Shown: piece after piece, positions 1 to 49,888 of the stretch | How the letters are laid out: each line of letters opens with the position of its first letter | Position numbering within the stretch: the first letter of the stretch is position 1 | NCBI GenBank assembly: GCA_003151975.1 | Contig: PLZD01000055.1 | Location: forward strand, 60,474-110,361 | Direction of reading: 5' to 3' | DNA: 49,888 bases | Source of the DNA: Elusimicrobiota bacterium | Lineage (GTDB): Bacteria; Elusimicrobiota; Elusimicrobia; UBA1565; UBA9628 | The notes under the pieces: generated by a model | Databases searched by the model: none | Seen by the model: the letters and a program-made list of their open reading frames with translations, nothing else | What the model was told of the DNA's origin: nothing | Position numbers and translations under genes: made by a program

Positions 1-1197
1 GGGATCGGCGTGATCCTCGACTGGGTGCCGTCCCACTTCGCCGTCGACGGCCACGGCTTGGCGCAGTTCGACGGCACGAGCCTCTACGAGCACGGCGATC
101 CGCGCCAGGGCTTCCATCCCGACTGGGGCAGCTACATCTTTAATTACGGCCGCAACGAAGTCCGCAGCTTCCTGATGTCGAGCGCGATGTTCTGGCTCGA
201 GAAATATCACATCGACGGCCTGCGCGTCGATGCGGTGGCCTCGATGCTGTACCTGGACTACTCACGGAAGGAAGGGGAGTGGATTCCCAATAAATTCGGC
301 GGCCGCGAGAACCTCGACGCGGTCGCATTCTTGCGCCAGCTCAACGAGCAGGCCTACAGCGCCTTCCCCGACATCGTCACCGTCGCGGAGGAATCGACGG
401 CCTGGGCGATGGTTTCCCGGCCGACTTACGTGGGGGGCTTGGGCTTCGGCTTCAAGTGGGACATGGGCTGGATGCATGACACGCTCGAGTACTTCTCGAA
501 GGACCCGGTGCACCGCAAGTATCATCACGACCGCTTGAGCTTCCGCATGATCTACGCGTGGCAGGAGAATTTCCAGCTGCCGCTCTCTCACGACGAAGTC
601 ACGCACGGCAAGGGTTCGCTCGTCACCCGCATGCCCGGCGACGATTGGCAGAAGTTCGCCAACTTGCGCCTGCTGCTGGGCTACATGTACGCCCAGCCGG
701 GCAAAAAGCTGCTCTTCATGGGCGGCGAATTCGGCCAGTGGCGCGAGTGGAACCACGAGTCGAGCCTCGACTGGAACCTGCTCGTCTACGGCCCGCACGA
801 CGGCGCCCAAAAGTGGGTCGAGAATCTTAACCGCGTCCTGCGCTCGGAACCAGCGCTCCATGAACTTGATTGTGAGCCGGCGGGTTTCGAGTGGATCGAC
901 TGCCACGACGCCGACAACAGCGCGCTTTGCTTCCTGCGCAAGCCCCGGACCGGCAGCACCATGATTGCGGCCGTGTTCAACTTTACCCCGGTGCCGCGCT
1001 CGGCGTATCGCTTCGGGGTTCCGCGCGGCGGCTACTGGAAAGAGCTGCTCAACAGCGACGCCGCCGAGTACGGCGGCTCCGGCTTGGGCAATCTTGGCGG
1101 CGTCGAGGCGCGCGCGGTGCCGATGCATGGGCGCCCGTACAGCCTCGAGATCACCTTGCCTCCGTTGGGCGCGGTGTTCTTCAAGAGCGAAGGCTAG
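1..1197 (+). CDS. glgB: 1,4-alpha-glucan branching enzyme, C-terminal 398 residues (5' end outside window)
   Basis: The frame is open from the first base, so only the C-terminal part of a roughly 630-730 residue enzyme is present. The family transfers alpha-1,4 chains to alpha-1,6 branch points in cytoplasmic glycogen synthesis. Visible GH13 hallmarks are DWVPSHF at the start, GLRVDAV with the nucleophile Asp near fragment residue 77, VAEES with the acid/base Glu near 130, and SHDEV with the third catalytic Asp near 198. [12 protein letters not shown] and the C-terminal beta domain follow, ending in [10 protein letters not shown]. All catalytic residues in the visible part are intact. It converges on the LysR gene with only about 20 bases between the stops. 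The upstream glycogen genes, if any, are not visible. Confidence 0.95.
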
Positions 1198-1218
1198 CCG
1201 ATTTGACGCGCCAGCCGT

Positions 1219-2127
1219 TTAGGCGAGCGCGAGCTTGAAGCGGGACATTAGGCTGTCGAGGAGATCTTGAACAGCCGCGTCGTGATGGGGCTGCACGGCG
1301 CAGATGAACCAGACGCGATCTTTGAGCCCCGTGGGCTCCTTGTTGAGCCGGACCAGGGCGCCCTCGCGGATGGCCGTCCCGATGATCAGATCGTTGACGG
1401 CGGCGACGCCGCGGCCCTCGGCGGCCAACATGCGCAGCAAGTAGCCGTCCTCCATCTCTGCGGTCACTCGGAAGCTCGCGCGATGCCGAGTTAGAAAGCT
1501 CTCGGTGTCCTTGCGCAGGGGATTCTCGGTGTTCCGCATCAGCATCGGGATCTCGCGGTCGCGGCAGGGGAAAGGGCCTAACTGCTGCTTTAGCTTCGGG
1601 GAAGCGACGAGGGAGACCGGAATCTCGGCCGTAAGCCTTCCCCGGAAATCCTTTCCCAGGGAGTTGGAAATGTCGAACGGCGCTATCGCAAGGTCCAAGG
1701 TGTGCCGATGGAGGCGCGACTGGAGTTCCGCCTCCGGAGCGCTCAGCAAAGCCGCGCGCAGCCCCGAGTTCTGCGCGGCCACCGCGCCCAGGGTCTGCAG
1801 CGCGACGCGCCGGCTGATGGAAGGCGCCACCCCGATGCGCAGAATCGGCGCCGAGTCGGGGGTGCCCTCGCGAAGATACCGCAGCAGGGCGTCTCCCTGC
1901 GTGAATATTTTTTGGCAGAACTCGAAGGTCTTCTGCCCGTCCGGAGTCATGGTGACGCCGTCGCGGCGGCGCACGAGGAGGGTTTTGCCCAGCGATTTTT
2001 CCAGGCTCTTGAGCTGGAGGCTCAAGGTCGGCTGGGCCAAAAAGAGTTCTTCACCGGCCTTGGTGATGCTCCCCGTCTTGCCGGTGATCCAGAAATAGTA
2101 AAGGTGGTGGTAATTTAGAGGAATCAT
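1219..2127 (-). CDS. LysR-family transcriptional regulator, NhaR-like
   Basis: This 302-residue protein has the normal LysR length. The N-terminal winged HTH (about 1-62) includes LNYHHLYYFWITGKTGSIT and AQPTLSLQLKSLEKSLG, wording typical of the NhaR subgroup. A periplasmic-binding-protein-like effector domain occupies about 90-300. NhaR of enterobacteria responds to sodium, but the ligand cannot be read from this sequence. The gene points away from the MEMO gene's 3' end and converges on glgB, so its target is unclear. No clear Shine-Dalgarno site precedes the ATG. Confidence 0.85.
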   Translation of the reverse strand: MIPLNYHHLYYFWITGKTGSITKAGEELFLAQPTLSLQLKSLEKSLGKTLLVRRRDGVTMTPDGQKTFEFCQKIFTQGDALLRYLREGTPDSAPILRIGVAPSISRRVALQTLGAVAAQNSGLRAALLSAPEAELQSRLHRHTLDLAIAPFDISNSLGKDFRGRLTAEIPVSLVASPKLKQQLGPFPCRDREIPMLMRNTENPLRKDTESFLTRHRASFRVTAEMEDGYLLRMLAAEGRGVAAVNDLIIGTAIREGALVRLNKEPTGLKDRVWFICAVQPHHDAAVQDLLDSLMSRFKLALA

Positions 2128-2184
2128 CCCAGTTGATTCCCTGCGTATGTTTGGACGCCGGCGGGGTCCGAAAAGTGTCGCGCC

Positions 2185-3456
2185 CTAGGGGCGGGGAAAC
2201 TCGATGCTGGCAAACGACACGATGCCGCCTAAAGGATCGGGCGCTTGGCCGTAGGTCAGCAGTCGCCCTTGGCTTGAACCGCCGTCGGAGAGCGCCTTGA
2301 TCCAGCGCAAGGCGGTATAAAGGGCTGAAAGGCCGCAGACCTTGCGCCATTGGCCTCCCGCCACTCCCGACATGTAAAAGGCGTCCGCGTCCAACTTGAG
2401 CGCGTGCTCAAGCGAAGCCCGGTCTTCGGTCTCGATCTTCTTCTCCGTCTCCGGTCCCAGCTTGATGTCGTCGCCGAACCTCGGCCCCACGTGGGCGAGG
2501 TCGATACCGGCGAGGATCATGATCCTGCGCTTCTTGCCGGCCTGGGCAAGGCGCGCGCCGATCCCCGATAGGGCCTTCTCGACGGAAGGCACGGTGGACG
2601 GCGGCTTATCCGGGCTGTAGCGCTCGAAGGTCGAGCAAAGGATCGGGACCCACGGCGGCGTCTTGTCGCGCCAAAGGTATTTGAGCCACAGCGCCTGGAA
2701 TTCAAGCGAGTGCTCCTTGCGGTGGACCCACTCGTCGTCGAGCGGGTCGTACCAGAGCTCGGAACTGATCGCGTCATAGAGCTCCCCGTCGACGGACATG
2801 GGGCCGTGCGGCGTGTCGTAGGCCTTGCGCGTGAGCGTCCACGGCGCGTTGGGCGAGGCGTGCGCCACGCCGAGCGCCACGATCGCGTCGGGCGGAGGGC
2901 AATCCGCCAGCGCGCCGTAGGCCCAAGCGTAAGCGGGCCCGCCGCGATGCAGATCGATGTGCGGCGCGACCAGGCCCAGCGGCGGCGCATTTTTGGACGG
3001 CTTGTCGGCGAGCGGTTGGCCCGGTCCCTTGGGATCGCGGAAGAACGCGCCCATGAATTTGGCCAGCTCGATGGCCGGCGTCGGATAACCCGAACCCGCG
3101 ATGAGCGCCTTGCGCACGGGATTTTTTTTGAAAGCGTCCAGAATGCGCCGCCGTTCGGCGCGGACTTCGTCGGTATCGAGGAGCTTGAGCTTCTCAAGCT
3201 CGGCGACGATCGGCTTGATCTTGGCCGCGTCGAAGGGCGTCCCGGCGCGCTGAGAAAAAAGCTCGGCGATCTCCGCCATGGTTCTTTTACCGTCCAGCAA
3301 CGAGGCGATTAGCATGCCGGCAGGAGAGATCGCCATCCCCTGCGGCGCAAGTTCCTCGGGGTCCTGGATGAGATACATCGGCTGGCCTTCGTGCTCGATG
3401 GGGACGGTGTCGATGTCGGGCCTCAGCGGCGGGGGGGCTTTATCGTCTCCGGCCAT
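2185..3456 (-). CDS. amrB: AmmeMemoRadiSam system protein B (MEMO1 family) with N-terminal extension
   Basis: The 423-residue protein has a MEMO-like domain from about residue 150 to the end. Motifs include LGLVAPHIDLHRGGPAYAWAY, VALGVAHA and the HSLEFQALWLKYL segment, in which family metal-site His residues are present. MEMO proteins share the fold of class III extradiol dioxygenases, and the bacterial function is not settled. Residues about 15-95 form an extra helical domain (ISPAGMLIASLLDGKRTMAEI) resembling a small winged-helix or PqqD-like module. In many genomes this gene sits beside AMMECR1 and a radical-SAM gene. Neither is in this window. The start is supported by TAGAAT ending 6 nt upstream of the ATG. 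Confidence 0.82.
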   Translation of the reverse strand: MAGDDKAPPPLRPDIDTVPIEHEGQPMYLIQDPEELAPQGMAISPAGMLIASLLDGKRTMAEIAELFSQRAGTPFDAAKIKPIVAELEKLKLLDTDEVRAERRRILDAFKKNPVRKALIAGSGYPTPAIELAKFMGAFFRDPKGPGQPLADKPSKNAPPLGLVAPHIDLHRGGPAYAWAYGALADCPPPDAIVALGVAHASPNAPWTLTRKAYDTPHGPMSVDGELYDAISSELWYDPLDDEWVHRKEHSLEFQALWLKYLWRDKTPPWVPILCSTFERYSPDKPPSTVPSVEKALSGIGARLAQAGKKRRIMILAGIDLAHVGPRFGDDIKLGPETEKKIETEDRASLEHALKLDADAFYMSGVAGGQWRKVCGLSALYTALRWIKALSDGGSSQGRLLTYGQAPDPLGGIVSFASIEFPRP

Positions 3457-3462
3457 GGCCGC

Positions 3463-3468
3463 ATTCTA
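3463..3468 (-). promoter_or_regulatory. -10 box of the MEMO gene, 6 nt from its ATG
   Basis: On the minus strand TAGAAT (5/6 to TATAAT) is followed by GCGGCC and then the ATG. Transcription would begin at or within a base or so of the start codon, giving a leaderless mRNA. No recognisable -35 hexamer lies at 16-19 nt. The expected -35 zone is occupied by the inverted repeat at 3488-3503, which suggests activator dependence (inference). Confidence 0.55.
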
Positions 3469-3487
3469 GCGCATTTGGAACCTTTTC

Positions 3488-3503
3488 GAGACATTGGTGT
3501 CTC
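3488..3503. repeat. 16-nt inverted repeat between divergent MEMO and sigma-factor genes
   Basis: GAGACA-TTGG-TGTCTC has perfect 6-bp arms around a 4-nt centre. It lies 10 bp upstream of the sigma-factor ATG and at the -35 position of the MEMO promoter. The placement fits an operator for one or both divergent genes. It could also be chance, because only 12 bases are constrained. Confidence 0.4.
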
Positions 3504-3513
3504 ACATGCGACC

Positions 3514-4743
3514 ATGAAGGAACAAGGAAGCCTCAACACCGTGCAGCAATACCTCCAAGAAATGGGCCAGGTGCCGCTCTTGACCCGCAAGGAGGAGCGC
3601 GTCCTCGCAGACGGCCTCGAGGCCGACCGCAAGGAGCTGCGCAGGCTGGTCCTATCGTCTGCCGTCGCGATGCGCCAGATCGTCAACTGGGACGAGCTCA
3701 TTGAATCAGGCGACATGGACGTGAAGGAAATCATGCCGCGCGGACGCCCCATCCCGGCCCGCCTTGCCGCCATGAGGCGGCGCGTCGGCGCGCTGGCCTC
3801 CTCGATCCGCCGCTCGGCGCACCCGGCCCTGCGCGCCGATTTGGCGCGGCGGCTCAACGCGCTGGCCCTCGATCCCGAGAAAGTGCGGCGCCTGGCCAAC
3901 CGCATTTCGGATCAGGCCCGCCGCGTCCGGCACCATCTGCCCACCGATCCGTTGCCGATGACTCCCGCGGCCCTCGTCGAGCTGGACCGCCGCGTTTCGG
4001 AGGTTTCCGAGCGCTTGCGCGACGGAGAAGCGAAGCTTCTGCGGGCCAACCTGCGCCTGGTCGTCTCGATCGCGGGCGAGTACAACAACGGCCCCCTCGA
4101 GATGTCGGACCTCGTGCAGGAAGGCACGCTCGGCCTCATGCGCGCCGTCGAGCGCTTCCGCGCCTCCAAGGGCTTCAAGTTCTCGACTTACGCGACCTGG
4201 TGGGTCCGCCAGGCCATCAGCCGGGCCATCAGCGACCAGGGCCGCACGGTCCACGTGCCGGTGCATGTGCAGGACATGATGTATAAAATCCGCCGCGTGG
4301 GGCGCGACTTCGAGAACGAGCACGGCCGCGCGCCGAGCCTGTCGGACTACACGCGCCGCCTGCGCATGTCCGGCAAGGCCATCGACGCGACGGTCAAGGC
4401 GATGCAGGAGCAGGTCTCTTTGGCCTCGCCCGTCGGCGGCGGCGAGGAGGAGTTCACGGTGGGCGACACCTTGGTCGACACGCAGGCCGCGCCTCCCCAG
4501 AAGCGGGTGGAAGAGCAGCACCAGCGCACCGACGTCGCGCGCTGGCTCTCAACCCTCAACGAGCGCGAGGCGGGCATACTCAAAATGCGCTACGGCATCG
4601 GCACCGGCGAGCCCGCGACGCTCGACGAGGTGGGCCTCGCCTACCGCGTCACCCGCGAGAGGGTGCGCCAGCTCGAGGCGGCGGCTCTCAAGAAGCTGCG
4701 CCACTCGCCCCTGTCGGTCCAGATGCAGGACTACGCGTCCTAA
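3514..4743 (+). CDS. RpoD/SigA-family RNA polymerase sigma factor
   Basis: This 409-residue sigma70 protein directs promoter recognition. Region 1.2 is at the N-terminus (VQQYLQEMGQVPLLTRKEE). A non-conserved helical insert follows at about 60-175. Region 2 contains LLRANLRLVVSIA, DLVQEGTLGLMRAVERF and FSTYATWWVRQAI. Region 3 is HVPVHVQDMMYKI, and region 4 is LNEREAGILKMRYG with the HTH VTRERVRQLEAAALKKLR. No region 1.1 is seen, so it is either a short primary sigma or a group 2 paralogue. ATG 3514 was chosen because the protein then begins immediately before region 1.2; an upstream in-frame ATG would run through the divergent MEMO gene. Confidence 0.88.
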   Translation: MKEQGSLNTVQQYLQEMGQVPLLTRKEERVLADGLEADRKELRRLVLSSAVAMRQIVNWDELIESGDMDVKEIMPRGRPIPARLAAMRRRVGALASSIRRSAHPALRADLARRLNALALDPEKVRRLANRISDQARRVRHHLPTDPLPMTPAALVELDRRVSEVSERLRDGEAKLLRANLRLVVSIAGEYNNGPLEMSDLVQEGTLGLMRAVERFRASKGFKFSTYATWWVRQAISRAISDQGRTVHVPVHVQDMMYKIRRVGRDFENEHGRAPSLSDYTRRLRMSGKAIDATVKAMQEQVSLASPVGGGEEEFTVGDTLVDTQAAPPQKRVEEQHQRTDVARWLSTLNEREAGILKMRYGIGTGEPATLDEVGLAYRVTRERVRQLEAAALKKLRHSPLSVQMQDYAS

Positions 4744-4751
4744 GCCGGGTT

Positions 4752-4780
4752 TTGACTAATTCCGATATTAGAGTTATTCT
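4752..4780 (+). promoter_or_regulatory. Promoter of hemH: TTGACT-17-TATTCT, leaderless geometry
   Basis: TTGACT (5/6) and TATTCT (5/6) are separated by exactly 17 bp. The -10 ends 6 nt before the GTG start codon, so the predicted +1 coincides with the GTG. There is no Shine-Dalgarno sequence. The upstream ATG at 4782 is followed at once by TGA in its frame, so it cannot be the start. Confidence 0.72.
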
Positions 4781-4786
4781 AATGTC

Positions 4787-5821
4787 GTGACAGCCGATCC
4801 CGTCCTGTTCTTGTCTTTCGGCGGCCCGGAAAACGCCGACGAGATCATGCCGTTTTTGGAAAGCGTCACGCGCGGGCGGGGGATTCCGAAGGAGCGTCTT
4901 GCGGGCGTGGCCGAACACTATCATCACATGGGCGGCAAGTCGCCCATCAACGAGATCACGCGACGGCAAGCCGACGGGCTGCGCGCAAAGCTCGCGGGTA
5001 GAGCCGTCTATCTCGGACAGCGTCATAGCGCGCCCTCCATCGAGAGCGCCCTGCGGAAGATGCTGGCCGACGGCGTGAAAAGCGCCCTCGGCTTCTGCAC
5101 GGCCGCCTACCGCTGCGAGGCGAGTCTCGAGAGATATGTCGCCGCCGTCGACGAGGCGCGCGGCAAGATCGGAGCGGCGGCACCAAACGTGGAATTCGTC
5201 GGACCATGGTTCGATCATCCGAAGTTCATCGCGGCGATCTCGGCCCGGATCAAGGCGCTCGGCGCCTCGGCCGACGCGCCCTGGGTGTTCACGGCGCACT
5301 CGATACCCTGCGCGATGGCCAAGGAGTCGAATTACGTCGAGGAATTGCGCGAGACGGCCGGGCTCGTCGCCAAGGCGTGCGGTCGTTCCGATTGGAGCCT
5401 GGCGTTCACGAGCCGCAGCGGCCGGCCGACCGACGCGTGGCTCGAGCCCGACATTTCGAAGGTCATCCGCGCGCGGGCCGCGCGAGGGGTTCGGGCGCTC
5501 ACCTTGATCCCGATCGGCTTCATCGCCGACCACGTCGAGGTGCTCTATGACCTCGACATCGAGGCCAAGGCCGCGGCCGACGCTGTCGGGATGACTTTGC
5601 AGCGCGCGGCAACCGTCGGCGACCACCGGCTGTTCATCGAGATGATGGCCGATGTCGTCGAAAAGGGGCCGGCCGATTCCGACCTGGGCCGAAGTTCATC
5701 GTCGACCGTTTTTCGTGACGGACGTATAGGCCGTAAAGTCGGCCTCGATTCGAAAACATGCTATTGCTTTCCTGAAGGCCCTGACGCTCCCTGCCTCAAA
5801 CCGAAGCAGGCCTTGCGGTAA
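4787..5821 (+). CDS. hemH: Ferrochelatase with Cys-rich C-terminal tail
   Basis: This 344-residue protein inserts Fe2+ into a porphyrin, the last or next-to-last step of haem synthesis. The N-terminus reads VLFLSFGGPEN. The catalytic His lies in VFTAHSIP near residue 171, and the metal-site Glu in FIADHVEVLYDLDIEA near 251. Most bacterial enzymes end near the HRLFIEMMADVV segment. This one continues for about 50 residues with CYC followed by PEGPDAPC. C-terminal Cys residues bind a [2Fe-2S] cluster in mycobacterial and Caulobacter ferrochelatases, so a cluster is possible here (inference). No other haem gene is nearby. It starts with GTG and appears leaderless. Confidence 0.92.
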   Translation: MTADPVLFLSFGGPENADEIMPFLESVTRGRGIPKERLAGVAEHYHHMGGKSPINEITRRQADGLRAKLAGRAVYLGQRHSAPSIESALRKMLADGVKSALGFCTAAYRCEASLERYVAAVDEARGKIGAAAPNVEFVGPWFDHPKFIAAISARIKALGASADAPWVFTAHSIPCAMAKESNYVEELRETAGLVAKACGRSDWSLAFTSRSGRPTDAWLEPDISKVIRARAARGVRALTLIPIGFIADHVEVLYDLDIEAKAAADAVGMTLQRAATVGDHRLFIEMMADVVEKGPADSDLGRSSSSTVFRDGRIGRKVGLDSKTCYCFPEGPDAPCLKPKQALR

Positions 5822-5846
5822 CCGGGTTCGTATGCTACCATGTCTC

Positions 5847-5923
5847 TGCGGGGTAGAGCAGCCCGGTAGCTCGCAAGGCTCATAACCTTGAGGTCGCTGG
5901 TTCAAATCCAGCCCCCGCAACCA
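5847..5923 (+). tRNA. tRNA-Met(CAT), initiator-type
   Basis: All arms fold: acceptor TGCGGGG/CCCCGCA, D stem GAGC/GCTC, anticodon stem CAAGG/CCTTG around CTCATAA, T stem around GTTCAAATC, discriminator A and encoded CCA. The purine11-pyrimidine24 D-stem pair (A-T) is the initiator hallmark. Two features are unusual: position 1-72 is a T-A pair rather than a mismatch, and the anticodon stem has an A-T at 29-41 instead of three G-C pairs. A weak TTGCGG-17-TACCAT promoter ends 5 nt before the first base. A recombinase gene follows directly, and tRNA 3' ends are common integration sites. Confidence 0.93.
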
Positions 5924-5946
5924 TTTCTCGACGACAAAGTGATCAA

Positions 5947-5974
5947 CCTGGGGCCTAAAAACCCCGGGTTTTTT
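5947..5974 (+). terminator. Rho-independent terminator after tRNA-Met
   Basis: CCTGGGG pairs with CCCCGGG (7 bp, one G-T pair) around the loop CCTAAAAA, followed by six T. It lies 23 bp downstream of the encoded CCA and would end the tRNA transcript before the recombinase gene. Confidence 0.8.
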
Positions 5975-6021
5975 ACTGCCCGGAAAGGCTCCAGTGCATC
6001 AAGGTTAGTGGAGGTCGAGAA

Positions 6022-6990
6022 ATGGAAACGGCTACCGAGTTCGGTCGCAGCAGCAGCGCAAAGGTGCCCATGAGGCATGCCTATGAGGCATTCCACCTCA
6101 GATGCCAGGCGCAGAATCTCACCGCCGGCACCTGTGGTTGGTACAAGAACCGTCTGAGGCTCTTCGGTCAGTTTCTTGAATCGAAGGGCGTCACGCTCGC
6201 GCGCGAGGTCACGCCGCATCTGATTCGGCTGTATCTGGAGAAGATGCGCGCGGCCGGGAACTGCTCGGGCCTCATCGCGCGCGACTACGGCGCTTTCAAA
6301 TGCTTCTTCCGTTTCCTGGCGCGCGAACGCCTCATCCCTCAGAACCCTATCACCTTGGTCGAAAAACCAAGGATGGAAGATAAGATCATCAGGCCGCTGA
6401 CGTTGGATCAAGCCAGGCTGGTTCTTTCCAAGATCAACCAGAAGCGCTTCGATGGCCAGCGGCTTTGGACCGTCGCGGTAATTATCCTGGACACGGGCCT
6501 GAGGTCGGCCGAGGTCGTGGGGCTGCGGAAGGACGAAATCGACTTTCAGAAAGGGGTTCTGCGCGTCATGGGCAAGGGTAATAAGGAGCGCGAAGTGCCT
6601 TTCAGCACGACGGCCAAGCAAGCGCTTTGGAACTATCTGCTTCGGCGAGGCGATATTCCCGGCCAGGATCTGGTCTTCACCAGCCACTTCGGAAGGAAGC
6701 TGGATCGGTGTTGGATCATCAAGGCGTTCCTCTGTTTGAGCAAGCGAGCCGGCATCCAGGGCGTCCGCCTTTCGGCCCATACCCTGCGGCACACGTTCGC
6801 CACTCAATACATCTTGAACGGCGGCGACGTTTTCAGCCTCCAACGAATCCTCGGGCATTCGACGCTGGAAATGGTCCAGAGATACGTCGGTCTGGCCAAT
6901 CGAGACATGTCGTTGCTTCACCAAAGGTTCAGCCCACTGGAACGTATGGGAATCGTGCCGGGAAGCCGGCGACGCGTCATGATTCAATAA
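6022..6990 (+). CDS. Tyrosine recombinase/integrase, XerC/D-like
   Basis: This 322-residue protein has a SAM-like core-binding N-terminal domain (about 15-115) and a catalytic domain (about 122-300). The full active site is visible: Arg161 in DTGLRSAEV, Lys near 185 in MGKGNKER, His253/Arg256 in SAHTLRHTF, His279 in LGHS, and the nucleophile Tyr288 in QRYVGLA. It strand-exchanges DNA at short sites. It lies about 100 bp downstream of the tRNA in the same orientation, the usual position for an island integrase. A Shine-Dalgarno site (GGAGG) precedes the ATG by 8-9 nt, unlike the leaderless backbone genes. No second copy of the tRNA end was found by eye. A chromosomal XerC-like role cannot be excluded. 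Confidence 0.88.
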   Translation: METATEFGRSSSAKVPMRHAYEAFHLRCQAQNLTAGTCGWYKNRLRLFGQFLESKGVTLAREVTPHLIRLYLEKMRAAGNCSGLIARDYGAFKCFFRFLARERLIPQNPITLVEKPRMEDKIIRPLTLDQARLVLSKINQKRFDGQRLWTVAVIILDTGLRSAEVVGLRKDEIDFQKGVLRVMGKGNKEREVPFSTTAKQALWNYLLRRGDIPGQDLVFTSHFGRKLDRCWIIKAFLCLSKRAGIQGVRLSAHTLRHTFATQYILNGGDVFSLQRILGHSTLEMVQRYVGLANRDMSLLHQRFSPLERMGIVPGSRRRVMIQ

Positions 6991-7003
6991 GTGGGAAGCG
7001 CTT

Positions 7004-7228
7004 ATGTTGCTATTTCTTTCTGACATCCACTTTCGCGCGCCGGAACCCGATTATGATCAAGATTTGGACGTTCGCGAAAAGCTTGAAGACGCTGTATCCG
7101 AGTTAAAGTTAAAGGGTAACTTCGTTGACGACGACACGCCGCCGGGCAGATTTCGAGGTATCGCATTCACTGTTCGATCAAACGTCTTAACTCGGTCTCA
7201 ACGAATTGATTCGGCTTCCACCCCTTAA
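7004..7228 (+). pseudogene. 5' fragment of a calcineurin-like metallophosphoesterase
   Basis: The frame starts MLLFLSDIHFRAPEP, the first beta strand and D-x-H metal motif of metallophosphoesterases. The resemblance is lost after roughly 35 residues, and the frame stops after 74 residues, far short of the 200-400 of the family. The GDxxDR and GNHE motifs are absent. Its 3' part overlaps the end of the minus-strand gene at 7167. This is best read as a gene cut by a deletion or insertion at about 7110-7166. A Shine-Dalgarno-like GGAAG precedes the ATG. Confidence 0.6.
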
Positions 7229-8351
7229 TTACCTTGTCCAATAGGAACGAGTCCATAACGCTAAGGGTCAGTCCGGCCGGAACACCTAGTCCACCCGCGC
7301 CGAGAGCATCTGCTCCGAGCCCCACCCCGGTAAAAAACGCCCACCTAAATATCTTTCCTGGCAGTTTGTCGATCCATGAGTCTTTCGATATGTCCTTGTA
7401 ATACTCCGATACCAATTTCCCATCGTACGGGATTCCTGATAGCCACTTCTTAAATCGCGCAGAAGCTTTGACAGCAGCAATTGCATCCTGGACAGAGGCC
7501 TGTCCGTTATTCAAAGCTTCACGAATGGCGTGAGCGTCATTGAGAGTTACGTCCTGAAAATGGGCTAGAGATTCGACACTCTTGTCGCGGCGATGAAGCG
7601 CATAGGAGACTTTCTCGGAGATGAGCTTTGAACCCAAAGGGCTAGTGGCGATTTCTGCAAGGTGAGTCGAAGCAAAATAAAGGTCGCATTCAGCGTCGAT
7701 TAGGAACGTCAGAATATATGCTGGAGAGATCGACGAATGCGTGCTTGGGACATGCTTGTGATACTCTGAGTTCAGAGCACCAAAATCAATATTGGTCTCG
7801 ATTCTAATTCGGTCTCCAACCCCGCGACCAGTGAAAGTCATACCTGCTGTCGGAATTCCAGGAATTAGGGTTGAAATAATGTGCTGGGCCGCCCTGTTTA
7901 GATAGTCCGGGTTTAGAATCGAATCTCTAGCACCACGAGTTATGATTGGATCATGCTTTAGCACAGAGAGCATCGGTTCGATCCTGCGCGCAAGCCTGCG
8001 ACCCTTACCGTCTTTCCCGGTGACGCCAATGCAGACGCGCCGAATTTGTTCTGGGGCAGTGTGTTGAGGGGAGGTTAATATGACGGGATCATGAAGCTGT
8101 TGTCCTAGACCGTTCGTCGCTGTTCTAATGCCAGTGTTCGATTCCACGAATAGTATCCTGAGGAAATCTTCGGACACGAGTTCCAGGAATCCGTCTTGGC
8201 CGAGTTCATTAAGGAGGCAACTAAGTACGTCTCTGTCGGCGACGATACTTATAGATCCGTAAAAGAGCATCGCCTCGATTAGCATTCCGAGGTCGATTGG
8301 CTTATTCTTCGGCCCGTTTCCTTGGCGACGAAAGATTATCGATTCAAACAT
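7167..8351 (-). CDS. Unknown protein, last gene of the TA-like/KGGVGRT ATPase operon
   Basis: The 394-residue protein is not recognised. It is soluble-looking for most of its length, with a glycine-rich hydrophobic stretch near the C-terminus (about 345-370, FFTGVGLGADALGAGGLGV) that could be one weak membrane segment. The N-terminal half contains VVESNTGIRTAT-like and VCIGVTGKDGKGRR-like segments but no nuclease or kinase motif I can name. GAGG lies 8 nt upstream of the ATG. It follows the ATPase gene by 193 bp on the same strand and probably belongs to the same unit. Base composition is poorer in GC than the backbone. In such pairs the ATPase is often a sensor or switch, so this could be the effector (inference). 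Confidence 0.6.
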   Translation of the reverse strand: MFESIIFRRQGNGPKNKPIDLGMLIEAMLFYGSISIVADRDVLSCLLNELGQDGFLELVSEDFLRILFVESNTGIRTATNGLGQQLHDPVILTSPQHTAPEQIRRVCIGVTGKDGKGRRLARRIEPMLSVLKHDPIITRGARDSILNPDYLNRAAQHIISTLIPGIPTAGMTFTGRGVGDRIRIETNIDFGALNSEYHKHVPSTHSSISPAYILTFLIDAECDLYFASTHLAEIATSPLGSKLISEKVSYALHRRDKSVESLAHFQDVTLNDAHAIREALNNGQASVQDAIAAVKASARFKKWLSGIPYDGKLVSEYYKDISKDSWIDKLPGKIFRWAFFTGVGLGADALGAGGLGVPAGLTLSVMDSFLLDKVIKGWKPNQFVETELRRLIEQ

Positions 8352-8544
8352 GTGAAAAACCTCAATCCGAGATGTTTATGGGAAATCGATAGATGTTAAT
8401 ACTCCTCCGACTCCGCATTGGTCGAGCTGCATCTTTATGCGAGGCCTACCGAGGGGACCGCTGGGCTCGAATGAGGTGGCAGGAGCCCTGCAGTCACAAT
8501 ATTTCTTGTCACCCATAAGGTGCTCCTTATTTGGAACGTTGATT

Positions 8545-10422
8545 TCAGCTCTTCATTGGGAAAAAAGCTGGCCAACATTCCCGCTGCTCAAACTGATGCC
8601 TCATGTCCTTAAGATTCTGCAAGAATTCATCCTCGGACACATCCCGATACATCCAAGCGCTGAAAATTATCGGTTCCCGCCCAGCAATCCGTTTCCGCCG
8701 TCCTTGGAGACTGTCACCCCGCATCCTTTTGATGTCGTTAATTAATTCGTCAGCCAGTTCCTTTGCCGCAACGTGAGATCCGCTATTCCACAAGGCGATA
8801 CAACGGCACTGCTTATAGTTGGGGTCGTCTCGCTTCTTTTTTTCATTGGCAACTAGAGAAAAGAGATCGACCGGAGGAACGCCTGAGTCCAGCCACTCGC
8901 AAACCGCATAATTGAACTTTGTTATCGCATCAGATTTACTGGTAGGCCTCTGCGGTGATAGAATCGACATGGCCTGCCTTGGGGAATGCGCACCAATGAG
9001 CGCCAGCGCCAAGCGGTCTTCATCAACTGCGCTTTCAGCCGATTCCTTCCTGTACTTATCCGCCAAGCCCAAAAGAATCTCTCGCGATAAGTCCACGGAA
9101 CGAGCGAGCATCCTTTCAGCAAATACAAGCCGGGCTGTCGGAGGTGCAGCAAGGAACGCCGGACTCTTGAGGACCCTGTGGACAGCATTCTTATCCAAAG
9201 ACTCGAGAGCCCCTAGGAATACTGTGACCGAATTTAGGGGCATCGAATAGTTATCAAGAATGTGCCACAAGCGGGGGGCATTCTCGGCGAAACTCTTGGG
9301 CTTCAGGAGATTCACGCTGTCTCTCAGAAACCTGCCCATGTCATGGGTGGGGCCGAAACTAAAACCACCACTGCTGAGGATTGCCAACTCCATTGCGGTG
9401 GAAGCAACTCCACTAAGGGGCCCACTAATCCGCTGGGAAAACAACTCCTGCGCCAGCAGATGCAGGACTTCTGGGTTGTGTTGTTTTGTGAAATTGCGAA
9501 ATATCTTCATCAAAACCTGCATATCTAACATTCCACGTTTATCCGCGGAGAGCAGCGCGCGGGCACCATCGGCGTCATCCAAATTCTTTTTGATGATTGC
9601 TGTCCGCAGTCGCTCGTAAGCCCGGGCCAAGCTCGTATTGGGATGCTGTGCGGTGAATATTTCTTGGTCCAACAGATTTAAGCTTTGGTAGTGCCGCAGT
9701 TTTGCGTCGAAGCCCTTGACTACCAACGCTTTCTCGAATCGCTTGAGGATTTTATCGAGAAGCAGTTTTTCGTCATCGATGTCGGGGACGTTAGAAGGAA
9801 GATATATCACCTGGACTAAATCCCGGTGCTGCTGCCGGCGGATCAGGTTCTCCCGTTCAACCTCCTTGCGCAGTTGCACCATTCCCCTTAGGTTCTGCTC
9901 GTTAGGTAAAAACATCGCAACAACAACGTCGGGGAGCTGTCTTGTGCAAATCCCCGCCACATCAGTATGACCAGTGCGGGAATCGACCAAAACGTAGTCT
10001 GCCTTAAACTTCTTTTTCCACTGTTTTTTCAGGTCTTCAAATAGCAGGTAACCATTATCCTGCGAGTAGAGACGTTCCCAGCTAATATCGTTGAGCCGTT
10101 TTCCATACGTGTCATCGCGGTTGCCTGCGGGCATGACGAACAATTTCCCACCATTCATGTCGAAACCCGTCTTCGCCTCAAAAATATATTCTTTGGCATT
10201 CGGAGATTTCCCTGAGCCTAGGTAGTCATGTACAAATTCGACCATCCCCTTCTGCCCGGACGGCGGTACCAAGGCCGGATAGGTTTCAATGCCAGGCGCC
10301 TCCAGGTCAAAATCGACCATTAGGACTCTGCGGCCGGAGCGCGCGAGCGAAACCGCAACATTGACGAGCGCCATGGTGCGCCCAACACCGCCCTTGAATG
10401 AGTAGAAGGTTACAGTAAACAT
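8545..10422 (-). CDS. MinD/ParA-like KGGVGRT ATPase with long C-terminal region
   Basis: The 625-residue protein begins MFTVTFYSFKGGVGRT, a deviant Walker A motif at residues 10-16. DFDLEAPGIE follows at about 38-47 and DYVLVDSRTGHTDVAG near 145, both characteristic of this SIMIBI branch. Residues beyond about 300 form an unrecognised, probably helical region. ATPases with exactly this KGGVGRT motif recur in predicted conflict and signalling operons of complex bacteria (family knowledge). The start was set to the ATG directly before the motif: GGTGG lies 7 nt upstream, and a longer start would overlap the preceding antitoxin-like gene. It follows that gene by 19 bp. Confidence 0.8.
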   Translation of the reverse strand: MFTVTFYSFKGGVGRTMALVNVAVSLARSGRRVLMVDFDLEAPGIETYPALVPPSGQKGMVEFVHDYLGSGKSPNAKEYIFEAKTGFDMNGGKLFVMPAGNRDDTYGKRLNDISWERLYSQDNGYLLFEDLKKQWKKKFKADYVLVDSRTGHTDVAGICTRQLPDVVVAMFLPNEQNLRGMVQLRKEVERENLIRRQQHRDLVQVIYLPSNVPDIDDEKLLLDKILKRFEKALVVKGFDAKLRHYQSLNLLDQEIFTAQHPNTSLARAYERLRTAIIKKNLDDADGARALLSADKRGMLDMQVLMKIFRNFTKQHNPEVLHLLAQELFSQRISGPLSGVASTAMELAILSSGGFSFGPTHDMGRFLRDSVNLLKPKSFAENAPRLWHILDNYSMPLNSVTVFLGALESLDKNAVHRVLKSPAFLAAPPTARLVFAERMLARSVDLSREILLGLADKYRKESAESAVDEDRLALALIGAHSPRQAMSILSPQRPTSKSDAITKFNYAVCEWLDSGVPPVDLFSLVANEKKKRDDPNYKQCRCIALWNSGSHVAAKELADELINDIKRMRGDSLQGRRKRIAGREPIIFSAWMYRDVSEDEFLQNLKDMRHQFEQRECWPAFFPMKS

Positions 10423-10441
10423 TGATTCCACCAGTAGGCGT

Positions 10442-11032
10442 TCACGCGGCCACGAAACGCAGCGTGAATTTGTCTTTTCGGCTATTGGCGCTTTCAAATT
10501 CAGGGCCGGTTAAATTGGGAAAACTTGCGTGGCGCGCGCCCGAACTCTCGATCAATTTTAGAGGTTCCTTGCTCGAACGTGCGGCTAGGCGGTCAAGGTT
10601 CACCTGATACGAGAGCAGATATAAGAAGTTGTTCATGGCGATATTTTGCATCAGGGCTCCACTCTCCCATCTTGCTAGTGAAGCCTCGCCGATGCCTGAG
10701 GCTTTGGCAAATTCTGACCGAGTCATTTTGACGGACTCTCGCACTTTCTTCACTTCTGCCGGAGTCATCAGGCCGAGATGCCGACAAACGGCATCGTATT
10801 GGCGCAACTCAGCCGTATGGTCTCGGAATGCCCCGCCGCAGTCTTGGCATACATGCTCAATGACTCCCGTGGCAGTCAGTGTTACCTGATCCGCACCCAC
10901 CCCATATTGAAACTGCAAATCATGCTCTTCAGGCTTGATCCTCAGGCCGCCGCAGTCCATGCAGACATAGGCCTTCTTTGCTCCCGACTGCCGTTGCCCG
11001 CGGATTTCCATTTTATCCCCTGTCCCCATCAC
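10442..11032 (-). CDS. MqsA-like antitoxin: YgiT-type zinc finger plus XRE HTH
   Basis: In this 196-residue protein residues about 20-75 hold two CxxC knuckles (CMDCGG and CQDCGG), the zinc module of the MqsA/YgiT family. Residues about 88-150 form an HTH (LMTPAEVKKVRESVKMTRSEFAKASGIGEASLARWESG). MqsA-type proteins neutralise a toxin and repress their own operon. The C-terminal 50 residues are unassigned. Its start overlaps the upstream gene's stop by 4 bp, and the toxin-first order is that of mqsRA. The palindrome at 11446-11461 in the operon promoter is the likely binding site (inference). Confidence 0.8.
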   Translation of the reverse strand: MMGTGDKMEIRGQRQSGAKKAYVCMDCGGLRIKPEEHDLQFQYGVGADQVTLTATGVIEHVCQDCGGAFRDHTAELRQYDAVCRHLGLMTPAEVKKVRESVKMTRSEFAKASGIGEASLARWESGALMQNIAMNNFLYLLSYQVNLDRLAARSSKEPLKLIESSGARHASFPNLTGPEFESANSRKDKFTLRFVAA

Positions 11033-11403
11033 AATTTAAAACTTCGCCCAACAACCAGGTTCATTTGATCGCTGTATTGAAGCTTCGCGTAGACCAATCC
11101 AACACCCGTGAGTGGGATTCGCATCTCGTAGCCTTTCGGGCCTCCGCGGTCAGGATTGTACATATCAATTACGTTGATCGGGACGCCTGCATCCAGTTTG
11201 TTGGCAAGAAATTCCATTGCCGAATGTGTATTAAAGTATCCATCTGGGTATGCCCCCGCGGCTATCTCTGGATTTCGAACCTGGAATGGGAACCATTCCG
11301 TAGTCCCTTTTGTATTAAAGACCTCGTACCGACCTTCCCGAATACCTCGAATAAGCAACTGCCTTACCCGGGCATCCTCCCCTGGTGATAATAGTGGTGT
11401 CAT
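11029..11403 (-). CDS. Unknown protein, candidate toxin of the MqsA-like pair
   Basis: The 124-residue protein is the first gene of the operon and is translationally coupled (ATGA overlap) to the MqsA-like gene. It is longer than MqsR (about 98 residues) and lacks recognisable RelE/MqsR motifs. Visible features are VRQLLIRGIREGRYEVF near the N-terminus and INVIDMYNPDRGGPKGYEMRI in the C-terminal half. Size, position and coupling suggest a toxin or a partner of the downstream ATPase. That is context only, with no sequence match I recognise. Confidence 0.6.
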   Translation of the reverse strand: MTPLLSPGEDARVRQLLIRGIREGRYEVFNTKGTTEWFPFQVRNPEIAAGAYPDGYFNTHSAMEFLANKLDAGVPINVIDMYNPDRGGPKGYEMRIPLTGVGLVYAKLQYSDQMNLVVGRSFKL

Positions 11404-11443
11404 TTGGTCCAGAATTGGGCGGGCCGTAACCCCTCATAAAAGT

Positions 11444-11472
11444 ATTGTATCATATGATACATATCCTGTCAA
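11444..11472 (-). promoter_or_regulatory. Promoter of the TA-like/ATPase operon: TTGACA-17-TACAAT
   Basis: Read on the minus strand, a perfect TTGACA is followed by 17 bp and TACAAT (5/6). The predicted start is about 34 nt before the ATG at 11403. The spacer and part of the -10 are occupied by the palindrome at 11446-11461, so a bound repressor would block RNA polymerase. Confidence 0.8.
11446..11461. promoter_or_regulatory. 16-bp perfect palindrome, probable autoregulatory operator
   Basis: TGTATCATATGATACA is a perfect dyad lying inside the promoter spacer and overlapping the -10 box. MqsA-family repressors bind palindromes in their own promoters through the HTH domain. The MqsA-like protein of this operon is therefore the natural candidate ligand (inference). 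Confidence 0.7.
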
Positions 11473-11570
11473 TACCCCGTCCCCGGGGGCATGCGATTCT
11501 GTCCGGAAGAAAGTGGCGATGTGTGCGCTGGAGTTTCTCACCGAGGACGATTGTCCTCTCCATACGCCAA

Positions 11571-12302
11571 CTAGGACAGCGCTGTTGCAATCTTCGCCCA
11601 AACGCTGACTTCCAAATAATCGAAGTTCAAAGGCTTGACGATGTAGTCGCTGACGCCCAGCGCGAGGCACTCGCGCGCCGTGTCCTCATCGTCATCACCC
11701 GTGATGACGATGACGGGAATCTTGCTTCCGGCTTGGTTCATCGCCCGCAGGGTCTCCAACCCATCGAGGACCGGCATTTCGAGGTCCAGAAGTAGCAGTT
11801 GGGGCGCGAAGGTCTTCAGGGACGCCAGCGCCTCCCGGCCGTCAGCGCAGGTCTCGACGCGGTAGCCCTTTCCCTCCAGGAATCTTCGCAAAGAAGAGCG
11901 TACGCCGGGGTCGTCGTCGGCGATCAAGATCTTGGGCATGGGCTTGCTGGGGAGCAGGCGTTCCACGGTTTCGATGAGCGCTTCGACCGCGATGTCTTTC
12001 GACAAGAACGCGCTGATCCCCATCGCCCTATATTTCTCCTCGCCTTGGGCGGCCGCATTACCCGTCAAGATGATGACCGCGACTTTGGGATCGATCTTGC
12101 GGATTTCCCGAAGAACCGCAGACCCGGTCATCTTCGGGAGGTCCCTGTCCAATATCACGAGGTCCGGGGCTTCCTTCATTAGGAGGGCGAGTCCTGCCGG
12201 GCCATCCGCCGCCATGAAGACAGCGTGGCCCCGTTGCCTCAGCACGGCTCCGAGTGCCCCTCTGATGATTCCTTCGTCGTCGATCAACAGCAGTTTCGCC
12301 AT
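11571..12302 (-). CDS. Response regulator with two tandem receiver domains
   Basis: This 243-residue protein is REC-REC with no output domain. REC1 (about 1-117) has the acidic pair in LLIDDE, phospho-acceptor Asp in VILDRDLP, Thr in ILTGN and Lys in FLSKD. REC2 (about 122-243) has LIADDDPG, LLLDLEMPVLDG, VITGDDD and VKPL. Both look competent for phosphorylation. Such proteins act as phosphate sinks or relays between kinases. It is the last gene of the seven-gene operon, 8 bp after its upstream neighbour, with which it shares the two-receiver plan and the C-terminal FDYLEVSVWAKI/LDYLAFSVYSKI ending, so the pair probably arose by duplication. Confidence 0.9.
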   Translation of the reverse strand: MAKLLLIDDEGIIRGALGAVLRQRGHAVFMAADGPAGLALLMKEAPDLVILDRDLPKMTGSAVLREIRKIDPKVAVIILTGNAAAQGEEKYRAMGISAFLSKDIAVEALIETVERLLPSKPMPKILIADDDPGVRSSLRRFLEGKGYRVETCADGREALASLKTFAPQLLLLDLEMPVLDGLETLRAMNQAGSKIPVIVITGDDDEDTARECLALGVSDYIVKPLNFDYLEVSVWAKIATALS

Positions 12303-12310
12303 TTATTCCA

Positions 12311-13048
12311 TCACAGGGTCATCAGCAGAATCTTGGAATAGACGCTGAACGCGAGGTAGTCCAGATCGAACGGCTTCAGGACGTAATCGTAGGCCCCGTA
12401 GTCCCGGCATTGCGCCATCATTTCCAGCGTGTCGTTGCCGGTGATCATCATGATCCCGACGCCCTCGTCCTTATGCCGGATGCGCTTCAGCGTTTCGACC
12501 CCGGTCATCTTCGGCATATCGATGTCCAACAGGATCAGCTGCGGCTTGTAAGTCTCATGGAGCACGACCGCCTCATGTCCATCGCGGGCCGAGATCACCG
12601 CGTAGCCGACCTCTTCCAAGAATCGCTTGAGCGCGTTGCGGACGCCGTAGTCGTCATCGACGATGAGAAGGCGGGCACGCGCCTCGGGACTGCGCGGCCG
12701 CCTCTCATGGTCTACCAGCCGCGCCACCGCTTCGAGGACCTCAAAGGGGCTCAGCGCCCGTATGCCGAAGCGTGGCGGCTCCCGCGGGTCCTCCGCGTCC
12801 GCGAGCAGTGCGAAGACCAAGACCTTGGCCGCCGGGTCGATCTTCTTAAGTTCGCTGAAGGTCTCGAAGGGTCGCAGCCGGGGTAGCTCTTGATTCAAGA
12901 TCACGATATCCGGCTTTTGCTTTTGGAATACCTTTATAGCCGACGCTCCGCCATGGGCCGTCCACACCTCGTGTCCGTCCTTGGATAGGATGGACTCCAT
13001 AGCCTCGCACGCTTTCAGGTTTGGATGCACGAACATGATCTTGCTCAT
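12311..13048 (-). CDS. Tandem receiver protein with degenerate first receiver
   Basis: In this 245-residue REC-REC protein the first receiver has lost its chemistry. The acidic pair is replaced (MFVHPN), the acceptor Asp is Asn in VILNQELP, and the switch Thr and conserved Lys are missing. The second receiver is canonical (LIVDDDYG, LLDIDMPKMTG, MITGND, LKPFD). Pseudo-receivers typically serve as protein-interaction or constitutively set domains. The start overlaps the preceding gene's stop by 4 bp, so translation is coupled. No output domain is present. Confidence 0.88.
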   Translation of the reverse strand: MSKIMFVHPNLKACEAMESILSKDGHEVWTAHGGASAIKVFQKQKPDIVILNQELPRLRPFETFSELKKIDPAAKVLVFALLADAEDPREPPRFGIRALSPFEVLEAVARLVDHERRPRSPEARARLLIVDDDYGVRNALKRFLEEVGYAVISARDGHEAVVLHETYKPQLILLDIDMPKMTGVETLKRIRHKDEGVGIMMITGNDTLEMMAQCRDYGAYDYVLKPFDLDYLAFSVYSKILLMTL

Positions 13049-13416
13049 GTCGCGTTCTCCAGCGTGCTTGCGATTTTTCCGATGAGTCTATCCATGTCGA
13101 TCGGCTTCAGGATATACCCGTCGACTCCCGCCTCGAAAGCTTCATCGACGTTTTTCGTGAGGCTGGTCTGGGTAAACATCAGAATCTTGAGATAATTAAA
13201 TTCAGGATTTGAACGGATCATGGTCACGGTATCGATCCCGTTCATATTGGGCATCAGACGGTCGATGATCATCAGGTCGTAGCGCTTCTCTCGGATGAGG
13301 TCGATAGCCTCGGCGCCGTCGACGGCCGTTTCCACCTCGTGCCCGTGCAACTGCAGCAGCCGCGTGACCAGCGCCCGGACATGCTCGTCGTCGTCCACAA
13401 CCAGGATGCGCGCCAC
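13045..13416 (-). CDS. Single-domain response regulator (CheY-like)
   Basis: The 123-residue protein is one receiver: ILVVDDDEHVRAL (acidic pair), MIIDRLMPNMNG (acceptor Asp), MFTQTS and LKPIDMDRL (Lys). It has no output domain and would work by protein contact or as a relay. It lies 1 bp from the cyclase gene upstream and overlaps the tandem-receiver gene downstream by 4 bp. Confidence 0.9.
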   Translation of the reverse strand: MARILVVDDDEHVRALVTRLLQLHGHEVETAVDGAEAIDLIREKRYDLMIIDRLMPNMNGIDTVTMIRSNPEFNYLKILMFTQTSLTKNVDEAFEAGVDGYILKPIDMDRLIGKIASTLENAT

Positions 13417-13417
13417 G

Positions 13418-14503
13418 TCAGGCGCTTCTCCCGGTCAATTCCCAGGCGAAGACCGGCTTGGGCATGCCGCGTAGGATCAATGGGCCGACCTTCTTCCGTT
13501 GGAAGTCCGCTTCAAGCGCGCTCTCGGTTGCGGCTCCCAGTAGTATCTGGCCGGGTTCGGCGGCGGCTTCCAGGCGCGCCGCCAAGTTGACGGCGTTGCC
13601 GATGACGCTGTATTCGGCCCTGTTCTGCGTTCCTACGCAGCCCGCGACCATGTCGCCGGTGTTGAGGCCGATCCCGATTCGCAGCGGGGGGAGGCCTCTC
13701 GCCGACCTACTGCGGGCCAAGTCCTCCACGGTGTCGCGCGCGTCCAGCGCGGCCCGGGCGGCGGCGGCGGCATGATCTCCAAGCTCCAGCGGCGCGCCGA
13801 AGAGGGCGAGCAGGCCGTCGCCCGTGAACTTGTTGACGATGCCGCCCCGGCTCTGGACGGGACCGACGATCAAGGACAGAACCTCGTTGAGAGTCTCAAC
13901 GACGGTCTCGGGGGGGTGGCAGCTCGAGAAGGGGGTGAAGCTTCGGACGTCAGCGAACAGGACCGTCGCCGTCCTTTGGGCGCCTTTTCTCCAGAAGGCT
14001 TGGGGGACCGAGAGGATGTGGTCGACCACCTCGGGCGTGACGAATTGCCCAAAGATGTCCTTGACGCCTTGCATCCTCGCCAGGTCCGAATGGGCCTGCT
14101 GGAGCTCCGCGCGCAGATCTTTCTCCCGCGCGAGTTCGGCGGACATCCGGCGCCTGTCGGCGCAACGCGAGACGGCGGCTTGCAGGACATCCGGCCGGAA
14201 CGGCTTCAGGATGAAGTCGAACGCGCCCAACTTCAGAGCCTCGATGGCGAGATCGAGTTCGGCGTGAGCCGTCATCATGAGGATGTCGGCGCTGCCCGCG
14301 GCCTTGGCGCGGCGAAGCAACTCGAGGCCCCCGACCCCGCCGGGCATCTCGATATCCGAGAGTATGATGTCCCACCCGCGGTCCAGTAGCCGGGTTGCCT
14401 CATCACCGGAGGCGACGATCGCCACTTCGTATCCATCCGCGCGGAGCGTCCGCTCGCAGACCTCCCGCATGGAAGCATCGTCGTCGGCGATCAAAATCTT
14501 CAT
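13418..14503 (-). CDS. Receiver-class III adenylate/guanylate cyclase fusion
   Basis: In this 361-residue protein residues about 1-120 form a receiver (ILIADDDAS, ILSDIEMPGG, MTAHAE, LKPFRPD). A helical linker follows, then a class III cyclase domain (about 185-350). The cyclase has the metal Asp residues (VLFADVRSFTPF and KFTGDGLLALFGAP), the substrate Lys before TGDG, and the transition-state Asn/Arg in IGNAVNLAARLEA. All catalytic positions look intact, so phosphorylation probably controls synthesis of cAMP, less likely cGMP. The stop-start overlap with the hybrid kinase is 4 bp. It is the only clear output enzyme of the operon. No cNMP-binding regulator is visible nearby. Confidence 0.92.
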   Translation of the reverse strand: MKILIADDDASMREVCERTLRADGYEVAIVASGDEATRLLDRGWDIILSDIEMPGGVGGLELLRRAKAAGSADILMMTAHAELDLAIEALKLGAFDFILKPFRPDVLQAAVSRCADRRRMSAELAREKDLRAELQQAHSDLARMQGVKDIFGQFVTPEVVDHILSVPQAFWRKGAQRTATVLFADVRSFTPFSSCHPPETVVETLNEVLSLIVGPVQSRGGIVNKFTGDGLLALFGAPLELGDHAAAAARAALDARDTVEDLARSRSARGLPPLRIGIGLNTGDMVAGCVGTQNRAEYSVIGNAVNLAARLEAAAEPGQILLGAATESALEADFQRKKVGPLILRGMPKPVFAWELTGRSA

Positions 14504-16059
14504 GCTTTGGGCTTGGGAGTTCCGAGAATCTCGCGCAGCCTTTGGGCCAGCAGGTCCGGGTTCAGAGGTTTCTGCAGGAAGTTCACGTTGGGATCGAGCA
14601 GGTCGTGCCGGAGCATGCTGGCTTCGGTGTAGCCGGATATGAAGATCACCTTGAGGCCCGCGCGCACCGCCAAGATGCGCTGGGCCAACTCGTCGCCGCG
14701 CATACCGGGCATGACGATGTCGGTCATCAAGAGGTCCACGCGTTCTTTGTGGCGCTCGAACAAGGCTAGAGCGGTCTCGGGCTTGTCGGCCTCCAGCACC
14801 GAGTACCCCGCCTCGCGCAGGGCGCGCACGAGGAACTTCCGGACCATCTCGTCGTCCTCGACGAGCAATATCGTCTCGGATCCACCCATGGCCTTAACCG
14901 CGGGCCTGTCTGTTCTGAGCGGCTGGGCGGCTTCCTCGACTCTCGGAAAATAGATCTTGAACGTCGAGCCCTTCCCCGGCTCGCTGTAGACGTAGATGCT
15001 GCCTCCGCTTTGCTTGACGATCCCGTAGACCGTCGAGAGACCCAGGCCTGTCCCCTTGCCTTTTTCCTTAGTGGTGAAGAACGGCTCAAAAATGCGCGAG
15101 AGCGTCGTCGCGTCCATGCCATGGCCGGTATCGCTGACAGCGAGCATGACGTGGGGGCCGGGCGCGGCCTCGAGGTGCATTGAGACGTACTCCGCGCTCA
15201 GTTCCACGTTCGCCGTTTCCAGCACGAGCCTGCCCCCATGGGGCATGGCATCGCGCGCGTTGACCACCAAGTTCATGATGACCTGCTCGATCTGACCCGG
15301 GTCGGCCTTGATGGTTCCGAGGTTCTTGGCCAACGATGCCGCAAGATCGACGTCCTCTCCTATCAGGCGGTGGAGCATCTTCTCGATGTCGGCGACGATG
15401 AGATTGACGTTCAGGGCTCTGGGCTGCAGCACCTGCTGCCGGCTGAACACCAAAAGCTGGCGCGTAAGGGAGGCGGCGCGCTCCCCGGCTTTCTTTATCT
15501 CCTCAACGTCGGCGCGGTTGGGGTCCTCGGGAGGCATGCTGTTGAGCAGGAAGTGGCTGTAGCCGGAGATCGCCGTCAGGATGTTGTTGAAGTCGTGCGC
15601 GACGCCGCCGGCCAGCCTTCCCACGGCTTCCATCTTTTGGGACTGGCGCAGCTGCTCTTCCAGCTTGTCGCGCTCGCGCGCCAGTCGGCGTTTTTCCAGG
15701 GCGCCCCGGACCGCGGAAGGCAGGCGGACGATGTTTTGCTTGAGGACATAGTCGTAGGCGCCCGCCTTGATGCAATCCACGGCCGTCTCCTCGTTGATGC
15801 TGCCCGTGACGATGATGCAGGGCGTCCCGGAAGCGGATTCCCGCACGGAATTGAGAGCCTGCATCCCGCCGAAGCCGGGCAGAGAATAATCCAGGAGAAT
15901 CAGGTCGGGGGAAAATGCCTGGAGGTCCCGGACGAACTCATCGCGGGACCGGGCGCGCCGCGCCGTGAATCGCAGGCCGGCCTTGGAGAGCTCCCGGCGC
16001 GAGAGCTCTTCGTCATGCGGATTGTCCTCGAGGAACAGGATCTTGAGCGCTTCTTCCAT
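14500..16059 (-). CDS. Hybrid histidine kinase REC-HisKA-HATPase-REC
   Basis: In this 519-residue soluble kinase residues about 1-120 are a receiver ([35 protein letters not shown]). A coiled coil leads to HisKA with the phospho-His in [18 protein letters not shown] near residue 153. The HATPase has N box [13 protein letters not shown]1 DTGHGM, F box FEPFFTTK and G2 [13 protein letters not shown]-terminal receiver (about 400-515) has [16 protein letters not shown] and LQKPL. There is no membrane segment, so input probably comes through the N-terminal receiver. The ATG at 16059 was preferred to an upstream in-frame start, because it starts right before the receiver and avoids a 34-bp overlap. 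Confidence 0.92.
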
Positions 16060-16070
16060 AATAAGAGACT

Positions 16071-16520
16071 TCAGCCTTGCGGGGGATGGTTGATCAGCAG
16101 CCAATAGAGGCCGAGGTCCTCGACGGCCTTGCTGAACCGGCCGAAATCCACGGGCTTGGCCACATAGCTGTTGACCCCGAGCTTGTAGCTTTCCACGACG
16201 TCCCTCTCCTCTTTCGAGGAAGTCATGATGACGACCGGGATCACCTTGGTCCTCGGGTCCGCCTTCATTTCGCGCAGAACTTCCAGGCCGTCCACCTTGG
16301 GGAGCTTGAGGTCCAGCAGCACGAGTTTGGGTCCGTTCTCCACCTTGCGTCCGGCATAAGCCCCGCGGGCGAAGAGAAAATCGAGCGCTTCGGCTCCATC
16401 CTTGGCGTGGTGCAGCTTGTTGGCAAGGTGCTGCTTCTTGAGGGCTCGGATGGTGAGCTCCGCGTCGGTGGGGTTATCCTCGACGAGCAGTATCTCGACG
16501 TCCTTGGCGTTTGTGATCAT
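16071..16520 (-). CDS. Single-domain response regulator, Rcp1-like
   Basis: The 149-residue protein has the sequence style of regulators paired with phytochrome-type kinases: [46 protein letters not shown] and [10 protein letters not shown]. The acceptor Asp lies near residue 71, and no output domain follows. It overlaps the CHASE3 kinase stop by 4 bp and is presumably that kinase's direct partner (inference from coupling). Confidence 0.9.
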
Positions 16521-18238
16521 GCGTTGTCTCCTCCTGATTTCGGCAAAGTGAAGCGGAACGTCGCGCCCTCGCCGGGCCGGGCGTCCGCCCAGATCCGTCC
16601 GCCGTGGCGCGAGACGATGCGCTGCACCAAAGCCAAGCCGACGCCGGTGCCTTCGAACTCGTCGGCGCCGTGAAGCCGCGAGAACACGCCGAAGAGCTTG
16701 TTGGAGTAGCGCATGTCGAAGCCCGCGCCGTTGTCCTTGACGAAGTACGCGTCCTCGGTAAATCCGATCTCGACCCGGGCATCTGGTTTTTGACGGGTGA
16801 ACTTGAAGGCGTTGGAGACCAGATTGGCCATGACTTGTTGGAGCAGCGCCGGGTCGCCGTGCGCCGCGGGAAGGGTCTTGCGCTCGACGGCGATGGTCCG
16901 CTTGGGCTCCATCGACTTCTGTTGTTCGACGACCGAGTCGGCCAGCGCGTCCATGTCAACTGTGGTTTTCTCGAGCTTCTTGCGGCCCAGGCGCGAGAAG
17001 GCAAGCAGCTCGTCGATGAGCCGGCCCATTTGGCGGGCGTTGTTGCAGACAACACCCAGCAGTCTGCGGCCTTCGTCATCGAGGCGAGGGGCGTAGTCCT
17101 CCTCGAGGATTTTGGCGAAGCCGTCGATGGCGCGCAGGGGGGCCCTGAGGTCGTGCGAGACTGAGTAGGAAAAAGCATCGAGCTCTGCGTTGGCCTTTTC
17201 GAGCTTGCCGGCGTAATCCTGCAGGGCCTGCTCGTCTTGCTTTCGCTCGGTGATATCGCGGGCCACGGCGTAGATGAGGCGCTCCGCGGAGATCGGTTTC
17301 GCGTTCCAAAGGAGCCACTTGTAGGAGCCGTCCTTGCAGCGGTATCTGTTCTCGAAGGACAGCGTGCTCGTGCCCGCGGAGTTCTCCGAGGACTCCTCCG
17401 AGGTACGCTGACGGTCCTCGGGATGGATGAAATCCAGATACGGTATCTTGAGCATTTCCTCCTTAGGATGGCCCAAGACAATCTCCCATGAGTCGCTCAA
17501 CTCCTTAAAATAGCCGTCGAAATCGGCGATGCAGAACATATCCACGGACAGGGAGAAAAAGCGCGCGTACCGGTCCAACGCCTGCTGGGCCTTTCGCCGC
17601 TCGGCGATTTCGACTGTCAGCGCGATGTTGTCTCGCGTGATCCGGGCGATGAGGAGCGCGAAGACGGTTATGGCCAGTATGCAAAGAGCGGAGATGGAAA
17701 GGACGGTTTGCCGCGCGGCGTCCCGCTCGTCGTTTAGGCGCACTTCCAGCAAGCGCTTCTCCTCCGACTGCATCTCGTCGATGAGCCGCCGGGCGTATTC
17801 CATTCTTGCAAAGCCCGTGCTCGCGGTCATGCGGCGGGCGGCCTCGAATCCCCGGCGGCGTCGGACCTCCACGAGAGCGTCGAGTTCGGCCATTCGAGCC
17901 TTTCTCTCACTTAGTAACGCGGACAAGCGCTGCTCCTGTTGGGAGTTATCGGCGACGAGAGCCCTGAGGCGTGTCAGGCTGCGGTCGGTTTCTTGCACGG
18001 CGTCGTGGTAGGGCTTGGAGAACTCCTCGCGGCCGGTGACCTCGAAATAACGGACGCCGCTCTCGGCGTTCTTCAGGCCGGAGAAGGCCGACTCGAGTTC
18101 CGCGATCACCTCGTAGGTGTGGGAGACCCAATGGCCGGCTCCCACGGCTCGGTTCGCGTTTCGGTAGGCGAGGACCATGACCGCTGCCAGGATAACAGCC
18201 GAACCCGCGATACCGAGCTTGAGTCTGTTTTCCCGCAT
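16517..18238 (-). CDS. Membrane histidine kinase CHASE3-PAS-HisKA-HATPase
   Basis: This 573-residue kinase has a first membrane segment at about 8-25 and a CHASE3-like periplasmic domain (about 30-180, with [21 protein letters not shown]). A second segment lies at about 184-205. A PAS domain (about 225-335) ends in [20 protein letters not shown]. HisKA contains [18 protein letters not shown] with the phospho-His near 359. The HATPase has [23 protein letters not shown] and [13 protein letters not shown]. The C-terminal part is of the phytochrome-type kinase class. It is the first gene of the operon, with GAGG just before the ATG and a promoter at 18263-18291. It probably senses an external cue and feeds the receivers downstream. 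Confidence 0.92.
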
Positions 18239-18257
18239 CGATCCTCGTTTATTTAGG

Positions 18258-18286
18258 TTGACACTCTAGCACAAAGTTACTAAACT
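18258..18286 (+). promoter_or_regulatory. Promoter of the HTH-receiver gene: TTGACA-17-TAAACT
   Basis: A perfect TTGACA and TAAACT (4/6) lie 17 bp apart. The predicted start is only about 3-5 nt before the ATG at 18297, and there is no Shine-Dalgarno sequence, so the mRNA would be almost leaderless. It overlaps the divergent minus-strand promoter at 18263-18291. Confidence 0.6.
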
Positions 18287-18291
18287 TACAA
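18263..18291 (-). promoter_or_regulatory. Promoter of the seven-gene signalling operon: TTGTAA-17-TAGAGT
   Basis: Read on the minus strand, TTGTAA (4/6), 17 bp and TAGAGT (4/6) predict a start about 18 nt before the kinase ATG, leaving room for the GAGG ribosome site. The opposite-strand promoter uses the same DNA, so the two cannot fire at once. Confidence 0.5.
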
Positions 18292-18296
18292 TACTT

Positions 18297-18893
18297 ATGA
18301 TAATTACAGAGCGGGCGTTCAGCACTTTCGAGGTAGCCAAAGTCTGCGGCGTGTTCCACACGACCGTCATCAACTGGGTTAATAAAGGAAAGCTCAAGGC
18401 GCGCGTCACGCCGGGCGGCCACCGCCGCATCGCGATGCCCGAACTCATCGACTTCATGAAGAGGTTCGAGATGCCCATCCCCGAGGACCTCAAGCAGAAG
18501 GCCAAGAAGATCCTCATTGTGGAGGACGATCCCGCCGTCCAACGGATGCTCCAGCGCACTTTGCAGGCTTTGCCCGGAGTCGAGATTCAGACCTGCGTGG
18601 GGGGCTTGGAGGCTCTGATGGCCATCGGCAAGGACGCACCCGACCTGCTCATCCTGGACATCCGCATCCCGCAGGTCGACGGCATCGAGGTCTGCAAAGT
18701 GCTCAAGTCCAGCGAGCATACCAAGCCCATCAAGATCATCGCCATCACCGGCGAACCTCTGCCGACCGAGGCCGAGGAATTCCTCAAGCCGCAGGTGGAC
18801 GGCTTCTTCCAGAAGCCCTTGCCGACGGCCCAACTCAAGGCCATGGCCGCCGAGTTCCTGGAGCTCGAACTCACGACCCTCTCTGCGGCCTAG
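18297..18893 (+). CDS. MerR/excisionase-type HTH fused to a receiver domain
   Basis: In this 198-residue protein residues about 6-60 form a MerR-like winged helix (FSTFEVAKVCGVFHTTVINWVNKGKLKARVTPGGHRR). Residues about 70-190 form a receiver (ILIVEDDPAV, LLILDIRIPQVDG, AITGEP, FQKPL). The order DNA-binding then receiver is the reverse of classic response regulators. The protein is divergent from the kinase operon across a 58-bp shared promoter region and is a likely regulator of it (inference). The N-terminus cannot be shortened without losing the HTH, which supports the ATG at 18297. Confidence 0.88.
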   Translation: MIITERAFSTFEVAKVCGVFHTTVINWVNKGKLKARVTPGGHRRIAMPELIDFMKRFEMPIPEDLKQKAKKILIVEDDPAVQRMLQRTLQALPGVEIQTCVGGLEALMAIGKDAPDLLILDIRIPQVDGIEVCKVLKSSEHTKPIKIIAITGEPLPTEAEEFLKPQVDGFFQKPLPTAQLKAMAAEFLELELTTLSAA

Positions 18894-18908
18894 ATTCGAA
18901 GCCAGATC

Positions 18909-20702
18909 ATGGAAGCTCAGGGCCAGATAATCGCTCCGGGGAAGGCGCTAGCGCGCGTTCCCGAGCGTCTGGCCGAGACTCTGACCGTGTCCGAGCTCAT
19001 CCTCGAGTATCTCAAAGCCGAGGGCGTCGGCGCGGTCTACACTCTTCCCGGCGGACCATTGACGCCCTTGCTCGACGCGCTCTATCACGAGCCCGCGATC
19101 CGCACCATCGCGGCCCGCCACGAGGCGGGCGCCGCGCTGATGGCCCTGGGGCACGCGCGCGTGAGCGGGCGCCTGGGCGTCTGTTGCGTGACGACGGGGC
19201 CGGGCGCGACAAACGCGCTTACCGGCGTCGCGGCCGCCCAGGCGGACTCGCTGCCCGTGCTGGCGCTGACCGCGCAGGTCGCGACCGTGACCTTCGGCCG
19301 GGGCTCGATACAGGATTCCTACGACAGTCTGAATATCGTCGAGATGTTCCGCTCGATCACCAAGATGAGCGTCATGCTGGCGCACCCGCGGGGCCTGGCC
19401 CACACGCTGCGCCAGGCGTTGCGTGCCGCGTTATCGGGGAGGCGCGGCGCTGTGCATCTCAATCTCCCAACGGATTTCATGAAGCAAAAGGTTCCGCTTG
19501 AGCTTCAATTGCCGCACGATTACCGGCCGATCTCGCGGACGTTCGATCGTGAGGCCGTCAAACTCGCCGCCGAGCGCCTTCTCCAAGCGCGGCACCCCGC
19601 GGTCCTCGCCGGCAACGGCGTCAATCTGGCCTCGGCGCGGAAGGAATTGGTCGAACTCGCCGAGCTTCTGGAAATCCCCGTCGCCACGACGCCCAAGGCC
19701 AAAGGGGCCTTCCCCGAGTCCCACGCGCTTGCTCTGCGCGTCTTCGGGACGGCGAGCTCTCCGTGGGCCGAGGAATACTTGCTCTCCGGAAAAGTGGACG
19801 TGCTGTTCGTGATCGGCAGCAGCCTCCACGAAAGCTCGACGCAAGGCTGGGAGGCGCGCCTCATGCCGAGCCAAGCCTTGATCCAGCTCGACATCGACCC
19901 GACCATGCTCGGTCGGAATTATCCTGTGACCGTGCCCATGGTGGGCGACATCAAGACGACTCTGCGCGAGCTTCTGTTCCACCTGCGGCGCTTGGCCGCC
20001 GCAGGAGAACACCCGATGCCGGCCGGTCGGGCTGCGGAGTTCGCGCTATGGAGAAAAGGCGTATCGCCCGTCCTCGATGAAAAGGCGATGATTTCCGATG
20101 AAGCACCCCTCAAGCCTCAGCGCCTCATGCGCGAGCTCAGCCTCGCCCTGCCGGAAAATGCCATCATCTTCATCGACTCAGGAAACAACACTCTGTGGGC
20201 TACGCACTACCTCAACGCGACGGGAAAGAACACCTTCGTGCATAATTGGGGGGATTTCGGCGCGATGGGCTTCGGCGTCGCGGCTCCGATCGGCGGCAAG
20301 GTGGCCGCACCCGACCGGCCCGTCGTCGCCATCGTCGGCGACGGCGCCTTCGCGATGCTCGGCATGGAAGTCTCGACGGCGGTCACGCACGGGGTGCCCG
20401 TCGTTTGGATCGTGCTCAACGACTCCAAGCTCAACGCCGTCTATCACGGGCAGAAGCTGCTCTACGAGGGCCGCACGATCGGCTGCGATTTCGCCCGGAT
20501 GGACGCCGCCATGATCGCCGAGGGTCTGGGCGCGCTGGGCCGCCGCGTGACCAAGCCCGAGGAAGTCGGTCCGGCGCTTACTGAGGCCCTCGCGTCGGGC
20601 CGGCCCGCCGTGCTCGACGTCTGGATCGACGCCGAGGAAGTCCCGCCCATCCACTCCCGCATCCGGTCCATACAGAAGTTCTTCGCGGGAATGGCCTCTT
20701 GA
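18909..20702 (+). CDS. Thiamine-diphosphate enzyme, acetolactate synthase (IlvB) family
   Basis: The 597-residue protein has the three-domain plan of this family. The N-terminal PYR domain includes GVGAVYTLPGGPLTPLLDAL and the cofactor-activating Glu in AARHEAGAALMALGHARVSG near residue 75. The FAD/nucleotide-like central domain is at about 210-360. The PP domain carries GDGAFAMLGMEVSTAV followed by NDSKLNAVYHGQ, the GDG-N thiamine-diphosphate motif. The family includes acetolactate synthase, oxalyl-CoA decarboxylase, glyoxylate carboligase and sulfoacetaldehyde acetyltransferase, and I cannot choose among them. No small regulatory subunit gene follows, which argues against a biosynthetic ALS. 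It starts 16 bp after the HTH-receiver gene and ends 4 bp before the solute-binding gene, so all may be one transcript. Confidence 0.85.
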   Translation: MEAQGQIIAPGKALARVPERLAETLTVSELILEYLKAEGVGAVYTLPGGPLTPLLDALYHEPAIRTIAARHEAGAALMALGHARVSGRLGVCCVTTGPGATNALTGVAAAQADSLPVLALTAQVATVTFGRGSIQDSYDSLNIVEMFRSITKMSVMLAHPRGLAHTLRQALRAALSGRRGAVHLNLPTDFMKQKVPLELQLPHDYRPISRTFDREAVKLAAERLLQARHPAVLAGNGVNLASARKELVELAELLEIPVATTPKAKGAFPESHALALRVFGTASSPWAEEYLLSGKVDVLFVIGSSLHESSTQGWEARLMPSQALIQLDIDPTMLGRNYPVTVPMVGDIKTTLRELLFHLRRLAAAGEHPMPAGRAAEFALWRKGVSPVLDEKAMISDEAPLKPQRLMRELSLALPENAIIFIDSGNNTLWATHYLNATGKNTFVHNWGDFGAMGFGVAAPIGGKVAAPDRPVVAIVGDGAFAMLGMEVSTAVTHGVPVVWIVLNDSKLNAVYHGQKLLYEGRTIGCDFARMDAAMIAEGLGALGRRVTKPEEVGPALTEALASGRPAVLDVWIDAEEVPPIHSRIRSIQKFFAGMAS

Positions 20703-20706
20703 CGCG

Positions 20707-22185
20707 ATGAGACTCGGCGCGGCGATTCTGCTGGCCGCGTTTCTTTCGGGCGCCGCGCCGGCCGCGACTCTGCGCGTCTGCGACGACGTCCGGCAGCCGG
20801 AAAGCCTCAACCCGTACAAGGTCTTTTCCGAGAAGTCGCTCACCGTGATCCAGCAGATGCTCGAGGGTTTGGTTCGCTTCGATGCGAAAGGGCATATCGA
20901 ACCGGCGCTTGCCTTGCGCTGGAAGAGGATCGACGCCAAGACCATCCGTTTCCACCTGCGCCCGCGCGTCTTGTTTCACAACGGGGAGCCGCTCGACGCC
21001 GAGACGGTCAAGTTTAGCCTCGAGAAATATGTCGCGCCGGAGACTCATTATCCCGGGATCGGATTCGTGACGTTCGACCACGTCGTGGTCGTCGATTCAG
21101 GGACAGTCGATGTCGTCACTAAGGTTCCCGACGGACTGCTTCTCAACCGCCTTTCCTTGTTCGGGCACATCGTTCCGCGGAAATATTACCAACAAGTAGG
21201 CGACGAGGCGTTCGCGCGACGCCCGGTCGGCACCGGTCCGTTCAAGTTCGAGCGCTGGGACAACGATCGGAAGATCGTTCTCGCCGCGAACAAGGACTAT
21301 TGGATGCCCGGCTATCCCAAAGTGGACGCGCTGGAGTTCTATTTCCTCGACATCGAGGAGCAGATCCGCCGGCTCCTCGCGGGCAAGCTGGACATCGTGA
21401 CCGAGGTCCCCGGCACGGACACGCTGAAGATTCAAATGTCTCAGGTCGCGCGCATCGTCAAGACTCCCTCGCTCTACACGGTGGCGGGCTCGTTCAATAC
21501 GAACTCCGGCCCCATGCGCGACGAACGCATCCGCCAGGCGTTGAATTACGCCATCGACAAGCGCGAGTTGATACGCTACGACCTGCTCGGCAACGGAACC
21601 CCCATCCACACTCTGACGCTCAAAGGCCATGAAAGCGTGACGGTATCGACAGGGATGAATACCTACGATTACGATCCGGTCAAGGCGCGGGCGCTGCTCA
21701 AAGCCGCCGGGATCGACGGGGAACTCAAGATCTCGGTGCTGGAGGTCAAGGGCACGCGGACCGCTAAGATCATCGCCAAGCAATGGAAGCGCGTCGGCGT
21801 GGAGGCGGAGGTCGTCTCCACCACGGATGCGATGGTCAAGGATGACATTAAGAAGCGGCATTGGGATGTGTTCCTAGGAGGCTGTCCGGATCCCATGTAT
21901 CACTCGTTTTTCATCCAGTCGATCTTCCTTTACTCGCGCTCTCCGTACAGCTTGATTCAAGACGCCGAGTTGGACCATTTGATCGATCAAGTGGTGGGTG
22001 AGACCGACCCGCAGGAGCAAAGCCGGCGCTCGGGGGAACTGGCCGCGTACGTGAATCAGAAGGCGTTGACGATCTATACCTATCAACGATTCAAGACCGA
22101 AGGCGTCGCTCGCGACGTCACATTCGAGCCTTCGATATCGAGTATGCCGTACTTTCGGACCTGCGAGGTTAAACATGCAAGCTAA
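20707..22185 (+). CDS. ABC transporter solute-binding protein, family 5 (peptide/nickel type)
   Basis: The 492-residue protein has a signal peptide with the core AAILLAAFLSGAAPAA and probable cleavage near residue 20. The mature start LRVCDDVRQPESLNP is followed by LEGLVRFDAKGHIEPALALRW and FNTNSGPMRDERIRQALNYAID, typical family 5 motifs. It would bind an oligopeptide or other solute in the periplasm. No permease or ATPase gene is adjacent, so it is an orphan here. It lies 4 bp after the thiamine-diphosphate enzyme gene and overlaps the cupin gene by 11 bp, suggesting a shared transcript. Confidence 0.9.
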   Translation: MRLGAAILLAAFLSGAAPAATLRVCDDVRQPESLNPYKVFSEKSLTVIQQMLEGLVRFDAKGHIEPALALRWKRIDAKTIRFHLRPRVLFHNGEPLDAETVKFSLEKYVAPETHYPGIGFVTFDHVVVVDSGTVDVVTKVPDGLLLNRLSLFGHIVPRKYYQQVGDEAFARRPVGTGPFKFERWDNDRKIVLAANKDYWMPGYPKVDALEFYFLDIEEQIRRLLAGKLDIVTEVPGTDTLKIQMSQVARIVKTPSLYTVAGSFNTNSGPMRDERIRQALNYAIDKRELIRYDLLGNGTPIHTLTLKGHESVTVSTGMNTYDYDPVKARALLKAAGIDGELKISVLEVKGTRTAKIIAKQWKRVGVEAEVVSTTDAMVKDDIKKRHWDVFLGGCPDPMYHSFFIQSIFLYSRSPYSLIQDAELDHLIDQVVGETDPQEQSRRSGELAAYVNQKALTIYTYQRFKTEGVARDVTFEPSISSMPYFRTCEVKHAS

Positions 22186-22543
22186 GCGAAAGTTCGTGAC
22201 CAGGAGTCTCGCCCGGATAACGCCCTTCTCGTTTGAGGGAATGAGCATCAGACCGCTGATCGCCAAAGAGGACACTAAGGCAATGGTCGCTTACCACATC
22301 CGCATACCTGCGATGACGCGGATTCCGCACAGCTACCATAAGCTCGCCTCCGAGGTCATCCACGTCCTTTCAGGGGAAGGGACCGTCCATCTCGATCGGC
22401 GGCGAGTCGCGGTGAAGGCCAAGGACTCCATCTTCATCCAGCCTCGCGTGTGGCATTCGTTCTCAACGGGGAAGAAACCGTTGACTGTTCTGGCGGTTCT
22501 TTCGCCGAGAGCCGACCCGAAGACGGACCTCTACCACCGCTAG
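22175..22543 (+). CDS. Small cupin-domain protein
   Basis: The 122-residue protein is one cupin barrel: HSYHKLASEVIHVLSGEGTVHLDRRRV (motif 1, with two His and Glu as likely metal ligands) and DSIFIQPRVWHSFSTG (motif 2, with the last His). The substrate is unknown; small cupins are often isomerases, dioxygenases or sensors. The gene starts inside the preceding gene's last codons, with a GAGG-like site 7 nt upstream of its ATG. Confidence 0.85.
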   Translation: MQAKRKFVTRSLARITPFSFEGMSIRPLIAKEDTKAMVAYHIRIPAMTRIPHSYHKLASEVIHVLSGEGTVHLDRRRVAVKAKDSIFIQPRVWHSFSTGKKPLTVLAVLSPRADPKTDLYHR

Positions 22544-22562
22544 GCCTTCTTGCCGGCGCGCC

Positions 22563-22591
22563 TTGCGCGCGCCGAAGATTGGACCTACAAT
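22563..22591 (+). promoter_or_regulatory. Promoter of the hybrid kinase gene: TTGCGC-17-TACAAT, leaderless geometry
   Basis: TACAAT (5/6) ends exactly 6 nt before the ATG at 22598. TTGCGC (3/6) lies 17 bp further upstream. No Shine-Dalgarno sequence precedes the ATG. The geometry matches the hemH and methyltransferase promoters. Confidence 0.6.
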
Positions 22592-22597
22592 AACCGC

Positions 22598-25500
22598 ATG
22601 CGGCGCGATTCCCTCTCGGTTCGCCTTCTTTTGTGGATACTGCCCGTCTCCCTGGCGATCACGCTCGGCATCTCCGCCTCAACCTATTATATTGCCAGGG
22701 GTGTCATCCTTTCGGAGAGCCAGCAGGGCATCGCCGCCGTGACCGAAGCCGTCGCGGCAGAGGTAAAGGCCTACTTCGAGCAACGCCACAACGACATCGC
22801 GACCATATCGCAGTCCCCTCTGTTCAAAGACCACTACAAGAACGTGGAGTACGGCCTCGAAGACGAAGCTAAAGTCTATCGGAATGAGATCGAGCGCATG
22901 CTCTTGGGACTCGAGCATCGCACGCGAGCCTACCTATTTCTGGGCTACCTCGACGCCGAGGGACACAAGGTCTGCTTGGTGCGCGCGGGCCCGGCCGCCA
23001 TGCCGGACGGCGAACTGCCCTCTCGGGAGTTCTTTTCGGCGGTAAAGCGCCTCAAGCCCGGCCAAAGGCTCGTTTCCCCGATCACCCACGTCTCCTGGCA
23101 AGCCACCTCGATCATCCTCCTGGGGACGCCGCTTTTCGACGAGGCTGGCCGGTTCCGCGGTGAACTAGTCTTCGCCGTAAACCTCGAACCGGTCTACGAT
23201 TCCCTCGCAAGGCTGCGGCTGGGCAGCTCGGGGCGCAGCTACCTCTCCATGCGGCGTCCCGATCGGCTCTATGAAGAGCTGCCTTCCGCGCGCCGCGCGA
23301 TGCTGACTTCGTCTGTGGCGATCCCCGGAACGCCATGGTTGGTTGTCACCGCCGTCAAACGCGGCGATTATATTGAGCGCTTGGCCTGGGTCAGCTCGAT
23401 GACCTTTCTGTTCGCGCTCTTCGCGTCCACCATTCTGGTCCTCATCATCACGCGCCAGGTGCGCTTCCTGCTGCGTCCTCTTCAGGCGCTGGCAGGCGCC
23501 GCTGAGGCCTACGCCGCCGGGGACCTCGGCGTGCGCGTCGGCATCTCCGGACCCGGGGAGGTGTCGGCGCTCGCGGAATCCTTCAACGTGATGGCGGATC
23601 GGCTCAAGGCCCGCACCGAGGACTTGATGCAGCGAGTCCGCGAGCTCACCGCGCTTCACGGCATGAACGACGCCGTGCTACGGCAACTCGGACGCGACGC
23701 CATCGGGAAGGCAAGCCTCGAGGCCGCGGTCCAGGGTCTCGGTTTCGAGAGGGGAATTTTTTATTGGGTCGACGAGTTCCGCGGCGAACTCGTGGGAGCC
23801 TGCACGTGCGGGATGGAGCGGGTGGGCCTCACCGACGACGAGGTCAGAGGCCGCAGATTGCCGCTGGACGGCGGGCACGCACTGGCGCAGGTCGCGCGCA
23901 CGCGGGAGGTGGTCTACGTCGAGGACACCATGGCCGACCCGCGCTTCGATCGGGATTTCGTCGTCCGCATCCAGGGGAAGTCGTTCTGCGGAGCACCCAT
24001 CGTCGTGCGCGATAGGGTGATCGCGGTCATCGCTTTGAGCGCCCCATCGGCAGGCAACGCCATCCCACCGGCCCAGATGCGCAGCCTTTCGCTCTTTTGC
24101 GGGGCGGCGGGTTTGGCGCTGCAGAACGCGGAGTTGGTCGACGCGATCGTCGAGTCGGAATCGCGCTACCGCACCGCCGTCGAGAATTCTCCGTACGCCG
24201 TGGTGAGCCTCGACCAGAACCTGCGCATCACGCTGTGGAACCGCCGCGCCGAGGCTCTGTTCGGTTACCAGCCCACCGAGGCCTTCGGGCGGACCTTGGA
24301 ACTGATCTTCGGCGAGAAGGCCTACCGCAAGCTGGAGCGTCAGATCGAGACCGAGGGGGCGATCCGCCATGCCGAAGTGGCGGGCGCCGCGCGCGACGGC
24401 CGGAGGCTCGACATCAACTTGAGCTGGACGGGCCAGAGTGCCGGCTCCAAGGGCGCGCGCGAGTGGTTCGTCGTCCTTCAGGATGAGACCGAGAAAAAGC
24501 GGCTGCAATCCCAGCTCATCCAATCCGAGAAGATGACGGCCGTGGGCTCCTTGATCGCGGGAATCGCGCACGAGCTCAACAATCCGCTCGCGGCGGTAAC
24601 TGGCTTTGCCGAGCTTCTGCGGGACTTGCCCGCAAAGCCCGAGGAGAAGGAGGACCTGCGGCTCATGCATCAAAGCGCCCTGCGCTGCCGCGACATCGTC
24701 CAGGGTCTTCTCCTGTTCGCGCGCAAGGGGAAGTCCGCGCGCCAACGGCTGTCGCTGAACTCCGTCGTTCAGTCCACGCTGGCGCTCTTCGAGTACCGCC
24801 TGATCAAGACCGAGGGGATCCAATTGGAGGTGGACCTCGACCCCGCCGCCCCGCGGATTGCCGGGGAATTCCAGAAGATTCAGCAAGTCCTGGTCAATCT
24901 CTTGGGCAACGCCTGCGACGCGCTTCGGGGCCGCATGAGCCCGCGGATCATCCGCGTGCGCACGCGCGCGCTTGCCGGCGGGGCGGCTGTCGAGGTCGAG
25001 GACAACGGCCCAGGCATTACGGCCGAGATGCGGGAGCAGGTCTTTGAGCCTTTTTTCACCACCAAGCCCGCCGGCCAAGGCACGGGCCTCGGGCTTTCGA
25101 TCTCGCGACAGATCGTCTCGGAATTTGGAGGGGAACTCCATTACGAGAAAGCAGCCTCTGGAGGCGCCCATTTCACCGCTCGTTTCCCGGAGTGTCCGGC
25201 GGACCTGCCCGAGCCGGATACGGCCATGCAGTTGCCTCCCGCCGTTCCCGGACGCCGGGTGCTGGTCGTCGACGACGAACCGGAGCTGGCGCAGCTGATG
25301 CTTAGGCTGCTGGCCGAGGATGGGCTAGTCGTCGAAGCGGCCATGGATCCCACGGCCGCCTTGAAACGGATCAAGAAGGCCGGGTTCGACCTGATCATCG
25401 CGGACGTCGACCTTGGGCCGCTGAAGGGTACGGGCCTATTGGAGGCGGCGCGCTTGCTGCCGGATCCGCCGGCCTTCATTTTTGTGACGGGGGATATCCT

Positions 25501-25639
25501 CAATCAGGCATTGGCGCATGAATTGGGCGAACTCGGCGTCCCCGTTCTACCTAAGCCATTTTTGCGGACGGATTTCCTCCGCCTCGTGCGTCGTGTTCTC
25601 CAGGGTCGCCCCGCATCCTCCAAACAGCGGCATCCTTGA
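22598..25639 (+). CDS. Large membrane hybrid histidine kinase: sensor-HAMP-GAF-PAS-HisKA-HATPase-REC
   Basis: This 1013-residue kinase has membrane segments at about 8-35 and 264-285 around a Cache-like periplasmic domain. A HAMP region follows (LLRPLQALAGAAEAYAAGDLGVRV). A GAF domain spans about 345-510, and a PAS domain about 518-640. HisKA contains GIAHELNNPLAAVTGFAELL (His near 657). The HATPase has [42 protein letters not shown]-terminal receiver (about 885-1005) has VLVVDDEPEL, IIADVDLGPLKG and LPKPF. The internal ATG was chosen because the membrane segment begins just after it and because of the 6-nt promoter spacing. A response regulator gene converges on it from the other side. Confidence 0.92.
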   Translation: MRRDSLSVRLLLWILPVSLAITLGISASTYYIARGVILSESQQGIAAVTEAVAAEVKAYFEQRHNDIATISQSPLFKDHYKNVEYGLEDEAKVYRNEIERMLLGLEHRTRAYLFLGYLDAEGHKVCLVRAGPAAMPDGELPSREFFSAVKRLKPGQRLVSPITHVSWQATSIILLGTPLFDEAGRFRGELVFAVNLEPVYDSLARLRLGSSGRSYLSMRRPDRLYEELPSARRAMLTSSVAIPGTPWLVVTAVKRGDYIERLAWVSSMTFLFALFASTILVLIITRQVRFLLRPLQALAGAAEAYAAGDLGVRVGISGPGEVSALAESFNVMADRLKARTEDLMQRVRELTALHGMNDAVLRQLGRDAIGKASLEAAVQGLGFERGIFYWVDEFRGELVGACTCGMERVGLTDDEVRGRRLPLDGGHALAQVARTREVVYVEDTMADPRFDRDFVVRIQGKSFCGAPIVVRDRVIAVIALSAPSAGNAIPPAQMRSLSLFCGAAGLALQNAELVDAIVESESRYRTAVENSPYAVVSLDQNLRITLWNRRAEALFGYQPTEAFGRTLELIFGEKAYRKLERQIETEGAIRHAEVAGAARDGRRLDINLSWTGQSAGSKGAREWFVVLQDETEKKRLQSQLIQSEKMTAVGSLIAGIAHELNNPLAAVTGFAELLRDLPAKPEEKEDLRLMHQSALRCRDIVQGLLLFARKGKSARQRLSLNSVVQSTLALFEYRLIKTEGIQLEVDLDPAAPRIAGEFQKIQQVLVNLLGNACDALRGRMSPRIIRVRTRALAGGAAVEVEDNGPGITAEMREQVFEPFFTTKPAGQGTGLGLSISRQIVSEFGGELHYEKAASGGAHFTARFPECPADLPEPDTAMQLPPAVPGRRVLVVDDEPELAQLMLRLLAEDGLVVEAAMDPTAALKRIKKAGFDLIIADVDLGPLKGTGLLEAARLLPDPPAFIFVTGDILNQALAHELGELGVPVLPKPFLRTDFLRLVRRVLQGRPASSKQRHP

Positions 25640-25783
25640 ACGGACGCTGGTCCGGTCATCTGCGGCGAAACGTAATCGGCCAGCTTCCGGGCATCTTTCG
25701 AAGATGGTTTCTGTTCGGATGGCCCTCCACGAAGGGAAATGCGGACACCGGCCTCTTCAGGACCAGAGCCCCGTCCGGAATGG

Positions 25784-26158
25784 TTACTCCTCAAGGAGCT
25801 TGGCGATTTCCTGAAACTCGAACGGCTTTTCGAGGATCGGGCCGAGCCCTGCGGCCTTGGCCCGGTCGACGTGGGTAGACGATGTCCCCGACATCAACCT
25901 GATCCGCAGCGTTGGTTCGAGCGTGAGCAACTGCCGTGCGAGCGTGATCCCATCCAAGCCGTCGCCGAGGTCGATGTCGGTCATGACAAGGTTGTAGCGG
26001 CCAACCTTGAAGGTCTGGAGGGCTTCAGCCCCGGTTGCGACAACGTCCACCGCCCAGCCGGACTGGCCGATTGCGCGGGCCAGCACGCGCCGAATCGCTT
26101 CATCATCGTCAACAACGAGGGCGCGCCTGCTCGTTGGTTCGATGGGATCACCCTTCAT
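25784..26158 (-). CDS. Single-domain response regulator
   Basis: This 124-residue receiver has ALVVDDDEAIRRVLARAIGQSG, VMTDIDLGDGLDG (acceptor Asp), MSGTSS and LEKPFEF. No output domain is present. AGGA lies 5 nt before the ATG, so this gene is leadered. TACAAT on the minus strand about 25 nt further upstream is a possible -10. It converges on the large hybrid kinase (144 bp between stops), whose receiver shares the MTDID/IADVD style, so it may be a partner (inference). The convergent gap holds a small dyad, CATCTT-TCG-AAGATG. Confidence 0.9.
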   Translation of the reverse strand: MKGDPIEPTSRRALVVDDDEAIRRVLARAIGQSGWAVDVVATGAEALQTFKVGRYNLVMTDIDLGDGLDGITLARQLLTLEPTLRIRLMSGTSSTHVDRAKAAGLGPILEKPFEFQEIAKLLEE

Positions 26159-26395
26159 TCGATTCCTGGAGAGGCATTGCGTTCAGATTGTAGCATGGAG
26201 GCATCCGGATAGAGCATTGAGGCCGCCCAGAGAAGCGCGACGCACGTTTGAGTGAAGGTTTCCCGAACCATCATCGGCCTAGAAGAGGGGTGACGTCGAG
26301 ATCGGTCCATGGCCAGAGTCTAGCAGGCCGTGGCCCGCAATTCAATATCTATCTTTTGCATATCCGAATCAGGATATTAAGATGATCATAGGGTA

Positions 26396-26617
26396 ATGCG
26401 CAAGACAATCTTTTCGCCGAAGCACAAGCTCATCATCGAACGGCTGCGCCGGGCGCGCGCTGACGCGGGGTTGAGGCAAGTCGATGTCGCCAAGAGGCTT
26501 CGAGCGCCCCAGTCCTACATCTCCCGTTGCGAATCCGGCGAACACCGTCTCGATGTGGTGGAACTGGAAACCTTCGCCAAGATCTACGGCAAACCTCTCA
26601 GCTTTTTCATTTCTTGA
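26396..26617 (+). CDS. Small XRE-family HTH regulator
   Basis: The 73-residue protein is one Cro/C1-type HTH: LIIERLRRARADAGLRQVDVAKRL, then APQSYISRCESGEHRLDVVELETFAKIYGKPLSFFIS. Such stand-alone proteins repress a nearby gene or act as antitoxins. No toxin-like partner is adjacent. A possible TTGCAT-16-TAAGAT promoter lies just upstream, and AGGG is close to the ATG. Confidence 0.82.
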   Translation: MRKTIFSPKHKLIIERLRRARADAGLRQVDVAKRLRAPQSYISRCESGEHRLDVVELETFAKIYGKPLSFFIS

Positions 26618-26653
26618 CGCAAAGGCCGGATCGATTCGCGCGGCGGCGATTCA

Positions 26654-26682
26654 TGGACACCTTGGTCGCAAAGCGGTAAAAT
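26654..26682 (+). promoter_or_regulatory. Promoter of the methyltransferase gene: TGGACA-17-TAAAAT, leaderless geometry
   Basis: TGGACA (5/6) and TAAAAT (5/6) are 17 bp apart. The -10 ends 6 nt before the GTG start codon, so the transcript should begin at the GTG. No Shine-Dalgarno sequence is present. Confidence 0.72.
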
Positions 26683-26688
26683 GCGCCT

Positions 26689-27333
26689 GTGGCAAAGGAC
26701 CTCAAGAAGGAAGGCTCCGAACAAGACCTCGTTGAGCAGCACGGCGGCTGGAACGAGCTCTACCGCGATCTGAAGTCCGAGGACCTGCCTTGGAACGCCG
26801 GCGGTCCCGATTCGGCGCTCGTCAGGCTCGTCGAGTCCGGCGCGATCCCCGTGGGCCGCGCGATCGACCTCGGCACCGGCCCGGGCCACGACGCGATCTA
26901 CCTCGCGCAGAAGGGGTTCAAGGTGCTCGCAATCGACATCGCGCCCGCCGCCCTCGAATTGGCGCGGGCCAACGCCAAGGCCGCCCGGACCGGCGCGGCC
27001 ATCGACTTCCGTCTCGAGGACGTCTTGAAGCTGTCCTCACCGGCAGGTACAGCCACCTTCGTCAACGACCGGGGCTGCTTTCATGTGCTGCGGGCCGAAG
27101 ATCGCAAGACCTACGTCCAACGCGTCGCTGACGTGCTATTTCCCAAGGGCCTTCTGTTTCTGCGGACCTTCAGCGACGCTGAGCCGGCGGGACCGGGCCC
27201 CTGTCGTTTCACGCGCAAGGAACTGGAAGACGGATTCTCTGCGAGGTTCGATGTCCTCGAGTTCAAGGAAGGCGTGTTCGAGGGGCCACGCAAGCCCAAG
27301 GCGCACCTGTGTCTGTTCCAAAAGCGGGTCTGA
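26689..27333 (+). CDS. Class I SAM-dependent methyltransferase
   Basis: The 214-residue Rossmann methyltransferase has motif I AIDLGTGPGHDAIYLAQKG (about 64-82), the acidic motif II end VLAIDIAP, DFRLEDVLKL, and motif IV-like FVNDRGCFHVL. N-terminal WNELYRDLKSEDLPWNAGGPDSALVRLV resembles the entry helix of TehB/thiopurine-methyltransferase-like proteins. The substrate is not predictable. The GTG start is fixed by the promoter spacing. The next gene follows after 16 bp, probably as an operon. Confidence 0.88.
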   Translation: MAKDLKKEGSEQDLVEQHGGWNELYRDLKSEDLPWNAGGPDSALVRLVESGAIPVGRAIDLGTGPGHDAIYLAQKGFKVLAIDIAPAALELARANAKAARTGAAIDFRLEDVLKLSSPAGTATFVNDRGCFHVLRAEDRKTYVQRVADVLFPKGLLFLRTFSDAEPAGPGPCRFTRKELEDGFSARFDVLEFKEGVFEGPRKPKAHLCLFQKRV

Positions 27334-27349
27334 CGGCATCCCAAACGTG

Positions 27350-28783
27350 ATGGCGCAATCCAAGGCACATAAGTATTTCAACAAGTTTAATGGGTGGGCC
27401 AAGCACGAGAGTGCTGTCACCGCCGAAGAGACGGAGGCCTTTGAGGAGTTCTTCGTCAACCCCAGCCGCATTCCGCAAGAGCGCTTTGGGCAGGTCGACG
27501 CTCTCTTCAGAGACTGGTTCTTGCTAGAGCGCAAGCTCACCCGCAGCGGCTTGACGCCGCTGGATCTCTTCATGAAGACTAACCAGCGGCGGTTCGACAA
27601 GAATGAAGCCGCCATCTATCAGGCGTTTAGGGAGAACCGCCGCTTTGGAATATTCAAGATCGCCGCGGTTGAGGCAGGCCATTGGCTCGAATTGACGCCC
27701 GTCCCTCGTGGAGATACTTGCCGGGTCATCGATGAGAAAGCCTCAGAGGGCGCTGAGGGGGGAGAGTTCTTGATCGCCCGACTCCTGCCATTTCAGGATC
27801 ATTGGGCGCTGTCGACCTTCGTGGCGCGGATGCCGCCCGAAGGCGACTACGAGCTTGAGCGCCTATTACAGAAGCGCAGCGATACTCTCAAGGACGAGCC
27901 CATCAGCCACAGGGTGATTCTCGGCATGTTCATGCCTAAAGTGGATTGGGAGAGGGAAGGCCTGCCCCGTGTGCGCGCTCGCTTCGCATCGCTTCTGCAA
28001 CGCTGGGGCGTTGCGGACATCACGGTGGCCCAGATCGAGAAAGACATTCTTGCGTCTCACCAGAAGGCGGCGAAAGAGCATCCGCTGTTCAGGGTCGTCA
28101 TCGGCAAGGCTCCCTCTACCGAGGCGGTCAACGAAGTCATGCCCTTGCTTCAGGCCATGTGGAACCTGACCTTAGACGCCGATGGCCCCGCGGCAGGACC
28201 CAAGGAAAGAGCGCTCCTGGCGGATCTTCAGCGCATCGTAATGGAACGCCTTCCCGTCGAAGAGATGGCCAATGAGGACGTATTTAGACCCCGCGCTCGC
28301 GAGATTACTCGGGAATGGCTTGCCGCACCACAGAAGGAGTTAGGGGGGAGAAGTCCCGTGGAGGCCATCCGGGAAGAACGGCGAATTCTCGGCAATCCCC
28401 AGCAGGAGGTCGGCTACGAGGTCCAAGCGGCGCTCTTGGAACCACAACGGGAGTTTGAAGCGGCTGACTTGGTCAACCAGGCCATCGATCGCATCCAGGG
28501 CGGCCACGCGCAGGCCGCGCTCGATCTCCTTCAGAAAGCTTATCCTCTCATCAAGGACCACAAGGAGGCGTTTCGTGTTCTGGGCAATATAGCAACGGCT
28601 TACGTGATGATGGGGAATCGTAAGCAGGCCTTGGTGACGTTAAGGGCCGCCTTGAAGGCCAACCCAGATTATAAGGTCGCCCGTGATAACTTGGGACTCC
28701 TTGAATCACTTAGCCCAGAAGAGTTCGAGCGCAAGCACCGAAGCGGATTCTTTAAGAAGATGAATGTGATCAGGGAGCGCTAA
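27350..28783 (+). CDS. Unknown protein with C-terminal TPR-like repeats
   Basis: The 477-residue protein has an N-terminal region (about 1-130) and a central region (about 150-330) I do not recognise. A segment near 345-360 (WLAAPQKELGGRSPVEAIREER) resembles the LGG-x-SP-x-EA motif found in some toxin-binding and SEC-C-associated proteins. The last 100 residues look like TPR helices (RIQGGHAQAALDLLQKAYPLI and AYVMMGNRKQALVTLRAALKANPDY). The start is the ATG just after the methyltransferase stop; a longer frame would run inside that gene. The function may be protein scaffolding. Confidence 0.72.
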   Translation: MAQSKAHKYFNKFNGWAKHESAVTAEETEAFEEFFVNPSRIPQERFGQVDALFRDWFLLERKLTRSGLTPLDLFMKTNQRRFDKNEAAIYQAFRENRRFGIFKIAAVEAGHWLELTPVPRGDTCRVIDEKASEGAEGGEFLIARLLPFQDHWALSTFVARMPPEGDYELERLLQKRSDTLKDEPISHRVILGMFMPKVDWEREGLPRVRARFASLLQRWGVADITVAQIEKDILASHQKAAKEHPLFRVVIGKAPSTEAVNEVMPLLQAMWNLTLDADGPAAGPKERALLADLQRIVMERLPVEEMANEDVFRPRAREITREWLAAPQKELGGRSPVEAIREERRILGNPQQEVGYEVQAALLEPQREFEAADLVNQAIDRIQGGHAQAALDLLQKAYPLIKDHKEAFRVLGNIATAYVMMGNRKQALVTLRAALKANPDYKVARDNLGLLESLSPEEFERKHRSGFFKKMNVIRER

Positions 28784-29194
28784 GCAGTTGTCTCATAATC
28801 GCCGGCCCAGGCGCCGACGCGGTCCAAGAATTCTCCGTTGAGAAGCCTATTTCTCGATGAGAAAGTGCCAAATTCATTCATTTTTCTTCTTTGTATGAAT
28901 GGTGGTTGAACCTGGCCATTTTAGTTCCGGAGTGGACGCCTTTTGGACACCATAGAGGCTGCCAGCCCACCGCGATACCTTGCCCAGGCAATTCTAGTAC
29001 ACTAGGCAGATCTCCACGCCGCACCGCGAAGTCGGCCAGGACTTTGTAGAATAGCAGCACATATGTCCGGCCCCTTCGCTTGATTTCTGTATACGAAGCG
29101 GGCAGAGGATATTCTTGATTATCACTTGAAGAACTTCAATCGATTCCAGGGCTGAGATAGTCGACGGAAGGTCTGCCGAATCTAGGGAGAGGGA
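28784..29194. other. Intergenic region between backbone and defence island
   Basis: No convincing gene is seen in these 411 bp. The sequence is richer in A+T than the preceding gene. It holds two dyads: CATTCAT/ATGAATG (28875-28901, 13-nt centre) and TTGAAG-AA-CTTCAA (29126-29139). The second lies about 55 bp before the next start codon and could be an operator for the operon. This is the likely left edge of the acquired segment. Confidence 0.5.
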
Positions 29195-30328
29195 ATGAAG
29201 CTCAACACGAACCGCGCCAAACAAATTGAGGCTTGCCTCAAGGATCAGAAGCCTCTGGAGAATACCGCTGTTAGAGTTGAGCTCTCAGGGCAGATTAAGG
29301 TCTTGCCGGTCTATCGAGTTCCCATCAAGCAACTGCTCTTCAATATCCGAAATGGCCGATTTGCTGCCGAACTGCTTGCGGCAGAGGAAAAGTTCAGGAG
29401 GAAACTCGACCCAACAGTTGAAGCGGATTCGAAGGTAATTCAAAAGCTTCTGCTAGAACAAGATAAGACGGAAACGGAAATGCTGGCTGAAGACCTGAAA
29501 ACGCACGGACAGATTGACCCAGGGATCATCACCTTTGATGGTGCAGTAATTAATGCGAATCGGAGAATGGCTATCCTGAAATTCCTATTTGAGGATACCC
29601 GCGAGCCCAGGTTTGAGTTTCTCAACGTGGCGCGTCTCCCTGAAAACGTTGACGAGCGTGACCTCTGGCGCATCGAGGCTGGCCTTCAGTTTGCGCGAGA
29701 CTTCCGACTCGAATACGGCCCGATCAATGAGTTGCTGAAGCTGCGGGAAGGGCAGACACGCGGGCTGACGCCGCAGGATATTTCAAAGTCGCTCCTTGGA
29801 CGCTACTCGACAAAAAAGGTCCTCGAAATGATCGATGTGCTGAAACTAATCGACACCTATTTGCGCTCGATTAAAAAAGCCGGAGAGTATTTTCTCGTTT
29901 ACAGAAGCGTCGAAAAGTTTAAAAGCCTTCAAGCAAACGTGGTGGCCCCACTGCGGCGAAAAGGAAAGAAGGATTCTGAAATTGCCAACGCGATCGCCAT
30001 CGCATTCGCGCTAATCCAAAAGACCGACGTGAGCCACTGGGACATTAGAAATCTGCAAAAGATTTCCTTGAACGAGAGGGCACAGAAAGAATTGGCTCCC
30101 ATCCTTAAGGACAAGCCGTCGAAGGAAGTGATCACTGAGGCATTCTCAGCAGCCGCAGAAATCATCGAGGATGAAGAGAAGAAAGACAAGCCGGAACGCC
30201 TAATAAAGAGGGCTCTCGCCGCGATCAGGAGCATCAGTCCCAAAAACGCTCGGCTTCGGACGGCGGCAGTAAAGGCGATGCTCAAAGAACTGGCGGGGCA
30301 GGTGGCAGAGCTCCTGAAAGGGGTGTAA
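29195..30328 (+). CDS. ParB/sulfiredoxin-fold protein, first gene of restriction-like operon
   Basis: The 377-residue protein has a ParB-N-like domain at about 35-150: VPIKQLLFNIRNGRFAAEL, then DLKTHGQIDPGIITFDGAVINANRRMAILKFL. The G-Q-x-x-P-G and DG-x-VI-x-x-NRR pattern is typical of ParB/Srx folds. The rest is helical, with a possible HTH (TPQDISKSLLGRYSTKKVLEMIDVL). ParB-fold proteins bind DNA, hydrolyse NTP or nick DNA. In this context it may give the system its DNA-recognition or switch function (inference). A GGGAGAGGG ribosome site precedes the ATG, and the next gene follows after 6 bp. Confidence 0.75.
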   Translation: MKLNTNRAKQIEACLKDQKPLENTAVRVELSGQIKVLPVYRVPIKQLLFNIRNGRFAAELLAAEEKFRRKLDPTVEADSKVIQKLLLEQDKTETEMLAEDLKTHGQIDPGIITFDGAVINANRRMAILKFLFEDTREPRFEFLNVARLPENVDERDLWRIEAGLQFARDFRLEYGPINELLKLREGQTRGLTPQDISKSLLGRYSTKKVLEMIDVLKLIDTYLRSIKKAGEYFLVYRSVEKFKSLQANVVAPLRRKGKKDSEIANAIAIAFALIQKTDVSHWDIRNLQKISLNERAQKELAPILKDKPSKEVITEAFSAAAEIIEDEEKKDKPERLIKRALAAIRSISPKNARLRTAAVKAMLKELAGQVAELLKGV

Positions 30329-30334
30329 CACCGC

Positions 30335-32248
30335 ATGGCGCAGAGCGTTCGATTGTTGGTTGAGGACGGCATTCTTCGTTTGGCCGCCGATTCCCGTTCA
30401 CCAATACATCAGGGAACGCATTACATTTACTTGGTCAACGTACTTGGCCTTGAGCCCATCGAAGAACCAGAGCCTGGTTTCAAGATCTCCCTGGGAGCAT
30501 CCAAACAAGCCCTTATTCGGCAACTGACCGACTACTTCGCGGAAGCCGGAATTGCTCTGACGCTTGAGGGTACCGCGAATGAGATTTCGCGTCGCTTAGA
30601 GAGTGATGCAAAGACGTTGGAAGATGCGCGGATCGCGGGAGAGCGATTGAAAGGCGCTCCCGCGAAGACCGCAGCGCCTGCGATTCCAGGGTTTATGAGG
30701 GAGCTTAAGCCTTATCAAGTTCCTGCTGTGCAGCATGCTGTCGACGTTCGCAATGCTGCAAATTTTTCCGTTCCTGGAAGTGGGAAGACAACGATAACGC
30801 TTGCCGTCTACGCCATCCTAAAAGCCAGGGGTGAAGTTGAGAAACTCGTGGTTGTTGGTCCCCGCGCGTGCTTCATGCCTTGGGAAGAAGAGTTCGAAGC
30901 ATGTCTGGGCCGCAAGCCAGCGGCTGTCCGCATCTCTGGCGATCGCACCCGGCGCATCGGCCTTTACCGGGACGCCGATGCGGCTGAGCTGGTCTTGTTA
31001 ACATACCAGATGGCTAGCAATGACGCGGACGATGTGGCGGCTTATCTTCAACGGAATAAATGCTTCCTTGTCTTGGATGAGTCACATTATATCAAGCGTC
31101 TGGAAGGCGGAAAATGGGCGAACGCTCTTTTGGATCTTGCTCCCTTCGCAGCGCGTCGTCTTATCCTCTCAGGTACGCCCGCACCCAATTCCTTGCTAGA
31201 TCTCTGGTCGCAATTTGCCTTCCTTTGGCCGAACCCACCACTTCTTGGACAACGCGACAACTACCGTTTTCGGGTCGATCAACGCGGAAACGAGTACGAT
31301 CGGATCAAGAAGAGGCTGAGTCCGTTCTTCTGGCGCATAAAAAAAGACGACCTCAAACTACCTCCTCCCACATTTCACAAAGTCGATGTGCCGCTACGCC
31401 CCTATCAGAGGAGAATCTACGATGCGATCGGCGCCAAGGTTCTCAAGGACGTCGTAAAGGCTCCCAGCGATAGATCGAAACTCCGTATCTGGCGGAAGGC
31501 CAAGATGGTGCGGCTTCTTCAAGCTGCATCGAACCCGTCTCTCCTCGCTGAGTACTCAACCGAATTTCGGATTCCGCCGTTGGACGCCTCGGGCCTCCCT
31601 GTGGATCAGCTTATCGAGCAGTATTCTAAATTTGAATTTCCCGCGAAGCTGGAGTGTGCGGAAAAGCTTGTGCGCAAGCTTGTCAAGAGAGGCGAGAAGG
31701 TGATCCTCTGGAGCACCTTCGTCCATAACATCAAGACGTTGGAATCTAGGATGAAGGACCTCCGTCCGCTCTCCGTATTCGGAGAGATTCCTAAGGATGA
31801 TGAGGAGAACGAAGAATTCAATCGCGAACAGATAATCAAACAATTCAAGACGCCGGGAACCTCTCCGGTCCTTATCGCGAACCCAGGCGCCTGTGCGGAA
31901 TCCGTGTCCCTCCACAAGATTTGCAAGCATGCAGTCTACTTGGACCGCACATTTAATGGGGCGCAGTACCTTCAATCCCTCGACCGGATTCATCGCGTCG
32001 GTCTGAGCCCAAGAGACAAGGTCCATTATTACATCATTCAGGCTCTGGATAGCGTCGATACTGTTGTCGATCAGAGACTTGAGGACAAGAAGAAGCGGAT
32101 GCTGGAGTTGCTTGAGGACGAGCTTCCCGTTCTAAACCTTGAATCCTCGTCGGAGGATGTCTCCGAGGAGTCCGACGAAGAGGCAGATTTTACCGCGCTC
32201 GTTGCGGAATTAAAGAAAGAGTTCGCGCCAGTAGCTCATGGTCGATAA
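30335..32248 (+). CDS. SNF2-type DNA translocase/helicase
   Basis: This 637-residue SF2 ATPase has motif I NFSVPGSGKTTITLAVY near 145, motif Ia VVVGPRACFMPWEEEF, motif II VLDESHYIK near 247 (DESH), motif III LILSGTPAPNS, motif V ANPGACAESVSLHKIC and motif VI DRIHRVG near 555. It lacks a visible nuclease domain of its own. SNF2 proteins in DISARM-, BREX- and Zorya-like systems translocate on DNA. The Walker A follows an N-terminal region of about 130 residues that I do not recognise. It overlaps the DUF3883 gene by 11 bp. Confidence 0.88.
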   Translation: MAQSVRLLVEDGILRLAADSRSPIHQGTHYIYLVNVLGLEPIEEPEPGFKISLGASKQALIRQLTDYFAEAGIALTLEGTANEISRRLESDAKTLEDARIAGERLKGAPAKTAAPAIPGFMRELKPYQVPAVQHAVDVRNAANFSVPGSGKTTITLAVYAILKARGEVEKLVVVGPRACFMPWEEEFEACLGRKPAAVRISGDRTRRIGLYRDADAAELVLLTYQMASNDADDVAAYLQRNKCFLVLDESHYIKRLEGGKWANALLDLAPFAARRLILSGTPAPNSLLDLWSQFAFLWPNPPLLGQRDNYRFRVDQRGNEYDRIKKRLSPFFWRIKKDDLKLPPPTFHKVDVPLRPYQRRIYDAIGAKVLKDVVKAPSDRSKLRIWRKAKMVRLLQAASNPSLLAEYSTEFRIPPLDASGLPVDQLIEQYSKFEFPAKLECAEKLVRKLVKRGEKVILWSTFVHNIKTLESRMKDLRPLSVFGEIPKDDEENEEFNREQIIKQFKTPGTSPVLIANPGACAESVSLHKICKHAVYLDRTFNGAQYLQSLDRIHRVGLSPRDKVHYYIIQALDSVDTVVDQRLEDKKKRMLELLEDELPVLNLESSSEDVSEESDEEADFTALVAELKKEFAPVAHGR

Positions 32249-33236
32249 TATCGCCGAGCTGAATAGAGTGCTGCTTGCCGCCCGGACCATTGCGGACAAG
32301 GCAAGGTCAGCTCCAGTTGCGGCGGTGATCGAGCAATGCGAGAGCACTGTTATCGAAGGGCGTATGCCTGACCACTCCGTGAGTATCCGATTTGCGACAG
32401 CGGTTGGCTTTGTAGCAGAGGAAGGCGAACGGCTCACCATTACAGATAGAGGCATCGCCTTTCTTGAACTAAACACTGATGACAGCTACGATTTAGCAGA
32501 AGAGCAGAAGCGACTCCTGCTTCGCAGCTGTTTCCTTCAGGGGCCGCTTCGAGATAGGACTCGGCGACTCCTGAAGGGTTTCGCGCCAGCCTTCAGAGAA
32601 GGAACATATCGTTGGTCCGAAATTGACAGTGCTCCTCTCGATGCCGAGGATTGGCTCGTTGAACATTTGAGGCAGCTCGGTCTTTTGAAACGAGAGAACG
32701 AGGTGCTCCAAGTAGAACCGGACTATGTCACGGCCGTCGCGGCATTCCTTGAGGAGGGAAAGGGATGGACCGAGGAGCAGGCACGGGAATATTATCGAGA
32801 GAAGCTTGAAATTGGAACCCTCGCCGAGGATCTTATTGTCGCGCATGAAGCGAATCGGTTGCGCGCCTCAGGATTTCCAGTCGAAGCGGAGAGCGTGCGC
32901 CGAATTAGTCGCGTACGCGTGAATGCTGGCTATGACGTTGAGTCGTTCGATGTGGCCGCGCGTGGCGTGAGTTTTGATAGGTTCATTGAGGTGAAGGGCT
33001 CCAAGGGAACCAATCTTCGCTTTATTTGGTCTGACAATGAGATGAAAGTCGCACGAGAGCTGAAGAACAAATACTGGATTTATTTTCAAGGCGGGATCGA
33101 TTTGCCGAATCGCCGCGCCAAGAATGAACCCCTCGCATTCAGGAACCCCATCGATTCCCTACTGAAGGATTCGAGGGTAACGCAGACGCCATATGGCCTT
33201 GTTGTTGAAGCGAAAATGCGCGGGGCCGCGCGATGA
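32238..33236 (+). CDS. DUF3883 protein, probable PD-(D/E)XK-like nuclease or sensor
   Basis: In this 332-residue protein the C-terminal domain (about 220-320) fits DUF3883: NAGYDVESFDVAARGVSFDRFIEVKGSKG, then WSDNEMKVARELKNKYWIYFQGGID. The D-x(n)-E-V-K core is a PD-(D/E)XK signature with catalytic residues present. The N-terminal half looks like winged-helix domains (ATAVGFVAEEGERLTITDRGIAFLEL, LEDWLVEHLRQLGLLKRENE). DUF3883 domains occur beside helicases and methylases in restriction-like systems. The 11-bp and 4-bp overlaps with both neighbours show that it is an integral part of the operon. Confidence 0.82.
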   Translation: MVDNIAELNRVLLAARTIADKARSAPVAAVIEQCESTVIEGRMPDHSVSIRFATAVGFVAEEGERLTITDRGIAFLELNTDDSYDLAEEQKRLLLRSCFLQGPLRDRTRRLLKGFAPAFREGTYRWSEIDSAPLDAEDWLVEHLRQLGLLKRENEVLQVEPDYVTAVAAFLEEGKGWTEEQAREYYREKLEIGTLAEDLIVAHEANRLRASGFPVEAESVRRISRVRVNAGYDVESFDVAARGVSFDRFIEVKGSKGTNLRFIWSDNEMKVARELKNKYWIYFQGGIDLPNRRAKNEPLAFRNPIDSLLKDSRVTQTPYGLVVEAKMRGAAR

Positions 33237-34192
33237 ACCTCGCCGAGCGCGCTCCGCAGTTGAATGGAACCGCTGCGCTAAAGCGGCGGAGCCATTACGT
33301 CGATGCGCCGTTCGGCTACTATGGTTCAAAACAACGGCTTGCCTCCCAAATTGTAAAACAATTACCCCCACACAACGCCTGGGTCGAGGTGTTTTGTGGC
33401 TCCGCGGCGGTTACCTTGGCGAAGAAGCCCGCATCAATCGAAGTCATTAATGACATCGATAGTGAGGTGTTTAATTTTTTCAAACAGCTGCGGGAAAATG
33501 GCCCCGAGCTTTGCCGTCAAATTGCGCTGACGCCGTATGCTCGAGAAGAATTCGAGCATGCCAGAAAACATGAAATGTCTAAGAACGGTATTGAGCGAGC
33601 GCGCCGCTTTCTGGTTTCATCGATGATGACAGTCAATGGCACTGTCGGAGCAGCTAACCACGCGGGCTTCTCGTATTCGCAATCATATGTACGCCATGGC
33701 TTAGAGGCCAGGGTTAATCGTTGGTACACGCTGCCGGAGAAGTTGGAGAGGGTTGCGGAGCGACTGCGCAAGGTGCGTGTCGAGAAAAAGGATGCCCGCG
33801 AACTATTGAAAATGTTTTTGGATAGACCCGCGACCCTGGCCTATCTTGATCCGCCTTATCTCATGGATAGGGAGCATGGGTATCGGACTGATGCCAGGGA
33901 CCAAGAGTTCCATGTTGAGCTTCTTCGGATCGCTTGCAGGGCACGCTGTATGATCTTGATCAGCGGCTATAACAACCAATTGTACAATTCGATGCTGACA
34001 AAAGAGCATGGTTGGACGAAATCGCTCATTTTTACGAGCACGCGTGATACCAGCGGCAAAGACCATAAACGCACGGAGGTCCTCTGGAAGAACCACTTCT
34101 TTGAGCAAGCACGGAAGTTAAAGCATCCACCTATTCGACTGACGAAGATTGAAAAGGCTGAGCAGAAAGTAAATCCTCCACGGAAGCGCTAA
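33233..34192 (+). CDS. Dam/D12-class DNA N6-adenine methyltransferase
   Basis: The 319-residue enzyme has motif X-like FGYYGSKQRLASQIVKQL near 25-42, motif I WVEVFCGSAAVTLAKKP, an EVINDIDSEVFNFFKQLR motif II, and catalytic DPPY near 204 (LAYLDPPYLMD). This is the alpha-class D12 arrangement that methylates adenine N6 in a short target. It overlaps the DUF3883 gene by 4 bp (ATGA). In the operon it is the obvious self-modification enzyme, with the DUF3883 protein as the likely cutter and the SNF2 protein as motor (inference). Confidence 0.9.
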   Translation: MNLAERAPQLNGTAALKRRSHYVDAPFGYYGSKQRLASQIVKQLPPHNAWVEVFCGSAAVTLAKKPASIEVINDIDSEVFNFFKQLRENGPELCRQIALTPYAREEFEHARKHEMSKNGIERARRFLVSSMMTVNGTVGAANHAGFSYSQSYVRHGLEARVNRWYTLPEKLERVAERLRKVRVEKKDARELLKMFLDRPATLAYLDPPYLMDREHGYRTDARDQEFHVELLRIACRARCMILISGYNNQLYNSMLTKEHGWTKSLIFTSTRDTSGKDHKRTEVLWKNHFFEQARKLKHPPIRLTKIEKAEQKVNPPRKR

Positions 34193-34420
34193 CCGTGCTC
34201 GAGAAGGCCAACCTGCCGCTTACCCTTCGATTCTGAACTCAGTGGAGTGTAAGGCCGCTGGAGTTCCACCCTCATCGACCCCCCCAAGGCATCTTCCGCC
34301 CCGCCAGTCTCGATTCAATGCCCAGCAGGATCACATCGCACTTGGATCCCGCTTTAGCCAGCGCGAGATGGGCCGTCTTTTGTAGCATAGTCGCGTTGTA
34401 CTGGACGGAGGGGAAGAAGA

Positions 34421-36232
34421 ATGGGCGTGCTGTTACCCGCAATGGGAAGTTGCTCGTTTGCAGCGGCCGGCGAACGCCGTTTCGCGGAACGCCTCATCGA
34501 CAAGCTGCCAGACAACTATCTCTCCTGGTACGACGTTCCAGTGGGACCGCACCGTCAGCGTCCCGACTTTATAGTCTTCCATCCGCAATACGGCTTGCTA
34601 GTTTTGGAGGTCAAGGACTGGCGGATCGACACGATCCAATCAATCGACCGCCTTAACGCCAAGATAATATATGAAGGGAGACCGAAGAGTGTAGCGAACC
34701 CTCTTGAGCAGGCCAGACAATATCTTTACGCCGTCATCGACGCCTTAGGCAAAGATCCGCAATTGGTCGCTCGGGACGGCACGCACCAAGGCAAACTGAT
34801 CTTCCCCTACGGACATGGGGTCGTACTCGCTAATATCACTCGGAATCAGTTTGAAAGTACCGATTTGAGGGAAGCCTTGCCACCGAGCCTAGTCATCTGT
34901 AAAGACGAGATGACCGAAACCGCCGATGCAGAGCGATTCCAGCGCAGCCTCGCGGACATGTGGCCCTACAAATTTCCCCATGCACTTTCGCTCCCCCAGA
35001 TTGATCGCATTCGTTGGCACTTGTTTCCCGAGGTGCGCATCGGCACGCAGCGCGAGCTTTTCGCGGATGGCCCCGGAGCGGAAGTCCCGGACTTGCTTCG
35101 CGTGATGGACCTCCAACAGGAGCAGTTGGCGCGAAGTCTTGGCGAGGGCCACAGGATTATCCATGGCGTCGCAGGTTCCGGGAAGACCCTCATTCTCGGC
35201 TACCGCGCCGAACAACTCGCCCAAGCTTGTTCCAGGCCTATTCTGGTGCTTTGCTACAACAAGTCGCTCGCCGCCAAGCTTTCAGAGGTCATGACCGCCA
35301 AGGGCGTACACGATAAGGTCAATGTCCATAATTTTCATCAATGGGTTAGGCGTGAACTAGACTCATATAACATCCCCTTGCCCGAGGGCAACCGCGATGA
35401 CGCGTACTTTGCTGAATGTGTGAACCGCCTGATCGAGTCCGTAGATTCGAAGTTCATCCCTGGCGGCCAATACGACGCCGTGCTCATCGATGAGGGCCAT
35501 GATTTCAAGCCGGAGTGGCTCAAGCTTGTCGTGCAAATGGTCCACCCAAACAGCCGGTCGCTCCTCGTGCTATACGATGACGCACAATCGATTTACGGCG
35601 GCACGAGCAAACGTCGATTTACTTTCGCAAGCGTCGGCATCGAGGCGCGCGGCCGGACGACGATCCTGAAACTAAACTACCGAAACACAGCCCAGATCTT
35701 AAAGGTTGCTCGAGCGTTCGCCGATGATATTCTGGGCGCCCACGAAAACGCCGACGATGAGGCGCCACTGATCGACCCTGTCAGTGCTGGCCGTCCCGGT
35801 CCGCCACCTCTTTTAGTGCCCCTGCCAAGCCTGGCAAATGAAGCCAACTATATCGCCGACAAGTTGACCTCTGCGCACAAAACGGGCACGGCCTGGATGG
35901 ACATGGCGGTAGTCTACCGCGACTTTACCGTCGGCAAGCGGATGGCCGAGACTTTCGCGCGCAAGCGCATTCCAGTTGATGCACCGCAACTCACAAAGAA
36001 ACATCTGGAACCCTCACACGACAGCATCAAGCTCATCACGATGCACAGCAGCAAAGGGCTCGAGTATCCGCTGGTCTGCATCCCTGGGCTAAATGCAATG
36101 CCGGACTCAGGGAAGGATGCACTTGAAGAAGCGCGCCTGCTGTACGTCGCGATGACCCGAGCGACGCACGAACTGGTGCTCACGCATGTTGGGGACTCAA
36201 TGTTTGTGAGGAAGATACAAGCGTCTTTGTAG
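34421..36232 (+). CDS. NERD-domain nuclease fused to UvrD/Rep-like SF1 helicase
   Basis: In this 603-residue protein an N-terminal NERD domain (about 15-130) contains RPDFIVFHPQYGLLVLEVKDWRID, with the D and E-x-K of the PD-(D/E)XK fold. The SF1 helicase follows: motif I GVAGSGKTLILGYRAEQLA near 250, motif II VLIDEGHDF near 355, motif III VLYDDAQSIYGG, motif IV LNYRNT, and C-terminal ITMHSSKGLEYPLV and RLLYVAMTRATHEL. All helicase motifs are intact. A GGAGGGG ribosome site precedes the ATG. Such proteins accompany defence loci. It is separated from the methylase by 228 bp, so it may be a separate unit. Confidence 0.9.
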   Translation: MGVLLPAMGSCSFAAAGERRFAERLIDKLPDNYLSWYDVPVGPHRQRPDFIVFHPQYGLLVLEVKDWRIDTIQSIDRLNAKIIYEGRPKSVANPLEQARQYLYAVIDALGKDPQLVARDGTHQGKLIFPYGHGVVLANITRNQFESTDLREALPPSLVICKDEMTETADAERFQRSLADMWPYKFPHALSLPQIDRIRWHLFPEVRIGTQRELFADGPGAEVPDLLRVMDLQQEQLARSLGEGHRIIHGVAGSGKTLILGYRAEQLAQACSRPILVLCYNKSLAAKLSEVMTAKGVHDKVNVHNFHQWVRRELDSYNIPLPEGNRDDAYFAECVNRLIESVDSKFIPGGQYDAVLIDEGHDFKPEWLKLVVQMVHPNSRSLLVLYDDAQSIYGGTSKRRFTFASVGIEARGRTTILKLNYRNTAQILKVARAFADDILGAHENADDEAPLIDPVSAGRPGPPPLLVPLPSLANEANYIADKLTSAHKTGTAWMDMAVVYRDFTVGKRMAETFARKRIPVDAPQLTKKHLEPSHDSIKLITMHSSKGLEYPLVCIPGLNAMPDSGKDALEEARLLYVAMTRATHELVLTHVGDSMFVRKIQASL

Positions 36233-36422
36233 GGCAGCCGCGAACTTCGTCGACACAATTCCGTTCGCAAACTGGGACTTGTCCCAAATACTGAGTCGTT
36301 GCCAAGACACATGGGGCCAACCCGTGGAGAGCCGGGGCCTTGATTGTACGAGGTTGGAGGATATTATGTTTCCCCGGCGATTGCCAGTTGCATTGCCGAT
36401 ATCCACCTGAACACCCGACCTA

Positions 36423-36451
36423 TTGACAAACAGAAACGTGGGGGTTACCGT
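36423..36451 (+). promoter_or_regulatory. Probable promoter of the P-loop ATPase gene: TTGACA-17-TACCGT
   Basis: A perfect TTGACA is followed after 17 bp by TACCGT (3/6). The predicted start is about 70 nt before the chosen ATG. Upstream, TGGGAC-TT-GTCCCA (36273-36286) is a perfect 6-bp dyad that could be an operator or weak terminator of the previous gene. Confidence 0.4.
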
Positions 36452-36527
36452 AATGAATATTCGACTTTTGCTGTGGCCGGGAGAAAAGCAACGATGAGTA
36501 AAATTGATGGTTTCAGTGAGAGAGACA

Positions 36528-37787
36528 ATGGCGAGTGAAAAGCGCCCCCCAATCAATGAGGTTTTTACACCTCGCGGCGGGACAGTTAATCGCGAAATGT
36601 ACATTGAGAGGCGAGATATTGAGAAAGAATTACGACGTGCCCTTCAGGGATCTCTCAATATAGTCGTTCATGGAGATAGTGGCGCTGGCAAATCCTGGCT
36701 GTATAAGAAAGTTTTGGGCGATCTCTCTGCCGTCTACGATACCGTGAACTGTACAACCGTGGCGACCGATGGCACATTCGATAAGGAGTTCCGCAATATT
36801 ATCAATGGGGAAGGGAATCACACTAAGACGGGATTTACCGAAAAAAAGAATGCCGAAGCAAACGCGGTATTCGCGAAGGGCTCGATTGAGCACGCGGCTG
36901 AATATGCCATTGGGGAACCTGAAGTGTTCGCGAAATGTCTGATGCAGCTCCGTAAGCGCGCGGGGGAAGGAGCGCCCGCGGTCTTGGTCATAGAGAATCT
37001 CGAGGAAATCATCTCGGCACCAAAGTTGATGCAAGGACTCGCACGCCTTATTATTCTGCTGGACGATGAGCGGTACTCCAAGTATCGCATCAAGCTGCTG
37101 ATCGTTGGAGTACCTGCAGATTTGCAATCCTATTATCAGAATATTGCCAATCAACGAACCGTGGCGAATCGTTTGTGCGAAATCCCCCAAGTCGGACGAT
37201 TGACAGAAGGGCAGGTCGGCCAGTTTGCTTCCAGGGGATTACTACATAAACTCAGGATAAATTTTCGCATCGGGGGTTTAGAATATATTCAGGGGCATAT
37301 TTATTTTGTTTCTGCCGGGATACCGCAGCTGATGCAGCAGTATTGCGAAATTCTGGCCCACATGGCGGTAGAGAGAGACTGGTCCTTGAGTGTTGATTGT
37401 CTCCCCGACGCCGATAAGCGCTTGTTAAAAAATAATCTATTAAGCATTTACTCAACGGTGTGTTCGTACGTATCCGACGAAGTAAAGCATCACCAAATAC
37501 TCTACTCAATGGGAAGAATAACGAAAGAAATCTTCGACGTAAACGATTTAGAAAAGGCGATTCGGTTTGATTTCGGTGGAGTTGATGTTGGTACTCCGAG
37601 CAGACTAAGTCTCGCAAAAAATCTTGCGGCTCTTGCTGACTTGAACCCTCCCATTCTTAAGCGCTTAGGAAAGACGAAAAGATTCTATTTCTCAGACCCG
37701 CGTTATCTCATTTGTATTCGCTTGATGTTTGATAACAAATCCTCGAAGTCAGTGCTTAGAATCGAACGATTTGATATCGGCAACTGA
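36528..37787 (+). CDS. P-loop ATPase of STAND/ORC-like type
   Basis: The 419-residue protein has Walker A VVHGDSGAGKSW near 49-57 and Walker B VLVIENLEEI near 150. The sensor-like LLIVGVPADLQSYY follows. The C-terminal third (GIPQLMQQYCEILAHMAVE onwards) looks like helical and winged-helix regions as in ORC/STAND ATPases. No effector domain is visible. STAND and ORC-like ATPases in defence islands detect phage proteins or recruit nucleases (family knowledge), but nothing adjacent shows the partner. GC is low compared with the backbone. The ATG at 36528 follows a GTGAGAGAGA purine stretch; an ATG at 36507 is also possible. Confidence 0.72.
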   Translation: MASEKRPPINEVFTPRGGTVNREMYIERRDIEKELRRALQGSLNIVVHGDSGAGKSWLYKKVLGDLSAVYDTVNCTTVATDGTFDKEFRNIINGEGNHTKTGFTEKKNAEANAVFAKGSIEHAAEYAIGEPEVFAKCLMQLRKRAGEGAPAVLVIENLEEIISAPKLMQGLARLIILLDDERYSKYRIKLLIVGVPADLQSYYQNIANQRTVANRLCEIPQVGRLTEGQVGQFASRGLLHKLRINFRIGGLEYIQGHIYFVSAGIPQLMQQYCEILAHMAVERDWSLSVDCLPDADKRLLKNNLLSIYSTVCSYVSDEVKHHQILYSMGRITKEIFDVNDLEKAIRFDFGGVDVGTPSRLSLAKNLAALADLNPPILKRLGKTKRFYFSDPRYLICIRLMFDNKSSKSVLRIERFDIGN

Positions 37788-37861
37788 TTTGACATCCGCC
37801 CGATTGTTGCACTAGTCATGGGGTGACTGTGTCTTTCGCAGTGCCTTGTCTCCGCAATGCA

Positions 37862-38290
37862 TTACAAGAGCCGCGCGGAGTTGAAGCTGAAGTGTTTCTC
37901 ATCGGCGATGATGACGTGATCGACGACGTCGATCCCGAGCAGGAGACCGCACAAGGCAAGACGCTTCGTGAACTGCAAGTCGAGGCTGCTTGGTCGAGGA
38001 TTCGCGGCCAGGTGATTGTGCACGATCACGACGGCCGTAGCGCCTGATCGGAGCGCGCCGCGGAAGACCTCTCTTGGCGCGACCGCGACTCGATCGACGG
38101 TCCCCATGGCGACGAGCTCCCATCCCAACACGCGCCTTCGCGCGTCCAGATCAATCCTCCAGACATGCTCGCGCTCGAGGCCTTCCGCGAGCGGCGAAAT
38201 GAGTCTGAAAATGTCGCGCGCGGACGATATACGCGAACCTATCGGTACGATTTGCGGACTTCTTGTTGATGCGGAGGGTAATGTCTCCAT
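37862..38290 (-). CDS. Short RadC-like JAB/MPN-domain protein
   Basis: In this 142-residue protein the RadC-type JAB domain occupies most of the length: VAVAPREVFRGALRSGATAVVIVHNHLAANPRPSSLDLQFTKRL and LLGIDVVDHVIIADEKHFSF. The JAMM metal motif is H-x-H-(x)n-S-x-x-D. The Pro that normally follows HNH is Leu here, but the metal ligands are kept. It lacks the UPF0758 HhH half of full RadC (about 220 residues). Short JAB proteins of this kind are common on plasmids and islands beside antirestriction and repair genes. Confidence 0.82.
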   Translation of the reverse strand: METLPSASTRSPQIVPIGSRISSARDIFRLISPLAEGLEREHVWRIDLDARRRVLGWELVAMGTVDRVAVAPREVFRGALRSGATAVVIVHNHLAANPRPSSLDLQFTKRLALCGLLLGIDVVDHVIIADEKHFSFNSARLL

Positions 38291-38752
38291 ACAGGATATA
38301 CGAGATAGCCCCCTGAAAAGTTCGCGCTGTCAATGTAACGTATGGAGCCATCATTAAGGCCGCGCAAGGAGACTCCTGAGGGATTGACTCCCTATTTCCA
38401 ACGCTCTACTACGCCTGGTTGGGCCCGCTGCTATTCTTAGGCTGTCTCCGGCTTACGCGGCCCTCAGCATCCCTAGTCCATTGCGCGAATGAGGAGAACT
38501 TGGCAGCAAGGTCCTCAGAATGAGGGTTCTGGATATAAATGAAATCATGTCCAGGAGCAAGAGCAGTTTGCCAGAGGTGCGCCGCAGAATAAAGGACTCC
38601 GGAGATATGCTTATTGTCAGAATTTAAGAACTGTGCCAACGGGGCACCGGATTCGGTTCTATTGGCGCTTAGATATCCCGGCCGCCCCTTCGCCATTACA
38701 AAATCCTTCATCCCGAATAACGTTCTAACGATGAATGGCGCCAGCGTTGGCG

Positions 38753-38760
38753 CTTGATCA
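38753..38760. repeat. Target-site duplication, left copy
   Basis: CTTGATCA directly abuts the left IS end and is repeated exactly at 40171-40178 against the right end. Eight base pairs is the usual duplication for IS256-family insertion. The identical copies show a transposition that has not been followed by rearrangement. Confidence 0.88.
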
Positions 38761-40170
38761 GGCGGTGTCCCGAGTTGTGTGGAATTTCTTTCAGCGTAAC
38801 CTCTGGATCGGGTCTTGATTCTACTCTATCTCAGCCTCCTCACGCGATGGCCAAGGCCTGATCAGCATGCTCGCTGATCTTCGGTTTGGCCTCCATCGTG
38901 TCGAATCCTTCGATTTTTCGCAGCTTCACCATTCCCGAGGCCACGACGCCGAAGAGGAGGATCAAAATAGAACTCTCCGTCGGGAACATGCCTTGCGTCT
39001 TCACCCTTCGGCGGAACTCTTGATTAAGCCTCTCGATGATGTTCGTCGTGCGAATGGCCTTCCACTGGGCCTTCGGGAACCGCATGAAGGTCAGCAGCTC
39101 GTCGCCGGCCTCCTGGATCGATCTAGCCACGCCTTCATGAAGCCGCTTCCACTTGCGCACGAAGGCCTCGTAAGCGGCGCGGGCAGCAGCGAGGTCCTCG
39201 GCGTAGACGATGGCGTGGTAGTCGGCCTTGAGCTGCTCGTGCGAGTTCTTCGGCGCGTAGCCGAGCAGGTTCCAGTATTTGTGCACGATGCAGCGCTGGC
39301 GCGGGATCTCGGGCCAGGTTCTGTCGAGCGCCAGCGCCAAGCCTTGGTTGCCGTCGATGACGGCAAGCTCTGGCCGCTTGAGGCCGCGGCCGGCCAGATC
39401 GCCGACGAAAGCCTGCCAGGCCGCGGCGCTTTCGCTGCCCATGACGCGCAGGCTGAGCAGCACCTTCTCGCCCGTCGAGCGCACGCCTATGGCGACCATG
39501 ACCGGCAGACTGCCGCGTCGTCCTGCGCAGCGCAGACGCACGTAGGTGCCGTCCATGTAGACGTAGCTGATGTCTTCCGTAGCCAGGCTTCGGCTGCTCC
39601 AGGCCTCGAAGAAGTCCTTGAGCCGCACGATCAGTCGCGAGATGGAAGACTTCGACAGCGGCGAGTCGCGCAGCAAGGGACGGATCGCCTGCTTGATCTT
39701 GCGCGTGTTGACGCCGCCGAAGTACATTCCCAGAAGCGCGGCGTCGACTTCGCGCAGGCGGCGCGAGTAGCGCGGGATCATCGTGGACTGCCACTCGTCG
39801 CCATCGAACGTGCGCGCACGAGGGAGCTGGACCTCGGTTGGACCGGCCGAGGTCGTGATCGTTCGCTTTCTCGAGCATCCGTTTCGGTAGCCCCGACGGG
39901 CGGGAGTGCGGACGCCAGCTTCGGCGCCGAGGAAGGCGGAGAGCTCCTCTTCAGCAATCTTCAGAATTGCCGTGCGCAGGTAATTGCGGATGGATTCGCC
40001 GAGGCTGTCCCCGGTGAACGGCGTGGCAACGGCAGCGGCACGAACGGCGACGGCTTTGCTATTATGCATTTAAGCGTAACCTCCTGGTGGCCAGCTTCAA
40101 CTGGCTCTTGTTTGAGTTTCCTAACCAGAGGTTACGCTTTTAAATTTTCCACAACAACCGGGACGCTGCC
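38761..40170. mobile_element. Complete IS256-family insertion sequence, 1410 bp
   Basis: The terminal inverted repeats are 46 nt (38761-38806 and 40125-40170) and match at 34 of 46 positions. They share GTCCCG near the tips and a perfect AGCGTAACCTCTGG at the inner end. The element holds one transposase gene and is flanked by 8-bp direct repeats. Length, repeat style and duplication size are all typical of the family. No internal stop is seen in the transposase, so it looks intact and possibly active. Confidence 0.92.
38840..40069 (-). CDS. IS256-family (Mutator-type) transposase
   Basis: This 409-residue DDE transposase has the N-terminal LRTAILKIAEEELSAFLGAEAG typical of the family. The first catalytic Asp lies in YVYMDGTYVRLR near 169, the second in AVIDGNQGLALAL near 238, and the Glu in TTNIIERLNQEFRRR near 345. 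The Mutator signature with the CIVHKYWNLLGYAPK segment is present. The normal length of about 400 residues and the absence of stops indicate a functional enzyme. The gene runs in the same direction as the gene it interrupts. Confidence 0.95.
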   Translation of the reverse strand: MHNSKAVAVRAAAVATPFTGDSLGESIRNYLRTAILKIAEEELSAFLGAEAGVRTPARRGYRNGCSRKRTITTSAGPTEVQLPRARTFDGDEWQSTMIPRYSRRLREVDAALLGMYFGGVNTRKIKQAIRPLLRDSPLSKSSISRLIVRLKDFFEAWSSRSLATEDISYVYMDGTYVRLRCAGRRGSLPVMVAIGVRSTGEKVLLSLRVMGSESAAAWQAFVGDLAGRGLKRPELAVIDGNQGLALALDRTWPEIPRQRCIVHKYWNLLGYAPKNSHEQLKADYHAIVYAEDLAAARAAYEAFVRKWKRLHEGVARSIQEAGDELLTFMRFPKAQWKAIRTTNIIERLNQEFRRRVKTQGMFPTESSILILLFGVVASGMVKLRKIEGFDTMEAKPKISEHADQALAIA

Positions 40171-40178
40171 CTTGATCA
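40171..40178. repeat. Target-site duplication, right copy
   Basis: CTTGATCA is identical to 38753-38760. In the interrupted gene this copy codes for the His-Asp-Gln residues at the junction. Confidence 0.88.
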
Positions 40179-40696
40179 TGCGGATACCCATTCAACGCCC
40201 TGTAGCCGTTTATCGCGACAATGTAATGATCTCCTGGATCGAGGAGCAGACGATGCCGCTTCGCTTGCTCGATCTTCCCGCTCATGGCAGTCGCCAGACG
40301 CTGCATAATATTGTGTTCAGGCGCGAGGCCAGATTCAAAATCATGAGGATCACCTGACGGGGGAAGAAACGCATTCTGTTCATTCGGTTCGCTGCAGGTA
40401 ACAGCTTCGATCCAAATCTTCACGCCGCCATTTTCGAAATAGAAATCGGGCCCGCCCCTCTTCTTCCATCTTTTCTTTTTCAAGGCAACGCCTATGGCAT
40501 CAAATGCCTTTGGTAGATATATCTCCCAAAAGGCTCCATGAAAATTGCTGCTGATTCGCTCTATGAATTCCGGTTCCAGCAGGCCTTTTTCTTCAGAAAA
40601 CCTCATCAGTTGATCCCAGAAATCACGAGCATGCTGATCATGATAAATTCGCTCGAACATCTCCCTATTGGATGGCACACGCGCATTCATTAGGAC

Positions 40697-41506
40697 CTAA
40701 ACTCCAATAGATGCAGCGCCATGTCGAATGCGGTTGATTTCCTGAAGTTTCCGTCTATCATTACGGCAACCCGAAAGAGATTCCGAAATAGAGAAGCCGG
40801 GTAACGTCGCATGCGCGGGAAGCAGCTTGGGCGCGAAATCGCCATCGTATGTTTGCCATCCGAATCCGTTTGTCTCGATGTCGAATCCAATGATCTTCAG
40901 GACTTGCTCGAAGGTGTCTGCGGTGCTGCGAGCGGATACCAGATTGTCCCAGCGCCAAGCGTCCAAGATCCCATCGGTCTTTATCGCCTGGACTCGACTG
41001 ACTATTGAGACGGCTTGGCGGTTGACTTGCTCCGAAATGGGCCGGGAGAGGGCGACGTCGCATGCGGTTCCCCAAGAGAGGTCAGACCCAGATTCTTTCT
41101 TGAATTGCTCTATGGACTCGTCCACATGGGCTTGTGTCTGTGGCTTATTCCAGGGATGCATGTTAAACGGTGGCGTCGCTTGCAACGAGTAGATCCAAAG
41201 GTGCTCATAGTGGATTTGGATATCAGTCATAATGCCTTCGAGGAATTTGTTCGTGCGTACGCAGACAATGGGCACGCCGCACCCGAATCTCCAGAGATGT
41301 AGCAGTTCGTGAGACACGCTGAGGTCGTTTATGACGGAGTCCTCTTGATAGCCGATGATCGGTACTCCTTTGTCGCCGACTCGACTCCCAAGCTCAATGC
41401 CGGTCAAGCCCACCCGCTTATGCCACGAGATCTTTTTTCCGAAAAGAGCCTCTACCAAATTCCATAGGCCCTGCACTTCAGTGGATAAGGCTAATGCCGG
41501 GGGCAT
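40697..41506 (-). CDS. Unknown protein with HExxH metalloprotease-like motif
   Basis: The 269-residue protein has VSHELLHLWRFG near residues 64-75, an HExxH zinc-protease signature in an amphipathic helix. It is preceded by VGDKGVPIIGYQEDSVINDLS, as in compact gluzincin-type proteins. I cannot identify the third ligand with certainty. Small HExxH proteins occur in conflict systems as site-specific proteases. It follows the upstream gene by 16 bp and precedes the interrupted nuclease-like gene by 6 bp, so it is part of one operon. Confidence 0.68.
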   Translation of the reverse strand: MPPALALSTEVQGLWNLVEALFGKKISWHKRVGLTGIELGSRVGDKGVPIIGYQEDSVINDLSVSHELLHLWRFGCGVPIVCVRTNKFLEGIMTDIQIHYEHLWIYSLQATPPFNMHPWNKPQTQAHVDESIEQFKKESGSDLSWGTACDVALSRPISEQVNRQAVSIVSRVQAIKTDGILDAWRWDNLVSARSTADTFEQVLKIIGFDIETNGFGWQTYDGDFAPKLLPAHATLPGFSISESLSGCRNDRRKLQEINRIRHGAASIGV

Positions 41507-41522
41507 CTAAGAACCACTCTCG

Positions 41523-42266
41523 CTAGCGCTTCTTCTTCGGCTCGTCAGGAAGAGCGGTATAGATTCCCTGGCTCAGCTTGGCCGCAACGGCTACGGCAGT
41601 CGCCTTGTCTAACCTGAGCCGGTCAGGGAATCGGCCCTTCTTGGGGTCATAGCGAATCGCGCTGACGTTGAAGGCGAGGTCTACCAACAGTTCAACAATC
41701 GACTCAAGCTCGGTGCTGGCGGAAACAAGAACATCCAGGCCGGGAAACGAAAAGGTCGAGGTAGCCGAGACCTGGATGATCTCGTCGTCAGGCAACGCCC
41801 AAGCGGACATTTGGGCAAGACCTGGAGACTCCGGGAGCTCCGAATAGTTGACCTGCAAGCTCTGCATACCTTCCAAAGCTACCGACAGACGGAACATCCC
41901 TTTGACTCCAGCTAACCGGATGATGCGGTTGAAGTAGGTGTAGAAACCCAGAATCTCCTCAAGCAGGAGCTTGAGATAGATTCCCTCTTGGTCCTGCAAT
42001 TCGGTCCGGATGGCGAAGTTGCATTTCGTGTCGAAGCGAATTTCGCCGCGGGAGCCTTCTCCGAACCGGTAGACCAGTTCGTTCTTGTCACCCTCGCCGA
42101 CTGCGCCGGGCCAGCTGTCGACTTCTCGGTAGAACGGGAAGGTATGGATCATGTAGCCGGGGAGCTTGAACGTGCTAGCGCGCACGGCATCGTCGAGTTT
42201 CTTGAGGCTCACCACCTTGGGGAGCTCGGCATCGTTGACGAACTGGAACACCTTGGTCGGTTTCAT
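41523..42266 (-). CDS. Unknown protein of the minus-strand module
   Basis: The 247-residue protein is not recognised. It is mostly beta/alpha mixed, without membrane segments, signal peptide, Walker or nuclease motif. Charged C-terminus ALPDEPKKKR. The middle has YLKLLLEEILGFYTYFNRIIRLAGVKGMFRLSVALEGMQSL, possibly an amphipathic helix pair. It overlaps the nuclease-like gene upstream by 4 bp (ATGA), which implies equal expression and perhaps a physical complex. Confidence 0.65.
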   Translation of the reverse strand: MKPTKVFQFVNDAELPKVVSLKKLDDAVRASTFKLPGYMIHTFPFYREVDSWPGAVGEGDKNELVYRFGEGSRGEIRFDTKCNFAIRTELQDQEGIYLKLLLEEILGFYTYFNRIIRLAGVKGMFRLSVALEGMQSLQVNYSELPESPGLAQMSAWALPDDEIIQVSATSTFSFPGLDVLVSASTELESIVELLVDLAFNVSAIRYDPKKGRFPDRLRLDKATAVAVAAKLSQGIYTALPDEPKKKR

Positions 42267-42898
42267 GGCAGCGCTTTCACCCTCCTGCGGATCTTCTCCA
42301 GACGCCCGAGCGCCCCATCCAGGCTGAAGAAGGCGCCCATCGCTATCGGGAACAGTATCCTCTTCACGTTATTGGCATCTGATATTTGTGCCAGGTCGAA
42401 ATGGAGGCTCTTGCTCTGATCGTTCTTGTCAAAGAGAAATAACTCCTTGAAGTTGCAGGCCAGCACCCATTCGATTGTCGAATTGGATTTGGCGTACTTG
42501 AAGGCTTGCGGGATCGCCTTCTCCGCGAGATCATGCTCAGGGCCCTTCAACTCGAGCGTCGCCTTAGAGATGAACTCGCTAGGCTTCGTTCCATCTCGAT
42601 ATCCCAGGCTCAGGTCGTTGTACTGCTTGCTCTTGTAGACCTTCGGCAGGACGTGGAATTGACCGGCTGCCTTCATGAACTGGGAATCGTACCCGAAGAC
42701 GCTGCAGAACACTTGCTCGTTGAAACTCTGCTCTAGCTGCGTTTCGGTGAGCTCGCCGAAGATGTTCTCCTTATGCCGTGTCTGGAGGCGCCGGAAGGTT
42801 CTCAGAGCATCCAGGAGCTTGCCATTCCCGGGAGAATACTTCCGCAGTTCCTCCTCATAGATGCCCTTGTGGTACAGAAAGTCCAACTTCCGGATCAT
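42263..42898 (-). CDS. Stand-alone PD-(D/E)XK nuclease-like protein (type IIG N-domain-like)
   Basis: In this 211-residue protein residues about 80-160 resemble the nuclease domain at the N-terminus of Eco57I-like type IIG enzymes: YNDLSLGYRDG, then KATLELKGPEHDLAEKAIPQAFKYAK and STIEWVLACNFKELFLFD. The Asp and the E-x-K of LELKG form the expected active site. No methylase or specificity domain is attached, which is unusual, since this domain normally comes fused to them. It overlaps neighbours on both sides by 4 bp. Confidence 0.72.
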   Translation of the reverse strand: MIRKLDFLYHKGIYEEELRKYSPGNGKLLDALRTFRRLQTRHKENIFGELTETQLEQSFNEQVFCSVFGYDSQFMKAAGQFHVLPKVYKSKQYNDLSLGYRDGTKPSEFISKATLELKGPEHDLAEKAIPQAFKYAKSNSTIEWVLACNFKELFLFDKNDQSKSLHFDLAQISDANNVKRILFPIAMGAFFSLDGALGRLEKIRRRVKALP

Positions 42899-43629
42899 GA
42901 AGGCTCTGCCCCCTTCGGCTGGGGCTGACGCATGACCGGGACTCTACGGTTCTTCTGAATGAACTCGATAGCGCGCTCGTACTTGCCGACGTGGCTATCG
43001 GCGACCGCGCGGTTCTTCATCTCGGCCATCGCCTCAATGCAAGGATTCTGCCCGTTGAGGGAGATCCACTGGCCCAGGATGCAGGCCGGAAGTTCGCGGG
43101 CCGTGCCCAAAGTGCTCCCCGGCTTGAACGGGATCTTGCCATAGGCATAGTTGAGTCTCTTGCCGGCAGGAACGCCGAGCTTGTCCATCTGCAGCACAGC
43201 CGAGGGCGCAAGAAGGAGGCCAAGCCAGTCCTGCGCCTCTCCGTATGCGTGCGCCTCGATCAAGGCTGAACCGAAGTAGATGCTGTTTTCTTTGTCGGCG
43301 TAGAAGTCGCCGCAGGAAAGGGCTCCCCGGACCGGGATTCGGCTCGTGATGAGGTTGTAAACGAACCAGCGCGCGACCGAGTCGATGCAGGCAAGATCTC
43401 TGCCGCTGTCGCTCTCGGTATAGATGATGAAAGAATCCGAGAAGCAGGCGTAGCTGACAGCCGGCATGTCCGTTGTCCTGCCCTTGGCAGCCTCGACCGC
43501 GCGGGCGTAGACGTCGAAAACCTGGAAATGGCTCGACGATTCAATCCGCGCTTTGGTGCCGAGCAGGTCAAAATAACCGAACCAGCGCCGCTTCTGATGC
43601 TCAGGTTTATAGCGAACCTCGAATCTCAT
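42895..43629 (-). CDS. Class III nucleotidyl-cyclase-fold protein
   Basis: The 244-residue protein has the order of cyclase core motifs: WFGYFDLLGTKARIE (first metal Asp, near 20), YACFSDSFIIYTES (second acidic position), then IPVRGALSCGDFYADKENSIYFGSALIEAHAYGEAQDWLGLLLA, which matches the G-x-x-x-G and fG-x-A-x-x-EA segment. It is a divergent version often left as hypothetical. Whether it makes a cyclic nucleotide cannot be told from sequence. First gene of the tightly overlapping module, with TAGAAT 13 nt before the ATG and no Shine-Dalgarno site. A signal-producing enzyme ahead of nuclease and protease genes recalls Pycsar- or CBASS-type logic (inference). Confidence 0.68.
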   Translation of the reverse strand: MRFEVRYKPEHQKRRWFGYFDLLGTKARIESSSHFQVFDVYARAVEAAKGRTTDMPAVSYACFSDSFIIYTESDSGRDLACIDSVARWFVYNLITSRIPVRGALSCGDFYADKENSIYFGSALIEAHAYGEAQDWLGLLLAPSAVLQMDKLGVPAGKRLNYAYGKIPFKPGSTLGTARELPACILGQWISLNGQNPCIEAMAEMKNRAVADSHVGKYERAIEFIQKNRRVPVMRQPQPKGAEPS

Positions 43630-43749
43630 AGGGGATAGCGAGATTCTATAAATTATGGGTTAGGCGAATCCCTGATAGCCTCCTCGACAGGCAAGCCCTG
43701 ATTGAGAAGCCATAATTGTTCCCAGGCGCCTGAGGCGAGTGGGTCGGGC

Positions 43750-45135
43750 TCAGCCCAGAACGTCAAGACGCGCGCTGATCGCGGTGCCGAATATCCGATC
43801 ATCCGCTGGCGGACTGGCATAGCGGCGAAGGACGTGCCATGCTGGGAAAAGCCCAGTCATGTCGGTTGCATCCGCGATTCCATCGACGCATTTGAAGATC
43901 TCCGAGACCAGCGCGGTTGCATAGCTGCACGGCTCAAGCAGGACTCGGTCGTGGCTCTTCCTCAGTCCCCAGCGAGCCGCTGAGCCAAGGGCTTCCGCGG
44001 CGGACCACAAGGCGTCGCGATGCTCCGGGACCAAGTCGATGAAGGATTTCTGCGGTTCGCCGCCTTCGTGGTAGGCCATTGTTTGCATGCTCGCGCCGTG
44101 GATCGTATTTCGCAGACTGCTGAGCAAGGTCGAGGCGTTGGCAAACAACGGCGAGGTCAAGAACTGCACGAGCTTGATGGCCCCGGCCGAACTTAATTCC
44201 TTATGAAAGGCCTCCCGGCGGAAGTTGGCGACTCGCTCGGGAGAACTCCTGATCTTGTAGGCCCGATGAGCGATACGCGCTTGCGCGTCCAAAGCCCCGG
44301 CCAACAAGAGGGTCAGGTACTCGAAGTGATACATCATCTCGTCACGGACGTTGTTGTCCTGGGGAACATAGAGCAGCCGAACGATGTAGTCGCGTGCCTC
44401 ATACGCCCTGTCGCAGCGAGCCAGGACGCTTTGCCCGACCATTCCGGTATCGTCCTTGCGTACCTTGCCCGCATCCAGGCAGCCGCTGAAGTAGTGCCAC
44501 AGGCTGGGCAACCGATGTCGCGTGAGAACCCAGTAGAACAAGCCTCTGTCGAAAGAAAGAGAAGTTCGCCCAGCGACGCCGTAGGTGTAGATGCCCCGCG
44601 TACGCAAGAAAAGCCCCACGATCCTCGCGGCCTCGGAAGGACGTCGGACGTTGGCGTGCCGAATCCAGACCTTCCCTTTGTTCGAGAGAATCGTCGGCGA
44701 GTTGGTGACGAAGATGTCGTGCCTGATCGCGTTGCTTGCCCCAGCGGAGAGGACGTCCTGTAGCGCCTCTTGGAATCGCGGACTTTGCTCATCGTGCTGT
44801 TGGGAGATCTGCTTGGCGAGGTCCTTCCATTGGCCGAATTCAAGAAGAGCCGTATTGTGCGAGCCATCGTCCACCCTCACGTCCACATCCTTCTTGTCAT
44901 GGTCGGGGGTCTCGACCTTGATGGCCGGCAGCGACCCCGGAGAAGTGGCGACAGCCTCTATTTGCTCAAGGCGGGCAAGCTCTCTGAGGGCTTGGAGGGC
45001 GGCAGCTTCTTCCGATTGTAGATTCGAGAAGCTTGACTCGTGAAACGTGATGCGAAGGGGGCGGGTCGCGTTCGGTTGAAACGGGCTTTCCGGCTCGTTT
45101 CCCACGCGGTTGGGCCAGATGATACGCTCGATCAT
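43750..45135 (-). CDS. Unknown 461-residue protein
   Basis: The family is not recognised. The N-terminal third is a mixed domain (ITFHESSFSNLQSEEAAALQALRELARLEQIEAV, then DVRVDDGSHNTALLEFGQWKDLAKQI). The rest is mainly helical, including ARDYIVRLLYVPQDNNVRDEMMYHFEYLTLLLAGALDAQARIAHRAY and a LLSSLRNTIHG segment that recalls HEPN-type R-x-x-x-H motifs but has one residue fewer than the usual spacing. The frame extends further upstream into the GIY-YIG gene; the ATG at 45135 is the first that avoids this overlap. The 120-bp gap to the cyclase-fold gene leaves open whether they are co-transcribed. Confidence 0.6.
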   Translation of the reverse strand: MIERIIWPNRVGNEPESPFQPNATRPLRITFHESSFSNLQSEEAAALQALRELARLEQIEAVATSPGSLPAIKVETPDHDKKDVDVRVDDGSHNTALLEFGQWKDLAKQISQQHDEQSPRFQEALQDVLSAGASNAIRHDIFVTNSPTILSNKGKVWIRHANVRRPSEAARIVGLFLRTRGIYTYGVAGRTSLSFDRGLFYWVLTRHRLPSLWHYFSGCLDAGKVRKDDTGMVGQSVLARCDRAYEARDYIVRLLYVPQDNNVRDEMMYHFEYLTLLLAGALDAQARIAHRAYKIRSSPERVANFRREAFHKELSSAGAIKLVQFLTSPLFANASTLLSSLRNTIHGASMQTMAYHEGGEPQKSFIDLVPEHRDALWSAAEALGSAARWGLRKSHDRVLLEPCSYATALVSEIFKCVDGIADATDMTGLFPAWHVLRRYASPPADDRIFGTAISARLDVLG

Positions 45136-45184
45136 GACGCAGTGGAGCAGTCCATCGTTAAAAAGCTTCTGGCCACCGCTCCTC

Positions 45185-45694
45185 CTAGCTCCGCGAGAAA
45201 ACGCTGAAGTTCGATGATTCCTCGATGATAAACTCGTCCACGTCAAGATTAGGCACGGTCTCTTCTTTGCGGTTGGCCGGCGGTAGGTCCTTGAACTTCT
45301 CGATGAACATTTCCAGAAGGTGCGCCTCAACCGTGCGGGGCCAGTCCAGGTCAGGGTCGTCATCCGCTACCCTGTCGAAGCGATAGGCGAGTTCGTGCTT
45401 GTCGCAGTGATCGTTGAGGAGAGGATTCTTCTTTCGCAGCAGATGGGCAGACAGGCGTTGATGGAGCCAGCCCGAGCCGATGTAAACGACACGGCTGCGT
45501 CTCTTGGTGGGCCAGTTTCGGTGCTTGTAGTCCCAAGAGCAGCACTTGGCGTAGATGCAATAGACCCCGCGGGCTTTCGGCACGTTTCGAAGAATGAAAC
45601 TTGCTTGCCTCGGAGAAAAGGTCAGTTCCCGCGACCAGTTGATGCTGACCGACCAACGTGTCCTCCGTTGAGTCGATTCGTCATAGATGTGCAT
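45185..45694 (-). CDS. GIY-YIG-type nuclease-like protein
   Basis: The 169-residue protein has the GIY-YIG core: KARGVYCIYAK near 41-51 and RVVYIGSGWLHQRLSAHLL near 68-86, with the conserved Tyr residues and the Arg of the helix. Further on lie the metal-site Glu in RTVEAHLLEMFIEKF near 126 and Asn in DLPPANRKE near 142, as in family members ending with LP-x-x-N. The domain fills most of the protein, with no DNA-binding extension. It starts the minus-strand series, 49 bp before the next gene. A TATACA box lies 5 nt before the ATG, which could make it leaderless. Confidence 0.72.
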   Translation of the reverse strand: MHIYDESTQRRTRWSVSINWSRELTFSPRQASFILRNVPKARGVYCIYAKCCSWDYKHRNWPTKRRSRVVYIGSGWLHQRLSAHLLRKKNPLLNDHCDKHELAYRFDRVADDDPDLDWPRTVEAHLLEMFIEKFKDLPPANRKEETVPNLDVDEFIIEESSNFSVFSRS

Positions 45695-45872
45695 GGGAAT
45701 GTATAACCCTAAGATTTTACAAATCTTGAAACGCCGGTGCTGACGGAGGCCCCTCTGATCTGCCGAGAGTCATTGAGGGCTCAGCCCGCTTAACCGCATT
45801 TCGAAAATGGCGAAGCTGCCCGTGAAGCAGGCTTTTCTGAATCTCTTGACTTCGAACTCGCGGCTTCCGCGC

Positions 45873-45940
45873 GGGTAGCCGTTTCCTCGGCCCCTCTGGG
45901 GCCTCAGCTCCGTCTGGCCTGAAGGCCGAATCGGACGAGA
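45873..45940. repeat. 68-bp direct repeat, copy 1
   Basis: This segment matches 47943-48010 with one difference (G at 45912, A at 47982). It begins GGGTAGCCGTTTCCTC and contains two perfect hairpins, GGCCCC-TCT-GGGGCC and GGCCT-GA-AGGCC. It is part of the structured region. The copies lie 2070 bp apart and bracket the ECF sigma module. Confidence 0.9.
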
Positions 45941-46039
45941 GCTTCATAGCTCTCTCTCAGGACTCCGGGAAAGGGGACTGCCGGGCAAGCCTCGCGTCCC
46001 GGCCCTGTTGGCCGGGCGCTCGGTCGACCGCCCTTCGGG

Positions 46040-46062
46040 CACCGCGCGTACAGCGCGCGGTG
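46040..46062 (+). repeat. Hairpin with TACAG loop, copy A
   Basis: CACCGCGCG-TACAG-CGCGCGGTG has perfect 9-bp arms and is preceded by CGGG. Copy B at 46229-46251 keeps the outer CACCG/CGGTG, the loop and the preceding CGGG. It replaces the three inner base pairs on both arms, so pairing is conserved while sequence is not. Confidence 0.85.
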
Positions 46063-46228
46063 GCACACTCTCCGGAAGAGATCCCCCGCATTGGATAACG
46101 ACTGACCAATAGGACCGGCCCGCTCCCAGCGGGCCAGTCCTTGGGGCCTCTGCGGCCCCCTTCCTCCGCGGCGCCGGACGACCCATCACCGATCCAGGCG
46201 GCGCTGCCGCGCCGTCGGACCCTCCGGG

Positions 46229-46251
46229 CACCGATCGTACAGCGATCGGTG
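46229..46251 (+). repeat. Hairpin with TACAG loop, copy B
   Basis: CACCGATCG-TACAG-CGATCGGTG has perfect 9-bp arms. Compared with copy A, inner GCG/CGC pairs are replaced by ATC/GAT with pairing intact. This is internal covariation evidence for a functional structure. Confidence 0.85.
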
Positions 46252-46335
46252 TCGGCTTTCCCTAACCCCTTTGGGGACGCCTGTGAGAGAGCAAACAACA
46301 ACAACGGCGAGCAGGCCGCCAGGAGACACGGGAAC

Positions 46336-46530
46336 ATGAAAAAGAAAGACGCGACGCAGCTGGGCGGGGGAAACAACGGCTGGCTTTGGATGGCGAGCAT
46401 CAAGCGCACGACTCGCTTCGAGGTCGAGCGGGCGCTGAACAAGGTCGCAATCCACTGGAAAGGGAGAAGCCGGTCGGGCGCGCGGAGCACCGGCGCGAAC
46501 GCCTACGCCTTCAACCTGAGGGGGGCATAG
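46336..46530 (+). CDS. Small basic protein of the ECF sigma module
   Basis: The 64-residue protein starts MKKKDATQLGGGNNGWLWMA and continues IKRTTRFEVERALNKVAIHWKGRSR to the end YAFNLRGA. It is strongly basic with several Trp, suggesting nucleic-acid contact, but I recognise no family. AGGAG lies 11 nt before the ATG. The ECF sigma gene begins 3 bp after its stop, so the two are co-transcribed. It directly follows the structured RNA region. Confidence 0.6.
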   Translation: MKKKDATQLGGGNNGWLWMASIKRTTRFEVERALNKVAIHWKGRSRSGARSTGANAYAFNLRGA

Positions 46531-46533
46531 ACC

Positions 46534-47136
46534 ATGTCACGAGATCAACGGTGTGGTCGGCGCGCGCGGCTCAGACGGGCGTTGGAACGCTTCCTGACGG
46601 GTCGCGATAGGCGCGATCTGTTCGTGGAGGCGTATCGGCTTACTCGCGACGAGGGTGAAGCTTGGGAGCTTGTCACCGAGGCGTGCTACCGGGCGCTCAA
46701 ATCCTGGCGGCGCTACGACGCGGGAAAGCGGTTCTTCTCCTTTCTCCGCGTGATTCTGCGAAATGCGTTTCTCGACTCGCGGAAGTCGGCGCCTCATCGT
46801 TGGGGTGTCTCGCTGTACTCCCAGGTCGACGGGCAGGAGTATTTGGTCGAGACTCTGGCCGACTCGGAGGCGAGCGCGGCCGAACTATTGGAGCGGGAGG
46901 AGCGGGAGCGAAGTGTCGCCGGCGCGATAGCGCGTCTGCCGACCGCTTATGGGCGCGTGGTCACGCTCTGCACGCTGGGCGGCTTGAGCTACAAAGAGAC
47001 GGCGCGACACCTGAAAATCCCGATGGGAACGGTGCGCTCCAGGCTCTTTAACGCCCGAAGGATGTTGCGGCGGGACGGCGGTCTGGACCGCTTCGCCGCC
47101 GATTACGGCGTGAAGTTGCAGGGGAGCGGGCGCTAA
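46534..47136 (+). CDS. ECF-type RNA polymerase sigma factor
   Basis: In this 200-residue protein sigma region 2 includes DLFVEAYRLTRDEGEAWELVTEACYRALKSWRRYDAGKRFFSFLRVILRNAFLDSRK. Region 4 is GAIARLPTAYGRVVTLCTLGGLSYKETARHLKIPMGTVRSRLFNARRMLRR, with a clear HTH. This two-domain plan is the ECF/group 4 type. No anti-sigma or membrane protein is adjacent. A GAGGGGGG ribosome site lies about 8 nt upstream. ECF-like sigmas with tiny neighbours occur on integrative elements and may drive the element's own genes (inference). Confidence 0.9.
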   Translation: MSRDQRCGRRARLRRALERFLTGRDRRDLFVEAYRLTRDEGEAWELVTEACYRALKSWRRYDAGKRFFSFLRVILRNAFLDSRKSAPHRWGVSLYSQVDGQEYLVETLADSEASAAELLEREERERSVAGAIARLPTAYGRVVTLCTLGGLSYKETARHLKIPMGTVRSRLFNARRMLRRDGGLDRFAADYGVKLQGSGR

Positions 47137-47286
47137 GTGGCGCGATATCGGCCTTGCGAGAAGGTCGTCGAGATGTACCCGGCCTGGAAGCTCTGCGAGC
47201 GTCCGGCACCGGCGAAGACGGGACGGTGCGACCTGCACCCGGTCAAGAAGCTCTGGCCGGAGAACGATACCAAGGGGGGAATATGA
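47137..47286 (+). CDS. 49-residue Cys-containing protein
   Basis: A GTG codon directly after the sigma-factor stop opens a 49-residue frame ending in a TGA that overlaps the next ATG (ATGA). The product has Cys at 7, 20 and 31 and a His at 34 (PCEKVVEMYPAWKLCERP and GRCDLHPVKKLW). A C-x12-C-x10-C-x2-H pattern could bind zinc. Coupling on both sides supports a real gene, although no Shine-Dalgarno site is needed or seen. Confidence 0.55.
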   Translation: MARYRPCEKVVEMYPAWKLCERPAPAKTGRCDLHPVKKLWPENDTKGGI

Positions 47287-47681
47287 ACGAAGTAGAAAAC
47301 TTCTGGAAGGACGCCGAGGTTATCTCGGCGTACACGCGCGCGCAGGCGTTGGAGGACGGCTTCCTGGTGGAGCTGGACGCGACCGCGAAGGAGGCGGGGT
47401 TCAAATGGCCGGTCGCGGTCACGCGGACGGTTTACGAGGTCCTCAAGCCGTCAGCGGCGTTGAAGGCCCAGGGGCAAAGCTTCGCGGGGCGGGCGTGGGA
47501 CATGCTAGCGATTCTCCGCTACGAGTCGTGCCGCGCCAGCGATAAGGCGGTGATCCTCTTCGCGCCGCTCTTCGTGCTGGAGCCCGGTAAGGCTCCTCGG
47601 CCCGTCGAGTTCAAGGCCGAGTGCGGACCCGGCGACGACGGGGAGCCGGTCATCACGATATCGCTCCCGGAGGAAGACTAA
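47283..47681 (+). CDS. DUF6573-like protein
   Basis: The 132-residue protein starts MNEVENFWKDAEVISAYTRAQA, then LEDGFLVELDATAKEAGFKWPVAVTRTVYE. This is the characteristic opening of the DUF6573 family, found widely on plasmids, phages and integrative elements, with no known function. The remainder includes AWDMLAILRYESCRASDKAVILFAPLFVLE. GGGGGGA lies 4-5 nt before the ATG. Its presence supports the mobile nature of the module. Confidence 0.78.
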   Translation: MNEVENFWKDAEVISAYTRAQALEDGFLVELDATAKEAGFKWPVAVTRTVYEVLKPSAALKAQGQSFAGRAWDMLAILRYESCRASDKAVILFAPLFVLEPGKAPRPVEFKAECGPGDDGEPVITISLPEED

Positions 47682-47682
47682 C

Positions 47683-47874
47683 ATGTGGGCCGTCGAAAAT
47701 CGCACCGATGAAATTCCGGCGTGGCCGGAGCCTTTCGAGACGATGAGCGAGGCGCGCGAATTTATTCGCGCGTTCCGCGCCCGCAACGAGGAGCAGGGCT
47801 ACTACCTGACGGCGGACGGCATGCGCATCTCGCCCATACATGTAGAGCTTGAGATCGTGCCGGTGGAGGACTAG
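47683..47874 (+). CDS. Small acidic protein of the ECF sigma module
   Basis: The 63-residue protein has Trp- and Glu-rich stretches (MWAVENRTDEIPAWPEPFE) and a helix EAREFIRAFRARNEEQGYYL. The C-terminus ISPIHVELEIVPVED looks like a beta strand. I recognise no family. A strong GGAGGAAG site lies 8-9 nt upstream of the ATG, which begins 1 bp after the previous stop. It is the last gene before repeat copy 2. Confidence 0.65.
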   Translation: MWAVENRTDEIPAWPEPFETMSEAREFIRAFRARNEEQGYYLTADGMRISPIHVELEIVPVED

Positions 47875-47942
47875 CGCCATGGCTGAGACATTGGCGCGTC
47901 CACCCCCGGAGGCAAGCTGCGTGGGGCGCTGCCGCGCGCGGG

Positions 47943-48010
47943 GGGTAGCCGTTTCCTCGGCCCCTCTGGGGCCTCAGCTCCATCTGGCCTGAAGGCCGAA
48001 TCGGACGAGA
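47943..48010. repeat. 68-bp direct repeat, copy 2
   Basis: This is a one-mismatch copy of 45873-45940, 69 bp after the last gene of the ECF module. The flanking sequence does not continue the structured region, so only this part is duplicated. It could be an end of the element, a recombination site or a terminator-like structure. Confidence 0.9.
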
Positions 48011-48154
48011 CCTCGGAATTTGGTCTTCCCTATAGCCCAGTTATTTGGGGGGACATCAACGTCAACGTCGTCATTGGCCCGTTTACCTGGGGGAGCGCAA
48101 GTAGATGGAAGATGCCTAGTTTTGTAAACTGCCTGCATCGGTCAATAGAATAAA

Positions 48155-48595
48155 ATGAAAAAAAGGGTCGTGATAGGCAGTGTTGCCACCTTCCTTGCGC
48201 TCGTCGGGTATCCCACTCAAGGCCAAGGCGATAATAACGCTACATCGGGACGCAACTCCTTGCGGGCTACTATTCGTTGTGAGGTCGTTGCGAGTGAGGC
48301 TAGCATGGTTTTTGTTTTCTGTCCTGCTGAAACTACGCCTAAAGAAATGGCTAAGGCGGCCCAGTCGTTTCGCGTTAAATACATGAATATCAAGGAGAAC
48401 CAGGTCCACATATACTTTTTCAGCAACAGGGAGAAAATCCCGAAATCAAGAATCGAGTTCTCAGAAATGTCCGATTCGGATGCTGAGAAATATGAAATAG
48501 GAATCTTTGATATGAATCAGAACACTCACTACAAAAAGCTCAGCTGCATGAAACCTGGAAAGAAAATTGAAAATTGCACTTCACTCTTGAGGTAG
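48155..48595 (+). CDS. Small secreted protein of unknown function
   Basis: The 146-residue protein has a signal peptide: MKKRVVIGSVATFLALVGYP, with probable cleavage after GQG at about 24. The mature part has four Cys (two in RCEVVAS and FVFCPAE, two in KLSCMKP and IENCTSLL) that may form two disulfides. No family is recognised. Base composition is much lower in GC than its surroundings, pointing to separate acquisition. The strong terminator at 48681 lies about 85 bp beyond the stop. Confidence 0.65.
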   Translation: MKKRVVIGSVATFLALVGYPTQGQGDNNATSGRNSLRATIRCEVVASEASMVFVFCPAETTPKEMAKAAQSFRVKYMNIKENQVHIYFFSNREKIPKSRIEFSEMSDSDAEKYEIGIFDMNQNTHYKKLSCMKPGKKIENCTSLLR

Positions 48596-48680
48596 GGCAA
48601 CCCACAAGGGATGATTATGAGCCGGACCAGATGACGTCTCCCGAAAACACAGGCCAGTCTGAGTCTAGCCATTTACCGCC

Positions 48681-48718
48681 AATAAAGAAGCCCTCCATTG
48701 ATGGAGGGCTTCTTTATT
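48681..48718. terminator. Bidirectional Rho-independent terminator
   Basis: Perfect 18-bp arms (AATAAAGAAGCCCTCCAT and its complement) enclose TG. Each arm begins or ends in an A/T-rich run that gives a U-tract on either strand. It separates the secreted-protein gene (plus) from the minus-strand gene that ends at 48753. Confidence 0.9.
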
Positions 48719-48752
48719 TCTACGGCCAATGTCCTGCCCTACCTAGACGAGT

Positions 48753-49418
48753 TTAGAACTTTTCTGGCTCGAACTTCGGCTTAAACCCCGGAACGGCAGC
48801 CTCAATGTTGCGCGCCATCTGCGCGCAACCAGTAAGAATTTGTCGGTAGACTTCGATCCGCGCCTGGAGGAACCTACCACCAAGAAACAACCCGCCCTTA
48901 CCTACCATTGGGGAAAGGCCCACCGCTGTTGGATGTGCGAAACTGTGAAGCATCTTATAGGTTTCAGCAATCTGGCGTTTCCATTCAGGATCCAAATTTA
49001 CCGCATTATGCCGTAGGACTCGCTGAATGGAGTCATTCGTCGAAAATCTTCCCTCCATAAACTGCCGTCCTACCTGCGGATCACATCCAATAAGGATCGC
49101 TGTCGCCCAAGATTCCATCGCAGAGCGCATCACGCTTAGGCACAGCTCATCGTAGCCTGTCCTAAAAAGCTCGATAGCGCCTAGTATGTCAGTCAGCGCT
49201 TTCCCAAAAAGGAGAGTCATTTGCACGCATTGCGAACGCTGTGGATCAGGCATTCGTGGAGCGTGCGAATTGAATGTGACGATCGCGATGAGCGCTCTAT
49301 CGACAGCCAGGCAGACACCATCTATCTCAGGTCCAACAGCAGACTCGAAGAGCTGGCGAACATCCTCTGCCTGGGCTAAAACCTTTCGCGCAGCGCCGTC
49401 GTAAGGGTGGCTCACCAA
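48753..49418 (-). CDS. Unknown helical protein
   Basis: The 221-residue protein is almost wholly helical with no catalytic motif I can name. Segments include TLLFGKALTDILGAIELFRTGYDELCLSVMRSAMESWATAIL and YKMLHSFAHPTAVG. The R-S-A-x-E and H-x-x-x-H-P elements recall DUF5677-like proteins, in which a membrane- or HEPN-like helical fold is proposed. No signal peptide is seen. Its terminator is shared with the convergent secreted-protein gene. Confidence 0.6.
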   Translation of the reverse strand: MVSHPYDGAARKVLAQAEDVRQLFESAVGPEIDGVCLAVDRALIAIVTFNSHAPRMPDPQRSQCVQMTLLFGKALTDILGAIELFRTGYDELCLSVMRSAMESWATAILIGCDPQVGRQFMEGRFSTNDSIQRVLRHNAVNLDPEWKRQIAETYKMLHSFAHPTAVGLSPMVGKGGLFLGGRFLQARIEVYRQILTGCAQMARNIEAAVPGFKPKFEPEKF

Positions 49419-49538
49419 ACAATTGTATCCGAAAACGTTATGAATCCCGGCCTAAAAAAGAGTCCCTCCCCGCGGGGGCTTCATGCCAAAGTTCTGCTAT
49501 TCCTAGACGACGTTAGAGCCGCGTTGCTTACGCCGGAG

Positions 49539-49888
49539 TTAGGATTTTTGCTGCTCTAACCGGCCAATATGTTCACGCTGCTTCCAGACATCAGGCCGTC
49601 GATGGTTTCCCGACTTAAGGTAATGCTTATAGTCTTTGATCCATTCTTGCAGGTCCGAAGTTAAAAAATGGTGCCGCTTAAGAAAACTTTCCAAGTCTTC
49701 AGGGGTCGGTATCCTTTCTGTGCCCCCGGACCGCAAATGCTCAAACTCCTTCAAGACTTCGGGAGTCGGGTTTTTCGGAACTTGATGGCCTCCGAGAATT
49801 ACATGTGTATAATCGAGGCTAGTAAACGCACGCCATTCGGCCAGAAGCGCGTCTCGATCCCTATCAGTGCGTTTTTCGGACCAAGCCG
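49539..49888 (-). CDS. Unknown protein, C-terminal 115 or more residues (5' end outside window)
   Basis: The frame stays open from the window edge to the stop at 49539, with no interruption. The visible part contains ALLAEWRAFTSLDYTHVILGG, TPEVLKEFEHLRSGG and FLTSDLQEWIKDYKHYLKSG, and ends HIGRLEQQKS. It is highly charged and helical at the end, and I do not recognise it. An in-frame TTG at 49754 could be a start, but coding-like sequence continues upstream of it, so a longer gene is more likely. Confidence 0.55.
   Translation of the reverse strand, partial: AWSEKRTDRDRDALLAEWRAFTSLDYTHVILGGHQVPKNPTPEVLKEFEHLRSGGTERIPTPEDLESFLKRHHFLTSDLQEWIKDYKHYLKSGNHRRPDVWKQREHIGRLEQQKS

What the first reader, a model, noticed from the sequence alone, without database searches (positions are those of the whole stretch)
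45859..46292. Large structured RNA candidate with internal covariation
Twelve local hairpins with perfect or near-perfect arms and a long-range 12-bp closing helix fill about 430 nt that lack a plausible gene. Two hairpins share CGGG-CACCG...TACAG...CGGTG but swap three inner pairs on both arms, so structure is kept while sequence changes. High GC makes some hairpins expected by chance, but the paired change is not easily explained that way. The position upstream of an ECF sigma mini-operon on a mobile module fits an ornate mobile-element RNA.
Basis: partly seen in the sequence, partly recalled or inferred. Interest (0 to 1): 0.82.

Follow-up and report, generated by a model that had tools for sequence, protein, structure and literature searches.

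The report
Folded leader of conjugation-linked mini-operon
A real, conserved, elaborately folding non-coding stretch of about 390-430 bases sits directly in front of a small gene set (with a sigma factor) that appears to come from the first-transferred region of a conjugative DNA element in Elusimicrobiota bacteria; it and a second, sequence-unrelated family in the same position match no described RNA family and may work as a switch or single-strand promoter when the DNA enters a new cell.

Summary
In detail: window 45859-46292 folds far better than shuffled sequence (z about -5.8) and has a 12-bp closing helix. The two look-alike hairpins differ by two swapped pairs, not three. Homologues exist: two full copies and one truncated copy (about 71% identity) in another Elusimicrobiota genome (G003), where 17 pairs change on both sides and stay paired. 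No Rfam family matches. In G003 the copies lie on a contig with a MOBF (TrwC/TraI) relaxase, TraC, a TraD-like coupling protein and ParA/B, each directly before a tiny-gene operon. The window's operon (sORF, ECF sigma, DUF6573) has a counterpart there, right beside the relaxase, but behind a second, sequence-unrelated leader ('type B'). Type B occurs at 28 places in 18 Elusimicrobiota genomes, usually before ECF sigma and DUF6573, with strong covariation. So this is a family of interchangeable folded leaders of a mobile mini-operon. A strand test that reads RNase P correctly (12/12) gives no mRNA-strand signal; it leans to the complementary strand, the one expected to be transferred in conjugation. 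Best reading (about 0.45): an Frpo/ssi-like single-strand element for early expression. Main rival (0.33): an mRNA leader controlling translation. Nothing here proves function.

The parts
45859..46335 (+). Type A structured leader: 5' domain, P1-closed domain, RBS hairpin and SD, up to the start codon
   Evidence: fold z -5.8; homologues G003 C74:28706-29135 and 30411-30793; covariation
45873..45943 (+). 5' domain of the leader (two GGCC-rich hairpins), copy 1 of a 71-nt direct repeat
   Evidence: hairpins also in the G003 copies
45949..45961 (+). P1 5' strand; can pair with the 3' strand (P1) or with the upstream GAGAGC arm; the two are mutually exclusive
   Evidence: pairing probabilities (window 39% down / 61% up; G003 copies 98% down and about 98% up)
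45967..45973 (+). long-range helix GGGAAAG, partner of 46256-46262; compensating change G-C to A-U between homologues
46040..46062 (+). hairpin CACCGCGCG-TACAG-CGCGCGGTG, replaced by an unrelated hairpin in G003
46066..46073 (+). conserved, mostly unpaired CACTCTCC
46112..46141 (+). hairpin GGAC...GTCC with covarying inner stem (window CGGCCCGC; G003 GAGCTC)
46180..46194 (+). invariant GACCCATCACCGATC
46229..46251 (+). hairpin CACCGATCG-TACAG-CGATCGGTG, covarying with GGCAGC-CTAC-GCTGCC in G003
46256..46262 (+). CTTTCCC, 3' strand of the long-range helix
46280..46292 (+). P1 3' strand
46305..46326 (+). conserved small hairpin GGCG-CGCC and SD AGGAGA
   Evidence: identical or nearly so in all three full copies
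46336..46530 (+). 64-aa ORF; relative in G001 (52% id) behind a type B leader
46534..47136 (+). ECF sigma factor
   Evidence: Pfam Sigma70_r2 and r4_2; 35% to the one next to the MOBF relaxase in G003
47137..47286 (+). possible 49-aa ORF (GTG start)
   Evidence: sequence only
47283..47681 (+). DUF6573 protein
   Evidence: Pfam PF20213, 4e-25; 49% to the G003 copy
47683..47874 (+). 63-aa ORF
47943..48013 (+). truncated second copy of the leader's 5' domain; right edge of the GC-rich module

Best explanation
It is a cis-acting, folded operon leader from the leading region of a MOBF conjugative element of Elusimicrobiota, here left as a 2.1-kb remnant. Most likely it works on single-stranded DNA. 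During conjugation the entering strand, which is the minus strand and the template of the operon, folds upstream of each leading-region operon; the folded DNA lets RNA polymerase, perhaps with the element's own ECF sigma, transcribe the small establishment genes before the second strand is made. Shown: conserved covarying structure, position against the start codon, repetition before successive operons, conjugative context, and a fold that leans to the minus strand. Inferred: single-strand promoter action, the sigma's part, and the position of oriT.
For: G003 contig C74 carries a TrwC/TraI relaxase, TraC, a TraD-like coupling protein and ParB, ParA and DUF932, with three type A and three type B leaders before successive tiny-gene operons. 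The operon homologous to the window's ends next to the relaxase and points towards it, as leading-region genes do; a second such arrangement is G020 C273. The window's genome has a relaxase of the same family on another contig (52% over 904 aa). Strand test: RNase P favours its true strand in 12/12 pairs, while type B favours the minus strand in 9/11 and 7/8 after composition control, and type A is about 2.7 sd towards minus. In type B each leader's outer arms form a near-palindrome of about 50 bp reaching into the coding sequence, a dsDNA mimic past the start. Frpo elements are known to precede leading-region operons repeatedly (PMC11541004, PMC9849209).
Against: No sigma-70 -35/-10 pair in either leader. 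Several type B units stand alone among chromosomal genes without conjugation genes recognised in the stretches read. Type B masks SD and AUG, which fits RNA-level control. Strand-neutral pair counts in the type B core lean to the plus strand (G:T 60, A:C 34). Type A has only two independent sequences. oriT was not located.
Confidence: 0.45

Rival explanations
1. A cis-regulatory mRNA leader. The plus-strand RNA folds and controls translation or transcription of the operon; the P1 5' strand switches between an upstream hairpin and the closing helix, and in the type B analogue the closing helix hides SD, start codon and first codons.
For: Every full copy ends at an SD and start codon; conserved RBS hairpin in type A; type B P1 pairs SD-AUG-first codons with an arm about 230-300 nt upstream, with covariation; balanced alternative pairing in type A; plus-strand G:T excess in the type B core.
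Against: The strand test gives no plus-strand signal where RNase P gives one in 12/12 pairs; over full-length type B, G:T to A:C is 39:36 against 65:18 for RNase P; the pairing runs about 15 codons into the gene.
Confidence: 0.33
2. A stand-alone ornate trans-acting RNA (OLE, GOLLD or ROOL-like) that happens to lie before the operon.
For: Size, P1-closed multi-branched fold, invariant single-stranded motifs, mobile context.
Against: No Rfam match; always joined to an RBS; several copies per element before different genes; no plus-strand signature.
Confidence: 0.1
3. Mainly a DNA-level element without regulatory role: a recombination or integration hotspot or replication hairpin that spreads the mini-operon.
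For: 71-nt direct repeat at both ends of the 2.07-kb unit; sharp GC change at the edges; arms matched within each type B locus but different between loci, as quasi-palindrome correction would give.
Against: Does not explain conservation of SD and start-codon position or two unrelated families in the same slot.
Confidence: 0.1

Closest known systems
Frpo / ssi single-strand DNA promoters of F and ColIb-P9 leading regions
   Same: Folded non-coding element directly upstream of leading-region operons of conjugative elements, present in several copies, MOBF relaxase nearby
   Different: About 390-580 nt, multi-branched, very GC-rich, no sigma-70 boxes found, two families unrelated in sequence, host phylum Elusimicrobiota, ECF sigma in the operon
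OLE, GOLLD and ROOL large ornate RNAs (PMC12286853)
   Same: Large, elaborate, covarying structure; GOLLD and ROOL lie on mobile elements (phages)
   Different: No sequence or covariance-model match; joined to an RBS and found before several operons of one element
RBS-masking mRNA leaders and riboswitches
   Same: Alternative helices, and in type B a helix that hides SD and AUG
   Different: Much larger, repeated before unrelated genes of one element, pairing enters the coding region, no mRNA-strand wobble signature

Membership tests
Frpo/ssi single-strand promoter | lies in the leading region of a conjugative element upstream of its operons | tested here: inconclusive
   G003 copies are beside MOBF relaxase, T4SS genes and ParAB, but oriT was not located and the window copy is an isolated remnant
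Frpo/ssi single-strand promoter | stable fold of the transferred strand | tested here: inconclusive
   both strands fold; evolution leans to the minus strand, but strand-neutral counts are mixed
Frpo/ssi single-strand promoter | -35 and -10 boxes rebuilt in the stem | tested here: not met
   no sigma-70 pair on either strand; promoters of other sigma factors could not be tested, so it is not filed as an Frpo
Frpo/ssi single-strand promoter | RNA polymerase starts on ssDNA in new transconjugants | not testable with these tools
   needs experiment
Rfam families incl. OLE, GOLLD, ROOL | covariance-model score at or above gathering cut-off | tested here: not met
cis-regulatory mRNA leader | conserved plus-strand structure joined to the RBS of a gene | tested here: inconclusive
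   position met; plus-strand G:U signature absent compared with RNase P
cis-regulatory mRNA leader | transcribed as part of the operon mRNA | not testable with these tools
   no RNA-seq

The most novel reading that the evidence does not exclude
Two unrelated families of large folded leaders gate leading-region operons by strandedness: silent on duplex DNA because the start site is masked in the full transcript, active on the entering single strand, with an element-borne ECF sigma reading the folded promoter.
Probability: 0.13. Interest if true: 0.88.

Novelty: new variant of a known kind. Interest (0 to 1): 0.6.

Why it matters
If right, early expression from single-stranded conjugative DNA, known best from plasmids such as F and ColIb-P9, would extend to a deep, mostly uncultured phylum with a different architecture and its own sigma factor. 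If the RNA reading is right instead, these are two new large leader-RNA families tied to conjugation. Either way the type B set (28 places, 18 genomes) gives a ready covariance alignment for a feature with no Rfam or paper record found here.

Tried and rejected
Rfam at gathering and permissive thresholds: none. Similar DNA in phages and plasmids: none for the window leader; one 59-nt Burkholderia match with the G003 copy judged chance. Viral contigs by six patterns: only chance hits. Genome-wide 20-base pattern: only G003 plus chance hits without further similarity. Weak model hit in G005 (E 0.006) not confirmed by nhmmer. G023 match (81% over 43 nt) rejected: no leader features around it. A first RNase P control with mixed orientations was wrong and was redone (corrected in 82). 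The conserved CACTCTCC could pair with the SD (5 bp), but the ensemble does not support it. Searches found no paper naming DUF6573 and none useful on Elusimicrobiota conjugation.

Full report
Observation. The stretch 45859-46292 folds with z -5.8 against dinucleotide shuffles and its complement with z -5.4. The 12-bp closing helix and the twin hairpins are there; the twins differ by two compensating pairs, not three. Rfam has no match over the window, even with permissive thresholds on this part except one far sub-threshold hit elsewhere in the module.

Homologues. In 44 genomes of the same family one other genome, G003 (Elusimicrobia bacterium RBG_16_66_12), holds two full copies and a third cut by the contig end, about 71% identical. 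Aligned with the window, 114 consensus pairs are 94% canonical (37-46% when slid), and 17 carry changes on both sides (0-2 when slid; mean 5.7 and at most 12 in shuffles). Indels of 1, 4, 5, 7 and 8 nt argue against coding. A covariance model of the 3' half found only these two genomes among 341 of the phylum, apart from one weak hit; a 20-base pattern over about 85,000 genomes found only G003 beyond chance. Type A is therefore rare, or rarely binned.

Boundaries. All three full copies run to a conserved hairpin and SD (GGCGAGCAGGNCGCCNGGAGA) a few bases before a start codon, so the element is an operon leader of about 390-430 nt, not a free-standing block. In G003 the second copy starts within a few bases of the previous stop codon. 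The CTCTCTCTC strand of P1 can pair upstream or downstream; predicted occupancy downstream/upstream is 39/61 in the window and about 98/2 and 0/98 in the two G003 copies, so a two-state switch is possible.

Context. The window module (45.86-48.01 kb, about 65% GC in flanks of 45-58%) holds a 64-aa ORF, an ECF sigma, a DUF6573 protein and small ORFs, and ends in a 71-nt copy of the leader's 5' domain. In G003 the copies are on a 33.8-kb contig with a TrwC/TraI relaxase, TraC, a TraD-like coupling protein and ParB (Pfam), plus ParA by sequence and DUF932. There the homologous ECF sigma (35%) and DUF6573 (49%) operon lies beside and points towards the relaxase. The window's genome has a same-family relaxase on contig C31. 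This is the layout expected of a leading region, though oriT is inferred, not found.

A second leader family. In G003 the matching operon has a different leader, type B. A motif search and a profile found it at 28 places in 18 Elusimicrobiota genomes, mostly right before an ECF sigma and DUF6573; DUF6573 operons in ten genomes have it and the window's has type A. Type B (27 aligned): 79 pairs, 91.5% canonical (41-57% slid), 43 with double changes (at most 33 in shuffles). With an upstream domain it reaches about 560 nt and 158 well-supported pairs. Its outer arm is the imperfect reverse complement of SD, start codon and about 15 codons. Types A and B are thus interchangeable parts in one slot, which argues for the same job.

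Which strand folds? With RNase P from the same bacterial family as control, pairwise consensus folds that allow wobble favour the true strand in 12/12 pairs after column-shuffle correction. Type B favours the minus strand in 9/11 (core) and 7/8 (full), type A by about 2.7 sd. Strand-neutral counts are mixed: type B core G:T 60 against A:C 34, full length 39:36 by distinct contexts, outer arms 41:50, RNase P 65:18. The mRNA-strand signature expected of a leader RNA is weak or absent; the minus strand, which would be the transferred template strand, is mildly favoured. Energies used RNA parameters and type A rests on two independent sequences, so this is suggestive only.

Mechanism. The reading that joins these facts is an element that folds on the entering single strand and lets the small operon be expressed early, as Frpo does for F (PMC9849209, PMC11541004). 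It is not filed as an Frpo: the -35/-10 boxes were tested and not found. The chief rival is an mRNA leader that masks the start site, strongest for type B. Solitary chromosomal type B units show that the unit also persists away from recognisable conjugation genes.

Verdict. The structure is real and absent from Rfam; 'ornate RNA' is only partly right; the best description is a new family of folded operon leaders on conjugation-derived DNA, with mechanism open.

Noticed in passing
L219:1720-2260, L161:555-800, L163:15019-16467 and others: Type B leader: a second large covarying leader family, 28 places in 18 Elusimicrobiota genomes, sequence-unrelated to the finding but in the same operon slot.
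   Followed up: yes
L219:2212-2260 and other type B loci: Unrelated proteins behind type B leaders share a similar N-terminal stretch (MKK/N..C...G.DGKG) that is the downstream arm of the palindrome, as if the leader carries its own coding tag.
   Followed up: partly
window 45873-45943 and 47943-48013: 71-nt direct repeat flanking the 2.07-kb unit; suggests loss or gain of whole leader-operon units by recombination.
   Followed up: partly
L011:9880-10018: A possible third structured leader before the DUF932 gene in G003.
   Followed up: no
L216:369-3620 (G027 C32): Three adjacent genes that look like tyrosine recombinases directly after a type B, ECF sigma and DUF6573 unit; identified by eye only.
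   Followed up: no
window 45185-45694 (-): Divergent gene next to the module with a GIY-YIG-like motif by eye; no Pfam match.
   Followed up: no
L219:9485-9555 and 15369-15439: Two 2dG-II riboswitches in G009 above the Rfam cut-off.
   Followed up: no
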